A stretch of 64,000 nucleotides of DNA. Origin: Marinimicrobium alkaliphilum. Lineage in GTDB: Bacteria; Pseudomonadota; Gammaproteobacteria; Pseudomonadales; Cellvibrionaceae. This document shows positions 1 to 64,000 of this stretch, in pieces. Every line of letters starts with the position of its first letter. The stretch's first letter is position 1. Under the pieces are notes generated by a model. That model was given only the letters and a program-made list of their open reading frames with translations, searched no databases and was not told the origin of the DNA. Position numbers and translations under genes: made by a program. The stretch lies in assembly GCF_003259155.1 (NCBI RefSeq), contig NZ_QGMQ01000001.1:186001-250000 (forward strand), read 5' to 3'.

Positions 1-412
1 TCAGGCCGACAGTGGCCCAGTGGCGCTTGTGGAGCCAGTCGTAGAGCAGAATCACGCCGACCAGTGCGGCGCCCGCCAGGGGCGCACGCGGGTGCGGTGC
101 CAGGTACAGACAGACAAACCCCAAGGCAAACAATCCCAGTGTAATCCGCAGTGCCGTGCGCGCCCCAATCCGCCCGGAGGGGATCGGACGGAAGGGTTGG
201 CGCTCGGCATCCCAGTGGCGATCGCAATAGTCGTTGAAGCTCATACCGGCGGCGTAGAAGGCCGAGACCGCAATCAGCACCAGTGCCAGGCCACCCGGGT
301 GATCAATGAGTGCGCCCGCAAGCGCGGCGGCGCAGAGGATGTTCATCCAGACCGTGGGCAGGTTGCTGACCCGGCACAGGGTCAGCAGAGTTTTCAGTCG
401 GGGCATGGGCAT
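1..412 (-). CDS. eboC: EboC, UbiA-like prenyltransferase (partial, runs off the window)
   Basis: Only the first 137 codons are present; the rest lies beyond base 1. The protein is hydrophobic with several membrane segments. Around residue 60 it carries the UbiA-family Asp-rich signature, read as FNDYCDRHWDAERQPFRPIP, which in this family binds the magnesium-diphosphate of a prenyl donor. The start ATG overlaps the eboF stop as TGATG, so the two genes are translationally coupled; a second ATG lies six bases downstream. EboC is the membrane prenyltransferase-like member of the ebo clusters, which are linked to moving a natural-product precursor across the membrane. Its real substrate is unknown. 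The UbiA family assignment is secure; the eboC name rests on the neighbouring genes. Confidence 0.88.
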   Translation of the reverse strand, partial: MPMPRLKTLLTLCRVSNLPTVWMNILCAAALAGALIDHPGGLALVLIAVSAFYAAGMSFNDYCDRHWDAERQPFRPIPSGRIGARTALRITLGLFALGFVCLYLAPHPRAPLAGAALVGVILLYDWLHKRHWATVGL

Positions 413-1779
413 CACTCGTCAAACAGATGCTTGAGCATCAGGCCGCAAATGTCTGTCGCCGCCACGGGTCCCTGCGGCAGCAGATGCGGGTCGGTGCTCA
501 TCAATACCGGTAGGGTTTCCGGCGAGCCATCGCTGACACCGTGGGAGCCTTTGACCAGGTCGGGCTGCACGGCGATCATGTCCATGGTGTAGCGGAAGCC
601 GAGTTTTTTCCGGGCCAGGATTTTGATGACCTTGAGTTTCGGGAAGCGCAGGGTCGGGTCCACAAACAGCTCGCAGGGATCGTAGCCGGGCTTGCGGTGG
701 ATCTCCACCATGTGGGCAAACTCGGGCTGGCGCGCGGTGTCGTTCCAGTAGTAGTAGGTAAACCAGTTGCGCGCCTTGGCCAGTAACACCAGCTCGCCGC
801 TGCGTTCGTGATCCAGCCCAAATTCCGCCTGCTGGGTTTTATCCAGCACCCGGTCGATGCCCGGCTGGTTCTCGAACAGAGCCCGCACCTCGGGAATGTC
901 CGCCGGATTGTGAATATACAGATGAGCGATCTGATGGTCGGCTACCGCAAACGCGCGGCAGGTGTGGAAGTCCAGGTACTCGCGCCCGAGGTCCACCTTG
1001 AGTGACAGCATACCGGCATCGCGCAGAATCCGATTCGGGTGAATGGCGTGATCGACGGCCTGGATACCGTATTCGGACAGCAGCATGACCCGGCAGTCCC
1101 GGGCCTCAAAGAAGTCCAGCAACTCGCCCACCAGCGCATCGATTTCTTCTAGGTCCTTGCCGATATCACCGTCGGGCCCTTCGCGTTGAAGCACATAGTC
1201 CAGATGCGGCAGATAAATGAGTTGCAGGCTGGGTTGGTGTTCCTCTTCCACATGTTTGGCGGCGTCGGCAATCCAGCGACTGGATTTGATGCTGGTGGCC
1301 GGCCCCCAGAAGTTGAACAGCGGAAAGGTGCCCAGCTTTTCTGTAAGGGTGTCGCGCAGTGACAGCGGGCTGGTGTAGCAGTCGGGCAGTTTTTTACCGT
1401 CGGCCAGATAAAGCGGGCGCGGGGTCAGGGTGAAGTCCGCGTCGGTGGCCATGGCGTACCACCAGAAGGTGTTGCTGCAGGTAAACTCGGGGTCGCGGGC
1501 CTTGGCCAGATGCCAGATTTTGGGCGCCTGTATCAGTTGGTTGCTCTGGCGCCAGAGCCAGACTTCGTTCAAATCCCGGAAGTACCAACCGTTGGCGACG
1601 ATGCCGTGTTCCCGGGGCAGGCGCCCGGTGAGGTAGGTGGCCTGGGCGGCGCAGGTGACGGCCGGGGTGACCGGTTTGATGTCGGTGCAGCCGGTTTTGA
1701 GGCGGTTCAGGTTTGGCGTATGGTCGCCCAGTAGGGACTGGGTCAGGCCAACAACGTTGATAACGGCAGTTCTATGCAT
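412..1779 (-). CDS. eboF: EboF, alkaline phosphatase / nucleotide pyrophosphatase-like protein
   Basis: This 455-residue protein belongs to the type I phosphodiesterase/nucleotide pyrophosphatase (alkaline phosphatase) superfamily. It begins MHRTAVINVVGL, with an early stretch matching the usual metal and nucleophile region and a conserved motif near residue 70 (PAVTCAAQATYLTGRLP) that supplies the Thr nucleophile. Later motifs include LSEYGI and SHGVSDG, which fit metal-binding Asp/His positions. I chose the ATG at 1779 because AAGAAGAG lies just upstream; the reading frame continues 32 codons further into a palindromic repeat that is unlikely to be translated. The gene lies between eboE, 198 bases upstream, and eboC, which overlaps its stop. 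The hydrolysed substrate in ebo systems is not known. Confidence 0.87.
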   Translation of the reverse strand: MHRTAVINVVGLTQSLLGDHTPNLNRLKTGCTDIKPVTPAVTCAAQATYLTGRLPREHGIVANGWYFRDLNEVWLWRQSNQLIQAPKIWHLAKARDPEFTCSNTFWWYAMATDADFTLTPRPLYLADGKKLPDCYTSPLSLRDTLTEKLGTFPLFNFWGPATSIKSSRWIADAAKHVEEEHQPSLQLIYLPHLDYVLQREGPDGDIGKDLEEIDALVGELLDFFEARDCRVMLLSEYGIQAVDHAIHPNRILRDAGMLSLKVDLGREYLDFHTCRAFAVADHQIAHLYIHNPADIPEVRALFENQPGIDRVLDKTQQAEFGLDHERSGELVLLAKARNWFTYYYWNDTARQPEFAHMVEIHRKPGYDPCELFVDPTLRFPKLKVIKILARKKLGFRYTMDMIAVQPDLVKGSHGVSDGSPETLPVLMSTDPHLLPQGPVAATDICGLMLKHLFDE

Positions 1780-1844
1780 AGAAAAGCTCTTCTTGAGTTT
1801 TGACTTCGGGTTTGGGAGCCGCTGCTTGAATCGAGTTCGGTGGT

Positions 1845-1955
1845 GCCTCGGTTGCCGGTAACCCGTTCTGGACACGCCGTGAACCCATCCATGGGGGCTT
1901 GACGCCGCCCGTCCGGGGCGGCGACAGTCCAGAACGGGTTACCGGCAACCGAGGC
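1845..1955. repeat. Perfect 28-bp inverted repeat enclosing a second hairpin
   Basis: Bases 1845-1872 are an exact reverse complement of 1928-1955 (28 of 28). The 55-base interval holds a second perfect stem, 1903-1910 against 1916-1923, with a five-base loop. Weaker pairing continues outward to TTGAATC/GATTCAA, giving a nearly 150-bp cruciform-capable structure. It fills the gap between eboE and eboF, so a transcript across the operon would contain it. There is no T-tract, so it is not a normal intrinsic terminator. It could be a small palindromic mobile repeat, a transcript-stabilising structure or an attenuator. Confidence 0.9.
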
Positions 1956-1977
1956 CGTCGAGCTTGGGTGGATTCAA

Positions 1978-3105
1978 TCAGCGGCTCTCTAGTAGGTTTT
2001 CGACCCATTCGAGTTCTCGGGCGATGCTTGCGCCGACCGAGTCGGTGCGCAGTTCCGCGGGCAGTACGCCGAAACTGTAGGTTTCTACTTCCAGCGGAAT
2101 GTCGGGGTCGAGGCGCGGTAAAAAGTCGCGCAGAAAATCCTGAGTGGTGCCGCAGGGGCCCAGGTGTTCGATAAAAATGGGTACGTGAAAATGCACGCGG
2201 CACTCGCTGACTGCGTGGCCCGTCCGGAGGTATTCGGCGAAGTCTGGCAGGTCGTCGAAGCGTGCGAGCGGTGTGCTGGTGTCGGTGCGCGCGACGGCCT
2301 GGTGCAGATACACCGGTTCGTCGAAGTCCAGCAGGTGTTCGATTTCTTCCGGCGTGGTGGCGCGTAGGGCACTGGAGACTTGCACCTTGGCGATGGGAAT
2401 GTTCGCTTCGGCGAGGCGTGCGAGGCATTCGGCCGGTTGTTCAAATTCTACCGCCTGGTGGCAGCAGTCGAAGCACAAACCCACATGGGCATTCTGGTCG
2501 TCGGTCAGTTGCGCGCGCAGGCGGGTAAAAAAGTCGATGACTTCGTCGGTGGTTTCCAGCACGCAGCCGGGTTCCGGTTCTATGGCCAGGGTAATCTTGA
2601 TGCCGGTGCTGTCGTAGAGGTTGACCAGGTGCGTGAGTACCTGACGCAGGTTGTCGAACACCCGGGGCCAATCTTCGTCGTTGAAACCTTGCTTGAAGGC
2701 GATCGGTACCGTGGAGATGGAAATCGCATCGGCGTCCGGTTGCAGGTGGGTGGCGATGTCGGCCAGCACCTGGGTGTAATCCACCCGCTGTTGTTCACGC
2801 CAATCCGGTAGATAGACGTTTTCTTTGACCCGCTGATCGTGAAAGGCGCCGAACGGAAAGCCGTTGATGGTCAGCAGGTAGGCGTTGTGTTTTTTGCACC
2901 AGGCGCGAAAGTCGGCGATGGCGGTTGCGTCGATCTCGCCCGCTGCCTGTCCGGCGATGCGCAGGCCCAAGGCCAGCGGTCGCTCGTCGCCCCGGCGCTT
3001 TTTAACATCGAGCGCATGGCTGTTGAGGTTGTGCATCACATCGGCCCAGGATTCCCCCGGGTGAATGTTGCTGCAGTAAGTTAGGGGTGTCGTCACTGAG
3101 GCCAT
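1978..3105 (-). CDS. eboE: EboE, xylose-isomerase-like TIM-barrel metabolite traffic protein
   Basis: This 375-residue protein starts MASVTTPLTYCSNIHPGESW and has the alternating helix/strand pattern of a sugar-phosphate isomerase/epimerase TIM barrel. Candidate metal ligands appear in conserved contexts: EPEPG, CFDCCH and FHVPIF followed by EVETYSF. The CSNIHPGE opening is characteristic of the EboE group. Its first 13 bases overlap the end of eboD, indicating coupled translation. The fold prediction is good. The reaction catalysed in ebo pathways is unknown, and EboE is usually described only as a metabolite traffic protein. Confidence 0.9.
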   Translation of the reverse strand: MASVTTPLTYCSNIHPGESWADVMHNLNSHALDVKKRRGDERPLALGLRIAGQAAGEIDATAIADFRAWCKKHNAYLLTINGFPFGAFHDQRVKENVYLPDWREQQRVDYTQVLADIATHLQPDADAISISTVPIAFKQGFNDEDWPRVFDNLRQVLTHLVNLYDSTGIKITLAIEPEPGCVLETTDEVIDFFTRLRAQLTDDQNAHVGLCFDCCHQAVEFEQPAECLARLAEANIPIAKVQVSSALRATTPEEIEHLLDFDEPVYLHQAVARTDTSTPLARFDDLPDFAEYLRTGHAVSECRVHFHVPIFIEHLGPCGTTQDFLRDFLPRLDPDIPLEVETYSFGVLPAELRTDSVGASIARELEWVENLLESR

Positions 3106-4238
3106 TGGGACTCCAGCAACTGCTGGCGGCAGCGGTGCATGGCTTCCAGATCGATTTCCGCCACCTCTTTCGCGCGTCCGGCTTCAAGCAGCAAAGTGAT
3201 ACATAACTCGCCCCCCAGGTGCTCGCGGAAACCCTGCAGAGCGGCGTCGATATCGAGCGCTTCCAGAGCCGGGTGGCGCAAGCTGAAGCCCACGCCTTCG
3301 AGCGTTTCGCGCACCTGTTGGACCAGGCCCGCGTCGATCATGCTCTGGCTGTGGGAGTATAGGGTATCCAGGGCGATGCCGATGGCGACCGCTTCGCCGT
3401 GACGCAAGTCGGAATCCGAAAGTTCTTCAAGCCGGTGGGCGCCCCAGTGACCAAAATCCAGGGGTCGGGCGCTGCCCTGTTCAAAAGGGTCGCCACTGGT
3501 ACGGATGTGTTCCAGGTGCAGCTCCGCGCAGCGGGCAATCATGTACTCCATGGCCTCGGGCTCGAAACGCGCCAGGCGCTCGCGGGCGTCATGCAGCCAA
3601 TGAAAAAACGCGCCGTCGCGAATCAGTGCCACCTTGATCGCCTCGGCGATGCCGCAGATACGGTCGCGGGCAGGTAAGCTGTTGAGCAGGTCGTAGTCAT
3701 TGATGACAGCGTAAGGGGGCGCGAAGGTACCCAGGTAGTTTTTGCGGCCCTGAAAGTTGATCGCGTTCTTGACCCCGATGCCGGCATCATTCTGGGCGAG
3801 CACCGTGGTGGGCATGCGTATCAGGCGAATCCCCCGGTGGGCGGTGGCAGCCGCGTAACCCATGGCATCGATCACCGCGCCGCCGCCGATTACCAAAGCA
3901 AAGCTGTGGCGATCGATTCGGTCGGTTTGGGTGCGCTGGTAAAACTCGTCCACTTCTTTAGGGTCGCTTTTGCACACTTCACCGCCGCGCACAATCAGTG
4001 CCGGTTCAATCAGCTCCAGGTGTTCGGCGTGGGCGGCGGCATAGGCGCTCAGCCGCTCAAGTAGCTGCGGATGGCCGGCAAGTACTTGATCGTCGATCAC
4101 CGGCAACACCCGGTGGCGTTTGTGGCCAGCGCGGGTGAGTTGGTCGATGAGGGTCGTGTTGTCGGGGTTGAAGGTGTCCCGGTCAAAACACACCGGGAAG
4201 GCGTACGGCATGGTAAACGCCTGATCAATCTGCCACAT
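3093..4238 (-). CDS. eboD: EboD, 3-dehydroquinate synthase-like enzyme
   Basis: This 381-residue protein is of the dehydroquinate synthase/sedoheptulose cyclase fold. The glycine-rich NAD-binding and metal regions are visible: VIGGGAVIDAMGYAAAT, MPTTVLAQNDAGIGVKNAIN, then GIAEAIKVALI and DFGHWGAHRLEE with LRHGEAVAIG. The last two contain the Glu and two His zinc ligands typical of AroB. I selected ATG 4238 (MWQIDQAF); the frame could start at 4295 but would then overlap eboB by 41 bases. Its position inside an ebo cluster, not a shikimate operon, argues for a paralogue with a specialised role over the housekeeping aroB. The substrate in ebo systems is not established. Confidence 0.9.
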   Translation of the reverse strand: MWQIDQAFTMPYAFPVCFDRDTFNPDNTTLIDQLTRAGHKRHRVLPVIDDQVLAGHPQLLERLSAYAAAHAEHLELIEPALIVRGGEVCKSDPKEVDEFYQRTQTDRIDRHSFALVIGGGAVIDAMGYAAATAHRGIRLIRMPTTVLAQNDAGIGVKNAINFQGRKNYLGTFAPPYAVINDYDLLNSLPARDRICGIAEAIKVALIRDGAFFHWLHDARERLARFEPEAMEYMIARCAELHLEHIRTSGDPFEQGSARPLDFGHWGAHRLEELSDSDLRHGEAVAIGIALDTLYSHSQSMIDAGLVQQVRETLEGVGFSLRHPALEALDIDAALQGFREHLGGELCITLLLEAGRAKEVAEIDLEAMHRCRQQLLESQWPQ

Positions 4239-4254
4239 CTTGGTTCGATCGCTC

Positions 4255-5151
4255 TCAGTTGGGGACGGGGTCGTCAATGCGGGGCTTCTGCCCACGCAGA
4301 ACCGTGTTGTCGTTGAAGGTCTGGCGCTGATCGATCACCAGTGGCCGTTGCAGGGCGTCGACGTCAATCTGTCCGGATTGCGCATACGCATCCAGGGCAT
4401 TTTGCCAGCAGCTGAGCTCAATAGCACGTTCATCGATGCCGCGCTTACGCATCAGGTTGGCGGTCTTGGGCACCGAGAGAGGGTCGCTTACGCCCCAGTC
4501 GGCGGAGCTGTCGACGATGATGCGCTCGGGTCCGTATTGTTGAACCACGTCGGCCATGCGTTCGGAGCCCATCTTGGTGTTCGGGTAGATGGTAAACGCG
4601 GCCCAGGCACCGGCGTCGAGCACGTCTTTAACAGTCTCTTCGTTGTTGTGATCGATCACCAGTTTTTCCATGGGTACGCCGATCTCACGGGCCACGGCGA
4701 TCGAGCGCAACACGCCATTTTTCTTGTCCCGGTGCGGGGTGTGTACCATCACCACCATGTCGTGTTCGACGGCGAATTCCAGTTGACGTTGATAGACGTA
4801 CTCTTCGGCGTCGGTCATCTCGTCGTAGCCGATTTCGCCGATAGCCACTACGCCTTCCTTCAGCGCGAACTGAGGTAGCAATTCCAATGCTTCCTTTGCC
4901 AGTGGCAGATTGTTGGCTTCTTTTGAATTGACGCCGATGGTGCAGTAGTGACTGATACCAAACTGCGCTGCGCGAAAGCGCTCCCAGCCCACCAGGCTGG
5001 CAAAATAGTCGATAAAGCTGCCGACATTGGTACGGGGCTGCCCCATCCAGAACGCGGGCTCGATGACCGCGCGGATGCCGGCGTCGGCCATGGCCTGGTA
5101 GTCGTCGGTGGTGCGGCTGCTCATGTGGATATGCGGATCAAAGTACTGCAT
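4255..5151 (-). CDS. eboB: EboB, TatD-family metal-dependent hydrolase
   Basis: This 298-residue amidohydrolase-superfamily protein opens with the metal motif DPHIHM (residues 5-10). It has a Glu metal ligand in AIGEIGYDEM, a His in MVHTPHRDKKNG, a His in VIDHNNEE and a final Asp in IIVDSSADWG. That order of ligands is the TatD pattern. It follows eboA after 17 bases and precedes eboD by 16 bases, consistent with one polycistronic transcript. TatD proteins are metal-dependent nucleases or hydrolases; the EboB substrate is not known. The call as EboB is supported by the whole cluster. Confidence 0.9.
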   Translation of the reverse strand: MQYFDPHIHMSSRTTDDYQAMADAGIRAVIEPAFWMGQPRTNVGSFIDYFASLVGWERFRAAQFGISHYCTIGVNSKEANNLPLAKEALELLPQFALKEGVVAIGEIGYDEMTDAEEYVYQRQLEFAVEHDMVVMVHTPHRDKKNGVLRSIAVAREIGVPMEKLVIDHNNEETVKDVLDAGAWAAFTIYPNTKMGSERMADVVQQYGPERIIVDSSADWGVSDPLSVPKTANLMRKRGIDERAIELSCWQNALDAYAQSGQIDVDALQRPLVIDQRQTFNDNTVLRGQKPRIDDPVPN

Positions 5152-5168
5152 GGTGCGCTCTCTTGTAG

Positions 5169-6083
5169 TCAGTCGGATTGGGCGGCGGCCTCAAACACGG
5201 GCATAAAATCGTTTTGACCATACCCGCCTTCGGCGCCTTGGCGCAAGTGGCTCTGTTCGGTCTTGTCAGCGCTGTTGGCAAGGGTAGCCGTAAGCCACTC
5301 GGTCTGGCCAGCACGCCCGGCGCCCAGCGCCATGGCGCGGCGCTCCAGAGGGGTGGCATCGGGCCAGTGCTCGTTCAGCAGAGCCTGAACCCGTTCACCG
5401 TGGTGGGGCCCGAGGCAGAGCCATAGGCCCAGGTGGTAGTTGCGCCCGGCGCTTTTGCGCTCCTGGGCCCAATCCAGGGCCATGCGGGTCAGCTCCGGGT
5501 CCAGGCGCTGTTCAAGCCCGGCGATTCGGGCGAGATTGCAATCCAGGAATAGGGCTTTGATAACCAGCTGGCGCCAGGCGGTATCGTCAAAATGCGTAAC
5601 CGGGTAGGGCGAATCCAGGGCCACGGCTTCAAACACGCTGAGCATGTTGGTGCGGCAGGCCTCACCGGCGCGCCAGACAAAGCGTTCGCCTTCGGGTAAT
5701 AAGGGCAGGCTGCGGTACAGGGCGCAGGTTTCGCCTTCGTCGGCAAAGCGGAACAGGGTCTCAAAATCCTCGGCAAAGGTGTCTGAAGACAGGTCCGGGC
5801 GAGCCAGTACCAGAATGACGCGCAGCAACTCGAGTTCGTTCCAGGCCGCGGGCGTCCAGCCGGGGAGCATGGTTTGGGCGCGGGCGGATTGCGCCGGATC
5901 GAGCGTCAGAGGGTGGCGTTTCGCATAGCGGCTGGCCAGGGAAATCAGGGCGGAAAAGCGAGAGCGGTCAACGCCTTTCGCCAACTCTTCATGGGCGTTC
6001 TGCCAAAATGACAGAAGTTTCTCGTCGGCGCGGTCTTTGAGCAACTGCACCAGGAAGGCGGTAGTCGGTGCCATATCAATCAT
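5169..6083 (-). CDS. eboA: EboA domain-containing protein
   Basis: This 304-residue protein is predicted to be soluble and all-helical. It has no signal peptide and no recognised catalytic motif. Features matching the EboA family are the early Leu/Ala-rich helices, a WNELELLRVILVL helix and the HFDDTAWRQLVIKALFL region near residue 175. It is the first gene of the minus-strand cluster, and the intergenic space upstream is shared with a divergent lipoprotein gene, so the operon promoter should lie in 6084-6190. The molecular role is unknown; in characterised systems EboA is needed together with the other Ebo proteins. An alternative ATG lies three codons in. Confidence 0.82.
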   Translation of the reverse strand: MIDMAPTTAFLVQLLKDRADEKLLSFWQNAHEELAKGVDRSRFSALISLASRYAKRHPLTLDPAQSARAQTMLPGWTPAAWNELELLRVILVLARPDLSSDTFAEDFETLFRFADEGETCALYRSLPLLPEGERFVWRAGEACRTNMLSVFEAVALDSPYPVTHFDDTAWRQLVIKALFLDCNLARIAGLEQRLDPELTRMALDWAQERKSAGRNYHLGLWLCLGPHHGERVQALLNEHWPDATPLERRAMALGAGRAGQTEWLTATLANSADKTEQSHLRQGAEGGYGQNDFMPVFEAAAQSD

Positions 6084-6122
6084 TATCCGTTAAACTGCTT
6101 ATTCGCGGATTGTAAATAAGAT

Positions 6123-6173
6123 TTATCCGACTTTCGACCGGGCAAACGTCAAGATTTGTTGCCCGTCGGATAA
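6123..6173. other. Two-part inverted repeat in the eboA/lipoprotein divergent intergenic region
   Basis: TTATCCGAC at 6123-6131 pairs with GTCGGATAA at 6165-6173. Inside it, CGGGCAA at 6139-6145 pairs with TTGCCCG at 6159-6165. The arms are separated by a seven-base bulge on one side. The structure lies between the divergent starts of eboA and the SGNH lipoprotein, where both promoters must be. It may be an operator for a dimeric regulator or a small relative of the palindromic repeats seen elsewhere in the window, which share GTCGGATTA. Confidence 0.6.
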
Positions 6174-6209
6174 CCTCGACCCGAATCTATAATGTATAAG
6201 GAATATCTC

Positions 6210-7475
6210 GTGCGCCCATTGACTCTGTTTGCACTGGTGTCCGGCCTATTTATAGGTGGTTGTAACGAACACATTACCGCCTCTGACCCAAAGCGGCAAC
6301 TGCTGCCCGGTGATGGCAGCCTTGAGCGGCTGCATTTTCTGGGTGACCAGGCTGATGCGGCGGAGCAGGGTCAGCTGGGGGACGATGAGCGCTACCTGCG
6401 CTGGGAGCGCGACGGCGAGCGCCTGGCGCTGCGCTGGCATCAGGCGTGGGGAGCGGGGGTTCAGTTCGATCTGCACGCGCCGGTGCTGCTGGAGCCCTAC
6501 CGCCGGGGAGGCTTCGGGTTTACCGTTGAGCTGGAGCCATTTACCTTTGGCGGCGTTGACCTCGCATTACTGGCCCCAGGGGGCGTCGAACGCCGGGTGT
6601 CTATCGAGTCGGCGCTGGCGAGCCTGGCTGGCCAAGGGGAGCAGGCGGTGTTTCTGCCCATGCATTGCGTGATTCACCCAACGGATCACTTTCTTGCATC
6701 GACCACACCTCTGCGCATTGGCCTGGGAGGCTCCGGTAACCTCACTGTTGGATCTATCACCATGCACACAGACCCACCCGATGACGCCCTTGAACTGCCT
6801 TGTCCGAACCCCAATACCGCGGCCGTAACGCCCGAGCCCTTGCAGACCTTTTGGGCTGAAAGCTGGTGGCTGCCGCGCCATCGGGCCAAATTGGCGGAGG
6901 CCGCCGATAACGACCCGGAGATCGTGTTCCTGGGCGACTCCATCACTCAAGGCTGGGACGAGGCCGGGCGCGAGGTTTTCGAGGCACATTTTGGCCAGTG
7001 GCAAACCCTCAATCTGGGATTCAGCGGAGACCGCACGGAAAACGTCCTGTGGCGCCTGCGCGAAGGGCAGGTGGACACCATTGATCCGGCCCTGGTGGTG
7101 TTGATGATCGGCACCAATAACACCGGGCATCGCCGGGATCACCCGGCCCGCGTGGCTGAGGGCATAGAGGCAATTTTGACTGAGCTGCACCAGCGCCTGC
7201 CGGAGACCAAAGTATTGCTGCTGGCGATATTCCCGCGCGGCGAGGGGCCGGACGATGCAGAGCGGCGCAACAATGACCTGATCAATGCCCGGATTCGCCA
7301 GTTCGGTGATGAACAGCGGGTTTTTTACCGGGATTTGAATGCCATCTTTCTGGATCGGCAGGGGATTTTGAGTCCGAGTGTGATGCCTGACCTGCTGCAT
7401 CCTGAAGCTTATGGCTACAACCTGTTGGCCGAGGCTCTGGTGCCGGAGATCGAAGCGCTGCTGGGGGAAGAATAG
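6210..7475 (+). CDS. SGNH/GDSL-family hydrolase lipoprotein
   Basis: This 421-residue exported lipoprotein has a two-domain layout. A signal peptide ends in a lipobox (FIGGC). About 200 residues follow with a predicted beta-sandwich and no assigned function, and then a C-terminal SGNH hydrolase domain. The catalytic blocks are clear: FLGDSITQGW (nucleophile Ser), GFSGDRTENV (Gly), MIGTNNTGH (Asn) and PDLLHPEAYGY (Asp/His). This arrangement resembles platelet-activating-factor acetylhydrolase IB-like esterases. I preferred the GTG at 6210 because AAGGA sits seven bases upstream and a TATAAT overlaps the ATG at 6192, which is the alternative start. The enzyme probably removes acyl groups from a lipid or polysaccharide at the outer membrane. 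Confidence 0.86.
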   Translation: MRPLTLFALVSGLFIGGCNEHITASDPKRQLLPGDGSLERLHFLGDQADAAEQGQLGDDERYLRWERDGERLALRWHQAWGAGVQFDLHAPVLLEPYRRGGFGFTVELEPFTFGGVDLALLAPGGVERRVSIESALASLAGQGEQAVFLPMHCVIHPTDHFLASTTPLRIGLGGSGNLTVGSITMHTDPPDDALELPCPNPNTAAVTPEPLQTFWAESWWLPRHRAKLAEAADNDPEIVFLGDSITQGWDEAGREVFEAHFGQWQTLNLGFSGDRTENVLWRLREGQVDTIDPALVVLMIGTNNTGHRRDHPARVAEGIEAILTELHQRLPETKVLLLAIFPRGEGPDDAERRNNDLINARIRQFGDEQRVFYRDLNAIFLDRQGILSPSVMPDLLHPEAYGYNLLAEALVPEIEALLGEE

Positions 7476-7479
7476 GTGC

Positions 7480-7507
7480 TTGACCTCGGCGCGTTTATCA
7501 GTAGAAT
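7480..7507 (+). promoter_or_regulatory. Sigma-70 promoter of tRNA-Gly
   Basis: TTGACC at 7480-7485 and TAGAAT at 7502-7507 are separated by 16 bases and are followed by a GC-rich discriminator (AGCGGGCC), as expected for a stringently controlled stable RNA promoter. The tRNA begins 34 bases downstream of the -10 element. Confidence 0.7.
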
Positions 7508-7541
7508 AGCGGGCCTGTGAGAGGTAGCACCTCTGCAAAAA

Positions 7542-7616
7542 GCGGGAATAGCTCAGTGGTAGAGCACAACCTTGCCAAGGTTGGGGTCGCGAGTTCGAGC
7601 CTCGTTTCCCGCTCCA
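7542..7616 (+). tRNA. tRNA-Gly (anticodon GCC)
   Basis: A complete cloverleaf is visible. The acceptor arm pairs GCGGGAA with TTCCCGC, the D arm contains AGCTCAGTGGTAGAGC, and the anticodon GCC is at 7574-7576 in the loop of a five-base stem. The T arm carries GTTCGAGCC. The CCA end is encoded at 7614-7616. Confidence 0.97.
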
Positions 7617-7622
7617 AATTCC

Positions 7623-7651
7623 AAAAAAACCGGCCCAAGGCCGGTTTTTTT
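7623..7651. terminator. Rho-independent terminator after tRNA-Gly
   Basis: An ACCGGCC/GGCCGGT stem with a three-base loop is flanked by seven A residues and seven T residues, so it can work in both directions. It ends the tRNA-Gly transcript seven bases after the CCA. Confidence 0.92.
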
Positions 7652-7690
7652 ATGTCTGGATGGTAGGGATAGAGACGTTGGCGCGTTTTT

Positions 7691-7886
7691 GTCGGATTAC
7701 GGCTGCGCCTAATCCGACCTACTTGAAATTGGGTGGTTTTTTTGTCGGATTACGCCCTACGGGGAATTGGGTGGTTTTTTTTGTCGGATTACGCCCTTTG
7801 GGCTAATCCGACCTACTTGAAACTGGGTGGCATTGTTCGCGTAGGTCGGATTAGCCCGTAGGGCGTAATCCGACACTGAGGCACCT
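7691..7886. repeat. BIME-like palindromic repeat cluster A
   Basis: Copies of an imperfect palindrome whose arms are GTCGGATTA and TAATCCGAC lie at 7691-7722, 7744-7765 (a truncated half), 7783-7816 and 7841-7874. The last pair is joined by a linker containing GTGGCATTGTTCG. The cluster ends with ACTGAGGCACC at 7875-7885, a cap found beside the other three clusters. The orientation is opposite to clusters C and D. No gene is visible in 7652-7913. Confidence 0.9.
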
Positions 7887-7913
7887 GCCCCCAAAGAATG
7901 CGACCCTGGGGTA

Positions 7914-8342
7914 TCAATGGAATCCCAAAATCTTGGCGCGCTCATCGCTGTAGGAAAAGGCTCTACCGGCCGCCTGGGCCTCGGCCCGGCGCTCATCCAA
8001 CAACTGATAACGGGCGATTTCCTCATCTGGCATATAATGCAGGCAGTCCCCGCCAAAAAACCACAGTAAATCCCGGTGGATCAGGGGCGTCAGGTGCGGA
8101 TAAGCCGTGATGATCCGGCACAGCAACTGCTGACCCTCAAACTGAAAGTCGCCGTCAGAGGCTTTACCGGGCAGCGCTTCCAGCCGAGCCAGAAAAGTGA
8201 GGTCGGTTTCCTCGCAGGTATCCAGAATAAAGGGCGGTTGTTGCTGGATTTGAAGAATCAGATCGCCGGTCAGACGCAAATGATATTGCTGATAGAGGGC
8301 GTCCTGTTCGGTGCTGGGGTCGTATAGGGATTCAGTTGACAT
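7914..8342 (-). CDS. PA2817-family conserved protein
   Basis: This is a protein of about 142 residues, rich in acidic and aromatic residues, with no signal peptide or membrane segment. The stretch DLLWFFGGDCLHYMPDEEI followed by YQLLDERRAE is characteristic of the conserved PA2817 family of pseudomonads. Its function is unknown. It diverges from an ABC-2 exporter with little room for separate promoters. Start choice is uncertain: ATG 8342 leaves a 53-base gap to the exporter, whereas ATG 8372 leaves only 23; neither has a good ribosome-binding site. In Pseudomonas the homologue also lies near an ABC transporter and queF, so the neighbourhood appears conserved. Confidence 0.7.
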   Translation of the reverse strand: MSTESLYDPSTEQDALYQQYHLRLTGDLILQIQQQPPFILDTCEETDLTFLARLEALPGKASDGDFQFEGQQLLCRIITAYPHLTPLIHRDLLWFFGGDCLHYMPDEEIARYQLLDERRAEAQAAGRAFSYSDERAKILGFH

Positions 8343-8395
8343 AGGGGCGGCCCCGCTGGCCTTATTATTCATCGAAAATTCACGTGAGAGGTATT

Positions 8396-9337
8396 ATGAC
8401 AGCTGCGCTGGCAATAAAAAACCTGCACAAGGTGTACGGCAACGATTTTGTGGCGCTCCAGGGTATTTCCCTCGAAGTGCAGCCCGGCGACTTCTTTGCG
8501 CTGCTTGGCCCCAACGGTGCGGGCAAGTCCACCACGATTGGTGTGATCTGTTCCCTGGTGCGCAAAACCTCGGGCGAAGTGTCCATTTTCGGCAAGGATA
8601 TTGATCAGGATTTTTCCGGCGCCAAGAAATTTCTCGGTGTGGTCCCGCAGGAATTCAACTTCAGCCAGTTCGAGAAAGTTGAAGATATTCTGATGCAGCA
8701 GGCGGGCTTCTACGGGCTGCCGCCGGCAAAGGCCCGTATCCAGGTGGACAAATACCTCAAGCGCCTGAGCTTGTGGGACAAGCGCAGCCAGCCCGCGCGC
8801 ATGCTCTCTGGCGGCATGAAGCGCCGCCTGATGATTGCCCGCGCCCTGGTGCACGAGCCCAAACTGCTGATCCTGGACGAACCCACGGCGGGTGTGGATA
8901 TCGAGCTGCGCCGCTCCATGTGGGACTTTCTGCGTGAAATCAACGCGGCGGGTACCACCATCATTCTCACCACTCATTACCTGGAAGAGGCCGAGAGCCT
9001 GTGCCGGAACGTGGCCATCATTGACGAAGGGCGCATTATCAAAAACACCGGCGTGCGCAGCTTGCTGCAGGAGCTGAATAAAGAAGTGTTTGTATTTGAT
9101 GCCGCCGAACCGCTGGCCCAGCCACCCGCGCTGGAAGGGCTGCCGGTTAAACAGGTGGACGAGCGCTGTTTCGAGGTGGAAATTGAAAAAGGCCAATCCC
9201 TTAACGGGGTGTTTGACCAGTTGTCGGCGCAAGATATCAGAGTGGTGAGCATGCGCAACAAAGCCAACCGACTCGAGGAGTTGTTTGTCGCCATGGTCAA
9301 TGCCAATAAGCCGGAAAACAAGGAGGCTGCACAGTGA
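8396..9337 (+). CDS. ABC-2 type exporter, ATP-binding subunit
   Basis: This 313-residue ATPase has Walker A (GPNGAGKST, near residue 40), a Q-loop (VPQEFNF), the signature LSGGMKRRL, Walker B (LLILDEPTAGVD) and an H-loop (LTTHYLEEAE). The C-terminal 90 residues are an extension typical of the YadG/CcmA-like group. ATG 8396 is chosen over an upstream GTG at 8384 because GAGAGG precedes it by a short spacer. Its stop overlaps the start of the permease gene by four bases, so the two are co-translated. It powers export of an unidentified substrate, and the homology resembles the YadGH pair. Confidence 0.92.
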   Translation: MTAALAIKNLHKVYGNDFVALQGISLEVQPGDFFALLGPNGAGKSTTIGVICSLVRKTSGEVSIFGKDIDQDFSGAKKFLGVVPQEFNFSQFEKVEDILMQQAGFYGLPPAKARIQVDKYLKRLSLWDKRSQPARMLSGGMKRRLMIARALVHEPKLLILDEPTAGVDIELRRSMWDFLREINAAGTTIILTTHYLEEAESLCRNVAIIDEGRIIKNTGVRSLLQELNKEVFVFDAAEPLAQPPALEGLPVKQVDERCFEVEIEKGQSLNGVFDQLSAQDIRVVSMRNKANRLEELFVAMVNANKPENKEAAQ

Positions 9338-10107
9338 GTCCGAGTGAACAGTGGGTCGCATTCAGCACCATCGTGCGCAAGGAGATTCGCCGCTTTACCC
9401 GCATCTGGGTGCAAACCCTGCTGCCCCCGGCAATCACCATGGCGCTCTATTTTGTGATTTTTGGGAAGCTGATCGGCAGCCGGATTGGCGAGATGGGCGG
9501 CTTTGATTACATCCAGTTCGTGGTGCCGGGTCTGATCATGATGGCCATTATCACCAACTCCTACTCGAACGTGGTGTCCTCCTTCTTCAGTGCCAAGTTT
9601 CAGCGCAGTATTGAAGAGCTGTTGGTGTCGCCGACGCCGGGCTACGTCATCCTGCTGGGCTACTGCATCGGCAGCATGTGTCGCGGGTTGCTGGTGGGTA
9701 TTGTGGTGACCTGCCTGGCCCTGGCGTTTACCGATTTCCCCATGCACAGTTGGACCATCACGGTAGCCATCGTCTTTCTGACCTCGATGCTGTTTACTCT
9801 GGCGGGCTTTATCAATGCGGTCTTTGCCAACACCTTTGACGATATTTCCATCGTGCCTACCTTTGTGCTGACGCCGCTGACCTATCTGGGAGGTGTGTTT
9901 TACTCCATCGAGCTGTTGTCGGACTTCTGGCAGGGGGTGTCCCTGTTCAATCCGGTGCTCTACATGGTCAACACCTTCCGCTACGGGATGCTTGGGGTGT
10001 CTGATGTGAACATCGTCGGAGCGCTTGTTGGTCTGGTAGTCTGTGTGATTGCGCTCTTTGCGGTGGCGCTGCACCTGCTCAATAGCGGCAAGCGTCTGCG
10101 CAGCTAA
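9334..10107 (+). CDS. ABC-2 type exporter, permease subunit
   Basis: This 257-residue membrane protein has about six predicted transmembrane helices and the ABC2-membrane pattern. A soluble N-terminus holds KEIRRFTRIWVQTLLPP. The first helices follow, and the conserved loop TPLTYLGGVFYSI lies before the final helices. It starts at GTG, overlapping the ATPase stop as GTGA. With the preceding ATPase it forms a dimeric exporter at the inner membrane; the substrate is not evident. QueF follows 13 bases later, so all three may share one transcript. Confidence 0.92.
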   Translation: MSPSEQWVAFSTIVRKEIRRFTRIWVQTLLPPAITMALYFVIFGKLIGSRIGEMGGFDYIQFVVPGLIMMAIITNSYSNVVSSFFSAKFQRSIEELLVSPTPGYVILLGYCIGSMCRGLLVGIVVTCLALAFTDFPMHSWTITVAIVFLTSMLFTLAGFINAVFANTFDDISIVPTFVLTPLTYLGGVFYSIELLSDFWQGVSLFNPVLYMVNTFRYGMLGVSDVNIVGALVGLVVCVIALFAVALHLLNSGKRLRS

Positions 10108-10120
10108 GAGGAACACTTGA

Positions 10121-10942
10121 ATGAGCCATATCGACAAAAGCCTGCTCGGCCAAAGCACCGCCTACGTCACGCACTACGCGCCGGAGTTGTTGTATCCGGT
10201 ACCGCGCGCGGAGTCGCGCGCGCACTTGGGCATCGGCGACAAACTGCCGTTCAAGGGCGTCGATATCTGGACCGCCTATGAGCTGTCCTGGCTGGATCAT
10301 CGGGGCAAGCCCTGGGTCGCTTGGGGTGAGTTCCACATCCCCATCGACAGCCCGAATATCATTGAGTCCAAGTCTTTCAAGCTCTACCTGAACTCCTTTA
10401 ATCAGACGCCGCTGGCCGGGCGCGACGAGCTGGCGAACCGGTTGGTGCGTGATTTGAGCGCGGCGGCGGGTGCGCCGGTGGCGGTGCAGCTGTTCAGCCT
10501 GGAGCAGACCGGGCCAGGTATTCAGGGGGTGTGGCAGGGCGAGTGCCTGGATGAGCTGCCGATCAGCGTCGAGGCCTATACGCCGCAGCCGTCATTTCTG
10601 CGCGTCAAGGACGAAGAAGACGTGAATGAAACCCTCTACAGTCACCTGCTCAAATCCAACTGTCCGGTGACCGGTCAGCCGGATTGGGCGACGGTGCGCA
10701 TCGACTACCGAGGCCAGCCCATCGACCACGAAGGGTTGCTCAAATATATCGTGTCTTTTCGGGAGCATCAGGACTTTCACGAGCACTGTGTCGAACGAAT
10801 GTTTACCGACATCATGGCCCGGTGCGAGCCGGAGGCGCTGAGCGTCTACGCGCGCTACACCCGCCGGGGCGGTTTGGATATCAACCCCTGGCGCAGTACC
10901 GGGAAGGGTTTGCCCAGTGCCGTGCGTCTGGTGCGCCAATAG
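10121..10942 (+). CDS. queF: NADPH-dependent 7-cyano-7-deazaguanine reductase (type II QueF)
   Basis: QueF reduces preQ0 to preQ1 with NADPH in the cytoplasm, a late step of queuosine biosynthesis before insertion into tRNA. The 273-residue length is that of the type II, tandem-domain form. The signature ESKSFKLYLNSFNQT is at residues 82-96. The catalytic Cys181, which forms the thioimide with substrate, lies in SNCPVTGQPDWAT with Asp188. A ribosome-binding site (AAGAGGA) precedes the ATG. It follows the ABC exporter closely and converges with a cyclase gene four bases downstream. Confidence 0.97.
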   Translation: MSHIDKSLLGQSTAYVTHYAPELLYPVPRAESRAHLGIGDKLPFKGVDIWTAYELSWLDHRGKPWVAWGEFHIPIDSPNIIESKSFKLYLNSFNQTPLAGRDELANRLVRDLSAAAGAPVAVQLFSLEQTGPGIQGVWQGECLDELPISVEAYTPQPSFLRVKDEEDVNETLYSHLLKSNCPVTGQPDWATVRIDYRGQPIDHEGLLKYIVSFREHQDFHEHCVERMFTDIMARCEPEALSVYARYTRRGGLDINPWRSTGKGLPSAVRLVRQ

Positions 10943-10945
10943 GGC

Positions 10946-12316
10946 TCAGTGCACCTTGTCCTTGATCTGCTCTGCGGCCTGACGTAACGCCTGCATGACC
11001 TTGGTTTTGTCGTAGTTGCGGATTTTCTCCAGGTCGAGGTACATGGAAAAGCCTTCGGTGTGCTCCTCCATGTAACTTTTGCTGCTGCCCAGGTCCCGGC
11101 GGAAATCCGCCACCTGATAGACTTTGATCGGGTGGCTGAAGCCCTTCACCCGAATCTCGCCCTTATCCCGACACATCACCACGTCTTTCACCAGTGACCA
11201 GGTCTCGTGGGAGATCAGAATTTCGTTGGGCTCAGCGGCGGATTCAAGTCGACTGCCCAGATTCACATGGGTGCCCAGGGCGGTGTAGTTCAAATGGCTG
11301 GTGGTACCGAAAGTGCCGATGGTGCAATAGCCGGTATTGATACCCATGCGCACCTGAAGCGGCCGTTTGATGCCCTGATTGTGCCATTCCTGCTGTAGCG
11401 AGCGCATCCGTTTGCGCATGGTGATGGCCATGGAAAGACAGCGCACGCAATCTGATTTGACGCCCTGACTGGGGCCGTCGCCAAACAGCACCATCATGCC
11501 ATCGCCCATAAACTTGTCGATCGTGCCTCCAAATTGAGTCACGATTTTGGACATCTCGGTCAAGTAGTGGTTGAGCAGCTCGGTCAGGGCTTCGGCCTCC
11601 ATCTCTTCCGACAGCTCGCTAAAATCCTTGATGTCGGAAAAGAACACTGTAATTTTTTTGCGCTCGGTTTGGAGCGTACTTTCGTCGCCTTTAGTGACCG
11701 CCTTCCAGACCGGTGGCGGTAGATAGCGCGACAGTTTGTAAGCACGGATCTTGTGCCACTTCTCCTGCTCTTCGAGCGCCTCCTTGGCACCGTTGAGTTG
11801 GTGAATGCGCTGGTGCATATACACGGCGTAAATCAGAAAGTAGGCACTGATGCCTACCAGGCTGGCGGCGCTGATCTGGACGCTGCTGCTGAAGACCCAT
11901 TCCGGCGTGTGGAACAGCATGCTCAGCATAATGCCGGCAGCGCAGGCAATGTTGTCCTGTATCCATCGGCGCATGCCGCCACTGAGCAGCGCATTGAACT
12001 GCACCATCACCAGGAACAGAATAGTGGGCAAGAGACTGAAGTGTGTCAGGCTGATGACGACGCCAATCAGGCCCGCGTCGATATAGGCGAGCCAGCGATT
12101 GATGCGCGCGTCCTGGCGACGATTGGCGAACCGGTAGGAGATGGCGGTATAGGTGAGCAGGGTTAAGATAACCCCGATATACAGTGGGTCAACCGTTTGC
12201 AGACCCATATGAGCCGCCAGGGTACCCGCGGCGGCAAAACTGATAAGCGCACGAAAATAGAATTGCTGTAGGGGTGTGCCGGTACTTAACTCCGCACTGG
12301 GAATTGACGCGGTCAT
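10946..12316 (-). CDS. Membrane-anchored class III adenylate/guanylate cyclase
   Basis: This 456-residue protein has about five or six N-terminal transmembrane segments (residues about 20-190). A short coiled linker follows (HQRIHQLNGAKEALEEQEKW), and then a class III nucleotide cyclase domain. Metal-binding Asp residues appear in VFFSDIKDFSELSEE and in KFMGDGMMVLFGDG. The substrate and transition-state motif GTTSHLNYTALGTHVNLGSRLE contains the Asn/Arg pair. The N-terminal membrane region probably senses a signal at the inner membrane. Activity as adenylate rather than guanylate cyclase is inferred from family habits and not proven here. The final 60 residues form a helical tail outside the catalytic core. 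Confidence 0.9.
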   Translation of the reverse strand: MTASIPSAELSTGTPLQQFYFRALISFAAAGTLAAHMGLQTVDPLYIGVILTLLTYTAISYRFANRRQDARINRWLAYIDAGLIGVVISLTHFSLLPTILFLVMVQFNALLSGGMRRWIQDNIACAAGIMLSMLFHTPEWVFSSSVQISAASLVGISAYFLIYAVYMHQRIHQLNGAKEALEEQEKWHKIRAYKLSRYLPPPVWKAVTKGDESTLQTERKKITVFFSDIKDFSELSEEMEAEALTELLNHYLTEMSKIVTQFGGTIDKFMGDGMMVLFGDGPSQGVKSDCVRCLSMAITMRKRMRSLQQEWHNQGIKRPLQVRMGINTGYCTIGTFGTTSHLNYTALGTHVNLGSRLESAAEPNEILISHETWSLVKDVVMCRDKGEIRVKGFSHPIKVYQVADFRRDLGSSKSYMEEHTEGFSMYLDLEKIRNYDKTKVMQALRQAAEQIKDKVH

Positions 12317-12496
12317 TGGTTTACACCTTTATCATCTGCCTTTGTATGCTCGGTCGGGGCCCTACTCCGAGGCTGCCCGTGTCTGCGCCCTGATGGACGT
12401 CGTGATTGTTATAGCGAACATTAGACGTTCTTTTGCCGCAAAAGTCTATGCTTGGCTATGCTATGATTTTCTGCTCATTTTTACTTTGGGGGATTT

Positions 12497-13057
12497 ATGA
12501 ACGCGATTGAGATGCTGCACAACCGCCGTTCGATCGGCAAGTTGAGCGCACCCGCGCCCGACGCCCGCCAGCGTGACGCCATCTTTACCGCTGCTTTGCG
12601 CGCCGCCGACCATGGCAATCTCAAGCCCTGGCGCTTTCTCGTGGTTGAAGGTGACGGCCTCGCGGCGCTTGGACAGGCTTATGCGGATGCGGCGCTCGAA
12701 GCTGACCCCGACCTGCCGGAGGAGGTACAAGACTCCTATCGCCGGATGCCCACGCGTGCTCCGCTGGTGGTGGTTGCCATTGCGAGTTGCCAAGAACACC
12801 CCAAAGTCCCTGAATCCGAGCAACTGATTTCCGCCGGCGCCGCCGTCCAGAATATGCTCAATGCCGCCTACGCGCTCGATGTCGGGGCCTTCTGGCGCAC
12901 CGGCCCGCTCGCCTACCACCCCGGCGTCATGCGCCGCCTGGGTCTGGGTGAGCATGAGCGGATCGTCGGCTTCCTCTACCTGGGCACCCCCGCAGGCACT
13001 CCCGCCGACTCCAAGCTACTGGCGACAGACGACTTTTTTAAACCCTGGCCCCGCTAG
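12497..13057 (+). CDS. Nitroreductase family protein (YdjA-like)
   Basis: This 186-residue FMN-dependent oxidoreductase fold is identified by an N-terminal NRRSIGKLSAPAP, the HGNLKPWRFLVVEG flavin-binding segment near residue 40, and the C-terminal ALDVGAFWRTGPLAYHPGVM and IVGFLYLGTP. The length and motifs resemble YdjA, a minimal nitroreductase. Such enzymes reduce nitroaromatics or quinone-like compounds; the natural substrate is unknown. A GGGGG ribosome-binding site precedes the ATG. It diverges from the cyclase gene with a 180-base gap. Confidence 0.9.
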   Translation: MNAIEMLHNRRSIGKLSAPAPDARQRDAIFTAALRAADHGNLKPWRFLVVEGDGLAALGQAYADAALEADPDLPEEVQDSYRRMPTRAPLVVVAIASCQEHPKVPESEQLISAGAAVQNMLNAAYALDVGAFWRTGPLAYHPGVMRRLGLGEHERIVGFLYLGTPAGTPADSKLLATDDFFKPWPR

Positions 13058-13061
13058 AGCG

Positions 13062-13090
13062 TTGCGTTCGAGTCCATGTTTGTGTACATT
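13062..13090 (+). promoter_or_regulatory. Promoter of the tRNA-Ser transcription unit
   Basis: TTGCGT at 13062-13067 and TACATT at 13085-13090 are spaced by 17 bases and followed by a GC-rich discriminator (ACGCCCCCTCGCGC). No comparable promoter is evident nearer the tRNA. If this is the real promoter, the two partial tRNA copies at 13127-13362 are transcribed as a 5' leader. Confidence 0.55.
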
Positions 13091-13126
13091 ACGCCCCCTC
13101 GCGCAACCCGTGATTGCGTGAAATTT

Positions 13127-13362
13127 GGTGAGGTGGCCGAGTGGCTGAGCCGAAGGCAACGCCCGAAGGGGCGGTAACGCGCACGCTGGCGGGTGCCTCC
13201 ATCCAAGTACGATAGAGTAAGAGCACAGGAAAGACGATTTTATTGGTGAGGTGGCCGAGTGGCTGAGCCGAAGGCAACGCCCGAAGGGGCGGTAACGCGC
13301 ACGCTGGCGGGTGCCTCCATCCAAGTACGATAAAGTAAGAGCACAGGAAAGACGATTTTATT
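13127..13362 (+). repeat. Two 118-bp tandem units, each starting with the first 22 bases of tRNA-Ser
   Basis: Units 13127-13244 and 13245-13362 differ at a single base (GATAGAG versus GATAAAG). Each begins with the same 22 bases as the intact tRNA-Ser that starts exactly one period later at 13363. The remaining 96 bases contain GGCAACGCCCGAAGGGGCGG and lack any tRNA body. The series therefore looks like a tRNA 5' end copied twice upstream of the full gene, by slippage or by an element using the tRNA as target. No protein-coding gene is visible here. Confidence 0.93.
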
Positions 13363-13450
13363 GGTGAGGTGGCCGAGTGGCTGAAGGCGCACGCCTGGAA
13401 AGTGTGTATACCGAAAGGTATCGAGGGTTCGAATCCCTCCCTCACCGCCA
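13363..13450 (+). tRNA. tRNA-Ser (anticodon GGA)
   Basis: A type II tRNA with a long variable arm. The acceptor pairs GGTGAGG with CCTCACC and the discriminator is G. The anticodon GGA at 13397-13399 sits in the loop CTGGAAA of a CACGC/GTGTG stem. The variable arm is TATACCGAAAGGTATC, and the T loop is GTTCGAATC. CCA is encoded at 13448-13450. Confidence 0.97.
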
Positions 13451-13460
13451 TATACAAAAA

Positions 13461-13484
13461 AACCCGGCAACTGCCGGGTTTTTT
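13461..13484 (+). terminator. Rho-independent terminator after tRNA-Ser
   Basis: AACCCGGCA pairs with TGCCGGGTT around a two-base loop and is followed by T residues, ten bases after the CCA. The stem is nested inside a longer inverted repeat made from the tRNA 3' end. Confidence 0.93.
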
Positions 13485-13485
13485 C

Positions 13486-13790
13486 GTATATGGCGGTGAG
13501 GGATGATGTGGTTCAAACCCTTGTTCGACCGATCGCCAGGAGCGATCGGTACCGCCGCAGGCGCCCGAAGGGCAGAGCACACGGATGTGCTCTGGTATAT
13601 CCCCCCTCGTGCCGCCGGGACAGCCGTTTTGCACGGCCGAAGGCCGCCCGAAGGGCGAGGGCCATGGATGGCCCGAGTGAATCCCTCGCACCGAAGGGCA
13701 GAGCACACGGATGTGCTCTGGTATATCCCCCCCTCGTGCCGCCGGGACAGCCGTTTTGCACGGCCGAAATGCCGCCCAAGAGCAAGAACA
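13486..13790 (+). repeat. tRNA-Ser trailer element: inverted tRNA 3' end, hairpins and a direct repeat
   Basis: Bases 13486-13503 are the reverse complement of the last 17 or so bases of tRNA-Ser plus its flank (GTATATGGCGGTGAGGG). Next come a hairpin CCGATCGC/GCGATCGG, a GC-rich stem and a hairpin GAGCACA/TGTGCTC. The segment 13565-13641 is then repeated as 13691-13768 with one extra C. Between the copies lies another hairpin, GGGCCAT/ATGGCCC. Open frames here encode only low-complexity Arg/Pro/Gly peptides and are not credible genes. A diverged copy of the first half follows tRNA-Arg. Confidence 0.85.
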
Positions 13791-13799
13791 GCGCGAACT

Positions 13800-13902
13800 G
13801 TCGGATTACGCCCTGCGGGCTAATCCGACCTACTGGAAACGCCGTGCCATTGTTCGAGTAGGTCGGATTAGGCGCAGCCGTAATCCGACACCTGAGGCAC
13901 CT
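13800..13902. repeat. BIME-like palindromic repeat B
   Basis: Two palindromes, 13800-13833 and 13858-13889, with arms GTCGGATTA/TAATCCGAC, are separated by a linker containing CGTGCCATTGTTCG. The element ends with the cap ACCTGAGGCACCT. The arrangement is the same polar unit as in clusters A, C and D, and it lies between the tRNA-Ser trailer and the tRNA-Arg promoter. Confidence 0.9.
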
Positions 13903-13928
13903 GACATCAAAAAAATCCGAAAAAATGC

Positions 13929-13957
13929 TTGACGTATCCGGCACTTATCAATAATAT
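13929..13957 (+). promoter_or_regulatory. Sigma-70 promoter of tRNA-Arg
   Basis: TTGACG (13929-13934) and TAATAT (13952-13957) have an ideal 17-base spacer and a GC-rich discriminator (TCGCCCCC). The tRNA starts 18 bases after the -10 element. Confidence 0.85.
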
Positions 13958-13974
13958 TCGCCCCCGTTGACAAC

Positions 13975-14051
13975 GCACTCGTAGCTCAGCTGGATAGAGT
14001 ACTCGGCTACGAACCGAGCGGTCGGAGGTTCGAATCCTCCCGAGTGCGCCA
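13975..14051 (+). tRNA. tRNA-Arg (anticodon ACG)
   Basis: The acceptor pairs GCACTCG with CGAGTGC, with discriminator G and an encoded CCA at 14049-14051. The anticodon ACG is at 14009-14011 within a CTCGG/CCGAG stem. The D arm is AGCTCAGCTGGATAGAGT and the T loop GTTCGAATC. The first anticodon base is expected to be edited to inosine. Confidence 0.97.
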
Positions 14052-14056
14052 CATAC

Positions 14057-14090
14057 AAAAACCCTGCCTCGCAAGAGGCGGGGTTTTTTT
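14057..14090 (+). terminator. Rho-independent terminator after tRNA-Arg
   Basis: CCCTGCCTC pairs with GAGGCGGGG around GCAA, preceded by A residues and followed by seven T residues. Confidence 0.93.
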
Positions 14091-14215
14091 ATGTGCGCTC
14101 GGCGGGCAGGTGAGAACCTCCGCAGGTTCGACAAATCGCCGGGAGCGATTTGGCCCGCCGAAGGCGCCCGCAGGGTGGCGCACAGGATGTGCGCTAAGCT
14201 ATCCTCTCCGCACTC
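14091..14215 (+). repeat. tRNA-Arg trailer element related to the tRNA-Ser trailer
   Basis: The segment aligns to 13486-13610 downstream of tRNA-Ser. Both contain GTTCGAC, a hairpin enclosing ATCGCC-GGAGCGAT, a CCGCC-AGGCGCCCG stretch and a hairpin around CACA-GGATGTG. The stems differ by paired changes: CCGATCGC/GCGATCGG becomes CAAATCGC/GCGATTTG, and GAGCACA/TGTGCTC becomes GCGCACA/TGTGCGC. The compensatory changes suggest selection on an RNA or DNA structure. It ends about 30 bases before the next gene and could form its leader. Confidence 0.75.
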
Positions 14216-14246
14216 GGTGGAAAAACACAACAAGGACCTTCCCAAA

Positions 14247-15293
14247 ATGACCTTCGATCGCGCCTTCCTCTGGCTCTTCGGCCTCGCCGCTCTGGTAATC
14301 ATCCTGGCGGGCTTCAAAGCCATCAGCCACATCATTACCCCGTTTTTACTGGCAGCGTTTCTGGCGATCATCTCGGCCCCGCCGCTGGCCTGGATGCAGC
14401 GCAAGGGCGTGCCGGGGCCGCTTGCCATGGTGTTGTTGTTTGTCGGTGTGGGGCTGTCATTGTTTCTGGTATTTCTGGCGCTCAAGAGTGCGGCTGAGGA
14501 TCTGGCCAGCCAGGCGCCTTTTTATCAGCAGCGCCTGGCTGAACTGTTCGCGTCGGTGCAGGGGGTGTTGCGCTCTTCAGGCTTACCTGAGGACATGGTG
14601 CCCCAGGATTTTCCGGTGCCGGATATGGGCACCATCACGGATATCGCTCGGCGCCTGGCCGGGGGTATCGGTCAGTTTACGGCGTCGCTGTTTTTTGTCC
14701 TGCTGGCGTTCATGTTTATTCTATTGGAAGAGCGCACTTTGCCGGGCAAGTTGAATGCGGCTTTTCCAAGCAACCGTCGGGCTCGGGTGCGGGCGCGCCG
14801 TTTTCTGCGCTCGGTCAACCGCTACCTGGTGATCAAAACCACCGCCAGTGTCGCCACCGGACTTATTGTCGGGATCGGGCTGTTGTGGCTGGGTGTGGAC
14901 TTCGCCATTCTCTGGGGCATCCTCGCCGGGTTGCTCAACTTTATTCCCACCATCGGTTCGATTATTGCGGCTATTCCGGCGGTGCTGATCGCTTTGTTGG
15001 GGCTCGGTACGGTGGAGGCGTTGGTGGTGGTTGTGATCTACGCGGTGCCCAATGTTCTGATCGGCAGTGTCCTTGAGCCGCGCCTGATGGGGCAGACTCT
15101 GGGCTTGTCACCGGTGGTGGTACTGGTGTCCTTGTTGGTGTGGGGCTGGGTGTTCGGCCCGGTGGGGATGTTGTTGTCGATTCTGTTGACCATGATCGTG
15201 AAGCTCGCACTGGAATCCAGTCCGCACACCCGCTGGTTGGGCATTCTGTTGAGCGATAAAGCCAAGGCGCGGGCGGACGTTGCGGTCCGATAA
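14247..15293 (+). CDS. AI-2E family (PerM-like) membrane transporter
   Basis: This 348-residue inner-membrane protein has about eight transmembrane segments and the family pattern. The N-terminus holds FKAISHIITPFLLAAFLAII. A soluble stretch of about 80 residues follows, and then LLAFMFILLEE, a conserved VNRYLVIKT, and the C-terminal WGILAGLLNFIPTIGSIIAAIP with GPVGMLLSILLT. Members transport varied substrates, such as autoinducer-2 or sodium/proton exchange, so the substrate is open. ATG 14247 is chosen because the upstream frame is the tRNA trailer repeat; AAGGACC lies ten bases before it. Confidence 0.9.
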   Translation: MTFDRAFLWLFGLAALVIILAGFKAISHIITPFLLAAFLAIISAPPLAWMQRKGVPGPLAMVLLFVGVGLSLFLVFLALKSAAEDLASQAPFYQQRLAELFASVQGVLRSSGLPEDMVPQDFPVPDMGTITDIARRLAGGIGQFTASLFFVLLAFMFILLEERTLPGKLNAAFPSNRRARVRARRFLRSVNRYLVIKTTASVATGLIVGIGLLWLGVDFAILWGILAGLLNFIPTIGSIIAAIPAVLIALLGLGTVEALVVVVIYAVPNVLIGSVLEPRLMGQTLGLSPVVVLVSLLVWGWVFGPVGMLLSILLTMIVKLALESSPHTRWLGILLSDKAKARADVAVR

Positions 15294-15300
15294 TACTTGA

Positions 15301-15320
15301 GCCCGGTCGGGCTTTGGGGG
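15301..15320 (+). terminator. Weak terminator-like hairpin after the AI-2E gene
   Basis: AGCCCG pairs with CGGGCT around a three-base loop, followed by TTGGGGG, not a clean T-tract. It lies eight bases after the stop codon. Confidence 0.4.
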
Positions 15321-15410
15321 ATTATAGGCGCCGCAAACCCCGCGCACACGGGGCAATAAGGCGTCAACGCCAACCAATGACCTGACTTTATCAACCAACG
15401 AGACCCGACC

Positions 15411-16853
15411 ATGATCGATATCACCAAGCGCGACAGCCTCAAGCTGATGGGCCTGTCTTCCTGTGCTGTGGGCTTATTGCCCGTTGCTGGCTGTACCCAA
15501 TCACCGGCACGCACGCCGGACTATGTCGCGGAGGATGAAGCCTTGTGGCAGCAAGCCGATGACATCATTGCCCATATCGCGCTGACCGACTTTCCCGAGC
15601 GGGACTTCCCGGTCACCGATTTTGGCGGCCGCGGCGACGGTGACACCGACAATACCCAACCCATTGCCGATGCCATTGCCGCCTGCGCCGCAGCGGGCGG
15701 CGGCCGGGTAGTCATTCCTGCCGGGACCTTCAATACCGGCCCGATTCACCTTAAATCCAACGTCAACCTGCACGTGTCCGAAGACGCCATCCTGTCTTTC
15801 TACACCGATCCGGACCGCTACCGCCCGTATGTGCTGACGCGTTGGGAAGGGGTGGAGCTGATGGGTTTCTCCCCGTTGATTTACGCTTACGGGCAGGAAA
15901 ACATCGCTATCACCGGTACCGGCGTGCTCGAAGGCAATGGCACCAACACCGTCTGGTGGCCCTGGAAGGGTCGCTGGAGTCGCGCCCAGTGGCCGGTAGA
16001 CCCGGTGGTCAACCAGGTCAACACCCGCACGCCCCTGTTTGACATGGCCGAAGCGGGCGTACCGGTTGAGGAACGCGTGTTTGAGACCAACTACCTGCGT
16101 CCGCCATTTATTCAGCCGTACAATTGCAAGCGCGTGCTGATCGAAGGCGTGACCATTCGCAATTCCCCCCACTGGCTGCTCAACCCGGTGCTGTCCGAGG
16201 ATGTGATTGTGCGCGGTGTCCAGTGCATCAGCCACGGCCCCAACTCCGACGGTTGCGACCCCGAGTCCTGCAACCGGGTGCTGATCGAGAACTGCCTGTT
16301 TGATACCGGGGATGACTGTATCGCCCTGAAATCCGGCCGCAACGCCGATGGCCGGCGCCTGGCGACGCCGATCCAGAATATCGTGATTCAGGATTGTCAG
16401 ATGAGAGCCGGCCACGGCGGTGTCGTGATCGGAAGCGAAATTTCTGGCGGTGCGCGCAATATTTTTGCCCGCCGTTGTTACATGAGCAGCCCGTCTCTGG
16501 ATCGCGCCATTCGCATGAAAACCAACTCGGTCCGGGGCGGCCTGATCGAGAATGTCGCCATTCGCGATATGGTGATCGGTGAAGTGCGCGATGTGTTTGT
16601 GATCAACTTCTATTACGAAGAGGGTGACAAGGGAGATTTCCTGCCCGAGGTGCGCAACCTGCACGTCAGCAATATGGTGGTGGAGAACGCCCGTCGGGTA
16701 TTCGAGTTGCGCGGCTTTGAACGGGCACCGATCACCGGGGTGAGCCTGCACGATGTCACCATCAAGCGGGCCGAAAGCCTAGGTGTCCTGGAAAATGTGG
16801 GCGAGATGGATCTGGTGTCGGTATCGCTCAATGGCGAACCGCTGACGCTCTAA
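15411..16853 (+). CDS. Glycoside hydrolase family 28 (polygalacturonase-like) lipoprotein
   Basis: This 480-residue exported enzyme of the right-handed beta-helix GH28 family hydrolyses pectic galacturonan or rhamnogalacturonan chains. The N-terminus has a KRDSLKLMGL segment, twin-arginine-like but with Lys-Arg, and a lipobox near VAGC. GH28 motifs are intact: NSDGCDPESC and DTGDDCIALKSG supply the three catalytic Asp residues. GHGGVVIGSE and RAIRMKTN supply the His and the Arg/Lys substrate-binding site. An N-terminal DFGGRGDGDTDNTQPI strand opens the helix. Its stop overlaps that of the convergent FKBP gene by four bases. The precise polymer is not determinable. Confidence 0.93.
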   Translation: MIDITKRDSLKLMGLSSCAVGLLPVAGCTQSPARTPDYVAEDEALWQQADDIIAHIALTDFPERDFPVTDFGGRGDGDTDNTQPIADAIAACAAAGGGRVVIPAGTFNTGPIHLKSNVNLHVSEDAILSFYTDPDRYRPYVLTRWEGVELMGFSPLIYAYGQENIAITGTGVLEGNGTNTVWWPWKGRWSRAQWPVDPVVNQVNTRTPLFDMAEAGVPVEERVFETNYLRPPFIQPYNCKRVLIEGVTIRNSPHWLLNPVLSEDVIVRGVQCISHGPNSDGCDPESCNRVLIENCLFDTGDDCIALKSGRNADGRRLATPIQNIVIQDCQMRAGHGGVVIGSEISGGARNIFARRCYMSSPSLDRAIRMKTNSVRGGLIENVAIRDMVIGEVRDVFVINFYYEEGDKGDFLPEVRNLHVSNMVVENARRVFELRGFERAPITGVSLHDVTIKRAESLGVLENVGEMDLVSVSLNGEPLTL

Positions 16854-17275
16854 AACTCGACACTCACCAAGCGTAAGTCAAAGACCAAAAGGGCGTTGGG
16901 CCCGATTTTGTTGCCCACGCCCTTTTTTCCCCAGGCCAGTTCTGCCGGCACCACCACTTCATAGCGCCCACCTTCCTGAAACAGTTGCAGCGCCTCCTGA
17001 ATGCCGGGAATGGCTTCCTTCAACGCAAAACTGTCCGGTCGACCTTCCTGATAGGTGTCGCCCACCACCTTGCCGTTCACGGTGTGGATGCGTTGGTGAA
17101 CGGTGACGCTGTCGGCCATCGTGGGGCTCAAGCCGCTACCCGGCTCGATCACCCGGTAGAGCAGGCCACTGTCGGTTTCAATGATATCCGGCTTTTGCCG
17201 GTACTTGTCGATCAGTTGTTCGCTGGCCTTGCGGTTCTGGCCCGACGAGCCTTTGTTGAGTTTTGCTTTTGCCAT
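16850..17275 (-). CDS. FKBP-type peptidyl-prolyl cis-trans isomerase
   Basis: This 141-residue protein has a C-terminal FKBP domain. The IPGIQEALQLFQEGGRYEVVVP and AWGKKGVGNKIGPNALLVFDLRLVSVEF segments match the FKBP core strands and the final hydrophobic strand. No signal peptide follows the chosen ATG at 17275, so it appears cytoplasmic. The first 40 residues are charged and carry MAKAKLNKGSSGQNRKASEQ. The TYQEGRPDSFAL region replaces the usual FDSSYxRGxPxxF substrate loop, so isomerase activity may be weak. The frame extends 15 codons upstream without a good ribosome-binding site. Confidence 0.88.
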   Translation of the reverse strand: MAKAKLNKGSSGQNRKASEQLIDKYRQKPDIIETDSGLLYRVIEPGSGLSPTMADSVTVHQRIHTVNGKVVGDTYQEGRPDSFALKEAIPGIQEALQLFQEGGRYEVVVPAELAWGKKGVGNKIGPNALLVFDLRLVSVEF

Positions 17276-17463
17276 GGGTCTCACTGGGGTTGCTTGTGCA
17301 GGGGTGCAAGCTTTCCGCAAAAGCGGCAGGATTGCAATGCCCCGAATGGCGACAATTGCACCGCAATGGTAAGGTGCTGCCCATAATCGAAAATACCCAC
17401 CATAATATGAGTCTGCACCCTTCGTGGGCTGTGGGCTTTATCGTACTTCGAGGTAAAACCGGC

Positions 17464-19161
17464 ATGCGAGCCATGATACGAGGCTGTGTAGCGGCCCTTA
17501 TATTGATACTGGCGTTGCCCGCGCAGGCGGCGCTGAGCGACTACGCGCGCGTCACCGACGATGGCAAGGCGGCGGTGGCCACTGTTCACCCGCGCGCCAC
17601 CGAGGCCGGGCTGAGAGCCCTCGCCGACGGCGGTAATGCCGTCGATGCAGCGGTGGCCGCAGCCCTGACCCTGGGCGTCGTGGACAGTCACAACTCCGGC
17701 ATCGGCGGAGGCGCTTTTGTCCTGGTGCGCTGGGCCGATGGCCGGGTAGAAGCCATCGACGGCCGTGATGTGGCGCCAGCCGCGGCGCACCGCAATATGT
17801 ATGTGCGTGAGGGCGAGGTGGACAGTGATCTCGCCCGCACCGGCGCGCTGGCGGTGGCCGTGCCCGGTTCGCTCAAGGCGTTCGACTATATGCTCGCTCA
17901 GGGCGGCAAGCGCACGCTCGCGCAACTGTTACGTCCGGCCGCCGATCTGGCTGAACAGGGCTTTGCGATCGATGGCGTTTTCGCCCAGCGCTTGTCCCGC
18001 CACGCCGATACGCTGGCGCGCTTTCCGGGCAGTGCCGAGGTGTTACTGGATGACGAAGGGCAGCCCTGGCTCGAGGGCCACCGCCTGATTCAGCGGGACC
18101 TGGCACGCAGCTACCGCCAGATTGCCGAGCAGGGCATTGACTGGTTCTACAAGGGCGCCTTTGCCCGCGAGGTCGATGCCTGGATGAAGGCCAACGGCGG
18201 GATTGTCACCGTGCAGGACTTTGCCGATTATTCTCTCGAACACCCGACGCCGGTGATCAGTGAGTACGCCGGTCATCAGGTGGTGGGCTTTCCGCCGCCC
18301 AGTTCGGGCGGTGTGCATGTGGCCCAGATACTCAATATTCTTGAGCATTTTGATCTTTCTGAAAGGTCCGAGACCGAGCGCCAGCATCTGATCGCCGAGG
18401 CCATGAAGCTCGCCTTCGCCGATCGGGCCTACTGGTTGGGTGACCCGGCCTTTGCCGATGTGCCCCTGGGCTTGGTGAGCGGTGACTACGCGCGCCAGTT
18501 GGCGGGGCGAATCAGCCTCGATCGGGCCTTGGATGTGGGCGGGCACAGCTTGCCGCCAGACTATGAGGATGCGCTCTTTGGCAAGCACACCACCCATATT
18601 GCCGCGGCGGATGACGAGGGCAACTGGGTGGCGATCACCTCCACGGTCAATACCAACTTTGGTGCCAAGGTGATCGTGCCCGGGACCGGGATTGTGTTGA
18701 ACAACCAGATGGACGATTTCTCGGCCCAGCCGGGGGAGCCCAATATCTACGGTCTGATTGGCGCTGAGGCCAACCGGATCGAGCCGGGCAAGCGGCCCCT
18801 GTCGAGTATGAGCCCGACCCTGGTGCTGGATTTTGACGGTGACGTGGTGCTGACCCTGGGCGCTGCCGGTGGGCCGACCATTATTACCCAAGTGGCCCAG
18901 ACGCTAATAAACCATCTTGAATTGGGCATGCCGTTGCTCGAGGCGGTATCAGCGCCGCGTCTGCACCACCAGTGGCGCCCGGATGCGGTGTTTCTGGAGC
19001 CGATCCAGCCGGACGCTGTGCGCGAGGCGTTGGAGGCCAAGGGGCATACCCTTCGCGAGTTGGGGGATTTTGGTTCGACCCAGGCCATTGGTCGTGATCG
19101 CGAGGGGCGTTTTATGCCGGTGACAGAGCCGCGTTTGGAGCGGCGCAATAACCTTCGGTGA
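17464..19161 (+). CDS. ggt: Gamma-glutamyltransferase
   Basis: This 565-residue periplasmic enzyme cleaves and transfers the gamma-glutamyl group of glutathione and related compounds. A signal peptide (about residues 1-23, ending PAQA) precedes the large subunit. Autoprocessing is expected before Thr376 in KHTTHIAAADDEG, which becomes the N-terminal nucleophile of the small subunit. Later family motifs are present: NNQMDDFS, RPLSSMSPT and LGAAGGPTIIT. The first block EAGLRALADGGNAVDAAVAAALTLGVV is also typical. ATG 17464 follows GAGGT; a second ATG three codons on is possible. It diverges from the FKBP gene with a 188-base gap that shows nothing else. Confidence 0.95.
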   Translation: MRAMIRGCVAALILILALPAQAALSDYARVTDDGKAAVATVHPRATEAGLRALADGGNAVDAAVAAALTLGVVDSHNSGIGGGAFVLVRWADGRVEAIDGRDVAPAAAHRNMYVREGEVDSDLARTGALAVAVPGSLKAFDYMLAQGGKRTLAQLLRPAADLAEQGFAIDGVFAQRLSRHADTLARFPGSAEVLLDDEGQPWLEGHRLIQRDLARSYRQIAEQGIDWFYKGAFAREVDAWMKANGGIVTVQDFADYSLEHPTPVISEYAGHQVVGFPPPSSGGVHVAQILNILEHFDLSERSETERQHLIAEAMKLAFADRAYWLGDPAFADVPLGLVSGDYARQLAGRISLDRALDVGGHSLPPDYEDALFGKHTTHIAAADDEGNWVAITSTVNTNFGAKVIVPGTGIVLNNQMDDFSAQPGEPNIYGLIGAEANRIEPGKRPLSSMSPTLVLDFDGDVVLTLGAAGGPTIITQVAQTLINHLELGMPLLEAVSAPRLHHQWRPDAVFLEPIQPDAVREALEAKGHTLRELGDFGSTQAIGRDREGRFMPVTEPRLERRNNLR

Positions 19162-19176
19162 GGTTGTTCGGGTTAG

Positions 19177-19405
19177 GTGCCTCAGGTGTCGGATTACGCC
19201 CTTTGGGCTAATCCGACCTACGCGGACGATGGCGGTTTGGTTTGGGGGTTGGGTGCCTCATTGTCGGATTACGGCTGTGCCTAATCCGACCTACTCGAAC
19301 AATGGCACGCTGCTCCCAGTAGGTCGGATTAGCCCGCAGGGCGTAATCCGACAAAAACGGCACAATCTTTCCCGTAGGTCGGATTAGGCGCAGCCGTAAT
19401 CCGAC
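19177..19405. repeat. BIME-like palindromic repeat cluster C
   Basis: Palindromes lie at 19188-19221, 19263-19294, 19319-19352 and 19374-19405. Two of them are preceded by the GGTGCCTCA cap at about 19177 and 19252, and the middle pair is joined by a linker holding ACAATGGCACG. The cluster begins 16 bases after the ggt stop and fills the 300-base gap before dusC. No gene is visible in the gap. Confidence 0.9.
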
Positions 19406-19461
19406 AAAAATATCCCTCAATCGAACAAACCCACCACCCAACCCTCAAAAACGGCACGAAA

Positions 19462-20433
19462 TCAGCCCGCTGCCGCCAAAAACGCCGCCTCAAATGCCGC
19501 GGGCTCCCGCTCGCGCTTGATGCTTTCAAAAAAATGCGCCGCTTCCGGGTAACTGCGCTGTAAATACATCAACCACTGTTTGATCCGGTTGCCCCCAAAC
19601 TTGGTGGGGTAGAGCGGTTGGCTCTGCCGGTAGTAGCCGTGCAGCAGCTGGCAGACTTCAGACCAGGGCATGGGGATATAGTCTTCCCCCGCCAGGTCGG
19701 CCTTGATCTGGCGCGCCAGATCCGGCCGGGCCAACAATCCCCGGCCAATCATCACCTGGGTGCTGCCCGAGACCGCACGGCAGCGGTGGTAGTCCGCCAG
19801 CGTCCAGACCTCACCGTTGGCAATCACCGGAATACTGAGCGCCGCATTGATCTCGGCGATATACTCCCAGTAGGCGGGCGGCTTGTAGCCGTCCACCTTG
19901 GAGCGTGCATGCACGGTGAGCTCGTCGGCGCCGGCCTCGGCCACCGCCAGGGCGTTGTCTAGGTAGCGGCTGCGGTCTTCAAAGCCCAGGCGAATCTTGG
20001 CGGAGACGGGGATAGCGGCCGGCAGCGCCTGGCGCACGGCGGCGACAATGGCGCCAACCTTGTCCGGTTCACGCAGCAGGCAGGCACCGCCCTGGCTGCG
20101 ATTGACCGTTTTGGCGGGGCAGCCGAAGTTGAGGTCGATGGCGGTTGCCCCCGCGTCCACCGCGCGTGTGGCATTCAACGCCACAAACTCCGGGTTGCTG
20201 CCCAGCAATTGCAGTTTGACGGGACAGCCGCTTGAGGTCACACTGCCGTGAGCCAGTTCCGGCCCAAAGCGCCGGAAAACCTTGCGAGGCAGGAGCTGAT
20301 CGGTGACGCGGACAAATTCCGTGACGCAGCCATCGATGCCGCCGAGCGCGGACAGCAGCTCGCGGACCTGGAAGTCCACCACCCCCTCCATGGGGGCGAG
20401 GTAGATTTTAGGCGAGGAATCAGGGGCTCTCAT
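19462..20433 (-). CDS. dusC: tRNA-dihydrouridine synthase (DusC-like)
   Basis: This 323-residue FMN enzyme reduces uridine to dihydrouridine in the D loop of tRNA. Family motifs are LAPMEGVVDF (FMN binding), QLLGSNPEFVA, DLNFGCPAKTVNRSQGGA with the catalytic Cys, LTVHARSK, IANGEVWT and MIGRGLLARP. The PMEGVVDF opening and the length favour DusC, which modifies U16, over DusA or DusB. The ATG at 20433 is selected because the upstream frame lacks homology. It diverges from oadG by 130 bases. Confidence 0.92.
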   Translation of the reverse strand: MRAPDSSPKIYLAPMEGVVDFQVRELLSALGGIDGCVTEFVRVTDQLLPRKVFRRFGPELAHGSVTSSGCPVKLQLLGSNPEFVALNATRAVDAGATAIDLNFGCPAKTVNRSQGGACLLREPDKVGAIVAAVRQALPAAIPVSAKIRLGFEDRSRYLDNALAVAEAGADELTVHARSKVDGYKPPAYWEYIAEINAALSIPVIANGEVWTLADYHRCRAVSGSTQVMIGRGLLARPDLARQIKADLAGEDYIPMPWSEVCQLLHGYYRQSQPLYPTKFGGNRIKQWLMYLQRSYPEAAHFFESIKREREPAAFEAAFLAAAG

Positions 20434-20563
20434 GGGCGCGCATTCTACGCCAGGGGTGGCCCCATTGGCACGCCATTTGTCGGCATAATGGCGCTTTCTC
20501 CTTGTAAGTTTCTGAAAGATATAAGAAAATGCTTGGCCATTTTCTGTGGGTAGAGGGTACCTC

Positions 20564-20821
20564 ATGCAGGAAGACGTTATGGAACAAGGGCTGGATCTCA
20601 TGCTGTATGGCATGGGTACGGTTCTGACATTTCTGACTTTACTGGTGGTTGCAACGCTGGTGATGTCGTTCATTGTTCGGCGGTTCTTCGCCGAGCCCGA
20701 GCCGGCCATGCCCAAAGAGCGTGCGGGTCAATCACAATCCGCGCCCGCTGCTGCGGTGGATGACAAGACCCTGGCCATTATCAAAGCGGCGATTGCCCAA
20801 CATCGGGACAAGCAGAAGTAA
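20564..20821 (+). CDS. oadG: Oxaloacetate decarboxylase gamma chain
   Basis: This 85-residue membrane-anchor subunit of the sodium-pumping decarboxylase has one hydrophobic helix (about residues 10-34, MLYGMGTVLTFLTLLVVATL). A short linker follows, and then a C-terminal segment DDKTLAIIKAAIAQHR typical of OadG, which binds OadA and zinc. Two starts are plausible: ATG 20564, with AGAGGG upstream, and ATG 20579, with GGAAG upstream. It leads a three-gene unit with oadA 54 bases later and oadB. Confidence 0.9.
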   Translation: MQEDVMEQGLDLMLYGMGTVLTFLTLLVVATLVMSFIVRRFFAEPEPAMPKERAGQSQSAPAAAVDDKTLAIIKAAIAQHRDKQK

Positions 20822-20875
20822 CTGCGTGCCGGTGGTAAAGCTAACGACAGAATCAGTAACAAAGGTAGGAAGGTC

Positions 20876-22660
20876 ATGACTGAGGTGAAAAAGCCCCTGG
20901 GCATCACGGAACTGGTATTGCGCGACGCCCATCAGTCGCTGTTTGCGACCCGGATGCGCCTTGACGATATGCTGCCCATTGCAGCCAAGCTGGACGACAT
21001 CGGCTTCTGGTCCCTGGAGACCTGGGGCGGAGCAACCTTTGACTCTTGCATTCGCTATCTGGGTGAAGATCCCTGGGAGCGTATCCGCGAACTGAAAAAA
21101 GCCATGCCCAAGACTCCCATGCAGATGCTGCTGCGCGGTCAGAACATCCTGGGCTATCGCCACTACGCCGATGACGTGGTGGAAAAATTTGTCGAGCGCG
21201 CCGCCCACAACGGTGTGGACGTGTTCCGCGTGTTCGACGCCATGAACGACATGCGCAACATCGAAACCGCCCTCAAGGCAGTGAAAAAGCAGGGCAAACA
21301 CGCCCAGGGCACCATGTCCTATACCATCAGTCCGGTGCACGATATCGAGCTGTGGGTGGATCTGGCCAAGCGCATTGAAGACATGGGCGCCGACTCCATC
21401 TGTATCAAGGACATGGCCGGTCTGCTCAAGCCCTACGTGGGCTACGAACTGGTCACGCGCCTGAAAGAAAGCTGCGCTATCCCCATTCATATGCAAAGCC
21501 ACGCCACCACCGGCCTGGCCCACGCCACCAATCTCAAGTGCGTGGAAGCGGGCATCGACAACGTCGATACCGCCATTTCTTCCATGTCCATGACGTACGG
21601 CCACAGCCCCACCGAGACCCTGGTGGCGACGCTGGAAGGTACCGAGCGTGACACCGGCCTGAAGCTGGAACCGCTGGAAGAGATTGCCGCGTATTTCCGC
21701 GAAGTGCGGAAAAAGTACGCCAAATTCGAAGGTGCCCTCAAAGGCGTGGATTCGCGCATCCTGATTGCTCAGGTGCCCGGCGGCATGCTCACCAATATGG
21801 AAAACCAGCTCCGGGAACAGGGCGCCGAGGACAAGCTCGATGACGTCCTCACCGAGATTCCGAAAGTGCGCGAAGACCTGGGCTTTATCCCCCTGGTGAC
21901 GCCGACCTCACAAATCGTCGGCAGTCAGGCGGTGATGAATGTGCTCACGGGCGAGCGCTACAAAACCATCACCAAAGAAACTGAAGGTGTGTTGAAAGGC
22001 GAATACGGCGCGACCCCGGCTGAGGTCAACAAAGAGTTGCAGGCGCGGGTACTCGACGGCAAAGAGCCGATCACCTGTCGTCCGGCGGATCTGCTTGAGC
22101 CCGAGCTGGAAAAACTGACCGAAACGTTGAACGCCGCCGCAAAAGAAAAAGACATCGCTTTGGCCGAGGGTGACAACCGCATCGACGACGTCCTTACCTA
22201 CGCGCTCTTTCCCCAGGTGGGCCTCAAGTTTCTGGAAAACCGGAACAACCCGGACGCCTTCGAGCCAGTACCCACCGGCAAAGAGGGTGCGCTGGTCACC
22301 ACCGATGGCGGTGAAGAAGTCTACACCGTTGAGGTTGAAGGCAAGCAATACACGGTAACCGTGACCAACGGCGGCGATATCAGTGGTGTTGCGCCCATCG
22401 GTAGTGGCGGCGGTGCTGACGCGGGCGGTGATGTGCCTGCCGGTGACGGTGAGCCGGTGAATGCGCCGCTGGCCGGTACCATCTGCAGTGTCAACGTCAA
22501 GCCGGGGCAAAAAGTCGAAGAGGGCGAAACCCTGCTGGTACTCGAAGCCATGAAAATGGAGTCGGGCGTAAGCGCGCCCAAGGCCGGCACAGTGGCGGCG
22601 GTCAATGTTCAAACCGGGGATGCCGTGGCTGTGGGCGATTGCCTGCTTACCATTGCCTAA
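20876..22660 (+). CDS. oadA: Oxaloacetate decarboxylase alpha chain (biotin-containing)
   Basis: This 594-residue carboxyltransferase subunit moves carboxyl from oxaloacetate to biotin. The N-terminal TIM barrel starts [20 protein letters not shown] with the metal Asp, and continues [36 protein letters not shown] with the carbamylated-Lys region, and [14 protein letters not shown] with metal His residues. A conserved helical domain and a Gly/Ala-rich hinge lead to the biotinyl domain, where Lys560 in LEAMKMES is the biotin attachment site. It works with OadG and the membrane pump OadB to couple decarboxylation to sodium export. Confidence 0.96.
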
Positions 22661-22699
22661 GTCCACTTTGAACACTCAGCGAGATTGTAGAGACACGCT

Positions 22700-24010
22700 A
22701 TGGATAATCTGATTCGGCTTTGGCAAGACTCTGGCCTGTATTATATGAGCGGTGGACAGTTGACCATGATCCTGGTGGGTTTTGGTTTGCTGTTTCTTGC
22801 CATTCGTAAAAACTTTGAGCCGCTGCTGCTGGTCCCCATCGGCTTCGGTTGTATCCTCTCCAATGTTCCCGGTGCGGGGATTTCCCAATCGGCGGTGCAG
22901 AGCGCTTTTATGGCCGCCGATCCGGAAGTCTTGCGGGCGATGGCACAGTTGCTGGGAGAAAGTGTCTCCGCGACCGGTGATCAGCTCGCGTCCGCTTACC
23001 GCGAAGCGGCTGCCATGCAGCGCGCGGCGGTGGCCAACCTGGCCTCCGATGCGGGTTACAGCGATGGCTTTCTGTACAGCTTTTACTCGGTAACGGTGGC
23101 AACCGGTATCGCGCCGCTGGTCATCTTTATGGGCGTCGGCGCCATGACCGATTTCGGTCCCATGCTCGCGAATCCCAAGACCCTGTTTCTTGGGGCGGCG
23201 GCGCAGTTTGGTATCTTCGCGACTGTCCTGGGCGCAGTCGGCCTGTCCGCCGCCGGAATTTTTGACTTCTCCCTCGGCGACGCCGCGGCGATCGGTATTA
23301 TCGGTGGCGCCGACGGCCCCACAGCCATTTACGTCTCCAGCATCCTCGCCCCCGAATTGCTCGGACCGATTGCGGTGGCCGCTTACGCCTATATGGCGCT
23401 GGTGCCGATCATTCAGCCGCCCATCATGCGCGCACTGACCACCAAGGCCGAGCGCCAGATCAAGATGGAACAGCTGCGAGTGGTTTCGCGCCGGGAGAAA
23501 ATTGTCTTCCCGCTGGTGTTGTTGACGCTGGTGGCGTTGTTCCTTCCGACCGCGGCGCCGCTGTTGGGCATGTTCTGCTTTGGTAACCTGATGCGTGAAT
23601 GCGGTGTGGTGAATCGCCTGAGCGATACCGCCCAGAATGCCCTGATCAATATCGTGACCATCTTTCTCGGTCTGGCGGTGGGCTCTCAGTTGGCGGCGGA
23701 GACTTTCCTCGACCCGCGCACGCTGGGCATCCTGATTCTGGGGGTCTTTGCTTTTGGTATTGGCACCGCGGGCGGTATTCTGGTGGCCAAGTTTATGAAC
23801 CTGGTCTCGCGGCATAAAGTGAACCCGTTGATCGGTTCGGCCGGGGTATCAGCGGTGCCGATGGCGGCGCGGGTATCCAACAAGGTGGGCCTCGAGGCCA
23901 ACCCGCAGAACCATCTGTTGATGCATGCCATGGGCCCGAATGTGGCGGGTGTGATTGGTTCGGCGGTAGCCGCGGGTGTGATGATTTCCATCGTCTCCTC
24001 GATGACCTGA
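22700..24010 (+). CDS. oadB: Oxaloacetate decarboxylase beta chain (sodium pump)
   Basis: This 436-residue integral membrane subunit decarboxylates carboxybiotin and exports two sodium ions per turnover. It has about nine or more transmembrane helices. The family motif [13 protein letters not shown] contains the essential Asp (corresponding to Asp203 in Klebsiella), and the second conserved region is [19 protein letters not shown] with the Asn and Ser ligands. LIPIGFG-like and FGNLMRECG stretches are also typical. It lies 39 bases after oadA. A BIME-like repeat begins directly after its stop codon. Confidence 0.95.
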
Positions 24011-24337
24011 GGTGCCTCAGTGTCGGATTACGCCCTGCGGGCTAATCCGACCTACTCAAACAATGGCACGCCCTCTCCAGTAGGCAGTAGGTCGGATTAG
24101 GCGCATCCGTAATCCGACAAAACACCCCCGATCCCCCAAACAATGCCACGCTCTCTCCAGTAGGTCGGATTAGGCGCAGCCGTAATCCGACAAAACACCC
24201 CCGATCCCCCAAACAATGCCACGCCCTCTCCAGTAGGTCGGATTAGGCGCAGCCGTAATCCGACAAAAACACCCCCGATCCCAAATCAATGCCACGCCCT
24301 TTCCAGTAGGTCGGATTAGGCGCAGCCGTAATCCGAC
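24011..24337. repeat. BIME-like repeat D expanded into a 73-bp tandem array
   Basis: The cap GGTGCCTCAG at 24011 touches the oadB stop. Palindromes follow at 24022-24055, 24087-24118, 24160-24191, 24233-24264 and 24306-24337. The last four recur with an exact 73-base period. The intervals are near-identical (containing CAATGCCACG and CTCTCCA), so this is a tandem array and not a CRISPR. Between 24338 and 24438 only a terminator is seen. Confidence 0.93.
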
Positions 24338-24365
24338 AGAAAACACGCCCATCTTTGCAGCAGAC

Positions 24366-24390
24366 AAAAAAAAGCCCCTCAAAGAGGGGC
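24366..24390 (-). terminator. Rho-independent terminator of the 97-residue exported protein gene
   Basis: Read on the minus strand, GCCCCTC pairs with GAGGGGC around TTT and is followed by eight or so T residues. It lies 49 bases after the stop codon of the gene at 24439-24732. Confidence 0.9.
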
Positions 24391-24438
24391 GAGTAAAGTG
24401 CAACAAGCAAACCCGAGCCACTGCCCGGGCGGAGAAAA

Positions 24439-24732
24439 TCAGTTGCTGGCCAAGCGGAAAGTGCGAATCGCTTCGTTAAAGGATTCGGCGAACTCGCGCA
24501 GTGCGCTTTCTTCCCGACGCAATTGAGCTGCCGACAAGCGGGCGCAGGACAAATAGGTTTCCATCGCAGAAACGTACTCGCGCACCTGGTTGTTGGCGGC
24601 GACCATCTGTGCCGTCACGGCAGAGGTGGGGTCCGGGATTTCAGGACGGGTTTCCGGTGCTTCACAGGCGAAAACGGCACTGGACAGTAGTGCACCAGAC
24701 AGAACGGCGGCGGAGATCAGCGATTTTTTCAT
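24439..24732 (-). CDS. Small exported protein of unknown function
   Basis: This 97-residue protein has a clear signal peptide (MKKSLISAAVLSGALLSSAVFA, cleavage near residue 22). The mature part is rich in Ala, Glu and Arg and is predicted to form two helices, with Cys at position 23 and another in YLSCARL. Cys directly after the cleavage site does not fit a normal lipobox well. GAGAG precedes the ATG by seven bases and a strong terminator follows, so it is a stand-alone transcription unit. I do not recognise the family. No function can be assigned. Confidence 0.75.
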   Translation of the reverse strand: MKKSLISAAVLSGALLSSAVFACEAPETRPEIPDPTSAVTAQMVAANNQVREYVSAMETYLSCARLSAAQLRREESALREFAESFNEAIRTFRLASN

Positions 24733-24978
24733 AAGAGCTCTCGTGTTTACCCTACAAGTTGGAGTGTTGTTCGAGTTGAATATTGTTTTTGGGGAGCGTA
24801 CAACTCTATCGCCAATGCCCCAATTGCTTGGACGCATTGTCGCACTTTTCAACAGGGTGGGGAATAAATCGGACTAATCGTTTTGTTATGGATTTCTATA
24901 AAAACATAAAAAACGGTTATGGTTATGCGCTTTAGTTATAGAGAAAGTTAGGGCTCGCTCACCGCAAGCCCCTTGATA

Positions 24979-26196
24979 TTACTCGCTTTCTTCCAGGTTG
25001 ACGCCCAGTTTTTGCAAAACCTCCAGGCTGGGGAAGCCATCGGCAATCATATCCTGTTGATCCTGGAAGCGGCTGATGGCCGCACGTGTTGCAGGACCGA
25101 GAATGCCATCGGCCTCTCCGGCATCGTGGCCTTTTTCGTTAAGCGTGGTTTGCAGCTCGATCACTTGATCCCGATGCAGACGGGGGGCGTCTTCCGGGGG
25201 CGACTGCTGCAGGGCGGCGGCGCCGGCGATGCGGTCGGCCAGGTGGCCTACCGCGAGGGCGTAAAACTCGGAGCGGTTCCAGCCCATGATCACATCAAAG
25301 TTCTGGTACACCAAAAAGGCTGGGCCCTGATGCCCGGCGGGGACCAAGAGCGCTGCCGGAAGATCGGCCTGGGGCAGGGGGGTGCCGTCAGCATTGCTGA
25401 TACCCAGCTCGCGCCACTCTGTGAGGGGGCGGCGGTTGGTCAAGCCGGCTTCCAGGTAAGGGAAGCCCTCGGGTAGCATGACCTCGCGCCCCCAACGAAC
25501 CCCCGGTTGCCAGCCCAGCGCACGCAAGAAGTTGGCCGCCGACGCCATGGCGTCTGGTAGGCTGCCCCAGAGATCGCGCCGTCCGGTACCGTCATAGTCC
25601 ACCGCGTACTGGAGAAAGACCGAAGGCATAAACTGCACGTGGCCCATGGCCCCCGCCCAGGAACCTTCCATCCGCTCGGGGGAGATGGCGCCTTCATCAA
25701 GAATGCGCAGGGCATCCAGCAGTTCCCCGGTGAAATAATCGGTGCGGCGGGTGTCACAGGCCAGTGTTGCCAGAGAGTCGAGTACCGGCATACGCCCAAA
25801 GTAGCTGCCGTAGTTGGTTTCCAGACCCCAGAAAGACACCAGGTACTGGGCCGGGATACCGTATTCGCCGGCCACCCGTTCAAGCAGCGGGCGGTGGCGC
25901 TCCAGGAGCATGCGCCCGCGTTCAATACGCTGGGTATCCACCCGGCGGTTGAGGTAGTCGGCAAAGGTGGTGGTGAATTCCGGTTGGCGCCGGTCGAGTT
26001 CGATCACTCGAGGATTGAGGCGCGCTTGGGCGAGGCTGTTATCGATGACGGTACGGGAGATACCTTCGTCGTTCGCCCGAGTGCTCAACTGTGCGATACA
26101 CGTGCTGAACTCTTCATTGGTCAGCGCCTGGGCGTTGGCCGCGGCGCCGCTAAGTACGAGAACAAGGCTGGTCAGGAGGGTCTTCCCAGGCGTCAT
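24979..26196 (-). CDS. MltB-type lytic murein transglycosylase with peptidoglycan-binding domain
   Basis: This 405-residue exported enzyme cleaves the glycan strand of peptidoglycan, leaving 1,6-anhydro ends. A signal peptide (to about residue 23, AANAQA) precedes the SLT_2 domain. The catalytic Glu lies in SFWGLETNYGSYFG, followed by SWAGAMGHVQFMPSVF and VYQNFDVIMGWNRS, the substrate-groove motifs of MltB. The C-terminal 70 residues form a PG_binding_1 domain (VIELQTTLNEKGHDAGEADG). ATG 26196 is preferred over 26235 because it places the signal peptide at the N-terminus. No lipobox is present, so it may be soluble in the periplasm. Confidence 0.92.
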   Translation of the reverse strand: MTPGKTLLTSLVLVLSGAAANAQALTNEEFSTCIAQLSTRANDEGISRTVIDNSLAQARLNPRVIELDRRQPEFTTTFADYLNRRVDTQRIERGRMLLERHRPLLERVAGEYGIPAQYLVSFWGLETNYGSYFGRMPVLDSLATLACDTRRTDYFTGELLDALRILDEGAISPERMEGSWAGAMGHVQFMPSVFLQYAVDYDGTGRRDLWGSLPDAMASAANFLRALGWQPGVRWGREVMLPEGFPYLEAGLTNRRPLTEWRELGISNADGTPLPQADLPAALLVPAGHQGPAFLVYQNFDVIMGWNRSEFYALAVGHLADRIAGAAALQQSPPEDAPRLHRDQVIELQTTLNEKGHDAGEADGILGPATRAAISRFQDQQDMIADGFPSLEVLQKLGVNLEESE

Positions 26197-26277
26197 AGTC
26201 ACTCCGCGGATGGTTGATAATTCAGTCGAGGTCAAATCCCATAATGCCAGCCTTGCCAGCAGCTGTCGATGATTCTG

Positions 26278-27030
26278 TCAGTCGTAGACGTCATACATGT
26301 CGCCGAGGATAACGTCGAGAGCGCCGCTGTGACGTAGTCGCTTGAGGCCCTGGTGAAAAGCCACCATCAATGAGGCAGAGTCTTCGCGTGTTCTAGGTGC
26401 CAGCATATAGCCCTCCACCTCTATCAATGGCGGCTCGACAATACGCAGTTCGTTGCGATCAATGTCGAGATTGTCAGCCAAATGCAGTCCGGTCAGTTGA
26501 TCCGAGGCAAAAAGGTCGACCCGACCACTGGCGAGCATACTCATTCCCTGCAGCTCGCTGGAGACCAAGGTGCCTGCCATATTCCGGCTGTTGATGGCAT
26601 AGTGAAAATCCGGGGTGTAGGTGTACCCGATGGTGGCCGCAACCCGCAGGCCCGCGAGATCGTCCATATGCTCCCATTCGATGGGCTCAGCGCTCTGACG
26701 CTGGAAGAAGACCGTGCGGTTGATCACCAGCGGCTCGCTGTAGTGCATCAGCTCACGCCGCTCGGGGCTGTCGTACCAGTAGGTAGTGGCGTGAAAGTTA
26801 CCCTGAACGGTTTCCCGAAAGGCGCGGGCCCAGGGCATATAGACAAACTCCACCTCAATATCCACGGCATTAAAGGCTGCTTCCACCAGATGGTTTACGT
26901 AGCCACCGTTGGGTAAATCGGCACCCGTCCAGGGCGGAAACTCCCCGGTGGCAATGGTAACTGTGTCGCTGTACGCAAAACTCCCGGCACACCACAACAG
27001 CAGCCCCATGAATAACAGTTGCTTGGTCAA
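26278..27030 (-). CDS. Periplasmic solute-binding protein family 3 (amino-acid-binding-like)
   Basis: This protein of about 250 residues belongs to the SBP_bac_3 family. It starts with a signal peptide ending GSFAYS. The mature part begins TVTIATGEFPPWTGADLPNGG and continues with a hinge region VEFVYMPWARAFRETVQG, both typical of orphan family 3 binding proteins in marine gammaproteobacteria. A TTG start at 27030 is indicated by GGAGG seven bases upstream; no ATG has a comparable site. No permease or ATPase gene is adjacent, so it may act as an orphan sensor or share a transporter encoded elsewhere. The ligand is unknown. Confidence 0.85.
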   Translation of the reverse strand: MTKQLLFMGLLLWCAGSFAYSDTVTIATGEFPPWTGADLPNGGYVNHLVEAAFNAVDIEVEFVYMPWARAFRETVQGNFHATTYWYDSPERRELMHYSEPLVINRTVFFQRQSAEPIEWEHMDDLAGLRVAATIGYTYTPDFHYAINSRNMAGTLVSSELQGMSMLASGRVDLFASDQLTGLHLADNLDIDRNELRIVEPPLIEVEGYMLAPRTREDSASLMVAFHQGLKRLRHSGALDVILGDMYDVYD

Positions 27031-27175
27031 GATCCCGCCTCCCTGCAACGTGGATTTATGTGCAGTTATTGTTAAGAGATTAGACCAGCCGGTCAAGGTT
27101 TGCCGGGTTTTTAGTGCAACCTCTACCCGAAGACTTGCTATAGTCTGGCCATTGAACTTGATAATGGAGCGAGAC

Positions 27176-28222
27176 ATGTCACAGCGTATGGGGGCGACCG
27201 AGCGGAGCCGAGAACTGATTACCCAGGATGCGGCCCGCACAGTGCTCTCCGGAACGGAAGAAACCATCGGCGAGCTGATGACACCTGCGACAGCCACGCT
27301 GCCGGCAACGTGTACCGTGGCGGAGACGTTGACATTTATGGTCAAAAGCTCTGATGTGTCCGAGATCAGTTACATTTTTGTGACAGAAGGAGAGCGCTTG
27401 GCGGGGGTTGTAGGCATGCGCGATCTGATTTTGGCCAAGCCCTCCGAGACACTGGCGGACATCATGGTGCGCGAGCCCTTTGCCTTTGAGCAGAGCACAC
27501 CGATAGAAGATGCAGTGGGCGAAGTGCTCTATCGCCATTACCGCATGTACCCGGTCGTGGATGATGAGCAGCGCGTAGTGGGCGAAGTGCCGGGCTGGAA
27601 ACTGTATGAGCGCATCGCGACTGAACTTAGCGCTCAAGCCGGCTCCCAGTACGGTGTGGCAAAGGAAGAGCAAATTAGCACACCGGTGCTCGCGGCCTTT
27701 CGCATGCGCCACCCCTGGCTGTTGGTGAACCTGGTCACCGCCTTCGCCGCCGCCTTTGTGGTGGGTATTTTTGAAGGTACCATCGCCCAGATCGTTGCCC
27801 TGGCTGTGTTCCTGCCCGTGCTCGCGGGCCAAAGCGGCAACACCGGCTGCCAGGCGTTGGCGATTACCCTGCGTGGCATGACCCTGGGGCAAACCCGTGA
27901 CTATCCGGTCTACCGGCTATTGCGCAAAGAAATTCTGCTGGGTGCGTTGAATGGCGCTGCCGTGGGTGCACTCGCGGGCATTGCCATGTTTGCCTATGCC
28001 ATGGCCACTGATTCCACCAACCCGGCCATGCTCGGCTTCGTCATCTTTATTGCCATGATCGGCGCCTGTGTCGGCAGCGGCATATTCGGTGTTTCGGTGC
28101 CGTTATTGCTCAAACGCTTCGGCGCCGACCCGGCCACGGCCAGCAGCATCTTTTTGACCACTTTCACCGACATCCTCGGTATGGGTTTGATGTTGTTCCT
28201 GGCTACGTGGTTGGTGCTTTGA
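27176..28222 (+). CDS. MgtE-like magnesium transporter lacking the N-terminal superhelical domain
   Basis: This 348-residue inner-membrane protein has paired CBS domains (about residues 35-160, containing MTPATATLPATCTVAETL and DIMVREPFAF) and then about five transmembrane helices. The last region has the MgtE pattern FLPVLAGQSGNTGCQALAITLRG and the pore-lining FTDILGMGLMLFLATWL with conserved Asp. Canonical MgtE is about 450 residues and starts with a superhelical N domain that gates the pore; here only some 30 residues precede the CBS pair. GGAG lies seven bases before ATG 27176. Magnesium-dependent gating is therefore likely altered. Confidence 0.9.
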   Translation: MSQRMGATERSRELITQDAARTVLSGTEETIGELMTPATATLPATCTVAETLTFMVKSSDVSEISYIFVTEGERLAGVVGMRDLILAKPSETLADIMVREPFAFEQSTPIEDAVGEVLYRHYRMYPVVDDEQRVVGEVPGWKLYERIATELSAQAGSQYGVAKEEQISTPVLAAFRMRHPWLLVNLVTAFAAAFVVGIFEGTIAQIVALAVFLPVLAGQSGNTGCQALAITLRGMTLGQTRDYPVYRLLRKEILLGALNGAAVGALAGIAMFAYAMATDSTNPAMLGFVIFIAMIGACVGSGIFGVSVPLLLKRFGADPATASSIFLTTFTDILGMGLMLFLATWLVL

Positions 28223-28313
28223 GTCGCACGCGTTGAATCACACTTTTTTTGGCAACTTGTTGTAGGGGGCTGGGGCAGTTTCCCCGGGGTTTCGAAAGTA
28301 GGGAGAACCGACA

Positions 28314-30929
28314 ATGTGGATCGTTTTTGCCATTCTGGTCATTCTGGCCGTGGTGGTGTACAGGCTGCGCTTGCAGTTGCAGCAACAGCTTAAGCGGGTG
28401 CAATCCCTTGAGGCCCGGCTTAAAGCAATGGAGTCCAAGGCGGTGCAGGACGTACCACAGGCGTTGCAACCTGTAGCGCGTGAACCCGTTCGTTCCTCTT
28501 CGGTGGCGCCGCCCCCTGCACCTCGACCCGCTAGCCCGGCGCCTGGGCCTGATGCCTGGTCCGCGCCAGTACCGGTCAACCAAACCCCCTCCTATTTCGA
28601 TCTGGCGTTGCGCTGGATGCGCCGTTGGCTGACGACAGGCAATGTGCCGGTCAAGGTCGGCGTGCTGGTCTCGTTTTTTGGTGTGTCGTTTCTGCTCAAG
28701 TACGCGGCCGAGCAAAACTACCTGATGCTGCCAATTGAGCTGCGCCTTTTTGCTGTGGGTGCCGTGGCAGCGGGTGCCCTGGCCTTTGGTTGGCACCAGC
28801 GGGATCGTCGGCCTGCCTTTGCCTTGAGCCTTCAGGGTGGGGCGATTGGAGTCCTGTTCCTCACGGTGTTCGCAGCTTTTCAGATTTTCCAGCTGCTGCC
28901 CGCGATAGTCGCGTTTGCGTTGTTGGTGTTATTCACGGTTGTCGCTGGAGTCCTGGCGGTTTTGCAAAACGCTTTAGCGCTGGCCGTGCTTGGCGTGGTC
29001 GGCGGTTTCCTGGCGCCGGTATTGATCTCGACGGGGGCCGGCAGTCACGTCACGCTGTTCAGCTACTACGCCGTGCTTAACGGCGCCGTTTTCGGGTTGG
29101 CCTGGTTGCGGCCCTGGCGAATGCTGAACCTGATCGGTTTTGTGTTTACCTTTGTGATCGGTGCGGCCTGGGGCTATCAGTTCTACCAGCCTGAACACTT
29201 CGCGTCGGTACAGCCGTTCCTGGTGCTGTTTTTCTTTATGTATCTGGGCATCAGTATGGCGTACGCCTTGGGTCGTTCCATTCGTCTGCGCTCCTACGTC
29301 GACTCCGCACTGGTATTCGGGCTACCGTTCGTGGTGTTTCCTCTGCAGAGTCAACTGGTGGCGGGTTTTGAGCATGGCCTCGCGTCGAGTGCGTTGGCCC
29401 TGGCGGCGATTTACCTGGTTGCCGCGACAGTGCTGCTTCGTTCGCGCTTGCGCGACCGGGTGGGTTTACTGGGCGAGTCGTTTTTAGCGTTGGGCATTGG
29501 CTTTGCCACCCTCGCCGTGCCCCTGGTCTTGAGTGCGCATTGGACCGCATTGACCTGGGCATTGGAAGGCACTGTGATGGTTTGGGTCGGCACCCGGCAG
29601 AACCGTCAACTGCCTGCGGCCGCCGGCGCGGCGCTCCAGGGATTGGCGGGGTTGGCTTTTGTGTATTCACTGATTGTGTTCGGGCGCACGGGCGATGGCC
29701 TGTTTCTCAATGACCAGGTGCTCGGCGGCGTTGTTCTGGCCCTGTCGGGGCTGGCTTCTGCCCGCTGGTTGGAGGCGCGCAGCGAGTGGTTCCGCAAAGC
29801 GGCGCCCGTCGTGTCCTGGCTGTTGTTTGGGTGGGGGCTGCTTTGGTGGTTCTCTACCTTGATGTTCGACCTGGTGCGGGTGCTTAGCCCGGCCTGGCTG
29901 CCTGCCAGTTGGCTGGTGTTGTTGGCGGGCACTGCTGCCGCTCTGCGCCTGCTACAAATACGCTTGCATTGGCGCAAGGTCCAGGGCCTGTTGAGTGGGT
30001 ACTTGCCGTTGGTGCTGCTTACCGCCGTCGTCTGGCTCGACTTTAGGTACCCGACCCACTTTTTGGCGTTTGGCGGCTGGTTTGCCTGGCCTCTGGTGGT
30101 GTTGACGTTGGCATTTCTGTTCCGGGGAGAGCTGGGACTGTTGGAGATCACGCGCCCCTGGCAGCGAGCCATGACGGTTTGGCTTCTTGCACTTTTGCTA
30201 CTGCGCGAGACGTATTGGATTGCCGGCGTGCTGTTGCCGGAGGGCGTTTGGCGTTACGGGTTTATGCTCGTTATGGCGGCTGCTCTACACGCAGTCATCT
30301 GGCAATTATGGCGCACCAAACAGTTTGCAGTTGACCGTCACAGCCGGGATTGGTCGCTGCGCGGCGTTGGACCCGTGCTCGCCCTGGGAATGGCGGCATC
30401 CTTGGTGTGGTTATTGAACTCGTCCGGTGACCCGGCTCCGCTCTTTTATCTGCCTTTGCTCAACCCCTTGGCGTTGGCTACTATCGCCGTCGCGGTGGCG
30501 ACGGTTCACTGGGCGCGTGTCAACCGGCTCCCCGGCGGGGAATGGGTCTTGATCGGTCTATCCGCGTTCGCCTTTGTGTTGATCACCAGCGAAGTCACCC
30601 GTACCGTCCACCACTGGAGTGGAGTGCCGTTTCGGGTTGATGCGTTGTTTGAGTCGGTACGGGTGCAGGCCAGCCTGTCGGTGGTATGGGCGCTGTCTGC
30701 GCTGGCGGTGATGGTCTTTGGGCACCGTCGCGCCCAACGCATTCCCTATTTGTGCGGTGCTGGACTGATGGCGCTGGTGGTGAGCAAACTGTTTCTGGTG
30801 GATCTTGCTCAAAGCGAAACCTTGGAGCGGATCGTGTCGTTTATCGGCGTTGGGCTGTTGTTGCTGGTGGTGGGCTTTTTAGCCCCGGTGCCGCCAAAGC
30901 AGGAACGGACGATGCCTTCTTCACCCTGA
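28314..30929 (+). CDS. DUF2339 family large membrane protein
   Basis: This 871-residue protein is dominated by about two dozen transmembrane segments from residue 100 to the end. An N-terminal helix anchors it, followed by a coiled stretch (LQQQLKRVQSLEARLKAMES) and a Pro/Ala-rich linker. The first membrane motif, VKVGVLVSFFGVSFLLKYAAEQ, is the hallmark of DUF2339 proteins. Their function is unknown; a role at the cell envelope is often assumed. It stands alone between mgtE and a convergent DUF924 gene. Confidence 0.9.
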   Translation: MWIVFAILVILAVVVYRLRLQLQQQLKRVQSLEARLKAMESKAVQDVPQALQPVAREPVRSSSVAPPPAPRPASPAPGPDAWSAPVPVNQTPSYFDLALRWMRRWLTTGNVPVKVGVLVSFFGVSFLLKYAAEQNYLMLPIELRLFAVGAVAAGALAFGWHQRDRRPAFALSLQGGAIGVLFLTVFAAFQIFQLLPAIVAFALLVLFTVVAGVLAVLQNALALAVLGVVGGFLAPVLISTGAGSHVTLFSYYAVLNGAVFGLAWLRPWRMLNLIGFVFTFVIGAAWGYQFYQPEHFASVQPFLVLFFFMYLGISMAYALGRSIRLRSYVDSALVFGLPFVVFPLQSQLVAGFEHGLASSALALAAIYLVAATVLLRSRLRDRVGLLGESFLALGIGFATLAVPLVLSAHWTALTWALEGTVMVWVGTRQNRQLPAAAGAALQGLAGLAFVYSLIVFGRTGDGLFLNDQVLGGVVLALSGLASARWLEARSEWFRKAAPVVSWLLFGWGLLWWFSTLMFDLVRVLSPAWLPASWLVLLAGTAAALRLLQIRLHWRKVQGLLSGYLPLVLLTAVVWLDFRYPTHFLAFGGWFAWPLVVLTLAFLFRGELGLLEITRPWQRAMTVWLLALLLLRETYWIAGVLLPEGVWRYGFMLVMAAALHAVIWQLWRTKQFAVDRHSRDWSLRGVGPVLALGMAASLVWLLNSSGDPAPLFYLPLLNPLALATIAVAVATVHWARVNRLPGGEWVLIGLSAFAFVLITSEVTRTVHHWSGVPFRVDALFESVRVQASLSVVWALSALAVMVFGHRRAQRIPYLCGAGLMALVVSKLFLVDLAQSETLERIVSFIGVGLLLLVVGFLAPVPPKQERTMPSSP

Positions 30930-30971
30930 AGTTTAGTGGCATTTGCCCGGCAATGGACACAGCGAGCGGCT

Positions 30972-31526
30972 CTAGAAGGAAGAGCCCGGTTGCTTGAGAA
31001 ACTCGAGTTCTTCCGGGGTCGATTCCCGGTTCAACCATTGATTGCGATGGGGGTAGCGCCCGAACCGGTCTATGATTTCCTTGTGGCGGATTTCAAACTG
31101 CAGGTTGTCCTCCAACCCGGGCTGGTTGAACAGGGTCATGGCCAGCGTGTGTATGGCCGGGGATTCACTGTGCATATACGGCATATACAGAAAGCTTCGT
31201 TCAGCCGGATCAAGGGCCTGGTCGGCGCCTTGGGCAACCGCTTCCTGGGCCAGTGCCAATGCCAGCGCGTCGCAGCTAAACGCCAGGGCGGATTCGCGAT
31301 GGATATTGCGGGAGAATTGATCCAAAACGATAATTTCGGCCAGACGGCCCTTCGGGGTTGTCCGCCAGTGAAACAGCTCACACTGAGCAGCTTGCCGGTG
31401 TAGGTGACTGAATCGTTCGACGATGGCTTGATCCACCGCCGGGTCTGTTTTGAACCATTGTGCTTTGGTCAGTTCGCGAAACCAAAACTCATAAACGTCC
31501 TGGGCGCTCTGGGGATAGGTACTCAT
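30972..31526 (-). CDS. DUF924 family protein
   Basis: This 184-residue soluble all-helical protein carries the DUF924 landmarks: VYEFWFRELTKAQWFKTDPA at the N-terminus, ETIVLDQFSRNIHR-like text here read as EIIVLDQFSRNIHRES, FLYMPYMHSES and a C-terminal GRYPHRNQWLNRESTPEE. The family is structurally related to tetratricopeptide-like helical proteins and its biochemical role is unknown. It converges with the DUF2339 gene and is separated from the aspartic protease gene by about 80 bases. Confidence 0.93.
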   Translation of the reverse strand: MSTYPQSAQDVYEFWFRELTKAQWFKTDPAVDQAIVERFSHLHRQAAQCELFHWRTTPKGRLAEIIVLDQFSRNIHRESALAFSCDALALALAQEAVAQGADQALDPAERSFLYMPYMHSESPAIHTLAMTLFNQPGLEDNLQFEIRHKEIIDRFGRYPHRNQWLNRESTPEELEFLKQPGSSF

Positions 31527-31607
31527 AGACGTGTTTGCCCGATACGGAATGAAACGACCATGGTAGCCTACGCGTAAAGCCCAAGCCAGCCCACTGACTG
31601 ATTGCTC

Positions 31608-32870
31608 TTAGCGCGGCTGCAACAGCAGCACCTCGTTATCCTGATCCACTTCAAAGCGGAATTGGCTCAGGATATTCATGCCCAGCAACCCGTCGATGTG
31701 GTCCGGGGTCGCGAAATCGAGAACGGCGATGTGAATGTCGGTCAGGCGGTGAGTGCCGATCTGTAAGCTGTCCACTTGGTAGACCATCCCCCGGGAGGTG
31801 CCGCTGGCGGTGTTGAACAGCTGTGGCCCCAGCTCGACAAAGCGGACGTCACCGCTCAGGCGATCGAAGGCGCTCTGGGTGAGGGTGGTCAGGCTGGCGC
31901 CGGTGTCGACAACCAGACGGACCTCCTGTCGTCCCTGCAAGGTCAAGGGCAGATGGTAATGACTGCCAAGCGCCTCCAAAGGCACGCTGCCCACCGGGGC
32001 CGATCGGCGTTCGGTTACAGGCGGTGGCGTTGTGTTGTTCAGCAAGGCGGTGGCACGGGCGCCGAGTGTCGGGTGATGGGCGAGCTCTTCCAGTAGCGAT
32101 TGGCCATAGAGCGCATCGCCATAGTTCAGGTGCAGCTCCGCCAGGCGCAGTCTCTCCCGGTCCCGCTGTAGACCCAGCTGATTGAGTGTTTCGTAAAAAC
32201 GCATCAGGGATTGCCAGCGGCCGTCGCCTGCCAGCACGTCGTCCACCGAGCGCACAAACTGTTCGAAGGCCTGGTTGACGGTGTCGCGTCGGCCAGGCTG
32301 GGTTGCACTGTAGGCGTAGACCAACTGGAAGGTCCGCGCCGCCTCAGCCCAATAATCGGATGCCTGTTGATGGCGGGCGAGTAGCAGAAGTACGTCGATG
32401 TCGTCGTAGTGCACCGATAGGAAGGCTTCCGCCAGCGCCGTCAGGGCGTCGTCGTCACCTTCTCGCAAATAGCTTTCCAGATAGTCCAGAATGATCGCCC
32501 GCAATTGCCCGGCGGTGGCCCGGTCCTGCCTGTCCACTGCCTGATACAGGCCGACGGCGGCGCCAAATGCGCGCTGGCTCAGGTATTCACGTAATTGAGT
32601 CGCCGGGTCCGGTACCGCCGTATCCGCGGGTTGCACGGGAGCGACGCTTGGCGTCCCGTTGTCAGTCGATGGTTGCAACGCTTCCCGCGCGGGGGCGGGG
32701 ACCCGTTCCACCGGTGGTTGGAAAATCGCGGAGTAACCTTCGGTTGTATTCTCCTCAGTGGCGGGCACCTCCGGCGGCGCCCACACCCCGCGCAGCCACC
32801 AGCCCAGCCCCAGGCCGATGGCCAGGAGCAGGCAGGTGATCAGGGGGGAGTGGGGCCGGGGCGGTGTCAT
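31608..32870 (-). CDS. Membrane-anchored retropepsin-like aspartic protease
   Basis: This 420-residue protein has one N-terminal transmembrane anchor (about residues 10-28) and a Pro/Glu-rich linker. A helical repeat region of about 200 residues suggests tetratricopeptide-like folding. At the C-terminus is a single retropepsin-like domain: VVDTGASLTTL holds the catalytic Asp, and the flap and the final DGLLGMNILSQFRFEVDQ strand follow. With one catalytic Asp it must dimerise. The anchor predicts a periplasmic catalytic domain. Its start overlaps the end of the upstream MmcQ/YjbR gene by four bases (ATGA), so they form an operon. Confidence 0.88.
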   Translation of the reverse strand: MTPPRPHSPLITCLLLAIGLGLGWWLRGVWAPPEVPATEENTTEGYSAIFQPPVERVPAPAREALQPSTDNGTPSVAPVQPADTAVPDPATQLREYLSQRAFGAAVGLYQAVDRQDRATAGQLRAIILDYLESYLREGDDDALTALAEAFLSVHYDDIDVLLLLARHQQASDYWAEAARTFQLVYAYSATQPGRRDTVNQAFEQFVRSVDDVLAGDGRWQSLMRFYETLNQLGLQRDRERLRLAELHLNYGDALYGQSLLEELAHHPTLGARATALLNNTTPPPVTERRSAPVGSVPLEALGSHYHLPLTLQGRQEVRLVVDTGASLTTLTQSAFDRLSGDVRFVELGPQLFNTASGTSRGMVYQVDSLQIGTHRLTDIHIAVLDFATPDHIDGLLGMNILSQFRFEVDQDNEVLLLQPR

Positions 32871-33232
32871 TCTTGATTGAGTCCCAGCTCTTTCTGCTTC
32901 TTTTTGGTGAGCCCCAGGGACACAATGCGGTGAGACTCCCGCAGGTAATACTTGAGCTCGTCGTCCCGGCTGGGTGGCGCATCGTATTGTTGAATCCACT
33001 TCATACCGCGAGACGCCAGGTAGGGCGCCGGCCGGTACCCCGGCTCTTCCTGCAGAATCTCGTAGTGCAGTGGCGACACTTTAAACGAGTAGGCCGGATT
33101 GCCGGCCTTGGACCAGCCGCCGACGGCGAAGACTTTACCGCCCACCTTCCACACGTGAGCGCCGCCCCATTGGACGACGTGGGAGGTGGCGGGCAGGGCA
33201 CCGCAGAATGCGTTGTATTCATCGTAAGTCAT
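32867..33232 (-). CDS. MmcQ/YjbR family protein
   Basis: This 121-residue protein has the double-wing fold motifs of the MmcQ/YjbR family: GALPATSHVVQWGGAHVWKV, GKVFAVGGW, SFKVSPLHYEIL and YYLRESHRIVSLGLTKKKQKEL. The family is predicted to bind DNA, but cellular roles are not well defined. It overlaps the protease gene by four bases and probably leads the operon. The 204-base gap to the next gene holds their divergent promoters. Confidence 0.92.
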   Translation of the reverse strand: MTYDEYNAFCGALPATSHVVQWGGAHVWKVGGKVFAVGGWSKAGNPAYSFKVSPLHYEILQEEPGYRPAPYLASRGMKWIQQYDAPPSRDDELKYYLRESHRIVSLGLTKKKQKELGLNQE

Positions 33233-33436
33233 AGTGCCCTAAGGATAGACCTAACCCCCGCTCAACGCCTGAAAAATGACAGGGTGTCGGTGATGGCTCA
33301 GCCCTGATTTTCCGGCGTTGGCAGGAACTTGCCGCGAGCCCACCTCTGCCTTTTGATTAAAAACTGTTCTACAATACCGGAAACGGCGCCTTGCCCTCGG
33401 GGCCCTTAGTCCAATAACACCAGAGCGATACGCCCA

Positions 33437-34111
33437 GTGAAATTACGCCTGCCCCTACTGATGTGCGTGTTACTGCCCCTGAGCGTTCAGGTTTACGGCA
33501 GCAGCGGTGGCACCCGGTCGACGATCGAAGTCTACAAATACCGCAATGACAGCGGCGTGATGTCGTTTTCCGACCGTGCCCCCCGGGGCAGCCGCTATGA
33601 AGTGCTGCATTACAACTGCTTCGCCTGCGACCTGGATTCCCAGGTGGATTGGTACAATACGCCGCTATTTACCCGTCAATTCCAGGACATCATCGACCAG
33701 GCCGCGTCCCGGCATGGGGTAGACCCCGCCTTGGTGCGCGCGGTGATTCACGCGGAGTCCGCGTTTCGCCCCACGGCGCTCTCACCCAAGGGCGCCCAGG
33801 GCCTGATGCAGTTGATGCCCGCGACCGCGCAGGAATTGGGCGTGGGCGATGCGTTTCTACCCGAGCAGAACATCGACGGTGGCGTACGCTACCTCGCCCG
33901 CCTGCTGACACAACACCGTGGCGATGTTCGCCTGGCTACAGCCGCCTACAATGCCGGCCCCGGCGCCGTCCGCCGCCACGGTGGCGTGCCCCCCTTTGCA
34001 GAAACCCGAACCTACATCGAGCGAGTCGGAATACTCCACCGACGCTATCAGGAAGCCTTGAGCGTTGCCGACAACGATGAGCTGGCGGCTAAGGTGAATC
34101 TCGGCGCCTGA
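33437..34111 (+). CDS. Soluble lytic transglycosylase with N-terminal DUF4124-like domain
   Basis: This 224-residue exported protein has a signal peptide (to about residue 22, VQVYGSS). A short DUF4124-like segment (EVYKYRNDSGVMSFSDRAP) follows, then a C-terminal SLT domain. Catalytic Glu lies in AVIHAESAFRPTALSPKGAQ, followed by GLMQLMPATAQELGV, the conserved groove motif, and AAYNAGPGAVRRHGGVPPF. It cleaves peptidoglycan glycan strands in the periplasm. The start is GTG. It is the last ordinary GC-rich gene before the AT-rich decayed toxin locus. Confidence 0.93.
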   Translation: MKLRLPLLMCVLLPLSVQVYGSSGGTRSTIEVYKYRNDSGVMSFSDRAPRGSRYEVLHYNCFACDLDSQVDWYNTPLFTRQFQDIIDQAASRHGVDPALVRAVIHAESAFRPTALSPKGAQGLMQLMPATAQELGVGDAFLPEQNIDGGVRYLARLLTQHRGDVRLATAAYNAGPGAVRRHGGVPPFAETRTYIERVGILHRRYQEALSVADNDELAAKVNLGA

Positions 34112-34285
34112 TTTGGCGTAATACCGAAGGTGTCGTTGGCGGCGATTCAACATTTTCTGCTCAACTTCGGTATCACTACTAGCGTTTCACGCGGAGCCCG
34201 CGTTTCGCTCCAGGGCGGCGTCTAGCAGAAATCTGCGCAACTGCCTTACTTAATGCATTTAATTGGGCAAGGAGGAACGTTATCA

Positions 34286-34488
34286 ATGTCAGATAAAATA
34301 CATTGCGCAGTAAAAATTATTTTTGCTTTCTTCTTGTTATAGCTTCGCTATGTGTGCTGGGTCAAACCAATTCCCGCAGTGTTGTTATAAATCCCGCTCG
34401 GCAATTGATAAGAGATATTTATAGAGCAAAAAACACGCAGCGGAGAGTAAGTACTCAAAGCAGTATTCGATCTTTCGGCGGACCATAG
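34286..34488 (+). pseudogene. Small signal-peptide-like reading frame, probably frameshifted
   Basis: A strong ribosome-binding site (GGAGGA) precedes ATG 34286, but that frame stops after 18 codons in the middle of a hydrophobic stretch. A second frame from 34303 continues the hydrophobic segment (VIASLCVLGQ) for a total of 61 codons to 34488. The Sel1 gene that follows is in the frame of the ATG. The simplest reading is a signal peptide separated from its gene by frameshifts. A genuine tiny gene is also possible. The region 34112-34285 shows no gene and becomes AT-rich here. Confidence 0.35.
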
Positions 34489-34489
34489 T

Positions 34490-35092
34490 TTGGAGAAGGC
34501 ATTGGCTAAAAATTTTGCATGCGACCGTGAATCGAGGTGGAGTCAAGCCGTGAATCGGTTCAACTCAGGAGATTTTTCAGGGGCACTTTTTATTTTCAAG
34601 CGGCTAGCCAAGGAGGGCTGTTCCACCGCGCTCGTCGAAGTAGGAAACATTTATGAATTAGGTGGCGGGGGCATAGAAAAGGACGTCGATAAGGCTATCC
34701 AGTGGTATAATTATTCGATCGAGTCGCTAGATGACCCTAAGGCGCACCTTTGCTTGGCACGCGCCTACTTGCAGCGCGGCAAGACTGATGATGATTATCG
34801 TAGGGCTTATGAGCATTTGTCTTTACTTGAAGACTCCGAGGAAATGGGAGCTTTCTATGGTTTAGGTTTGATGTATGCTCATGGTATTTGGGTCCCTAAA
34901 GATGTTTCAACTGCAATGAAATACTACCGAAAGGCTTATGGGTTAGGCCACCTTATGGCGTTTAGAAACTTTGCGTTTTTAACGATGAAATTCAACCCTA
35001 TTAAGGGTGGAATTCTTTGGTTAAAGTCGTGCCTAAAAATAACCCGGGTTGCGTCTAAAAACCCTTATGATCCCAGGTTGGGTATGCACTGA
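34490..35092 (+). CDS. Sel1-repeat protein
   Basis: This 200-residue protein contains Sel1-like tetratricopeptide repeats: ALVEVGNIYELGGGGIEKDV followed by DKAIQWYNYSIE, then AHLCLARAYLQRG, and GLGLMYAHGIWVPKDVSTAM with KYYRKAYGLGH. Sel1 repeats mediate protein interactions and are common as immunity or accessory proteins near secreted toxins. The apparent start is TTG, and an in-frame signal peptide lies upstream but is interrupted. The codons are AT-richer than in flanking genes, consistent with foreign origin. With the Rhs remnant downstream, an immunity or adaptor function is a guess. Confidence 0.65.
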   Translation: MEKALAKNFACDRESRWSQAVNRFNSGDFSGALFIFKRLAKEGCSTALVEVGNIYELGGGGIEKDVDKAIQWYNYSIESLDDPKAHLCLARAYLQRGKTDDDYRRAYEHLSLLEDSEEMGAFYGLGLMYAHGIWVPKDVSTAMKYYRKAYGLGHLMAFRNFAFLTMKFNPIKGGILWLKSCLKITRVASKNPYDPRLGMH

Positions 35093-35169
35093 CTGTTGAT
35101 TTTTCTGTGGGTGTTCTCAGTTCTTTTTATTCATCGGAACTTAGTTAAAAATTTTCTCTGTGATAAAGG

Positions 35170-35526
35170 ATGATTGTTTTGGGAATTAGTAACTGGATGA
35201 AGAGGCGAGCTATTAAGGCCTATATATCAAAGTTGCCAGCGCTTTTGACTAAAGATTACGGGCCTTCATGTGTCCGCTCTTCCAGTCAGGTTGTCAAGAC
35301 TGTGCGGCGCTATAAACTTAACTCTAAATATGTTGCTTATGCATGCGTACTTTTTTCAAGCAAAGAGTCGTATAACGACTGTTTTAGTGACCAGTCTCGA
35401 TTAGACTACGATAGAGCAAGGCAGGAAATGTTTGATAAGTATAGCTTGGATAGTGAAAACCTGAAAAGCTTTGTTGGAAGTCGTGATGGCTTCGAAATTA
35501 ATGACGGTTCCCACGATAGCTATTAA
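35170..35526 (+). CDS. Hypothetical protein in decayed Rhs locus
   Basis: This AT-rich gene encodes 118 residues, basic and Ser/Tyr-rich at the centre, with no signal peptide or clear membrane segment. AAAGG lies close to the ATG; a TTG nine bases downstream has better spacing. I do not recognise a family. Its place between a Sel1 protein and an Rhs remnant is where immunity genes of displaced Rhs tips are usually found, so an orphan immunity protein is possible but unproven. Confidence 0.5.
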   Translation: MIVLGISNWMKRRAIKAYISKLPALLTKDYGPSCVRSSSQVVKTVRRYKLNSKYVAYACVLFSSKESYNDCFSDQSRLDYDRARQEMFDKYSLDSENLKSFVGSRDGFEINDGSHDSY

Positions 35527-35611
35527 TAAATAGAGCCGGATATTCCAGATCTTCGATACCGCCCGCAGTCGTGCGAACTTGAACGACTGCGACCCTGTAA
35601 GTAAAATTGCG

Positions 35612-36598
35612 TAAATGCCTGATCCAAGATCAACGGCTCGACTGGGGTGACGCGGGTAACTCGGACCAGCGCCGTGAGCTCGGCTTTGGCTCGGGCTTCA
35701 ACTCGCGCGACCTGGAAGAAAATTTTAGCTACGACACCATGAGCCGCCTGACTGGCTAGTACGCCAGTGGCACTTTTACTGCCTACGAGAGTTATGCCTA
35801 TGACACTCGGGATAACCTCACCAACAAGGCCGGTGTCACCCACCGTTACGGCGCCCAGTGCAGCGCCAGCCAAAACGCCGGCCCCCACGCGCTTTGCCGT
35901 GCCGGTAGCACCAACTACAGCTACGACAACAACGGCAATGTTGAGAAAATCCACTACCTGGACAATACTGTCCACTGGCGCCGACAGATCGGCGGCGTGG
36001 CCATTATCAAGGAAGAGCGCACCACTGGCGGTGGTTTGATCAACAGTGAAACCCACTATGTCATTCGCGACCACTTGGGCAGTACCTCGTTATTGACTGA
36101 CCATACCGGTGCGGCGACCCAGGAGTTCTACTATGACCCCTGGGGCCAGCCGAGAAAGCCGGTCTTTGGCAGCGGCTCTTACTGGCCACAACTGGATCAA
36201 CCCTTTCGGGTAGTGCTCAAGCCGGATACCACGCGGGGCTACACGGATCATGAGCATTTGGATGAAGTAGGCCTGACTCATATGACAAAATTGTCTGGAA
36301 CAATTTTGAACGTCGCGTAGCGGAAGCCCGCAGTGCGAGCCTCACGGATGAGGCGAGTAGCGGCCGGGTATACGACCCCAAACTCGCCCGCTTCGTCCAG
36401 ACCGACCCGATCGTACAGGACCCGCGCACCACCCGGAGCCTGAACCGGTACAGTTATGTGTGGAATAATCCGCTCAATGCGACGGATCCGAGTGGGTATA
36501 TTTTCAGCAGCATTCACCGGACGCGTGAGTGTGAAACGGAAAAAGAAATGGCCAGGCTATATCAATTAGTTTAGGCGCTATTATTCCTGCAAACTGAG
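35612..36598 (+). pseudogene. Rhs/YD-repeat protein remnant with truncated C-terminal tip
   Basis: The frame reads a YD-repeat sequence (NFSYDTMSRLTG, SYAYDTRDNLTNKAG, NYSYDNNGNVEKI) and then the conserved end of an Rhs core (YVIRDHLGSTSLLTDHTGA, EFYYDPWGQPRKP). An in-frame TAG at 35757-35759 interrupts the YD region. Near 36280 the frame breaks, with an inserted segment of about 80 bases that contains an inverted repeat (CAAAATTGT/ACAATTTTG). The core then resumes as VYDPKLARFVQTDPI and NRYSYVWNNPLNATDPSGY. Only about 30 residues follow the core boundary, so the toxin domain is missing or truncated. The first thousand or more residues of a normal Rhs protein are absent. Confidence 0.85.
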
Positions 36599-36612
36599 GA
36601 CCCGTTTAGTAT

Positions 36613-36900
36613 ATGAGTGCATTAGTGTTTTTTTTGCTGCTGGTACTTTTCTTCGTTAACGGCCTATTGATTTCTCGGTGTATTCGGAACGGATTTGATG
36701 TGAGGCAAGCCGCCAAGTATGGCTTTAAAGTTGGCGCTTTTTGGAGTTTGGCTGGGAGCATGGCGGCCTTAGCTAGAATGTGGGAGGCTGGGGATTTCTA
36801 TCTGGATCTGATCGGGTTGTCTGCAGTAGCGATTCTTCCGTTCATTACGGCTGGTCAATTTTACAGCAGTGTGAAAAATTATAGGGACAATCAAGAGTAA
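36613..36900 (+). CDS. Small membrane protein, candidate Rhs-tip immunity protein
   Basis: This 95-residue hydrophobic protein has about three predicted membrane segments: residues 3-20, 35-52 and 64-82. It begins 15 bases after the end of the Rhs remnant, the position of the cognate immunity gene in Rhs loci. A membrane location would suit protection from a membrane-targeting or periplasmic toxin. I recognise no family. It is intact although the toxin tip is not, as expected for an orphan immunity gene. Confidence 0.5.
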   Translation: MSALVFFLLLVLFFVNGLLISRCIRNGFDVRQAAKYGFKVGAFWSLAGSMAALARMWEAGDFYLDLIGLSAVAILPFITAGQFYSSVKNYRDNQE

Positions 36901-36951
36901 CTTCTGGCTGTTTCTCCAAGCTCAATGCCCTGCCTTAACCGGACGCAGTGG

Positions 36952-37183
36952 TCACGGGCAACCGGCCATTACAGTCTCACCCCTGTGCCACAAGCGCCAC
37001 TCGCCAGGACGATAGATATCCGAGGTCTCATCGCTGGTGAGTGGCTCGGTGGCTATCACGCTGACAATATCGTTGGGTGTGGTTTCGGATTTGAAGTCCA
37101 CCACCACATCAGCGTCTTTGAGCCGGGCTGGACCGAAGGGTGGGTAATCCCCCGTTTTTAACAGGGGTAATAAGTAGAGTCAG
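36952..37183 (-). pseudogene. C-terminal remnant of a class II glutamine amidotransferase (YafJ-like)
   Basis: Translated on the minus strand, 37160-36955 gives about 68 residues. They include FGPARLKDADVVVDF, then TTPNDIVSVIATEPLTSDE and YRPGEWRLWHRGE. These match the end of YafJ-type class II glutamine amidotransferases. A stop lies in frame near 37184 and no N-terminal Cys nucleophile domain is found upstream. The fragment is therefore a dead remnant at the edge of the decayed Rhs region, suggesting that a deletion joined the locus to the flanking chromosome. The rest of 36901-37346 shows no gene. Confidence 0.55.
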
Positions 37184-37346
37184 GCCACCTTTGCCTGCCA
37201 GACTATTTGAATCACTTCTTCATCCGCTCCTTGGCTTGTTGATGAGAAGTTGTTCTACCCTTCAGGACTGCCCTTTTCCCTTGGAAATACCTTTCAGCAG
37301 CGCCAATCTGCGCTGCTGAAAGGTAGCCCCTCGCTGTAGACCTTGC

Positions 37347-38690
37347 TCAATCATCCTGAAGCGGATCAAGCATTCGTCCGGCAAACAGGATGAGGCCTGT
37401 CGGGCGGTCGTGGATGAAGTAGTAGAACGGTCGGTCGAAGCGTACTGTCGGTGGTTCGGGTCCCAAAGAAGTCACGCGTACCATGGCCACTGCGGTGGCA
37501 GCCGCTGCCTCGGTACCGGACTCGTCAATGTCGACGAAACTCTTATGGAAAATTTCGTCAATATAAATGGCGCGGTCGGGAATGCAGGGGTCGGCCCCCG
37601 TGATGCCGCTGAAGTCGGCCGCACATTCGTCGAAGGCATCCACCATGCCCATGGACTCGAGAAGCTCCGACAGTTTCAGGTCTGAGCCGGACTCGAAACG
37701 GGGAAAATGCAGCGCAACGTCGCGCGAGTTAATGTTTTCGAGTACCCCATCAAAGTGCTCACGATCCAACTCGGCGGCCCACCGATTGAAGTTGTCAGCA
37801 TCGGCGGGCATCATCGCCACCAGCTCGATGTCGTCGCCGATGTAGGGCATGGACACAGCCACCGTGTGTTCTCCGGCGTAGTGGCCGAAGTGAGCGGTCT
37901 GGCGCATCATGGGGACATCTATTTGGCTGCCGTCCGGGCGCATGAAAGGCTGATTGCGGGTGGACTCCTCCTCAAAGGCATGCTTCCAGCTGCCCAGGAA
38001 GTAAATGGCGTTGACCAAGACAAAGCGGGTCTCAGCATTCAGGCTTTCCGGCGGCAGCAGGTCGACGATACGCTCTTCGGTTTTCCTTTCTACCCAGTCA
38101 TTGATTTCAAGACGCACGGCTTCGGCATCATTACGGAAATCCACCCGGCGTATGCCGGCACCATAGTGCCTGGCCAGCAGGTCTAGGTAATCCTGTCGAA
38201 ATTCGAACGCTTCGTGCCCCCAGGTTTGGTTGACCACATCGAGGCGAAAGGGGTCGCCATTATTGGCTGCTTCGTCTGAGGCCCGTTCTCCCAGTTCGCG
38301 GTCGAGACGGTTGAACCCCGGATGCAGCGCATCATTGTCGAGCGGGAAATTCAGCGTCCCGGCCATCTGCCGGCGCGTCTCTCCCTGGGCGCCCGCATAC
38401 ACCATGGCCAGCGCGGCCGAAATTGAATAGGGCGAAACGAAAAGGTTGCCATCCTCATGCTCGCCCAGTTGCTGTAGCAGACTGAATGTGAAGGTGCGCT
38501 GATCGGCAATCAGCGGGGTGAAGCGCTCGTCGTCGATCAGTGGGGCAGTATCGCGGGTCACCTGGCTCTCGACGGTGCCAATCCGTGATTTATCGGATTC
38601 AGTCAGCTCGGCGCTATCGTCGGTGTCGCATCCGAATAACAGCATCAGTATCGACATAAGGCCGCACAGGGCGACAAGATTTTTCTTCAT
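37347..38690 (-). CDS. Serpin family protease inhibitor lipoprotein
   Basis: This 447-residue protein has a lipoprotein signal (LMLLFGC, Cys about residue 20) and a complete serpin fold. Landmarks are NLFVSPYSISAALAMVYAGA near residue 85, VNAIYFLGSWKHAFE, DIELVAMMPA, FPRFESGSDLKLSELLESMG and FHKSFVDIDESGTEAAAATA. The hinge GTEAAAATAV (from about residue 392) has the small residues needed for reactive-loop insertion, so it should be inhibitory. The following loop AMVRVTSLGPEPPTVRFDRP holds the scissile bond, and C-terminal RPFYYFIHDRPTG is standard. The target protease is unknown. ATG 38690 is chosen because upstream codons lack homology. Confidence 0.93.
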   Translation of the reverse strand: MKKNLVALCGLMSILMLLFGCDTDDSAELTESDKSRIGTVESQVTRDTAPLIDDERFTPLIADQRTFTFSLLQQLGEHEDGNLFVSPYSISAALAMVYAGAQGETRRQMAGTLNFPLDNDALHPGFNRLDRELGERASDEAANNGDPFRLDVVNQTWGHEAFEFRQDYLDLLARHYGAGIRRVDFRNDAEAVRLEINDWVERKTEERIVDLLPPESLNAETRFVLVNAIYFLGSWKHAFEEESTRNQPFMRPDGSQIDVPMMRQTAHFGHYAGEHTVAVSMPYIGDDIELVAMMPADADNFNRWAAELDREHFDGVLENINSRDVALHFPRFESGSDLKLSELLESMGMVDAFDECAADFSGITGADPCIPDRAIYIDEIFHKSFVDIDESGTEAAAATAVAMVRVTSLGPEPPTVRFDRPFYYFIHDRPTGLILFAGRMLDPLQDD

Positions 38691-38992
38691 AACGTATGCA
38701 GCGCGGCATCCCGGCGCTAGGGGTCGGGTGCGTCCGCCCGTGGGGTGTTGATCAATACTTTCGGTGCCTTTGCGGGTATTCAGAAGCAAGGTGCCAGCCA
38801 TCGGTTTGCCCTCATGAGATGGGTTTTGGGAATCGGATGCATCCGCCCCTGTGGTTGGTCGAACGATAGTGCTTACCAGAGACAATGGGGTGAAAACTCG
38901 GCAGAGTGGGAAATCCCCTCTATAATAGTCATAACGACTAGAATGCAATAACCGAGTTCTATGGATTCCCAAACAGGAGTAGCTAACGCGCC
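38691..38992. other. Intergenic region with two short similar segments
   Basis: This 302-base gap between the serpin and esterase genes must hold both divergent promoters. Two imperfect copies of a motif with TGC-TCCGCCC-TG-GGT lie near 38728 and 38838 in the same direction. I see no credible coding sequence, tRNA or terminator. Confidence 0.4.
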
Positions 38993-39916
38993 ATGATAAA
39001 GCAACCGTTTCCAACACTTTCAGGTGTCCTTGCAGCGGCACTGATAACCTTCAGCGCATCCACCTTTGCCCAGGATGGAAAAATGTACCCAATGGACGCT
39101 CCGGAGGAGCCCAATGCAATCCCGCTGGAAACCGGCGGAGTTGAAGGGCAGGCCGAGCCGGAGAGCTGGTTCCGCCAGTGGGGCGATCCCATGGCGCGCA
39201 ATATTTCCCGCGCCACGCTGACCCCAGTGCTGGCGGACCCTGAAAAAGCCAATGGCGCGACGGTGATTGTCGCGCCCGGCGGCGGCTTCATGTGGCTGTC
39301 CATGGACAATGAGGGCTGGCAAGTCGCCGAGGCGCTGGCAGAGCAGGGCATCAATGCCTTTGTGCTCAAATACCGCTTGCAGCCGACCGCGCCGAGTCTG
39401 GAAGCTTTCGAAAACCAGATGAACCGACGCTTTGAAGAGGCCGGTGAATCCCCCGACGCTGATGAGGTTCCCGAACGTCCCCGCTGGGACCTGTCCAACC
39501 AGATTGCCGATGTCGAAGCCGCCTACGCAATGATTCTCAAGCGAGCCGACGAATGGGGCGTGGACACCTCCAGAATCGGGATGGTGGGCTTCTCCGCTGG
39601 CGCCGGCCTGACCATGGCGACCACGCTGGAATCAGAAAAAGTAGACCTGGCATTTATTGCGCCGATCTACGGCGGTATGGGCCCGGTCGATGTTCCGGAA
39701 GACGCTCCGCCCATGTTTTCCGTGATTGCGGCGGACGACTTTCTGTTCCATGGGGAGTTTGGCGTCATCCAATCCTGGTTCAACGCGGGCATCCCGGTAG
39801 AGTTCCACCTCTATCAGAACGGCGGCCACGGCTTTGGACTGGGCAACCCCGACCGCACCAGCAACAAATGGTTTGATGCGTTTATGCATTGGCTGGATGT
39901 GAACGGCTTCCTCTAA
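38993..39916 (+). CDS. Exported alpha/beta-hydrolase (acetylesterase-like)
   Basis: This 307-residue protein has a signal peptide (to about residue 26, STFAQ). The alpha/beta-hydrolase fold has an oxyanion-type motif VIVAPGGGFMWLS near residue 93, a nucleophile elbow GFSAG with Ser201, an acid residue in IAADDFLFHG near residue 245 and His in NGGHGFGLG. This pattern fits the BD-FAE/Aes-type esterases that deacetylate xylan or other glycans in the periplasm. Ribosome-binding AGGAG is present upstream. Its stop overlaps that of the convergent propeller gene by four bases. The exact substrate is unknown. Confidence 0.9.
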   Translation: MIKQPFPTLSGVLAAALITFSASTFAQDGKMYPMDAPEEPNAIPLETGGVEGQAEPESWFRQWGDPMARNISRATLTPVLADPEKANGATVIVAPGGGFMWLSMDNEGWQVAEALAEQGINAFVLKYRLQPTAPSLEAFENQMNRRFEEAGESPDADEVPERPRWDLSNQIADVEAAYAMILKRADEWGVDTSRIGMVGFSAGAGLTMATTLESEKVDLAFIAPIYGGMGPVDVPEDAPPMFSVIAADDFLFHGEFGVIQSWFNAGIPVEFHLYQNGGHGFGLGNPDRTSNKWFDAFMHWLDVNGFL

Positions 39917-40962
39917 CCTTCTCCGGTGACCACCACCCGCATGATGCCACCGCCGTAGAGCCCGAGATAGACCACCGTCTTGTCGTTCTCGGTGGTGGCC
40001 AGAATACTTCTGACTCCGCCATACAGGGTCGTGCTTGGGTGCTTGTGTTGGGTCCAGGTCTCGCCGCCGTCGGCGGATACCTCAAAAATCAGGCGCTGAG
40101 GCGTGTCCCAGTTTTTGGTCCAGCCACCGGTATAAAGCGTTTGCGGATCGTTCGGATCGATGGCCAGGCCAAAGTAAAAGCGGTAATCCACATCCCCAAT
40201 CAGCGTGCGCCAATCCTCGCCGTTGTTTTCGGTTTTGACGATGCCGCCTTCGCCGCTGATATAAACACCCGCCTCATTTTCCGGATCGAAAACAATCCCG
40301 TAGACAACACTGGGGTTGGGCATCAGGTCTCTGAAGCTCTCCGCTTCCTGCGTGTCCAGGGAGTAGCGTTCCAGAACCAACTGTTCGATCGCATTCTGTC
40401 CGCCATACCAGATGTCATTGGTGGCGGGGTTGTGATTGATCGCCCGCTTGGGCTGCGCAAAACCGTCCCATAAGCCGTCCAGCAGCGCCCAGGTACGGCC
40501 CTCATCCAGCGACACGGCCAAGGCTTCCACCCCGGTGGCATAAAGCGCATTGTTGTTGTCGTCGTAGTGGAGGCCGTAAAGGGTTTCGGGCTCTTCGGCG
40601 CCAAAGTTGTGCTCAATACTGTGCCAGCTGTCGCCGCCATCGGTGCTTTCAACCAGGCGGTCGCTGAATATACCTTCCGCGTCCGTTTCGCGTACCGACG
40701 CTATCCAGTGATCGGCACTCAAAATGGCGATGTCGTGCAGCTCCACCTCCGTGAGGCCCGTTGCCTGCCAATGGCCCGCTGGTCCCCGGGTGTAAAGCCC
40801 CTTATCGGTGGCGGCCAACAACCGGCCCTCGTGTTCATAAAGATGGTTGACGACATGGCCGCCCAGGCCGTCAAAGGCGATTGCATACTGGTAGTCGTAG
40901 ACGGGTAACCGGTCGCCGGAACAGCCGACCAGGAAAGCGATAAGCAGGGCGTATCTATACAT
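39913..40962 (-). CDS. Beta-propeller lipoprotein with sialidase-type (Asp-box) repeats
   Basis: This 349-residue lipoprotein has a short signal with lipobox AFLVGC. About six beta-propeller blades follow with Asp-box-like motifs: STDGGDSWHSIE, SLDEGRTWALL, KTENNGEDWRTLI and SADGGETWTQH. Such repeats occur in sialidase-like and photosynthesis-factor YCF48-like proteins. No sialidase catalytic Arg triad or Tyr/Glu pair is evident, so a binding or scaffold role is more likely. It is outer-membrane attached, and its partner is unknown. Confidence 0.82.
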   Translation of the reverse strand: MYRYALLIAFLVGCSGDRLPVYDYQYAIAFDGLGGHVVNHLYEHEGRLLAATDKGLYTRGPAGHWQATGLTEVELHDIAILSADHWIASVRETDAEGIFSDRLVESTDGGDSWHSIEHNFGAEEPETLYGLHYDDNNNALYATGVEALAVSLDEGRTWALLDGLWDGFAQPKRAINHNPATNDIWYGGQNAIEQLVLERYSLDTQEAESFRDLMPNPSVVYGIVFDPENEAGVYISGEGGIVKTENNGEDWRTLIGDVDYRFYFGLAIDPNDPQTLYTGGWTKNWDTPQRLIFEVSADGGETWTQHKHPSTTLYGGVRSILATTENDKTVVYLGLYGGGIMRVVVTGEG

Positions 40963-41122
40963 GGTGTAAACCCTCTGGTTATTTAGCCGATTGTACACAG
41001 CCGGTTCAGAGGGAGTAGTAAGAAATTGTAATAGCCCGCTAGGCAATCTCGTTGGTTAAGGTGCCGATTTCCTCCATGATGATACTGACGACGCCACCGG
41101 CCACAATGCCGGTGGCACACTT

Positions 41123-43591
41123 TTATTCGTCGTCTTCCGGGGTGATGGACAGAATATAGGCCGCCAATTTTTCTCGGGTTTCCTGGTCCAGGAAGTTATG
41201 GGCGGGCATGGCGTGCTCGCCCCACTTGCCACTGCTGCCGTCGGCGATGGCCTGGGCAATGAAGCCCTTGGGGTCTTCCTGGTCGTTGTACCTCTCCTTG
41301 ATTTGCAGAAGACTTGGGCCCACAGAGGGACCGCGTTCCTGGTGGCAGGCCACGCAACTGGTTTCTCGGGCGGCCGCTTTACCTTCGGCGATCTCAAGCT
41401 GGGCCTCATGCCCGATGCCTTCGGCGGTTACGGCGGGGGCTGGCTCGTCCTCGTTCGCCTCTGCCAGCTCAGCCTCCGCATCGTACTCAATCACACTCAG
41501 CTTGGCGTCTTTGCCACCGGCCCACCACTGGGAGCCGTATTCCAGCACCCACAGGCGGCCATCGGCGGTAATTTTCAGGTCGAGCGGCCCGGCAAAGTCG
41601 ACGGTGGGGGCGAAATCTTCGATTTTCACCACATTGTCGTACTCATCGAGAGTGACGGCCTTGATCCAGCTACGCATAAAGTCGCTGATAATCAGTTTGC
41701 CCTGGTAGTAGGCGGGGTAGGCCAGGTCGCCGGAATCCGGGTAGACGCCCGCCACCAGGGAATTGCGGCCACCCTGGCCCAGTTCGGGGAAGCGCTCGGA
41801 GCGTTCATAGGGGTACCAGATCAGAGCCGGTTGCGCCGGTGGCAGCACCTCTAGGCCGGTATTGCGCGGCGAGAAGTTCTCCGGCGCCAGGGGGTCGAAC
41901 AGCTTGCCGGTGGTTTCCGCCTCATAGTCGTACATGCGGTAGGGGATGTTGTTGCCCACCATGGTGGGCCACCCGAAATTGCCGGCTTCCGTCACTTTAT
42001 TGATTTCATCGTAACCGCGCGGGCCGAACGCGTCCGTGTCTTCCTTGGCGTCGGGGCCAATATCACCGAAATAGAGGGTGTCGGTGCTGTCGTCCACGGC
42101 GATGGTGTAGGGGTTGCGGGTGCCCATCACATAGATTTCGGGGCGGCCCTGTTCCGGGTCGGTGAACAGGTTGCCCTCTGGAATGCTATAGCCGCCGTTC
42201 TGATCCGGCTGGATGCGCAAGATTTTGCCGCGCAGGTCCTGGGTGTTGGCAGCGCTGCGCAGGGCATCGTGATGCTTGCCGTCTTCGGTATTGTTGATCG
42301 GCGCTGAGCCGTTGGACTCGAAGGGGTTGGCGTTGTCCCCCAGGGCGACGAACAGGTTGCCGTGGCGGTCAAATTCTAGGTTGCCACCGGTGTGGCAGCA
42401 GGTGTTATCGTTGGGAATGTCCATAAAAACCTGCTCAGAGTCCATGTCCAGGGTGGTCCCGTTGACCTTGAACTGCGACAGCCGTTGCAGCAGATCGTGT
42501 TCGCCGCTCTCGTCCGGAATGTTGTACATGACGTAGATGAGCTGATTGTCGGCAAAGTCAGGGTCGAAGGCGATCGCAATCAGGCCAAACTCGATATTTT
42601 GGGCCGGCGAGAACACATCAAACTCCGCCATCACGGACAGCTCCTGCGTGGCCACATCCAGCCAGAGCAGTTTGCCCTGGCGCTGGGCAATCATCGCGGC
42701 GCTGTAGTCATCGGTCAGGTCAAAGCTCACCGGTTCGGTCAGGTCATCCACCAGAATGTTGCGCTGGAAGCGGCGCGGGTCGGGCCTCACCCGGGTGTAG
42801 TCCAGCGGTTGACGCTCTGCCAGGGCATACTCGAGTCCACCGTCCAGGTGCGTCAAAAACAGGGGGTGGCTAAAGGTCTCGATGGTGTGGCCGAGGCCCG
42901 TGTAGAACGACCGGCCGCCGTCAAACTCGTGGTACCAGGCGATGGGGTGGTAGGCGCCGTGCTGGCCGCCCTGGTAGCTGCGCTCGTCAAGGGTCAGCAA
43001 GTCCGTGCGCCGGTCCGACAGCGAGGTAAAGTCATACCACTCGTCGGTAAAACGAAACTGCTTGGGCAGCGCTGCGGTCGCGGGGTGATGCGGATTGACC
43101 ACGTTGACCCTGGCTTCCTGCACCGCCGAGGGATCCTCGGGGTGGGATTTGAAAGCCGCCCCCAGCAGCCGCCGGTACCAGTGCCAATCGCTCTCCGTAT
43201 CCGCCGCCGAATGAATACCCACAAAGCCGCCACCCGCCTGGATATAGCGCTCAAATGCCAACCGCTGTTGGTTATTAAAGATCTCCCCGTAGGTGTTCAC
43301 AAACACCACGGCGGCCATTGTCTGGAGCTTCTCGTCGGTGAACACGCTGGCGTCTTCCGTCGCCACGGGTGTCAGGCCGCGCGCCTCCACCAGGTCCGTC
43401 ACCGCTTGGATACCCGCCGGGACCGACTCGTGCTGCCAGTCGGGGGATTTGGAGAAGATCAGCACGGAGGTTAGCCGATCGCCCTGATCCGCGGAAGAGG
43501 CCCCCCGGTCGGAGTCAGAGCAAGCAGCGGTAAGGGCGCCCAGGAGCATCAGGGCGAGAATAGCGAGAATACGAGGGGTCTTCACAGTCAT
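41123..43591 (-). CDS. ThuA domain / PQQ-type sugar dehydrogenase / cytochrome c fusion lipoprotein
   Basis: This 822-residue lipoprotein (lipobox LTAAC) has three domains. Residues about 45-260 are a ThuA-like domain (VLIFSKSPDWQHESVPAG, GGGFVGIHSAADTESDWHWY, ARVNVVNPHHPAT, FYTGLGHT). Residues about 270-700 form a soluble-glucose/sorbosone dehydrogenase-like propeller (FDPDFADNQLIYVMYN, NDNTCCHTGGNLEFD, NFGWPTMVGN). The C-terminal 110 residues hold a class I cytochrome c with CVACH as heme site and Met in HAMPAHNF. It probably oxidises a sugar or polyol in the periplasm. ATG 43591 is selected because an upstream in-frame extension lies within a duplicated non-coding segment. Confidence 0.9.
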   Translation of the reverse strand: MTVKTPRILAILALMLLGALTAACSDSDRGASSADQGDRLTSVLIFSKSPDWQHESVPAGIQAVTDLVEARGLTPVATEDASVFTDEKLQTMAAVVFVNTYGEIFNNQQRLAFERYIQAGGGFVGIHSAADTESDWHWYRRLLGAAFKSHPEDPSAVQEARVNVVNPHHPATAALPKQFRFTDEWYDFTSLSDRRTDLLTLDERSYQGGQHGAYHPIAWYHEFDGGRSFYTGLGHTIETFSHPLFLTHLDGGLEYALAERQPLDYTRVRPDPRRFQRNILVDDLTEPVSFDLTDDYSAAMIAQRQGKLLWLDVATQELSVMAEFDVFSPAQNIEFGLIAIAFDPDFADNQLIYVMYNIPDESGEHDLLQRLSQFKVNGTTLDMDSEQVFMDIPNDNTCCHTGGNLEFDRHGNLFVALGDNANPFESNGSAPINNTEDGKHHDALRSAANTQDLRGKILRIQPDQNGGYSIPEGNLFTDPEQGRPEIYVMGTRNPYTIAVDDSTDTLYFGDIGPDAKEDTDAFGPRGYDEINKVTEAGNFGWPTMVGNNIPYRMYDYEAETTGKLFDPLAPENFSPRNTGLEVLPPAQPALIWYPYERSERFPELGQGGRNSLVAGVYPDSGDLAYPAYYQGKLIISDFMRSWIKAVTLDEYDNVVKIEDFAPTVDFAGPLDLKITADGRLWVLEYGSQWWAGGKDAKLSVIEYDAEAELAEANEDEPAPAVTAEGIGHEAQLEIAEGKAAARETSCVACHQERGPSVGPSLLQIKERYNDQEDPKGFIAQAIADGSSGKWGEHAMPAHNFLDQETREKLAAYILSITPEDDE

Positions 43592-43736
43592 GGGGAGTTC
43601 ACATTGCCTATGGGATGTTATGACTCGCCTGTTTATGGGGTACAAGCTGAGCACCGAAATCGGAAGGGTGTCACTATATACCAGACTTGGGAGGTCTGCG
43701 AGTCCAGATGACTATTACAGGTTGCTCTCTCATTTT
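43370..43736. repeat. Segmental duplication, copy 1 (intact gene 5' end)
   Basis: This segment covers the first 70 or so codons of the ThuA fusion gene plus 145 bases upstream. It recurs at about 46430-46796, shifted by 3060 bases, with near-identity in the signal-peptide and upstream part and more divergence further into the gene. The two copies are direct repeats bracketing the 791-residue lipoprotein gene. Confidence 0.92.
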
Positions 43737-43813
43737 TGATGGTTATAGAGAGCAGGCAATGAGCACTATTCGACAATAGGCCGTGATTTTTTGTAACTCC
43801 GAAAGCAGTACAT

Positions 43814-43837
43814 GCCCCGCTCCTCGGAGCGGGGCTT
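43814..43837. terminator. Terminator-like hairpin between two minus-strand lipoprotein genes
   Basis: GCCCCGCTCC pairs with GGAGCGGGGC around a two- or three-base loop. A short TTT follows on the plus strand and there is no T-tract on the minus strand. It lies 52 bases after the stop of the 791-residue lipoprotein gene and may attenuate read-through into the ThuA gene. Confidence 0.5.
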
Positions 43838-43888
43838 TCCGCCATGCAGGCCATTCAACTAAAGAGCAGAAGCCTTCGCGGAATCGGG

Positions 43889-46264
43889 TCAGTTGAGGGT
43901 GTCTAGAGTTTCTTCCACAAAAACCCCCTCTGGATCGGTGGCGGTAAAGTTTTCATACAATGCTTCGGGGTCGTTAAAAGCGGCTTCCTCGATTTCGATC
44001 GCGATCAGCGCGCCGGGGGCATCATCGGCCGGAAAGCTCACCGTATCATCAGGCCGAGCGTTTTCGCCGTCCTGGTTGATGAGAGCTACCTCGTCCCAGC
44101 GGATTTCCAGCGTCTCACTTTCCGACAGAGGTATTTTGATAACCTCTTCTCCAAGGCGTGAGCCCAGTGTCACCGCTAGCTCCAAGGCCGCATCATTACC
44201 GTCTATCTCTTCAATCAGCTCAACGGCGCCGAACGGTTCTTGCGCGAAGCGACTGACATATTGCAGTTCTGGTTGACTCTCGCCCAGCAGGCTCGAGTCC
44301 AGAGCGAACTCCAGCACTTGACCCAGGGCGAAGCGAGCATTTTCGGCGATGGTCAGGTCGGTGCCAAAGTTGTCGGCGCTGGTGCGGACCCCGATGCCGC
44401 TCGGCGAAATGATAATCTCGTGAGTATCGAAGCGAACCCGTGTGAGGTGCTCGTTGTCGATAGCTCCATTAAACTCGATCAGCCCGAGGTACTCACCCCG
44501 GCCGCTGAGTTCGCTGTAGTGCATTAGATCGCTGCCTTCGGGGCCGGTGCCGGCGGCGCTGCTGAGTACTCGCCAGTCGGTTTGCCAGTCGCCGGGATAG
44601 CCGTCGACTCTGACGAAGTCCGCCGGAGTAATAGCCCGTAGGGTCAGAATGGGTGCTTCGGTTGCCTCGTAGACGGTGATATTCAGCTGCTCCCCCTCAA
44701 CCGTCATTTCGCCAATGACGGTTGCCTGATCCGATAGCCGAACGCCTTCAAACAGAATCCGGTCACCGGTGGGTTCGAAATTCGCCAGTTCGAAATTGGC
44801 ATCGAACGTTAGCTCGACCCAGTCGTCTGGCCTGGCCGGGTTTAACCGCACAACCAGCGGCTCTCCCGCTTTGGACGTGCCCTCTACCCAGAGGTGACGC
44901 TCGGTGGGTACCATGTCGTTGAAGTCGCTGAACAGGGATGTGATCTGATCGTGCTCGGTGACCACTCCATTGGCTAAGTCCACGTCATAAACCATGCCAC
45001 GGAGGTCGGTGTATACAAGGCGACCGCTGATGACCTGTCGGCCATTGGGATTATGAATGTTGGTTCCATGGATGCCGAAGCCTCGACCGCTGAATCCATA
45101 GCTATAAGTGAGAATATTGTTATTGTTTACTGTACCACTGCCAAATACCGCGGTGAGTTCCCCCACCTCTTGTGCTTCTACTTGGCCTGACTCGGATCGG
45201 GTGATCCGAAAGTAGGGGAAGCTCTGCCCTACACCTTGTGTATAGATTGAGTAAACGACATAAATCTGACCGTCGAGGTCGCGAAGAATGGCGCGGGGAG
45301 GGTTATCGGCTCCGACGTCAGTCAGGCTTTGCAACGTCATCAGCTCGTCATTGTCGACGTCGTATGCCAGGTAAACCTGGTTATTATTCTGATTGCTGTA
45401 GCCGCTGAATACCATCAGCGATCCGTCGCCGGACAATTCGAAGTCGGCGACGGTGTGAGTGCTGAACAGGGCTTGGGCGGTGAGGTCCCCGCTTCCCAGA
45501 TTGCTGACGTTAATGATGAGTGGTTGGTTGTTTTGCGCCCAGGGGGAAGGTGCATAGAAGATGTTGCCTTGTGGATCGAAGCGCAAACTATTGTTGAGGT
45601 GGCGGGCTTGCTCATCGTCCCATGGCATATTATGGGCCGGACCAAAGGCTTCCTCAGCCAAATAGGCCAGACCGGTGTCTTTGTTGACCAGCACTCCGAC
45701 CTCTTCCTCCTCAAACCAACGGGCGCTGTCTGGGTCGTTGGCGTCATGCAGCCGTTCGACTCTTATAAGGAGTGCCAAGTAGACGAAGTCAGGGCCTATC
45801 TCTACGATGTTCCGCGCCTGTACGGAGCCCCTCTCAAGCTCTTCGCCGCTCTCGGTATTGAAAGGCACGCGCTCCAGACGACCGTCTTCGGTTACTTTAT
45901 AGAGTGTGTCAGCCTCCAGCTCGTTATGCTCGTTCAATGGGGTCAGGTCCGAATTGACCTCTGGCAGCGTGTTCATCGATTCTGTATGACCCTCAAGGTG
46001 CCGGGTTGGGGGTTCGGCATTGAGATCACCTCCGCCTGTAATGACAAAACCCTGAGCTCCGCTGACACCCAGACTGTGTATTTGACGCGCGACATCCTCG
46101 ACCTCAATAGGGCTTTCATCGCCTGTCCCATTACCCGGATCCGGGCCATTATCCTGGTCTGGCGTCGGCGAGTCGTCGCCACTGTCGCCACCGCCGCATG
46201 CGCTGAATAGCACGCTTGCGGCGAGTATGAGAATCAAAGGCAAGGCTGGAATTCGATGGGTCAT
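43889..46264 (-). CDS. Large lipoprotein of unknown function, probable beta-propeller
   Basis: This 791-residue lipoprotein (lipobox LFSAC followed by GGGDSGDD) has an Asp/Pro/Gly-rich tether. The mature protein is rich in beta-strand signatures with repeated motifs such as DGSLMVFSGY, YLAYDVDNDELM and GRLVYTDLRGMVYDV, suggesting a propeller over residues 100-560. The last 200 residues (from about VDGYPGDWQTDWRVL) resemble the carbohydrate-binding-like or CBM9-like domain that often follows DGxxxDW. I do not recognise a catalytic site. Gene expression should start beyond 46264, where a degenerate copy of another gene's 5' end lies upstream. Confidence 0.75.
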   Translation of the reverse strand: MTHRIPALPLILILAASVLFSACGGGDSGDDSPTPDQDNGPDPGNGTGDESPIEVEDVARQIHSLGVSGAQGFVITGGGDLNAEPPTRHLEGHTESMNTLPEVNSDLTPLNEHNELEADTLYKVTEDGRLERVPFNTESGEELERGSVQARNIVEIGPDFVYLALLIRVERLHDANDPDSARWFEEEEVGVLVNKDTGLAYLAEEAFGPAHNMPWDDEQARHLNNSLRFDPQGNIFYAPSPWAQNNQPLIINVSNLGSGDLTAQALFSTHTVADFELSGDGSLMVFSGYSNQNNNQVYLAYDVDNDELMTLQSLTDVGADNPPRAILRDLDGQIYVVYSIYTQGVGQSFPYFRITRSESGQVEAQEVGELTAVFGSGTVNNNNILTYSYGFSGRGFGIHGTNIHNPNGRQVISGRLVYTDLRGMVYDVDLANGVVTEHDQITSLFSDFNDMVPTERHLWVEGTSKAGEPLVVRLNPARPDDWVELTFDANFELANFEPTGDRILFEGVRLSDQATVIGEMTVEGEQLNITVYEATEAPILTLRAITPADFVRVDGYPGDWQTDWRVLSSAAGTGPEGSDLMHYSELSGRGEYLGLIEFNGAIDNEHLTRVRFDTHEIIISPSGIGVRTSADNFGTDLTIAENARFALGQVLEFALDSSLLGESQPELQYVSRFAQEPFGAVELIEEIDGNDAALELAVTLGSRLGEEVIKIPLSESETLEIRWDEVALINQDGENARPDDTVSFPADDAPGALIAIEIEEAAFNDPEALYENFTATDPEGVFVEETLDTLN

Positions 46265-46340
46265 AAGAGTGTCCTTAACAGGGTTTGTTGTGGCAAGGGC
46301 AGTTCACAAAGATCTCCCTATTCGAACAAATATGTCTAGG

Positions 46341-46650
46341 TTAGCCCTTTCGAATTTGATGGCACATCGCCCAAATGGGTGAAATTGGACAATTCTTGGG
46401 CAAATGGGGCCTGAGCCGAAGAATAGTCGGGGGCAGGCCTTGCGCTTCCACCGAATCCGTCACTGCTGCGACGCCGGCGGGGACGGATGCGTGCTGCCAC
46501 CCGGAGGATTTGGAGAAGATCAGCACAGAGGTCAGCCGATCGTCCTGATCCGCGGAAGAGGCCCCCGGTCGGAGTCAGAGTAAGCAGCGGTAAGGGCGCC
46601 CAGGAGTATCAGGGCGAGAATAGCGAGAATACGAGGGGTCTTCACAGTCA
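46341..46650 (-). pseudogene. Truncated 5' copy of the ThuA fusion gene (segmental duplication, copy 2)
   Basis: The frame from 46650 reads MTVKTPRILAILALILLGAL, nearly identical to the start of the intact gene. A missing C in a run near 46562 shifts the frame, after which homology resumes as VLIFSKSSGWQHASVPAGV (from 46526) and fades within 40 codons. The duplicated block, including non-coding upstream DNA, extends to about 46796. It has no functional protein. The rest of 46265-46895 contains no other gene. Confidence 0.85.
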
Positions 46651-46895
46651 TGGGGAGTTCACATTGCCTATGGGATGTTATGACTCGCCTGTTTATGGGG
46701 TACAAGCTGAGCACCGAAATCGGAAGGCTGTCACTATATACCAGGCTTGGGAAGCCTTAGAGTTGGAGTGACTATTATGGGTTGCTCTCTCATTGATCCA
46801 GCTCCCCCGCCCGAGTATCATGCGGGCCGAAGCCGATGCTACCTATTTCCGCCCACAGGGCCTTAAGAAGTCCATCCTCCAATCCAAGGCACTCC

Positions 46896-47282
46896 ATGAA
46901 AATCATCATCCGCTACTGCTTCCGCGCCGCCCGCCTCATTCTCACCCCAATTATGCTCCTGAGCGAAAAGCTCACCACGCCCAGCCCCCTGCCGCGCAGC
47001 CCAGAAGAGCAGCACGCCCTGGATCAGGCCGCCGACAAGCTGGCCCTCTACCAGTTCAAAGCCTGCCCTTTCTGCATCAAAGTCCGCAAAGAGCTGGCCC
47101 GCCAGGGGCTGAACGTGGAAACCCGAGACGCCCGTAACAACCCCGACCACCGCACCGCCCTCCAGGCTGGCGGCGGCAAGCTCAAAGTGCCCTGCCTGTT
47201 AATTCAGCATGATGACGGTCAGGAGGAATGGCTATATGAATCCACTGCCATCAATAGCTGGTTGCAGGCGCGGTTCGGATAA
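46896..47282 (+). CDS. Membrane-anchored glutaredoxin-like protein
   Basis: This 128-residue protein has a hydrophobic, Arg-flanked N-terminal segment (IIIRYCFRAARLILTPIMLL) and then a thioredoxin-fold domain with the CPFC redox motif (ACPFCIKVRKELARQGL). The cis-Pro region follows (KVPCLLIQ), and the C-terminal YESTAINSWLQARFG is typical of glutaredoxin/GST N-domain proteins. It should exchange disulfides with glutathione at the cytoplasmic face of the membrane. ATG 46896 is used because the upstream extension lies in the duplicated segment. Confidence 0.88.
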   Translation: MKIIIRYCFRAARLILTPIMLLSEKLTTPSPLPRSPEEQHALDQAADKLALYQFKACPFCIKVRKELARQGLNVETRDARNNPDHRTALQAGGGKLKVPCLLIQHDDGQEEWLYESTAINSWLQARFG

Positions 47283-47390
47283 AACGGCGGAGCCCTCCCG
47301 CCGTCATTTTCACAGTAGTGATGCCAGTGGATGGGCAGGTAGCCCAGGGTATAAGCGGCTATAGATTTCCGGCTTTTTTAGTAAAGTAAC

Positions 47391-47462
47391 GATATAAATT
47401 TCATATATCCGGTTATATCTTGTGGAAATGCTGGATCTTTGTAGGTTATTATTCCATATAAT
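47391..47462 (+). promoter_or_regulatory. hipBST promoter and candidate HipB operator
   Basis: An AT-rich stretch precedes hipB. GATATAA (47391-47397) and TTATATC (47413-47419) form an inverted repeat, with TATATCC between them. A TATAAT at 47457-47462 is a plausible -10 element, 29 bases before the hipB ATG. HipB-family proteins repress their own operon by binding such palindromes, so this is a candidate operator; the exact sites are inferred. Confidence 0.5.
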
Positions 47463-47491
47463 AGATACTTACATATTTCTGGTGATTAACG

Positions 47492-47794
47492 ATGGAAGCT
47501 AAGCGCTTAAGCCGGCAGTTGGAGCAGCTGGTCGAATTGGCAAAGGCCCAAGAGGAGGCTTTGGCCCAGTACCGGTCCAAGGGGGCACGGCCACCGGTAC
47601 CCATTGAGCAGGCCGGAAAGGTAATCCGTGAGGCTAGGCTCCGCCAGGGGCTCAAGCAGGTCGACCTTCAGGAGTTGGCGGGCGTGGGCATTACCTCTGT
47701 GGTCAATGTGGAAAACGGGCAGCTATCGGTGCAGCTCGATACACTGAAGCGGCTCGCTGCCGCCCTGGGGCTGAGACTGTACATCGGAGACTAG
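47492..47794 (+). CDS. hipB: HipB, helix-turn-helix regulator of a HipBST module
   Basis: This 100-residue DNA-binding protein has an N-terminal coiled helix (SRQLEQLVELAKAQEEALAQY) and an XRE-type helix-turn-helix (IREARLRQGLKQVDLQELAG, then VVNVENGQLSVQLDTLKRLA, residues about 43-90). It ends LGLRLYIGD, as HipB proteins do. It is expected to repress the operon and bind the toxin complex. The next gene starts one base after its stop. In the three-gene form HipB augments the antitoxin action of HipS. Confidence 0.9.
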   Translation: MEAKRLSRQLEQLVELAKAQEEALAQYRSKGARPPVPIEQAGKVIREARLRQGLKQVDLQELAGVGITSVVNVENGQLSVQLDTLKRLAAALGLRLYIGD

Positions 47795-47795
47795 T

Positions 47796-48131
47796 ATGGC
47801 CAGTGCCGAAAAACGAAAGGCCGAGGTGTACTTTTTGGGGGTGTTCGCCGGCATCCTGGAGGAAACCGACGCTGGGTACCGGTTCACCTATGACCAAGAC
47901 TACCCAGCCAACGGCGGCCGGCCGATAGGGGTCCAGTTTCCGCTCAGCCAAACGGTCTATGAATTTGATCACTTTCCCGGGTACTTCGCCAACCTGGTGT
48001 CCGAGGGCTGGTTACGACGAACCCAATCCCAAACCCAGCGTATTGCCGAAGAGGATCGATTTGGGCTTCTTCTGGCCAATGGCCGTGACCTGGTGGGCGC
48101 GGTCAGCATTATGCCGAGTCATGAACGATGA
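47796..48131 (+). CDS. hipS: HipS, HipA N-terminal-domain antitoxin
   Basis: This 111-residue protein corresponds to the N-subdomain 1 of HipA kinases (Couple_hipA). It contains VYFLGVFAGILEETDAGYRF, then PIGVQFPLSQTVYEF and FFANL-type FPGYFANLVSEGWLRR, ending RDLVGAVSIMP. In single-chain HipA this domain is fused to the kinase. Its separate gene is the hallmark of the HipBST system, where HipS neutralises HipT. Its stop overlaps the hipT start by four bases (ATGA), giving coupled synthesis of antitoxin and toxin. Confidence 0.9.
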   Translation: MASAEKRKAEVYFLGVFAGILEETDAGYRFTYDQDYPANGGRPIGVQFPLSQTVYEFDHFPGYFANLVSEGWLRRTQSQTQRIAEEDRFGLLLANGRDLVGAVSIMPSHER

Positions 48132-49111
48132 GTGAGTATTGTCACATCAGCCTCAAGCCTCTGACGGGTAAAGAGACGCACCCAGGCTACCGGGATACCG
48201 AGTATAAGCGCCTGTTCGGCAGCTTAAAGGTAAAACCTGTGTTGCCGTTTACCCGGGCTGAATTCTTCCAGACCGGCGCCCGGCACACCAAAGGGATGTC
48301 CATCTCCGGTGTTCAAGAGAAGCTCCCGTTGGGGGTGCGCGCCGGTGAGCTGGTACCGGTAGACGAGGGCGGTCTTTACATTCTCAAGCCAAGCCCCGAA
48401 GCCTATCCTCACGCCGCCGAGAACGAACACGCGGGCATGGAATTGAGCCGCCTGGTTGGCATCGAGACCGCACTGTGCGGCCTGGTCCCCTTTAAAGACG
48501 GAGAACTCGCCTATGTGTGCCGCCGGTTTGACCGCGACGCCAAGGGCAATAAGGCGCCCCAGGAGGATCTGCTGCAAGCCGCGGGACTCCCACCCGAGGA
48601 CAAATACCGGCTCAGCTACGAAGAAGCGGGCCACATCATCTCAAAAGCCACCCATGGCAAGCCGGCGCCCGTCCTGGACATGATCAAGCGAGTGATGCTC
48701 GCCTATGTGATGGGGAACGATGACCTGCACCTGAAAAACCTGAGCCTGCGTCGCGCCACAGCTGACGCACTCTACAGCTATTACGATCGACTCACCCCAA
48801 ACTACGACGTTCTGTTCTGCGACGGCTTTGAAGGCATGGCCCGGGACAGCTTTCTGGCACTGGACCTGCTGGCCAACGATGACTTTACGAAGAGCTTCGA
48901 GCGTCTGGGCTTCTATTCCCTGGAGGATTTCATTGAGCTGGGGCGCCGGCTGAAGATTCCAGAGCGAGCGATTGAAAACTTTGCCAGCAAACTGGTCTCT
49001 CTGGAGGACAAGGCGGCCGCCTTGATCCAGAGCTGCTATATGCCGGAGCCTATGCGTGAAAGGGCGGAGGCGGTGTTGCGGGAACGACTTAAGGTCATGA
49101 GTCCAGGCTAA
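48128..49111 (+). CDS. hipT: HipT, serine/threonine kinase toxin
   Basis: This 327-residue HipA-fold kinase lacks the N-terminal subdomain, which is encoded by hipS. Residues 57-64 hold the Gly-rich loop with the SIS motif (Ser58, Ser60), where HipT kinases autophosphorylate. LYILKPSP near residue 87 provides the ATP-binding Lys. The catalytic loop GNDDLHLKN is at 196-204 with Asp199, and the metal Asp227 lies in LTPNYDVLF. The E. coli HipT phosphorylates tryptophanyl-tRNA synthetase; the target here is unknown. A shorter relative lies at 52907-53419. Confidence 0.92.
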   Translation: MSEYCHISLKPLTGKETHPGYRDTEYKRLFGSLKVKPVLPFTRAEFFQTGARHTKGMSISGVQEKLPLGVRAGELVPVDEGGLYILKPSPEAYPHAAENEHAGMELSRLVGIETALCGLVPFKDGELAYVCRRFDRDAKGNKAPQEDLLQAAGLPPEDKYRLSYEEAGHIISKATHGKPAPVLDMIKRVMLAYVMGNDDLHLKNLSLRRATADALYSYYDRLTPNYDVLFCDGFEGMARDSFLALDLLANDDFTKSFERLGFYSLEDFIELGRRLKIPERAIENFASKLVSLEDKAAALIQSCYMPEPMRERAEAVLRERLKVMSPG

Positions 49112-49158
49112 TGTTTGAGGCTCCCATCGATCGTGACCCCACCGATCGCATCGAGCCC

Positions 49159-49192
49159 AAAAAAAAGCCCCACCAGCTTTCGCTGGCGGGGC
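49159..49192 (-). terminator. Rho-independent terminator between hipT and fusA2
   Basis: GCCCCGCCAGC pairs with GCTGGTGGGGC around GAAA on the minus strand, followed by eight T residues. It ends the fusA2 transcript 23 bases after its stop and could also stall read-through from hipT. Confidence 0.94.
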
Positions 49193-49214
49193 TCCGAGTG
49201 ACACCAGTCCGGGG

Positions 49215-51302
49215 TTACTTTTCGGCGGCGATCTTCTCTTTTTCTTTGGCGATCACGGTCTCGGCCACGTTGGCCGGGCAGCCAGCGTAGTGTGAGAACT
49301 CCATGGAGAACTGACCGCGGCCAGAGGTCATGGTGCGCAGGGTGCTGATGTAACCGAACATTTCTGAAAGCGGTACATCGGCTTTAATGCGAACGCCGGT
49401 AGCGCCTGGCTCCTGACCGGAGATCATGCCGCGACGACGGTTCAGGTCACCAATAACATCACCCACGTGATCTTCCGGGCTGTACACGTCCACCTTCATG
49501 ATTGGCTCAAGCATCTGCGGGCCGGCCTTGGGCATGGACTGCCGGAAGGCGCCTTTGGCGGCGATTTCGAATGCGATCGCCGAAGAGTCAACGGCATGGG
49601 AAGCACCGTCTGTCAGCTCGACAACCACGTCCAACACCGGGAAGCCGGCCAGAGGGCCAGTGCCCATCATGGACTTGAAGCCTTTCTCGATGGCTGGGAA
49701 GAATTCCTTGGGAACGTTGCCGCCCACAACCGAGGAGGTAAAGGTAAAGCCGGTGTTCGGCTCGCCGGGCTTGATGGTGTAGTCGATCTTACCGTACTGA
49801 CCGGAACCACCAGACTGCTTTTTGTGGGTGTAGCTGTCCTGGATCTCTTGGGTGATGGTTTCGCGGTAGGCCACCTGCGGCTGGCCGACAGTCAGCTCAA
49901 CCCCGTAGGTGCGCTTGAGGATATCCACTTTAATATCCAGGTGCAGCTCGCCCATGCCTTTGAGGATGGTCTCACCCGAGTCGATATCGGTCTCAACGCG
50001 GAAGGTGGGGTCTTCGGCGACCATCTTGCCGATGGCGATACCCATCTTCTCGGTGGCGCTCTTGTCTTTCGGGAACACCGAGATGGAGATTACAGGCTCC
50101 GGGAACACCATGGCTTCCAGGGTGCAGGGGTGCTTGGGATCACAAAGGGTATGACCGGTCTGCACGCTTTTCATACCCACGATGGCGATAATGTCGCCCG
50201 CGGTGGCGAAAGACAGCTCATTACGCTCGTTGGCCTGCATCTCAACCATCCGGCCCACACGCTCGGTTTTGCCGGTGAAGGAGTTGAGGATGGTGTCGCC
50301 TTTGTTCAGCTTGCCGGAGTAGATGCGCACGAAGGTCAGGGCGCCGAAACGGTCGTCCATAATCTTGAACGCCAGGGCGCGGAAGGGCTCGTCGGGGGAC
50401 ACGATGGCGTGTTTGCCGGTCGGGTTACCTTCTTCGTCGGTCAGCGGCTGCGGGTTCACTTCCTGCGGCGCGGGCAGGTAGTCGACAACGGCGTCCAGCA
50501 GCAGCTGCATACCTTTGTTTTTGAAGGCCGAACCACAGTAGGTGGGGAAGAAAGCCAGCTCCAGGGTGCCCTTGCGGATGCAGCGCTTAATGTCGTCTTC
50601 GCTGACTTCCTCGCCTTCCATGTAGGCCATCATCAGGTCGTCGTCCATCTCGACGGCGTTTTCAATCAGCTGGTCGCGGTACATCTCGACGTCATCAACC
50701 ATATCGGCCGGTACATCGGTGACGGTGTAGTTTTCCGGCAGGCCAGTCTCATCCCAGACGTAGGCTTTGCGGGTCAGCAGGTCCACTACGCCCGAGAAGG
50801 TGTCTTCGCGGCCGATGGGCAGGGTCATGATCAGCGGCTTGGCGCCCAAAACCTTTTTTACCTGATCGGTGACGCGCAGGAAGTCCGCACCGATGCGGTC
50901 CAGCTTGTTGACGAAAATCAGTCGCGACACCTTGGAGTCGTTCGCATAACGCCAGTTGGTCTCGGACTGGGGCTCCACGCCGCCAGAGCCGCAGAACACG
51001 CCGATACCGCCGTCAAGTACCTTCAACGAACGGTAAACCTCCACGGTAAAGTCAACGTGCCCGGGGGTGTCGATGACGTTGAAGCGGTGCCCTTTCCAGA
51101 AGCAGCTGACGGCGGCCGACTGGATGGTGATGCCGCGCTCGGCTTCCTGGTCCATGAAGTCGGTGGTGGATTCACCCTCGTGCACTTCGCCGAGCTTGTG
51201 AATTCTACCCGTCAGCTTAAGGATACGCTCCGTGGTAGTGGTTTTGCCGGCGTCTACGTGGGCGAAGATGCCGATGTTGCGGTAAAGGGATAGATCAGTC
51301 AT
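49215..51302 (-). CDS. fusA2: Elongation factor G, second paralogue (FusA2 type)
   Basis: This 695-residue translational GTPase has G1 [18 protein letters not shown] (residues 11-28), G2 with GITIQSAA, G3 DTPGHVD and G4 NKLDRIGAD. Domains II to V follow, ending [19 protein letters not shown]. The opening [20 protein letters not shown] matches the second EF-G of pseudomonads better than the str-operon form, and no rpsL, rpsG or tuf gene is nearby. It promotes ribosomal translocation or ribosome recycling. It converges on hipT, sharing the terminator region. ATG 51302 is used; upstream codons have no homology. Confidence 0.9.
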
Positions 51303-51476
51303 AGCGCTCTCTAAAGCTGGGTTGAACACGGGGGTGAAAATAGGCTGCGAATATACTGGAAACTGGGGAATTTTGCTCGTTAAAAATGACGAATTTTCGA
51401 CCAGCGGCCTAGTTTTGCCTCCTCAGACCGCCAATTCTGGTTAAGTTGAGCAGGGATGGGGGCAAACACCCTCGTC

Positions 51477-51550
51477 TCAGACGAAACAGTCTATTCCATC
51501 CAGCGCCATGTGAATCAGCAGGCCCAGGCCAATCAGCCTGGTTTTAGGCC
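51477..51550 (-). pseudogene. Possible C-terminal remnant of a DUF6122-like membrane protein
   Basis: In a frame offset from the MOSC gene, the minus strand reads about 22 residues, RLIGLGLLIHMALDGIDCFV then stop. This resembles the last helix of DUF6122 proteins (GLLxHMxLDxxDC). Nothing else of such a gene is seen, so it is a fossil or a coincidence. The rest of 51303-51543 has no gene. Confidence 0.3.
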
Positions 51551-52038
51551 AGGCGCACCACCTTGTCTCCCACCGTCATACGGCCATTTTGAATGATCCG
51601 CGCACAGAGGCCCCCATAACCAAACATCGCCGCTGCGCCACCGGGACCCAGCGCTTCGTTCATACGGGAGCAGGGGTGACAGAGGGCGGTGGTTTCCAGC
51701 ACCGCTTCGCCAACCTGCAAGCGCTGATGGCGCAGGAGGTTGATATTCATTCCAGAAATCACCAGATTGCGCCGCAATAGCGCCGGGTCGATACTGGAAT
51801 GGCCGGTATAACGACAGATCGATTCGATAAATTCGCGGCTGATGAGTGTCACCTGGCGAGCGGAGCCAGGCGTTTTGGTCATGCGATGATCCCCCTCCAG
51901 CCCCTGGTCCTCTACCGCCCAGGCGCTGCCTACCACCTGAACAGCGCCTCGCCTTTCACTGCGTAAGCCGATCCATTCAAGCCGGCCCTCCGGGAGGCTT
52001 TGGCACAGCTTGTCGAGCAGGCGGGCTTGGGCTTTCAT
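51544..52038 (-). CDS. MOSC domain-containing protein
   Basis: This 164-residue single-domain protein belongs to the MOSC (molybdenum cofactor sulfurase C-terminal) family. It has GLEGDHRMTKTPGSARQVTLI, then RRNLVISGMNINLL, and HPCSRMNEALGPGGAAAM with the conserved Cys that in this family is proposed to carry sulfur or bind molybdopterin. The final GLCARIIQNGRMTVGDKV fits the barrel end. It is cytosolic. It follows a Pro-rich membrane protein by 50 bases and may be co-transcribed with it. Confidence 0.93.
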   Translation of the reverse strand: MKAQARLLDKLCQSLPEGRLEWIGLRSERRGAVQVVGSAWAVEDQGLEGDHRMTKTPGSARQVTLISREFIESICRYTGHSSIDPALLRRNLVISGMNINLLRHQRLQVGEAVLETTALCHPCSRMNEALGPGGAAAMFGYGGLCARIIQNGRMTVGDKVVRLA

Positions 52039-52088
52039 GCGGTAGTTTCCTATGGGTGTCCAGGTATCCAGATTTACGACTGTTACGG

Positions 52089-52847
52089 CTAGCGGCGGTC
52101 CAGTGTTCTTTGCATAGAGCGTAGCATGCTCTCTCCCTCGGTTAACTGCCCTTTACAGCGGGTTGGTAACTCCCAGCTGGTTGTTCCGTGCGTGTCGCCT
52201 GCGCTACGCATGCATCTGCCATTGCCCAGGTCCATCCAGGTTTCGCCGGAGGCATCCTGCCAACTGGAGAGGTCGGGCCTTTCGGTGTTACGCAGGCGCT
52301 CGCGCCTTGCGCGGGCGTCGCTGATCTGGTTCCTGAGGCCCGGATGAAACACGTTGCCGGGAGTTGATTCGCTGGTGGCGGGCAGCGGGTGCGGAGAGGT
52401 ATCCAGAGTGTGAATATCAATCCCGGGTTTATCCGGGGTAGTCTCTTCGGTTGCTGCTGTGCTCTCAGGTCGTGGGGGAGACTCTGGTGTGGTGGGTTCT
52501 TCCACCGCTGTGTTCTCTTCAGGGGGTGGGGGGAGCTCTGCCGCGACGGGTTCTTCCGCCGCCGGGGAATCCTGCTCCAGCACAGTCTCTGCTATTGCGG
52601 TGTCTGTCACGGCGGTATCGAAAGTGATGCGTAGGCTGGGCTTGGGGGCGACTGCCTTCACATCTATTGGCCGGGGTGCCCATAGTGCCAGCAGGATGGC
52701 GTGTCCTACCAGCGAGGCCAGTAAGGTTAACCACAGGGTTCTTCCGGCGCCCTGGGGCGGCGGTTTGTCCTCGCTCAAAGTGCCAGTCTGGGCCAGGGAA
52801 GCGAGATGCAGAGGGCAAATATCCCTTACCGGTAGATCTTTATCCAT
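52089..52847 (-). CDS. Pro/Glu-rich single-pass membrane protein
   Basis: This 252-residue protein has a cytoplasmic N-terminus of about 37 residues and one transmembrane helix (LWLTLLASLVGHAILLALWA). A low-complexity Pro/Glu/Thr-rich periplasmic stretch (about residues 95-150) follows, and then a small C-terminal domain (DLSSWQDASGETWMDLGNGR, two or three Cys). The layout recalls TonB-like energy transducers, but the C-terminal TonB motif is not evident. It may be a spacer protein crossing the periplasm. Function unknown. Confidence 0.72.
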   Translation of the reverse strand: MDKDLPVRDICPLHLASLAQTGTLSEDKPPPQGAGRTLWLTLLASLVGHAILLALWAPRPIDVKAVAPKPSLRITFDTAVTDTAIAETVLEQDSPAAEEPVAAELPPPPEENTAVEEPTTPESPPRPESTAATEETTPDKPGIDIHTLDTSPHPLPATSESTPGNVFHPGLRNQISDARARRERLRNTERPDLSSWQDASGETWMDLGNGRCMRSAGDTHGTTSWELPTRCKGQLTEGESMLRSMQRTLDRR

Positions 52848-52906
52848 AAAATGATCTGAGTGATGGTCGGGTCTTCACGGACAGACAGGCGCTGTGAAAG
52901 TTCCCA

Positions 52907-53419
52907 ATGGCCATCTTTCTCAGCTGCGAAGAGGTGGGCCACATCATCTCAAATGCCACCAATGGCAAGCCGGCGCCTGTTCTGGACATGATCAAGCGGG
53001 TGATGCTCGCCTATGAGATGGGCAACGATGACCTGCACCTGAAAAACCTGAGCCTGCACCGCGCAACCGCTGACGCACGCTACAGTTATTACGACCGACT
53101 GACCCCGAACTACGACGTGCTCTTCTGTGACAGCTTTGAGCGCCCGAGCCAGGACAGCTTTCTGGGGCTGGACCTGCTGGCCAACGACGACTTTACGGAA
53201 AGCTACGAGCGCTTGGGTTTTTATACGCTGGCGGATTTTATTGAGTTGGGGCGTCGGCTGCAGATTCCAGAGCGAGCGGTTAAAAACTTTGCCAGCAAGC
53301 TCGTCGCCTTGGAGGATAAGGCGGCCGCCCTGATTCAGAGCAGCTATATACCGGAGGTTATGCGTGAGAGGGTGGAGACTGTGTTGCGGGAGCGGCTTAA
53401 TGTCGTGAGTCCTGGGTGA
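52907..53419 (+). pseudogene. Truncated second hipT (kinase C-terminal part only)
   Basis: A frame of 170 codons aligns with HipT residues 162-327 at high identity, including GNDDLHLKN and LTPNYDVLF, so the catalytic Asp residues remain. The SIS loop, the ATP-binding Lys and the first 160 residues are absent. The joint is abrupt near 52919, after MAIF. No hipB or hipS lies beside it. It is most likely a decayed duplicate and not an expressed kinase. Confidence 0.85.
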
Positions 53420-53538
53420 GGGGCGCGAAGCGCCCACTCTGGGTTGGGTTCGAGCGAAATCACAAGCTGGACAACCATCAGTCAACGACAGGTTCACTCT
53501 GAAACGGTCGTCACCCGAGATTTTTACTATAGCTCGCT

Positions 53539-56500
53539 CTAATCTTCAAGTTCCTGCTCACCAGTTAATTTTTTAGTTTCACTTATTTCCGTTGTAATTT
53601 TAAGCTTTAGAATTTTTCGTAGCTCGTCAACTTTTTTCACGACCTCATCGCTTTGGCTGCCAAATCCAGAGAGGTGGTCAGTTAATTGAGATATCGTATC
53701 TGCTCTTGCTTTCTCCACGCAACTCCTCCAATCCGCTGGGCTTTGCTTAATGTATTCTAAAGCGAAATCAATGTCGTACATCAAAAGTTGTATGAGAATC
53801 TTAGATATCGATGTTTCTGGATTCTTGACTAACGGGATATCCCTAAATAGGTCTGGGAATGTTGAAATAGCAATGCTGAGTCCGTTCGGCTCCACTGGAC
53901 GTTTATCTAATCTCTCGAAGACGTCCCTGGAAACTGCCTTTCTGCTGCTGGAGGGAAGTGCGAGCCAAAAAGCTGAATGGTTTTTAGGGTACTCTTTCGG
54001 GTCGTCCCTTAACGAAGTTAGCTCGCATACGAAGTCTGTCAATGGGGCCCTTAGTTGATTGGGTGAGATTTTACCTTTGATTTCGTTCGCTCGAGAAAGA
54101 AATAGCTTGCGATTGTGGTCCGGTTCGCGAAGTGCATTTTCCCACTCTGAAGCTGTGAGAGACTTTAGGTGATTTTCTACATGATTAATAAGATTTGTCC
54201 ACGTTCTATCACCTAGTTTGTCAATATCTTCTATCAGCTTGGCATCAATCAATTCGATATTCAGATTGCTCGGTGCTTCGTTGGGTGTGTATTGCCCAGT
54301 TTTTATAAGGGTGGAGTCTAAGGTTTCTTGGTCAAACTCGACCTTCAGTACCGAGTAATGGGACGCTAAGGTTTTTAAGTTGATGGCTGGGCAGTTGTCT
54401 TTGTTGAAAATATTTTCTAGAACCGCTCTGAACATTGCATGCTTTGGGTTTTCCGAAAATGCCGATATCCATAAGTTGATATTTCCAAGGTTAATGATAA
54501 TGTCAGAAATACAGCTAATTACTTCGGTCGACAAGTCTCCCTGGTAGCGTTCAATGAACCGTTTTTGTTTTGGTCTAAGGTCGCCAAAAGGTGGTTTGTT
54601 GGCGGAAGCTGAAGGCCTTGGGGGATCAGATAGGAAGGAGAACACTGTCAACCAAATCGTATATGCAATGCTTTTCCAGTCTCCTTCGCTATCTGCTTCT
54701 GATGCATGCCATCCTAAAATTCCCTCATTTATTAAAAGTCTTAATTTTTTTACTACTTCGTCATCTCTTTGAATGTCTGAGGCGACAAGCGCTAAAGCCT
54801 TGAGGTAGGCTTGGCGATCTTCTGAGCCGTTTAATGGTCCGCTTTGAAGTATATTTACAAGCTTGTCAAAAATCTTTGTTTTTTCTGCTTTTTTAAATGC
54901 AAATTTAAGCTCGGTCCACGCATAGGAAAAAAGTTTTGGGTGGTCATTACCTAAGTTAGCTAAGCTTTCCGTAAGCTCTGAAGTAACTTTTTCCGATATC
55001 TTGGTGATGTCTTGAAAGTGAATATCGATCTCGTTGCAGTCAATGGCCATACCAAGGAGTATCTGAGGGCTGTAAGGGATGCTTAGTTGTTTTGTGCAGG
55101 ATTGGAAGCACTCGTTGCCATGTTGGTCTCTCACTTCCTTCAATAAACCACCAATAAGTCTTATCCATTGGCGTCCTGACTCAAGAGTTTTCTCTTGGGG
55201 GAGGTTGCTGTTTGCCCATGCCGAAACTGTCCGGACTAGACTCGGTAGCAAAGGACTTTGAGTGATAGCTACAAGTTTAAATAACTTTGTGTGCGAATCC
55301 CAATTGTCTGGTGTTAGTTGAGTTAGATGAGAAACTGCATCCGAGAAGTGCTTGTTGCAAAGTTCTTTAATTGGTGTCTCTAAAGATAACTCCGCGTAGT
55401 TGGATAACGCGGTTTCAAAATCATCAATCGATGAGTTGGCCCAATTCTGGGTATGTTGACTTAATATGCGATCAAGTTGTTGCTTAAAGCCGGGAGCGTG
55501 GCTCAGGTTTATGATTCGGCTGCTATCAGGGCTTTTAAATGCTGAAATGATATCCCTTTCTAAAAGTACCTCCAGAGCAATTCTTGGTTCCACATTGTAA
55601 GCTAGCGCCGCGAGTTCTCGATCAAGCTCAGGCGTAGAAAAGTGTCTATATCTTGAATCAATTGTTCCAATATTTTGTAAGCATCTTGGATTTCTTTCGA
55701 TTTTTGATCTATGAAGTAGGAAAATTGTAATTGCTTCGATAGAAATGCTCCCTTGCCACTGGTGCCAAAGCATCCCGGTGTCATTTACCAGTGACTTTAT
55801 TTGTCTCGGGGTTGGATTTAATGAGTTCTTATTCAGGAATATATCGAACAATTGAAAGGCGCGATATTTTTCACCAGCTGATATCTGGTTGTCCAAGGCT
55901 TTATCTAGGCAGTCGGTGAAAAAAGCTTCTACATCAGAGGTGACAGGAGGGGCAACAGATATGATTGCGCTAAAAGTTTTTCTGAAAACGTCTTCATAGA
56001 CGTAGTCAATAGGTTTTTCTTTCGGATTTTCATTTTCTTTGTTTGACGTGTCTTCAAAAGTGTTGATGATGTATTGGCGATCGTAGGGAACCACGGCTGT
56101 TACTATAGATTGGTGTTGCCTTCTTTCTTGGTTGTCTCTTGAGAAGACTGCTCTAACGTTCGACCACACTTCCTGAATATGGCTGGAGGGGAGTCTATCA
56201 ATGTTGTCAAAAATAAATACGATTCTCTGTTCGTTCGGTTGAGCTAGGGATAGGATCTCTGTGAACAAATCATGGAACTCAAACTTGGTGGGGTCTCCAT
56301 CTCGTATGGTTTGTGTGACTATGTCTTTGTCAGATTTTCCGATGAATAATGAAAAACTACTGTCGAGTGCCTTTCGGAGGGATTTTTTTTCTTTCCACAG
56401 GGTTATAGTTTGAGTTAAGAAGCTTAAGATGACCGCGAATATAATGGTTAGTGCTGCCAGATGACCATGATCTACAAGGATGGTAAACAAAAAAGGGATT

Positions 56501-57030
56501 TGTTCCCTTTCTGTTGGCTCGTTTAAATGTAGACTTGCTGAGAAAGGGCTGAGCCAAAGAGCAATAAATGGCAGCATGAATAGTGCTGTCATAAAAATAT
56601 AGCCAAAAATAGAAAACTGACGCTCGCTCTTAGTGTCGACTTCTTTTGTTTTTCCCTGGATTTTCTTTTTCAGTCGCTCTGCTTCTTTGTGATGGATAAA
56701 GGGGGTTGACCAACAGAGAAACTCCTCTAGAAATGCTCTTCTAAAATCTACGCTTTGGTTCGTCCATAGATCGAACGTGAAGAACTTAAATTTTGATGGG
56801 TATGATTTTTCTAGCTCCTTCTCTGCCATGGCTACTACTGTAGTTTTCCCGCTTCCCCAAGCTCCCTCCAGCCCTATCGAGCGGTTGTCATTTGAGAACT
56901 TTAAAATAGCATTGGCAAGTGATCTAGCTGAGCGTTCATGCCCTTTTCCTGTAAACACATCCTCGTGAGACGCGTCATCCGACAGGAACTCAAAAGTAGT
57001 ATTTTCTGTGTGATCGTCAGTTTTCTGCAT
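53539..57030 (-). CDS. KAP-family P-loop NTPase with two membrane segments
   Basis: This large protein (1163 residues from ATG 57030; a second start at 57048 adds six) has an N-terminal KAP NTPase domain. Walker A is EGAWGSGKTT (about residues 55-64) and Walker B is RIVFIFDNIDRLP near residue 270. Two transmembrane helices (about 140-165 and 190-210) lie between them, as in KAP ATPases. The remaining 700 residues are helical with no recognised domain. The gene is visibly AT-rich against its neighbours, indicating acquisition. KAP proteins include phage-exclusion factors such as PifA. It stands alone between a hipT fragment and nrdB. Confidence 0.85.
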   Translation of the reverse strand: MQKTDDHTENTTFEFLSDDASHEDVFTGKGHERSARSLANAILKFSNDNRSIGLEGAWGSGKTTVVAMAEKELEKSYPSKFKFFTFDLWTNQSVDFRRAFLEEFLCWSTPFIHHKEAERLKKKIQGKTKEVDTKSERQFSIFGYIFMTALFMLPFIALWLSPFSASLHLNEPTEREQIPFLFTILVDHGHLAALTIIFAVILSFLTQTITLWKEKKSLRKALDSSFSLFIGKSDKDIVTQTIRDGDPTKFEFHDLFTEILSLAQPNEQRIVFIFDNIDRLPSSHIQEVWSNVRAVFSRDNQERRQHQSIVTAVVPYDRQYIINTFEDTSNKENENPKEKPIDYVYEDVFRKTFSAIISVAPPVTSDVEAFFTDCLDKALDNQISAGEKYRAFQLFDIFLNKNSLNPTPRQIKSLVNDTGMLWHQWQGSISIEAITIFLLHRSKIERNPRCLQNIGTIDSRYRHFSTPELDRELAALAYNVEPRIALEVLLERDIISAFKSPDSSRIINLSHAPGFKQQLDRILSQHTQNWANSSIDDFETALSNYAELSLETPIKELCNKHFSDAVSHLTQLTPDNWDSHTKLFKLVAITQSPLLPSLVRTVSAWANSNLPQEKTLESGRQWIRLIGGLLKEVRDQHGNECFQSCTKQLSIPYSPQILLGMAIDCNEIDIHFQDITKISEKVTSELTESLANLGNDHPKLFSYAWTELKFAFKKAEKTKIFDKLVNILQSGPLNGSEDRQAYLKALALVASDIQRDDEVVKKLRLLINEGILGWHASEADSEGDWKSIAYTIWLTVFSFLSDPPRPSASANKPPFGDLRPKQKRFIERYQGDLSTEVISCISDIIINLGNINLWISAFSENPKHAMFRAVLENIFNKDNCPAINLKTLASHYSVLKVEFDQETLDSTLIKTGQYTPNEAPSNLNIELIDAKLIEDIDKLGDRTWTNLINHVENHLKSLTASEWENALREPDHNRKLFLSRANEIKGKISPNQLRAPLTDFVCELTSLRDDPKEYPKNHSAFWLALPSSSRKAVSRDVFERLDKRPVEPNGLSIAISTFPDLFRDIPLVKNPETSISKILIQLLMYDIDFALEYIKQSPADWRSCVEKARADTISQLTDHLSGFGSQSDEVVKKVDELRKILKLKITTEISETKKLTGEQELED

Positions 57031-57247
57031 TGCTAAATACCTGCGCATCCAATATTTTGGATATTCCGTTTATCATCATTGGCCTTCGTCCTTTCTGTGT
57101 GGTTTGGCGGCGGGCGTCCAATGCTAGGGAGAACAGCGAGCAAAATTCACTCGGGAAGGGCGCCACTAAAGTGGTCCATTTTGGTGCGGGACGGCCGTCC
57201 TTGGCCAGTATTTCGGGATTGTTTTTGGTGGTTAACGGAGCCGGAAA

Positions 57248-58495
57248 TTAATCCCAGTTCAACGCACCCCCTGTCTGATACTCAATCACGCGCGTTTCAA
57301 AGAAGTTTTTCTCTTTGCGCAAGTCCATGATTTCGCTCATCCAGGGGAAGGGGTTCTTGGCGCCCGGGTACTGCTCTTTCAGGCCGAGCTGCGCGAGGCG
57401 GCGGTTGGCGATGAAGTGCAGGTACTCTTCCATCATGGCGGCGTTCATGCCCAGTACGCCGCGGGGCATGGTGTCGCGGGCGTAGGCGATTTCCAGTTCG
57501 GTGCCTTCCAGGATCATCTGGGTGGCTTCCTTCTGGAACTCTGGGGTCCACAGGTGCGGGTTTTCCAGTTTGATCTGGTTGATGACATCGATGCCGAAGT
57601 TCAGGTGCATGGACTCGTCGCGCAGGATGTACTGGAACTGTTCCGCGACGCCGGTCATTTTGTTGCGCCGGCCCATGGACAGGATCTGGCTGAAGCCACA
57701 GTAGAAGAAGATGCCTTCGGTGACGGCGTAGAAGGCGATCAGGTTGCGCAGCAGCTCCTGGTCGGTTTCCGGGGTGCCGGTGTTGAAGGTGGGGTCGCCC
57801 AGGGTCTGGGTGTGCTTCAGGCTCCAGGCGGCTTTGTTGGCGACGCTGGGCAGTTCGCGGTACATGTTGAAGACTTCCGCTTCGTCCATGCCCAGTGACT
57901 CGATGCAGTACTGGTAGGCGTGGGTGTGAATGGCTTCTTCAAAGGCCTGACGCAGGATGTACTGGCGGCACTCGGGGTTGGTGATCAGCCGGTAGATGGC
58001 CAGCACCAGGTTGTTGGCGACCAGGGAGTCGGCGGTGGAGAAGTAGCCGAGGTTGCGCATGACGATGCGACGCTCGTCGTCGGTCAGGCCGTCGCGGCTT
58101 TTCCACAGGGCGATGTCCGCGGTCATGTTGACCTCTTGGGGCATCCAGTGGTTGGCGCAGCCGTCCTGGTATTTCTGCCAGGCCCAATCGTATTTGAAGG
58201 GCACGAGCTGGTTGAGGTCGGCGCGGCAGTTGATCATGCGCTTGTCGTCGACTTCGATACGGGCGGCGCCCATTTCCAGCTCTTCCAGGCCCGGTGCCGG
58301 GTCCAGGTGTTCCAGTGACTCGCGCGCAGCTTTGACCGCGTCGCTCACGGGGCCGGAATCGCTGGCGCTGGCAGCGGTGTTGTAGCTCGGCGCCGCTTGC
58401 TCTTTCACGGCCGGCTCGGGCTCTTTATAGGCCGCCGGTGCCGGTTTGCTTTGTGCGGGGGCTTCGTCTTGGTGGAATTCATCCCAACTTAACAT
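57248..58495 (-). CDS. nrdB: Ribonucleotide reductase class Ia, beta (R2) subunit
   Basis: This 415-residue subunit holds the di-iron tyrosyl-radical cofactor. Iron ligands appear in the DGLTDDERR region, [12 protein letters not shown] (Glu, His and the radical Tyr spaced as E-xx-H-xxx-Y), FFYCGFSQI and the RDESMHLNF motif. The N-terminal 90 residues are a Pro/Ala-rich extension beyond the usual R2 start, and the C-terminus ends GGALNWD, which docks to NrdA. It follows nrdA by 62 bases. ATG 58495 is chosen because the longer frame has no homology. Confidence 0.95.
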
Positions 58496-58557
58496 AGTGC
58501 CTATCCTTTCAATCAGTTGATGTGTTGCGTGTCGTCGAATCAGGGCGAATGCCTGCC

Positions 58558-61485
58558 TTATTGGCAGGCCTCGCAATCCGGATCATCCAGCGAGCAGGCT
58601 TTGGGTACCGGTGCCGCCGAAGCGCTGGCGGCACTGCCGTTGGCGCCGTTGCTGGCACTCGCAGCGCTTGCGCCGCCCGTAGCGCCCGAGGACACGGCGT
58701 TGAGCGAGCCGGTGTCGATGGTGGACTTCTCGGTGCTGGTGGCGGCCAGCGCACGCAGGTAATAGGTGGTCTTCAGGCCGCGGTACCAGGCCATGCGGTA
58801 AGTGATGTCCAGTTTCTTGCCGTTGGCGCCCGCGATATAGAGGTTCAGGCTCTGGGCCTGATCGAGCCATTTCTGGCGGCGACTGGCGGCATCGACAATC
58901 CACTTGGGTTCGACTTCAAAGGCGGTGGCGTACTGGGCCTTGATGTCGTCCGGGATACGGTCGATTTTCTGGACCGAACCTTCGTAGTATTTCAGGTCGT
59001 TGACCATGACGTTGTCCCACAGGCCGCGGGCTTTGAGGTCGCGTACCAGGTAGGGGTTGACCACGGTGAACTCGCCCGACAGGTTCGATTTCACGTACAG
59101 GTTCTGGTACGTGGGCTCGATCGACTGGCTCACGCCGGTGATGTTGGCGATGGTGGCGGTCGGGGCGATGGCCATGACGTTGGAGTTGCGCATGCCCTGG
59201 GTCTTGACGGTTTCCCGCAGGGTGTCCCAGTCCAGGGTGCGGCTGCGATCGACTTCGATAAACTTGTCGCCGCGCTCGCGGGTCAGGTTGTCGATGGAGT
59301 CGATGGGCAGAATGCCCTGGCTCCACAATGAGCCGTCGAAGCTTTTGTAGCAGCCGCGCTCTTTGGCCAGCTCGCTCGACGCCTGAATCGCGTAGTAGCT
59401 GATCGCCTCCATGGAGGTATCCGCAAACTGCACCGCTTCGTCCGAGCCGTAGGCAATGCGCTGGCGATAGAGCGCATCCTGGAAGCCCATCAGGCCCAGG
59501 CCGATCGGGCGGTGACGGAAGTTGGAGTTGCGCGCGCTGTCCACCGAGTAGTAGTTGATGTCGATGACGTTATCGAGCATGCGAATCGCGGTCTTGACGG
59601 TTTGCGCGAGCTTGTCCTGATCCAGTTTGCCATCGATCACGTGTTGGGCCAGGTTCACTGAACCCAGGTTACACACGGCGATTTCTTCATTGGCCTTGGT
59701 GTTCAGGGTGATCTCGGTGCACAGGTTGGACGAGTGCACCACACCGACGTGCTGCTGCGGGCTGCGCAGGTTGCAGGCGTCTTTAAAGGTGATCCAGGGG
59801 TGGCCGGTTTCAAACAGCATGCCCAGCATCTTGCGCCACAGGTCCAGTGCACGCACTTTTTTGTACAGCTTGAGCGTGCCGTCTGCGATCTGTTGCTCGT
59901 ATTCCTCGTAACGCTTTTCGAAGGCGCTGCCGAACAGGTCGTGCAGGTCCGGGGCGTCGGCGGGCGAGAACAGGGTCCATTCCTTGTCTTCAAACACGCG
60001 CTTCATAAACAGGTCGGGCACCCAGTTGGCGGTGTTCATATCGTGGGTGCGGCGACGGTCGTCACCGGTGTTTTTACGCAGCTCCAGGAACTCTTCGATG
60101 TCCAGGTGCCAGGTTTCCAGGTAGGCACACACAGCACCTTTGCGCTTGCCGCCCTGGTTGACCGCCACGGCGGTATCGTTGGCCACCTTGAGGAAGGGGA
60201 CCACGCCCTGGGAGCGGCCGTTGGTGCCTTTGATATAGGAGCCGAGTGAGCGCACGGGGGTCCAGTCGTTACCCAGGCCGCCAGCGAATTTGCTCAGCAT
60301 GGCGTTGTCCTGAATGGCACCGTAGATGCCGTGCAGATCGTCGGGCACAGTGGTCAGGTAGCAGGACGAGAGCTGCGGGCGCAGGGTGCCGGCGTTGAAC
60401 AGGGTCGGGGTGGAGCTCATGTAGTCGAACGAGCTCAGCAGGCGATAGAACTCGATGGCGCGCTCTTCGCGGTTCTCTTCTTCAATTGCCAGGCCCATGG
60501 CCACGCGCATGTAGAAAATCTGCGGTAGCTCGATGCGCACATCGTTGCTGTGAATAAAGTAGCGGTCATACAGGGTCTGCAGGCCCAGGTAGGTGAACTG
60601 CAGGTCGCGTTCGGCGAGCAGGGCTTTGCCCAGCTTTTCCAGGTCAAAGTTGAGCAGCTCCGGGTTCAGCAGCTCCAGTTCCACACCCTTTTGGACGTAG
60701 ACCGGCAGGGCCTGGGCATAGTAGGTGTGCATGTCACCCCAGGTGGCGGACTCGGCCACACCCAGGAAGGTCAGGGCTTCGGCGCGCAGCTTGTCCAGCA
60801 GCAGGCGGGCGGTTACGTAGGAGTAGTTGGGCTCTTTTTCCACCAGGGTGCGGGCGGTCATCACCAGGGAGGTGTTGACGTCGCTCAGGTTGACGCCGTC
60901 GTAGAGGTTGCGCATGGCTTCGTCGAGGATGGCTTTTTCGCTCACTTCCTCCAGGCCGGCACAGGCTTCGCTGACGATGGTGCGCAGGCGGGCGATATCC
61001 AGCGGTGCGCGGCTGCCGTCGTCCAGGGTCACGCTCATACTCGGGTAGTCCGGGTCGATGGCCGGGGTTACCGGGGCTTTTTCGGCCCGCAGGCGAGCGT
61101 GCTCTTCACGGTAGAGGACGTAGTCGCGGGCGATCTTCTGCTCGCCCGCGCGCATCAGCGCCAGCTCTACCTGATCCTGAATTTCTTCGATGTGAATCGT
61201 GCCGCCCGAGGGCATACGGCGCTTGAAGATGGCGCTGATTTGGGCGGTCAGTTCCTTGACCCGCTCATGCACGCGGCTGGAGGCCGCTGCGGTGCCACCC
61301 TCAACCGCCAGAAAGGCCTTGGTCACTGCGACAGCGATCTTGCTGTCGTCGTAGGACACAACTTGGCCATTACGTTTGATGACCCGCAGTTGGCCGGGGG
61401 CGGTAGCCTTCAAACTGGCGTTGCCGGGGGCGGGGCTGGCGGGCTGCTGTGCGGGGGTGGATTGGGTGTCGGTTTCGGTGTGCAT
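58558..61485 (-). CDS. nrdA: Ribonucleotide reductase class Ia, alpha (R1) subunit
   Basis: This 975-residue catalytic subunit converts ribonucleoside diphosphates to deoxyribonucleotides. An N-terminal ATP cone (about residues 33-130, [17 protein letters not shown]) carries allosteric activity control. A second cone-like region follows, then the ten-stranded barrel with active-site Cys residues in [23 protein letters not shown] and CNLGSVNL. The C-terminal tail ends PDCEACQ, a CxxC pair that receives electrons from thioredoxin or glutaredoxin. It is the first gene of nrdAB, with an NrdR-like palindrome upstream. Confidence 0.97.
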
Positions 61486-61520
61486 GTGCGTTCTCCGGGC
61501 TTGCGCTTCCTGGTGACAAA

Positions 61521-61538
61521 AACCCTATATATGGGGGT
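61521..61538 (-). promoter_or_regulatory. NrdR-box-like palindrome upstream of nrdA
   Basis: ACCCTATATATGGGGGT at 61522-61538 is a near-perfect palindrome centred on TATATA, as in NrdR boxes that repress ribonucleotide reductase genes. It lies about 37 bases upstream of the nrdA start. A second, poorer match is possible about 31 bases further upstream, but is not convincing. The rest of 61486-61822 shows no gene. Confidence 0.55.
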
Positions 61539-61786
61539 AATTTTTGAATGTGCTACAAGATAATGCGGTTTTGCTTCAAAATCAAGATGGTGAGGTTGGG
61601 GACAGGCTGTGGATAAAGTGTGTGTTTCAGGCCTCGGCGGGTGGTCGTCCCAGGCGCACGCGGCGCCCGGCGCGGGCTAGCGCCCGATAGGGTGTGGGTA
61701 ACTGAATTTTAGACTTTTTAAGCATATTGGACCGCGGGGGATATTCCTTTAGAGATAGCCCTTTCTTTTTGTCAGACAAATGGGTC

Positions 61787-61792
61787 TATAAT
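61787..61792 (+). promoter_or_regulatory. Possible -10 element of the AEC transporter
   Basis: A perfect TATAAT lies 30 bases before the ATG of the AEC gene in a region between divergent genes. No convincing -35 at a 17-base spacing was found. Confidence 0.35.
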
Positions 61793-61822
61793 GGCAGCAC
61801 ACTCAAATTATAAGCTCTGCCC

Positions 61823-62734
61823 ATGTTCGCCGAACTCTTTGCTGTCATAGCGCCGATTCTGTTCTGTACCGCCATCGGATTTGGCTGGGCCAAGACCGGT
61901 ACGCTGTATCCGGCGGACTTTGTTTCGCGCCTGGTGATGTACATTGGTACGCCCTGCCTGATCATCTCGGTGATGTCCCGGGTGGATGTCGCACCCGAGG
62001 TGATGGGCGGCGTGGCCCTGGCCTTTGCTCTGGCCCTGGTGCTGATGCTGGTGCTCGGCGGCCTGTTGATCCGGGTTCTGGGTCTGCCCCAATCGGGCTA
62101 TCTGCCTTCGCTGATCCTGCCGAACAACGGCAATATGGGGTTGCCGGTGTGCCTGTTTGCCTTTGGCCAGACGGGCCTGGCTCTGGGTCTGGCGGCCTTT
62201 CTGGTGATGATGCTGTGTACGTTTACCCTCGGTATCCTGCTGGTCTCGCGCCGCTCCGGGCGCTGGTACCAGCGGGTCCAGGAGCTTGGCCGCCAGCCGG
62301 TGCTGTACGCCATGGTGATCGCCATCTACCTGCTGGTCACCGGTCACTCGATGCCGCGCTGGCTGGGCAATACGGTGGATCTGCTCGGTGACTTCACCAT
62401 TCCCTTGATGTTGATCACCCTGGGCGTATCCCTGGCCAACTTGAAGGTCGGCGCCTGGCAGCGCAGCCTGCTCTTCAGTGTGGTGCGGGTTTTGGGTGGC
62501 ATGCTGGTCGGTTGGTTCTCCGGCTGGCTGCTGGGGCTGGAGGGGGTCGCGCTCGGGGTGGTGATCCTGCAATCGGCCATGCCGGTGGCGATTCTCAACT
62601 ACCTGTTGGCCTTGCAGTACGATCGCCATAAAGAAGAGGTGGCGGCCATGGTGGTGATCTCCACGGCGCTGGCGTTTGTGATTTTGCCGATGATTCTCTA
62701 TTGGGTGTTGCCTTGGGGGGCCGGCCTCCAGTAG
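61823..62734 (+). CDS. AEC family (auxin-efflux-carrier-like) transporter
   Basis: This 303-residue inner-membrane protein has ten predicted transmembrane helices and two inverted five-helix halves. AEC hallmarks are ADFVSRLVMYIGTPCLIISV near residue 30, LPNNGNMGLPVCLFAFG with the conserved Asn/Gly-rich break, the central DLLGDFTIPLMLITLGVSLA and the final VVILQSAMPVAILNYLLA. Such carriers export small acids, such as malonate, malate or auxin-like compounds; the substrate here is unknown. It diverges from nrdA and is followed 40 bases later by purU. Confidence 0.93.
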   Translation: MFAELFAVIAPILFCTAIGFGWAKTGTLYPADFVSRLVMYIGTPCLIISVMSRVDVAPEVMGGVALAFALALVLMLVLGGLLIRVLGLPQSGYLPSLILPNNGNMGLPVCLFAFGQTGLALGLAAFLVMMLCTFTLGILLVSRRSGRWYQRVQELGRQPVLYAMVIAIYLLVTGHSMPRWLGNTVDLLGDFTIPLMLITLGVSLANLKVGAWQRSLLFSVVRVLGGMLVGWFSGWLLGLEGVALGVVILQSAMPVAILNYLLALQYDRHKEEVAAMVVISTALAFVILPMILYWVLPWGAGLQ

Positions 62735-62774
62735 GCTTTGCGCTCTATTGTCTTAATCGCGGGAAGCCCCATTG

Positions 62775-63635
62775 ATGGCCGGTGTCAAAGAAATCGTACT
62801 TACTTTCAGTTGTCAGGATTCCAAGGGACTGGTGGCCGCCGTCGCCACGCTTTTTGCTACGCTGGGATTCAATATCAAGGAGTCCTCCCAGTTTGAGGAC
62901 GTGGACCGCAAGCGCTTTTTTATGCGCACCGTGTTTGAGTGCCCACCGGGATACACCCTGCCGCAAATCCAATCCCTGTTTCAGCCGCTGGGCGAACAGT
63001 ACCAGATGCAGTGGGACATTTTTGATGTCGACTGCAAGCCGCGGGTGCTGATTGCCGTATCCCAATGGGGCCACTGCCTGAACAGTCTGCTCAACAGCTG
63101 GAAAAACGGCACCCTGCCCATCGATATTGTCGGGGTGGTGTCCAACCACGAAGTGATGCGCGATCTCACGGAATGGTATGAGTTGCCGTTTCACTACCTG
63201 CCGATCACCAAAGACAACAAGCCCGAGCAGGAAGCCCGGATCTGGCAGATGGTGGAGGACAGAAAGGCCGACTGCCTGGTGCTGGCGCGTTATATGCAAA
63301 TCCTGTCGGACGATCTGTGCCAGAAGCTCAATGGCCGCGCCATCAATATCCATCACTCCTTCTTGCCCGGCTTTAAAGGCGCCAAGCCCTATCATCAGGC
63401 CTATGACCGCGGCGTGAAGTTGATTGGCGCCACTGCCCACTACGTCACTGCAGATCTGGACGAAGGGCCGATTATCGAACAGGCCGTAGAGCGGGTATCC
63501 CACGTCAATTCACCGGAGCAGATGGCCGAGATTGGCCGGGATATCGAAGCGGTGGTCCTCAATCGGGCCCTGCGCTGGCACGCCGAGCACCGGGTGCTGC
63601 TCAATGGCAATAAGACGGTGGTGTTTTCGCGCTAA
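62775..63635 (+). CDS. purU: Formyltetrahydrofolate deformylase
   Basis: This 286-residue cytosolic enzyme hydrolyses 10-formyltetrahydrofolate to tetrahydrofolate and formate, balancing one-carbon pools and supplying formate for purine synthesis. It has an N-terminal ACT domain (about residues 5-85, VLTFSCQDSKGLVAAVATLF). The formyltransferase-fold catalytic domain holds the triad in INIHHSFLPGF (Asn, His) and YVTADLDEGPII (Asp). ATG 62775 is chosen over the TTG three bases before it. Confidence 0.95.
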   Translation: MAGVKEIVLTFSCQDSKGLVAAVATLFATLGFNIKESSQFEDVDRKRFFMRTVFECPPGYTLPQIQSLFQPLGEQYQMQWDIFDVDCKPRVLIAVSQWGHCLNSLLNSWKNGTLPIDIVGVVSNHEVMRDLTEWYELPFHYLPITKDNKPEQEARIWQMVEDRKADCLVLARYMQILSDDLCQKLNGRAINIHHSFLPGFKGAKPYHQAYDRGVKLIGATAHYVTADLDEGPIIEQAVERVSHVNSPEQMAEIGRDIEAVVLNRALRWHAEHRVLLNGNKTVVFSR

Positions 63636-63695
63636 GGCGTTGGAAAATCTATCGGGTTGATAGAAAAGCACCATAGCCTTCCCGTTGCATTATCA

Positions 63696-63710
63696 GACGA
63701 CCGGTCATAT
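63696..63710 (+). promoter_or_regulatory. Candidate TetR operator
   Basis: GACCGGTC at 63699-63706 is a perfect eight-base palindrome, and the wider GACGACCGGTCATAT is partly symmetric. It lies ten bases before the TetR start, where autorepressors of this family often bind an ACCGGTC-type site. This is inferred from position and symmetry. Confidence 0.45.
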
Positions 63711-63715
63711 ATTAG

Positions 63716-64000
63716 ATGGCAATGACGAAACGCGAACAGAAAAAAGACCTGCTACTGGATACCGGCTTGGCCGTAATGGCCGTTCACGGCTACAACGGTA
63801 CCAGTATCAAGGACATTGTCGACGCCGCTGAGGTGCCGAAGGGGTCTTTCTATACCTACTTCAAAAGCAAGGAAGATTTTGCGCTGGCGGCGCTTGAGCG
63901 CGCTACCGAGGCGCGGGAGCAGGAGAGCCGTATCCTGTTGCAGGACCGGGACATTCCGCCATTGGAGCGCCTGGTCCGGTATTTTCGGGATTATTCAGGT
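63716..64000 (+). CDS. TetR family transcriptional regulator (partial)
   Basis: The first 95 codons are present and the gene leaves the window at base 64000. The helix-turn-helix is clear: MAVHGYNGTSIKDIVDAAEV then PKGSFYTYFKSKEDFALAAL (residues about 21-60), the TetR consensus. The following helices begin the ligand-binding domain. Two starts are possible, 63716 and 63722. The regulated genes are likely downstream of the window or the regulator itself. Confidence 0.9.
   Translation, partial: MAMTKREQKKDLLLDTGLAVMAVHGYNGTSIKDIVDAAEVPKGSFYTYFKSKEDFALAALERATEAREQESRILLQDRDIPPLERLVRYFRDYSG

What the first reader, a model, noticed from the sequence alone, without database searches (positions are those of the whole stretch)
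13486..14215. Structured element shared after tRNA-Ser and tRNA-Arg with compensatory base changes
The two trailers share order and loops while stem bases change in pairs: CCGATCGC/GCGATCGG to CAAATCGC/GCGATTTG, and GAGCACA/TGTGCTC to GCGCACA/TGTGCGC. Paired change is evidence that structure, not sequence, is kept. It follows two different tRNA terminators, so it may be a tRNA-linked mobile repeat or a processed RNA.
Basis: partly seen in the sequence, partly recalled or inferred. Interest (0 to 1): 0.65.

Follow-up and report, generated by a model that had tools for sequence, protein, structure and literature searches.

The report
RtT-like four-hairpin insert at tRNA ends
After two tRNA genes of this bacterium sits a roughly 70-base, four-hairpin module that turns out to be a divergent relative of E. 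coli's RtT tRNA-trailer RNA and is spread through gammaproteobacterial genomes, where it interrupts copies of tRNA genes, tips of palindromes and even a protein gene, and carries two loops that look like binding sites for the global regulator CsrA.

Summary
Window 13486-13610 (after tRNA-Ser) and 14101-14210 (after tRNA-Arg) share a four-hairpin core with paired changes; on a 12-sequence unfitted alignment 41 cells show two-sided changes (shuffled mean 12, 0/500 reach it). A covariance model of the core finds a large family: 120/144 genomes of the same family and 150/369 sampled Gammaproteobacteria. It also recovers all four E. coli K-12 tyrT RtT repeats, and Rfam's RtT model hits many of the same relative loci in register, so this is RtT-type, but too divergent for Rfam's cut-off in this genome. 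The core interrupts extra tRNA copies at the T-loop (TTCGA^ATCC) or D-loop (YGA^A); whole interrupted tRNA-Lys and tRNA-Ala genes stand beside intact copies. It also occurs away from tRNAs; one copy is a clean 69-nt in-frame insertion in rsuA, absent from seven relatives. Two hairpins present GGA loops (both in 209/243 copies) matching the published CsrA consensus; two have GNA loops. I read it as a mobile, palindromic RtT-type module, possibly giving CsrA-binding trailer RNAs. Insertion is shown; the mobilising enzyme, transcription and CsrA binding are not.

The parts
13363..13450 (+). intact tRNA-Ser(GGA)
   Evidence: ARAGORN and Rfam
13451..13503 (+). terminator hairpin whose stem runs on into an inverted copy of the tRNA-Ser 3' end (32-bp arms, 97%)
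   Evidence: I1; z -13.8
13523..13528 (+). 5' half of a duplicated T-loop (GTTCGA)
13529..13593 (+). four-hairpin core, copy 1: HP1 13529-13549 (loop CAGGA), HP2 13554-13562 (GCA), HP3 13563-13573 (GAA), HP4 13574-13593 (ACACGGATGT)
   Evidence: (E 3.1e-29, but this copy is in the seed)
13596..13603 (+). 3' half of the T-loop/T-stem (TATATCCC), followed by a degraded tRNA-Ser 3' end
13608..13685 (+). second, diverged core copy (R1 E 4e-8)
   Evidence: G000:C1:199608-199685
13688..13732 (+). truncated third copy (HP3-HP4, 42 bp identical to copy 1)
   Evidence: (D5)
13975..14051 (+). intact tRNA-Arg(ACG)
14052..14122 (+). terminator and inverted copy of tRNA-Arg 3' end
   Evidence: I4
14124..14206 (+). 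split T-arm (AGGTTCGA / CTATCCT) holding a core copy: HP1 14132-14152, HP2 14157-14165, HP3 14166-14176, HP4 14177-14194
   Evidence: (E 5.7e-24, in seed)
13125..13360 (+). two tandem 118-bp units: tRNA-Ser 5' half interrupted in the D-loop after GGCTGA by GNA-loop mini-hairpins (GCCGAAGGC, GCCCGAAGGGGC), closed by CCTCCATCC
   Evidence: (D1)
36286..36353 (+). dispersed copy of the core inside an RHS-like coding region (R1 E 0.001)

Best explanation
The feature is a divergent RtT-type element: a mobile, palindromic, four-hairpin module of about 70 nt that has inserted into the T-loop of extra copies of tRNA-Ser and tRNA-Arg 3' ends (and, as a short variant, into the D-loop of tRNA-Ser 5' halves) next to the intact genes. 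Shown here: shared fold with covariation; host-tRNA-specific flanks around a common core; tRNA genes interrupted beside intact copies; a precise insertion in rsuA; dispersal across Gammaproteobacteria. Inferred: it spreads as a folded single strand into YGA^A sites in hairpin loops without target duplication, using an unidentified enzyme; when transcribed as a tRNA trailer it is an RttR-like RNA whose two GGA loops (HP1, HP4) can bind a CsrA/RsmA dimer and so act as a small CsrA decoy or tether. The mobile RtT-type identity is the firm part; the CsrA role is the likeliest function but I give it only about 0.35 on its own.
For: Fold and covariation. RtT kinship: the window tRNA-Arg copy aligns to RtT positions 1-130 (19.7 bits); R1, with no E. 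coli in its seed, finds all four K-12 tyrT repeats (E 6e-4 to 0.026, 70 kb search); RtT and R1 hit the same places in register, e.g. G024:C1:220325-220458, G026 x3, G027:C167, G035:C1:292699-292828, L060, L061, L066, L067. T-loop insertion: 3' flank matches own tRNA 11.4/15 vs 8.0/15 for other tRNAs; 32 of 81 adjacent hits continue the host T-loop exactly for 9 nt. Whole tRNA-Lys and tRNA-Ala interrupted at the T-loop, tRNA-Ser at the D-loop, beside intact genes (L055, L138, L159, L324, L365). Filled/empty rsuA: exactly 69 nt, in frame, two filled and seven empty genomes, RsuA confirmed by NCBIfam. Spread. CsrA-type loops: GGA in both HP1 and HP4 loops in 126/145 and 83/98 copies even though the HP1 loop type differs (CNGGA or CAGGANNG); ACANGGA(T/C)GT exactly in 102/242 vs 0.1 shuffled; published SELEX consensus RUACARGGAUGU, ANGGAN hexaloop and CsrB repeat CAGGA(U/A/C)G (PMC7652899); GGA sites mostly 43-48 nt apart.
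Against: No transcript, no binding data. A terminator separates tRNA and element in the window. CsrA co-occurrence is weak (135/150 element-positive vs 178/219 negative genomes have csrA, OR 2.1, p 0.026; some near-complete positive genomes lack it). The very stable stems are not what SELEX favoured (four or fewer pairs). E. coli RtT itself lacks the GGA loops. Fold stability is better with DNA than RNA energies and no better on the + strand; G-U over A-C mismatch is only about 3:1 and mostly at one pair. RF00391 does not find the elements in this genome even at E 10. No enzyme identified: Y1 (RAYT-type) transposases are absent from three element-rich genomes and the core is near at most 2 of 30 Y1 loci. 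Only one protein-gene insertion was resolved by filled/empty comparison.
Confidence: 0.6

Rival explanations
1. A purely DNA-level palindromic repeat (REP/MITE/RPE-like). The hairpins matter only as folded single-stranded DNA for movement or survive through quasi-palindrome correction; the RNA is irrelevant.
For: Dispersed copies in tips of long inverted repeats and inside genes; GNA loops in HP3 in 131/145 and 91/98 copies, a loop type known for unusually stable DNA mini-hairpins (own knowledge); better z-scores with DNA energies and equal on both strands; whole stems swapped with few G-U intermediates.
Against: Conserved, strand-specific GGA loops matching the CsrA consensus; same-strand orientation behind most tRNAs; the relative rttR is annotated as an ncRNA in E. 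coli.
Confidence: 0.4
2. tRNA-processing mimic: the inverted tRNA 3' end and the copied 3' end pair to form an acceptor/T-arm mini-helix ending in CCA, cut by RNase P and 3' exonucleases, so the trailer is a stable tRNA-like RNA; the core is its cargo.
For: Architecture in L048, L085, L097, L356 and E. coli tyrT.
Against: A strong closing helix (at least 6 kcal better than mismatched flanks) is present in only about a fifth of tRNA-linked and under a third of other copies; the overall test is not significant for tRNA-linked copies (p 0.12); the 3' copy is degraded in the window.
Confidence: 0.15
3. Remnants of integrative elements or phages that use tRNA 3' ends as attachment sites, with the core as attP arm sequence.
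For: T-loop junctions and Ser/Arg/tmRNA targets resemble integrase sites.
Against: The unit is 120-200 bp without cargo; D-loop sites, rsuA and palindrome tips are not integrase sites. Integrases were not searched for systematically.
Confidence: 0.05
4. Degenerate duplicates of tRNA genes that drifted into hairpins, with no common element.
For: Parts are tRNA copies.
Against: Same core behind unrelated tRNAs, in many genera and at non-tRNA sites, with strong covariation.
Confidence: 0.02

Closest known systems
RtT RNA (Rfam RF00391; rttR / tyrT-tyrV trailer repeats of E. coli)
   Same: Tandem units behind a tRNA; inverted tRNA 3' end, GGTTCGA, four hairpins including a GCA-loop and a CCCGAAGGG hairpin, then ATCC and the rest of the tRNA 3' end.
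   Different: Here behind Ser, Arg and tmRNA (elsewhere Asp, Phe, Ala, Pro, Lys, Glu) rather than Tyr; terminator between tRNA and unit; GGA loops in HP1 and HP4 absent from E. coli; below Rfam's cut-off (19.7 vs 45 bits).
REP elements (GTAG- and CGTC-tagged palindromes; PMC3733652)
   Same: Short palindromic repeats dispersed between and inside genes of Gammaproteobacteria.
   Different: REPs are 20-40 bp single stem-loops with a GTAG or CGTC tag, the GTAG ones tied to RAYT transposases; this is a 70-nt four-hairpin unit with no such constant tag and no RAYT link.
Rickettsia palindromic elements (RPE)
   Same: In-frame insertion of a palindromic unit in a protein gene.
   Different: Size, sequence and tRNA-loop targeting; comparison from memory and a passing mention in PMC3733652.
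CsrA/RsmA-sequestering RNAs (CsrB/C, RsmX/Y/Z, RsmV)
   Same: Hairpins that present ANGGA or CAGGA(U/A/C)G.
   Different: Only two sites per unit, embedded in a mobile repeat; binding untested. The RsmV match is 16.9 bits against a cut-off of 100.

Membership tests
RtT (RF00391) | Score over the curated gathering cut-off | tested here: not met
   19.7 bits vs 45 for the window tRNA-Arg copy; genome search finds none of the elements. Relatives G012, G004, G042, G037 do pass.
RtT (RF00391) | Same order of parts: inverted tRNA 3' end, GGTTCGA, hairpins with GCA and GAA loops, ATCC plus tRNA 3' end | tested here: met
   Full-length alignment 1-130; E. coli sequence
RtT (RF00391) | Reciprocal detection by an independent model | tested here: met
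   R1 finds all four K-12 copies; E-values modest (6e-4 to 0.026) and for a 70 kb search only; the whole E. coli genome could not be searched
RtT (RF00391) | Processed RNA released from the tRNA transcript | not testable with these tools
   no transcript data
REP / RAYT system | RAYT (Y1 transposase) association | tested here: not met
   No Y1 transposase in G024, G022, G065; core near at most 2 of 30 Y1 loci
CsrA-binding RNA | GGA in hairpin loops with the ACANGGAUGU-type context | tested here: met
   against PMC7652899
CsrA-binding RNA | Binding to CsrA/RsmA | not testable with these tools
   no assay
CsrA-binding RNA | Occurs only where csrA occurs | tested here: inconclusive
   OR 2.1, p 0.026; 15 positives without csrA, mostly incomplete genomes

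The most novel reading that the evidence does not exclude
A class of very small mobile elements, so far seen only as E. coli's orphan RtT RNA, that insert as folded single strands into the loops of hairpins (tRNA D- and T-loops, palindrome tips) and that carry paired CsrA-binding hairpins, so that their spread seeds the genome with CsrA decoys tied to tRNA transcription.
Probability: 0.25. Interest if true: 0.85.

Novelty: new variant of a known kind. Interest (0 to 1): 0.6.

Why it matters
RtT has long been an orphan RNA of one E. coli operon. If it is one member of a class-wide module that jumps into tRNA loops, its function becomes testable by comparison, tRNA-trailer arrays in many genomes get a common explanation, and a new kind of hairpin-loop-targeted insertion (and possibly a new source of CsrA-binding RNA) is open to experiment.

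Tried and rejected
Rfam at gathering score found only tRNAs; most sub-threshold Rfam hits are chance matches to the long terminator hairpin. RAYT/Y1 transposase as mobiliser: not supported. CsrA co-occurrence as a decisive test: weak. Closing helix as a universal part: only a subset. RNA folding as proof of an RNA: DNA energies do better, strands equal. Literature: no held paper describes RtT relatives, this repeat or its sequence; only open-licence papers were searched and RtT's original papers were not found there.

Full report
Observation. The two trailers are as described. tRNA-Ser ends at 13450 and tRNA-Arg at 14051. Each is followed by a terminator, an inverted copy of that tRNA's own 3' end, GTTCGA, and a four-hairpin core; the two cores are 80% identical over 59 nt. 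The paired changes quoted are correct. In twelve copies from this and six other genomes, aligned by MAFFT, 96% of pair cells are standard pairs against 82% after shuffling, 41 cells change on both sides against 12, and the covariation score is 0.459 against 0.174 (0 of 500); sliding the partners removes it.

Anatomy. HP1 has a CNGGA loop (in other taxa often CAGGANNG), HP2 and HP3 have short loops mostly of the form GNA, HP4 has ANGGAY. The core is bounded by TTCGA on the left and ATCC on the right, the two halves of a tRNA T-loop. Over 132 tRNA-linked hits the sequence right of the core matches the 3' end of the tRNA upstream at 11.4 of 15 positions, against 8.0 for other tRNAs, and 32 of 81 adjacent hits continue the T-loop exactly for nine bases. 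So the unit is a second, split copy of the host tRNA's 3' part with a common insert.

Kinship. The tRNA-Arg unit aligns to the whole of Rfam's RtT model but at 19.7 bits, below the 45-bit cut-off. E. coli K-12 carries four such units behind tyrT and tyrV, one annotated as the RNA RttR. A covariance model built only from the present sequences (R1) finds all four (E 6e-4 to 0.026), and RtT and R1 hit the same stretches in register in several relatives. I therefore file the element as RtT-type by architecture, not as a member by Rfam's rule, which it fails.

Range and context. R1 hits 120 of 144 genomes of the same family, often ten or more copies, and 150 of 369 genomes sampled over the class; an exact-pattern scan names Xanthomonadaceae, Rhodanobacter, Sedimenticola, Thalassolituus, Kangiella, Microbulbifer, Marinimicrobium, and the betaproteobacterium Methyloversatilis. 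In this family most fetched hits follow tRNA-Ser, Arg, Asp, Phe, Ala, Pro or tmRNA on the same strand. Many others lie away from tRNAs, often in the tip of a long inverted repeat such as GTAGGAGCCTGCTTGCAGGCGA...TCGCCTGCAAGCAGGCTCCTAC or GGTTACTTTTCTTT...AAAGAAAAGTAACC.

Evidence for insertion. In two genomes of one genus the rsuA gene holds exactly the core, 69 nt and in frame, after GACAACGA; seven relatives lack it. In L055 a whole tRNA-Lys gene is interrupted at GGTTCGA^ATCC with two intact tRNA-Lys genes next to it; tRNA-Ala is interrupted likewise in L138 and L159; tRNA-Ser is interrupted in the D-loop at GGTCGA^ or GGCTGA^ in L324 and L365. The two 118-bp repeats just upstream of the window's tRNA-Ser (13125-13360) are of this D-loop type, with a shortened insert, and recur in G019, G096 and, in a more diverged form, G087. 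The shared site is YGA^A and no target duplication is seen. That the module inserts as a folded single strand is inference from the hairpin-loop targets.

Function. GGA stands in both the HP1 and HP4 loops in 126 of 145 and 83 of 98 distinct copies, although the loop type of HP1 differs between taxa. 102 of 242 copies contain ACANGGA(T/C)GT, against 0.1 in shuffled sequence. CsrA's SELEX consensus is RUACARGGAUGU, RsmE binds ANGGAN hexaloops, and CsrB repeats CAGGA(U/A/C)G (PMC7652899). The two sites are mostly 43-48 nt apart, which by general knowledge a CsrA dimer can bridge. Against this, the stems are long, E. coli RtT lacks these loops, and csrA co-occurrence is only weak. Thermodynamics do not single out the RNA: z-scores average -3.7 and -3.9 with DNA parameters on the two strands against -2.6 and -3.1 with RNA parameters, and G-U exceeds A-C about 3 to 1, largely at one pair. 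A DNA-only palindrome is therefore a serious rival.

Verdict. Ordinary explanations (decayed tRNA duplicates, integrase remnants) do not cover the facts. The finding is a divergent, mobile RtT-type element; its link to CsrA and its way of moving are open.

Noticed in passing
window 13799-13890: A REP-like pair (GTCGGATTACGCCCTGC... / GTAGGTCGGATTAGGCGCAGCCGTAATCCGAC) lies between the two tRNA genes, unrelated in sequence to the RtT-type core.
   Followed up: no
window 36286-36353: A copy of the core lies inside an RHS-like coding region. Flanks were not joined because RHS genes can be effectors.
   Followed up: partly
G000 C23:33-116, C1:775317-775392, C32:1-72 (L109, L111, L112): Several copies sit at contig ends, so these repeats may break assemblies and copy numbers are probably underestimates; the C23 copy faces the opposite way to tRNA-Phe.
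   Followed up: partly
window 13435-13505: The tRNA-Ser terminator stem is extended to 32 bp by the inverted tRNA 3' end (RNA fold z -13.8), so a read-through transcript could pair with the tRNA's own 3' half.
   Followed up: no
L130, L156, L161, L173 around 1201-1283: Longer dispersed units that hold the core followed by a conserved GCGTCGG(C/A)... hairpin, recurring in one genus.
   Followed up: no
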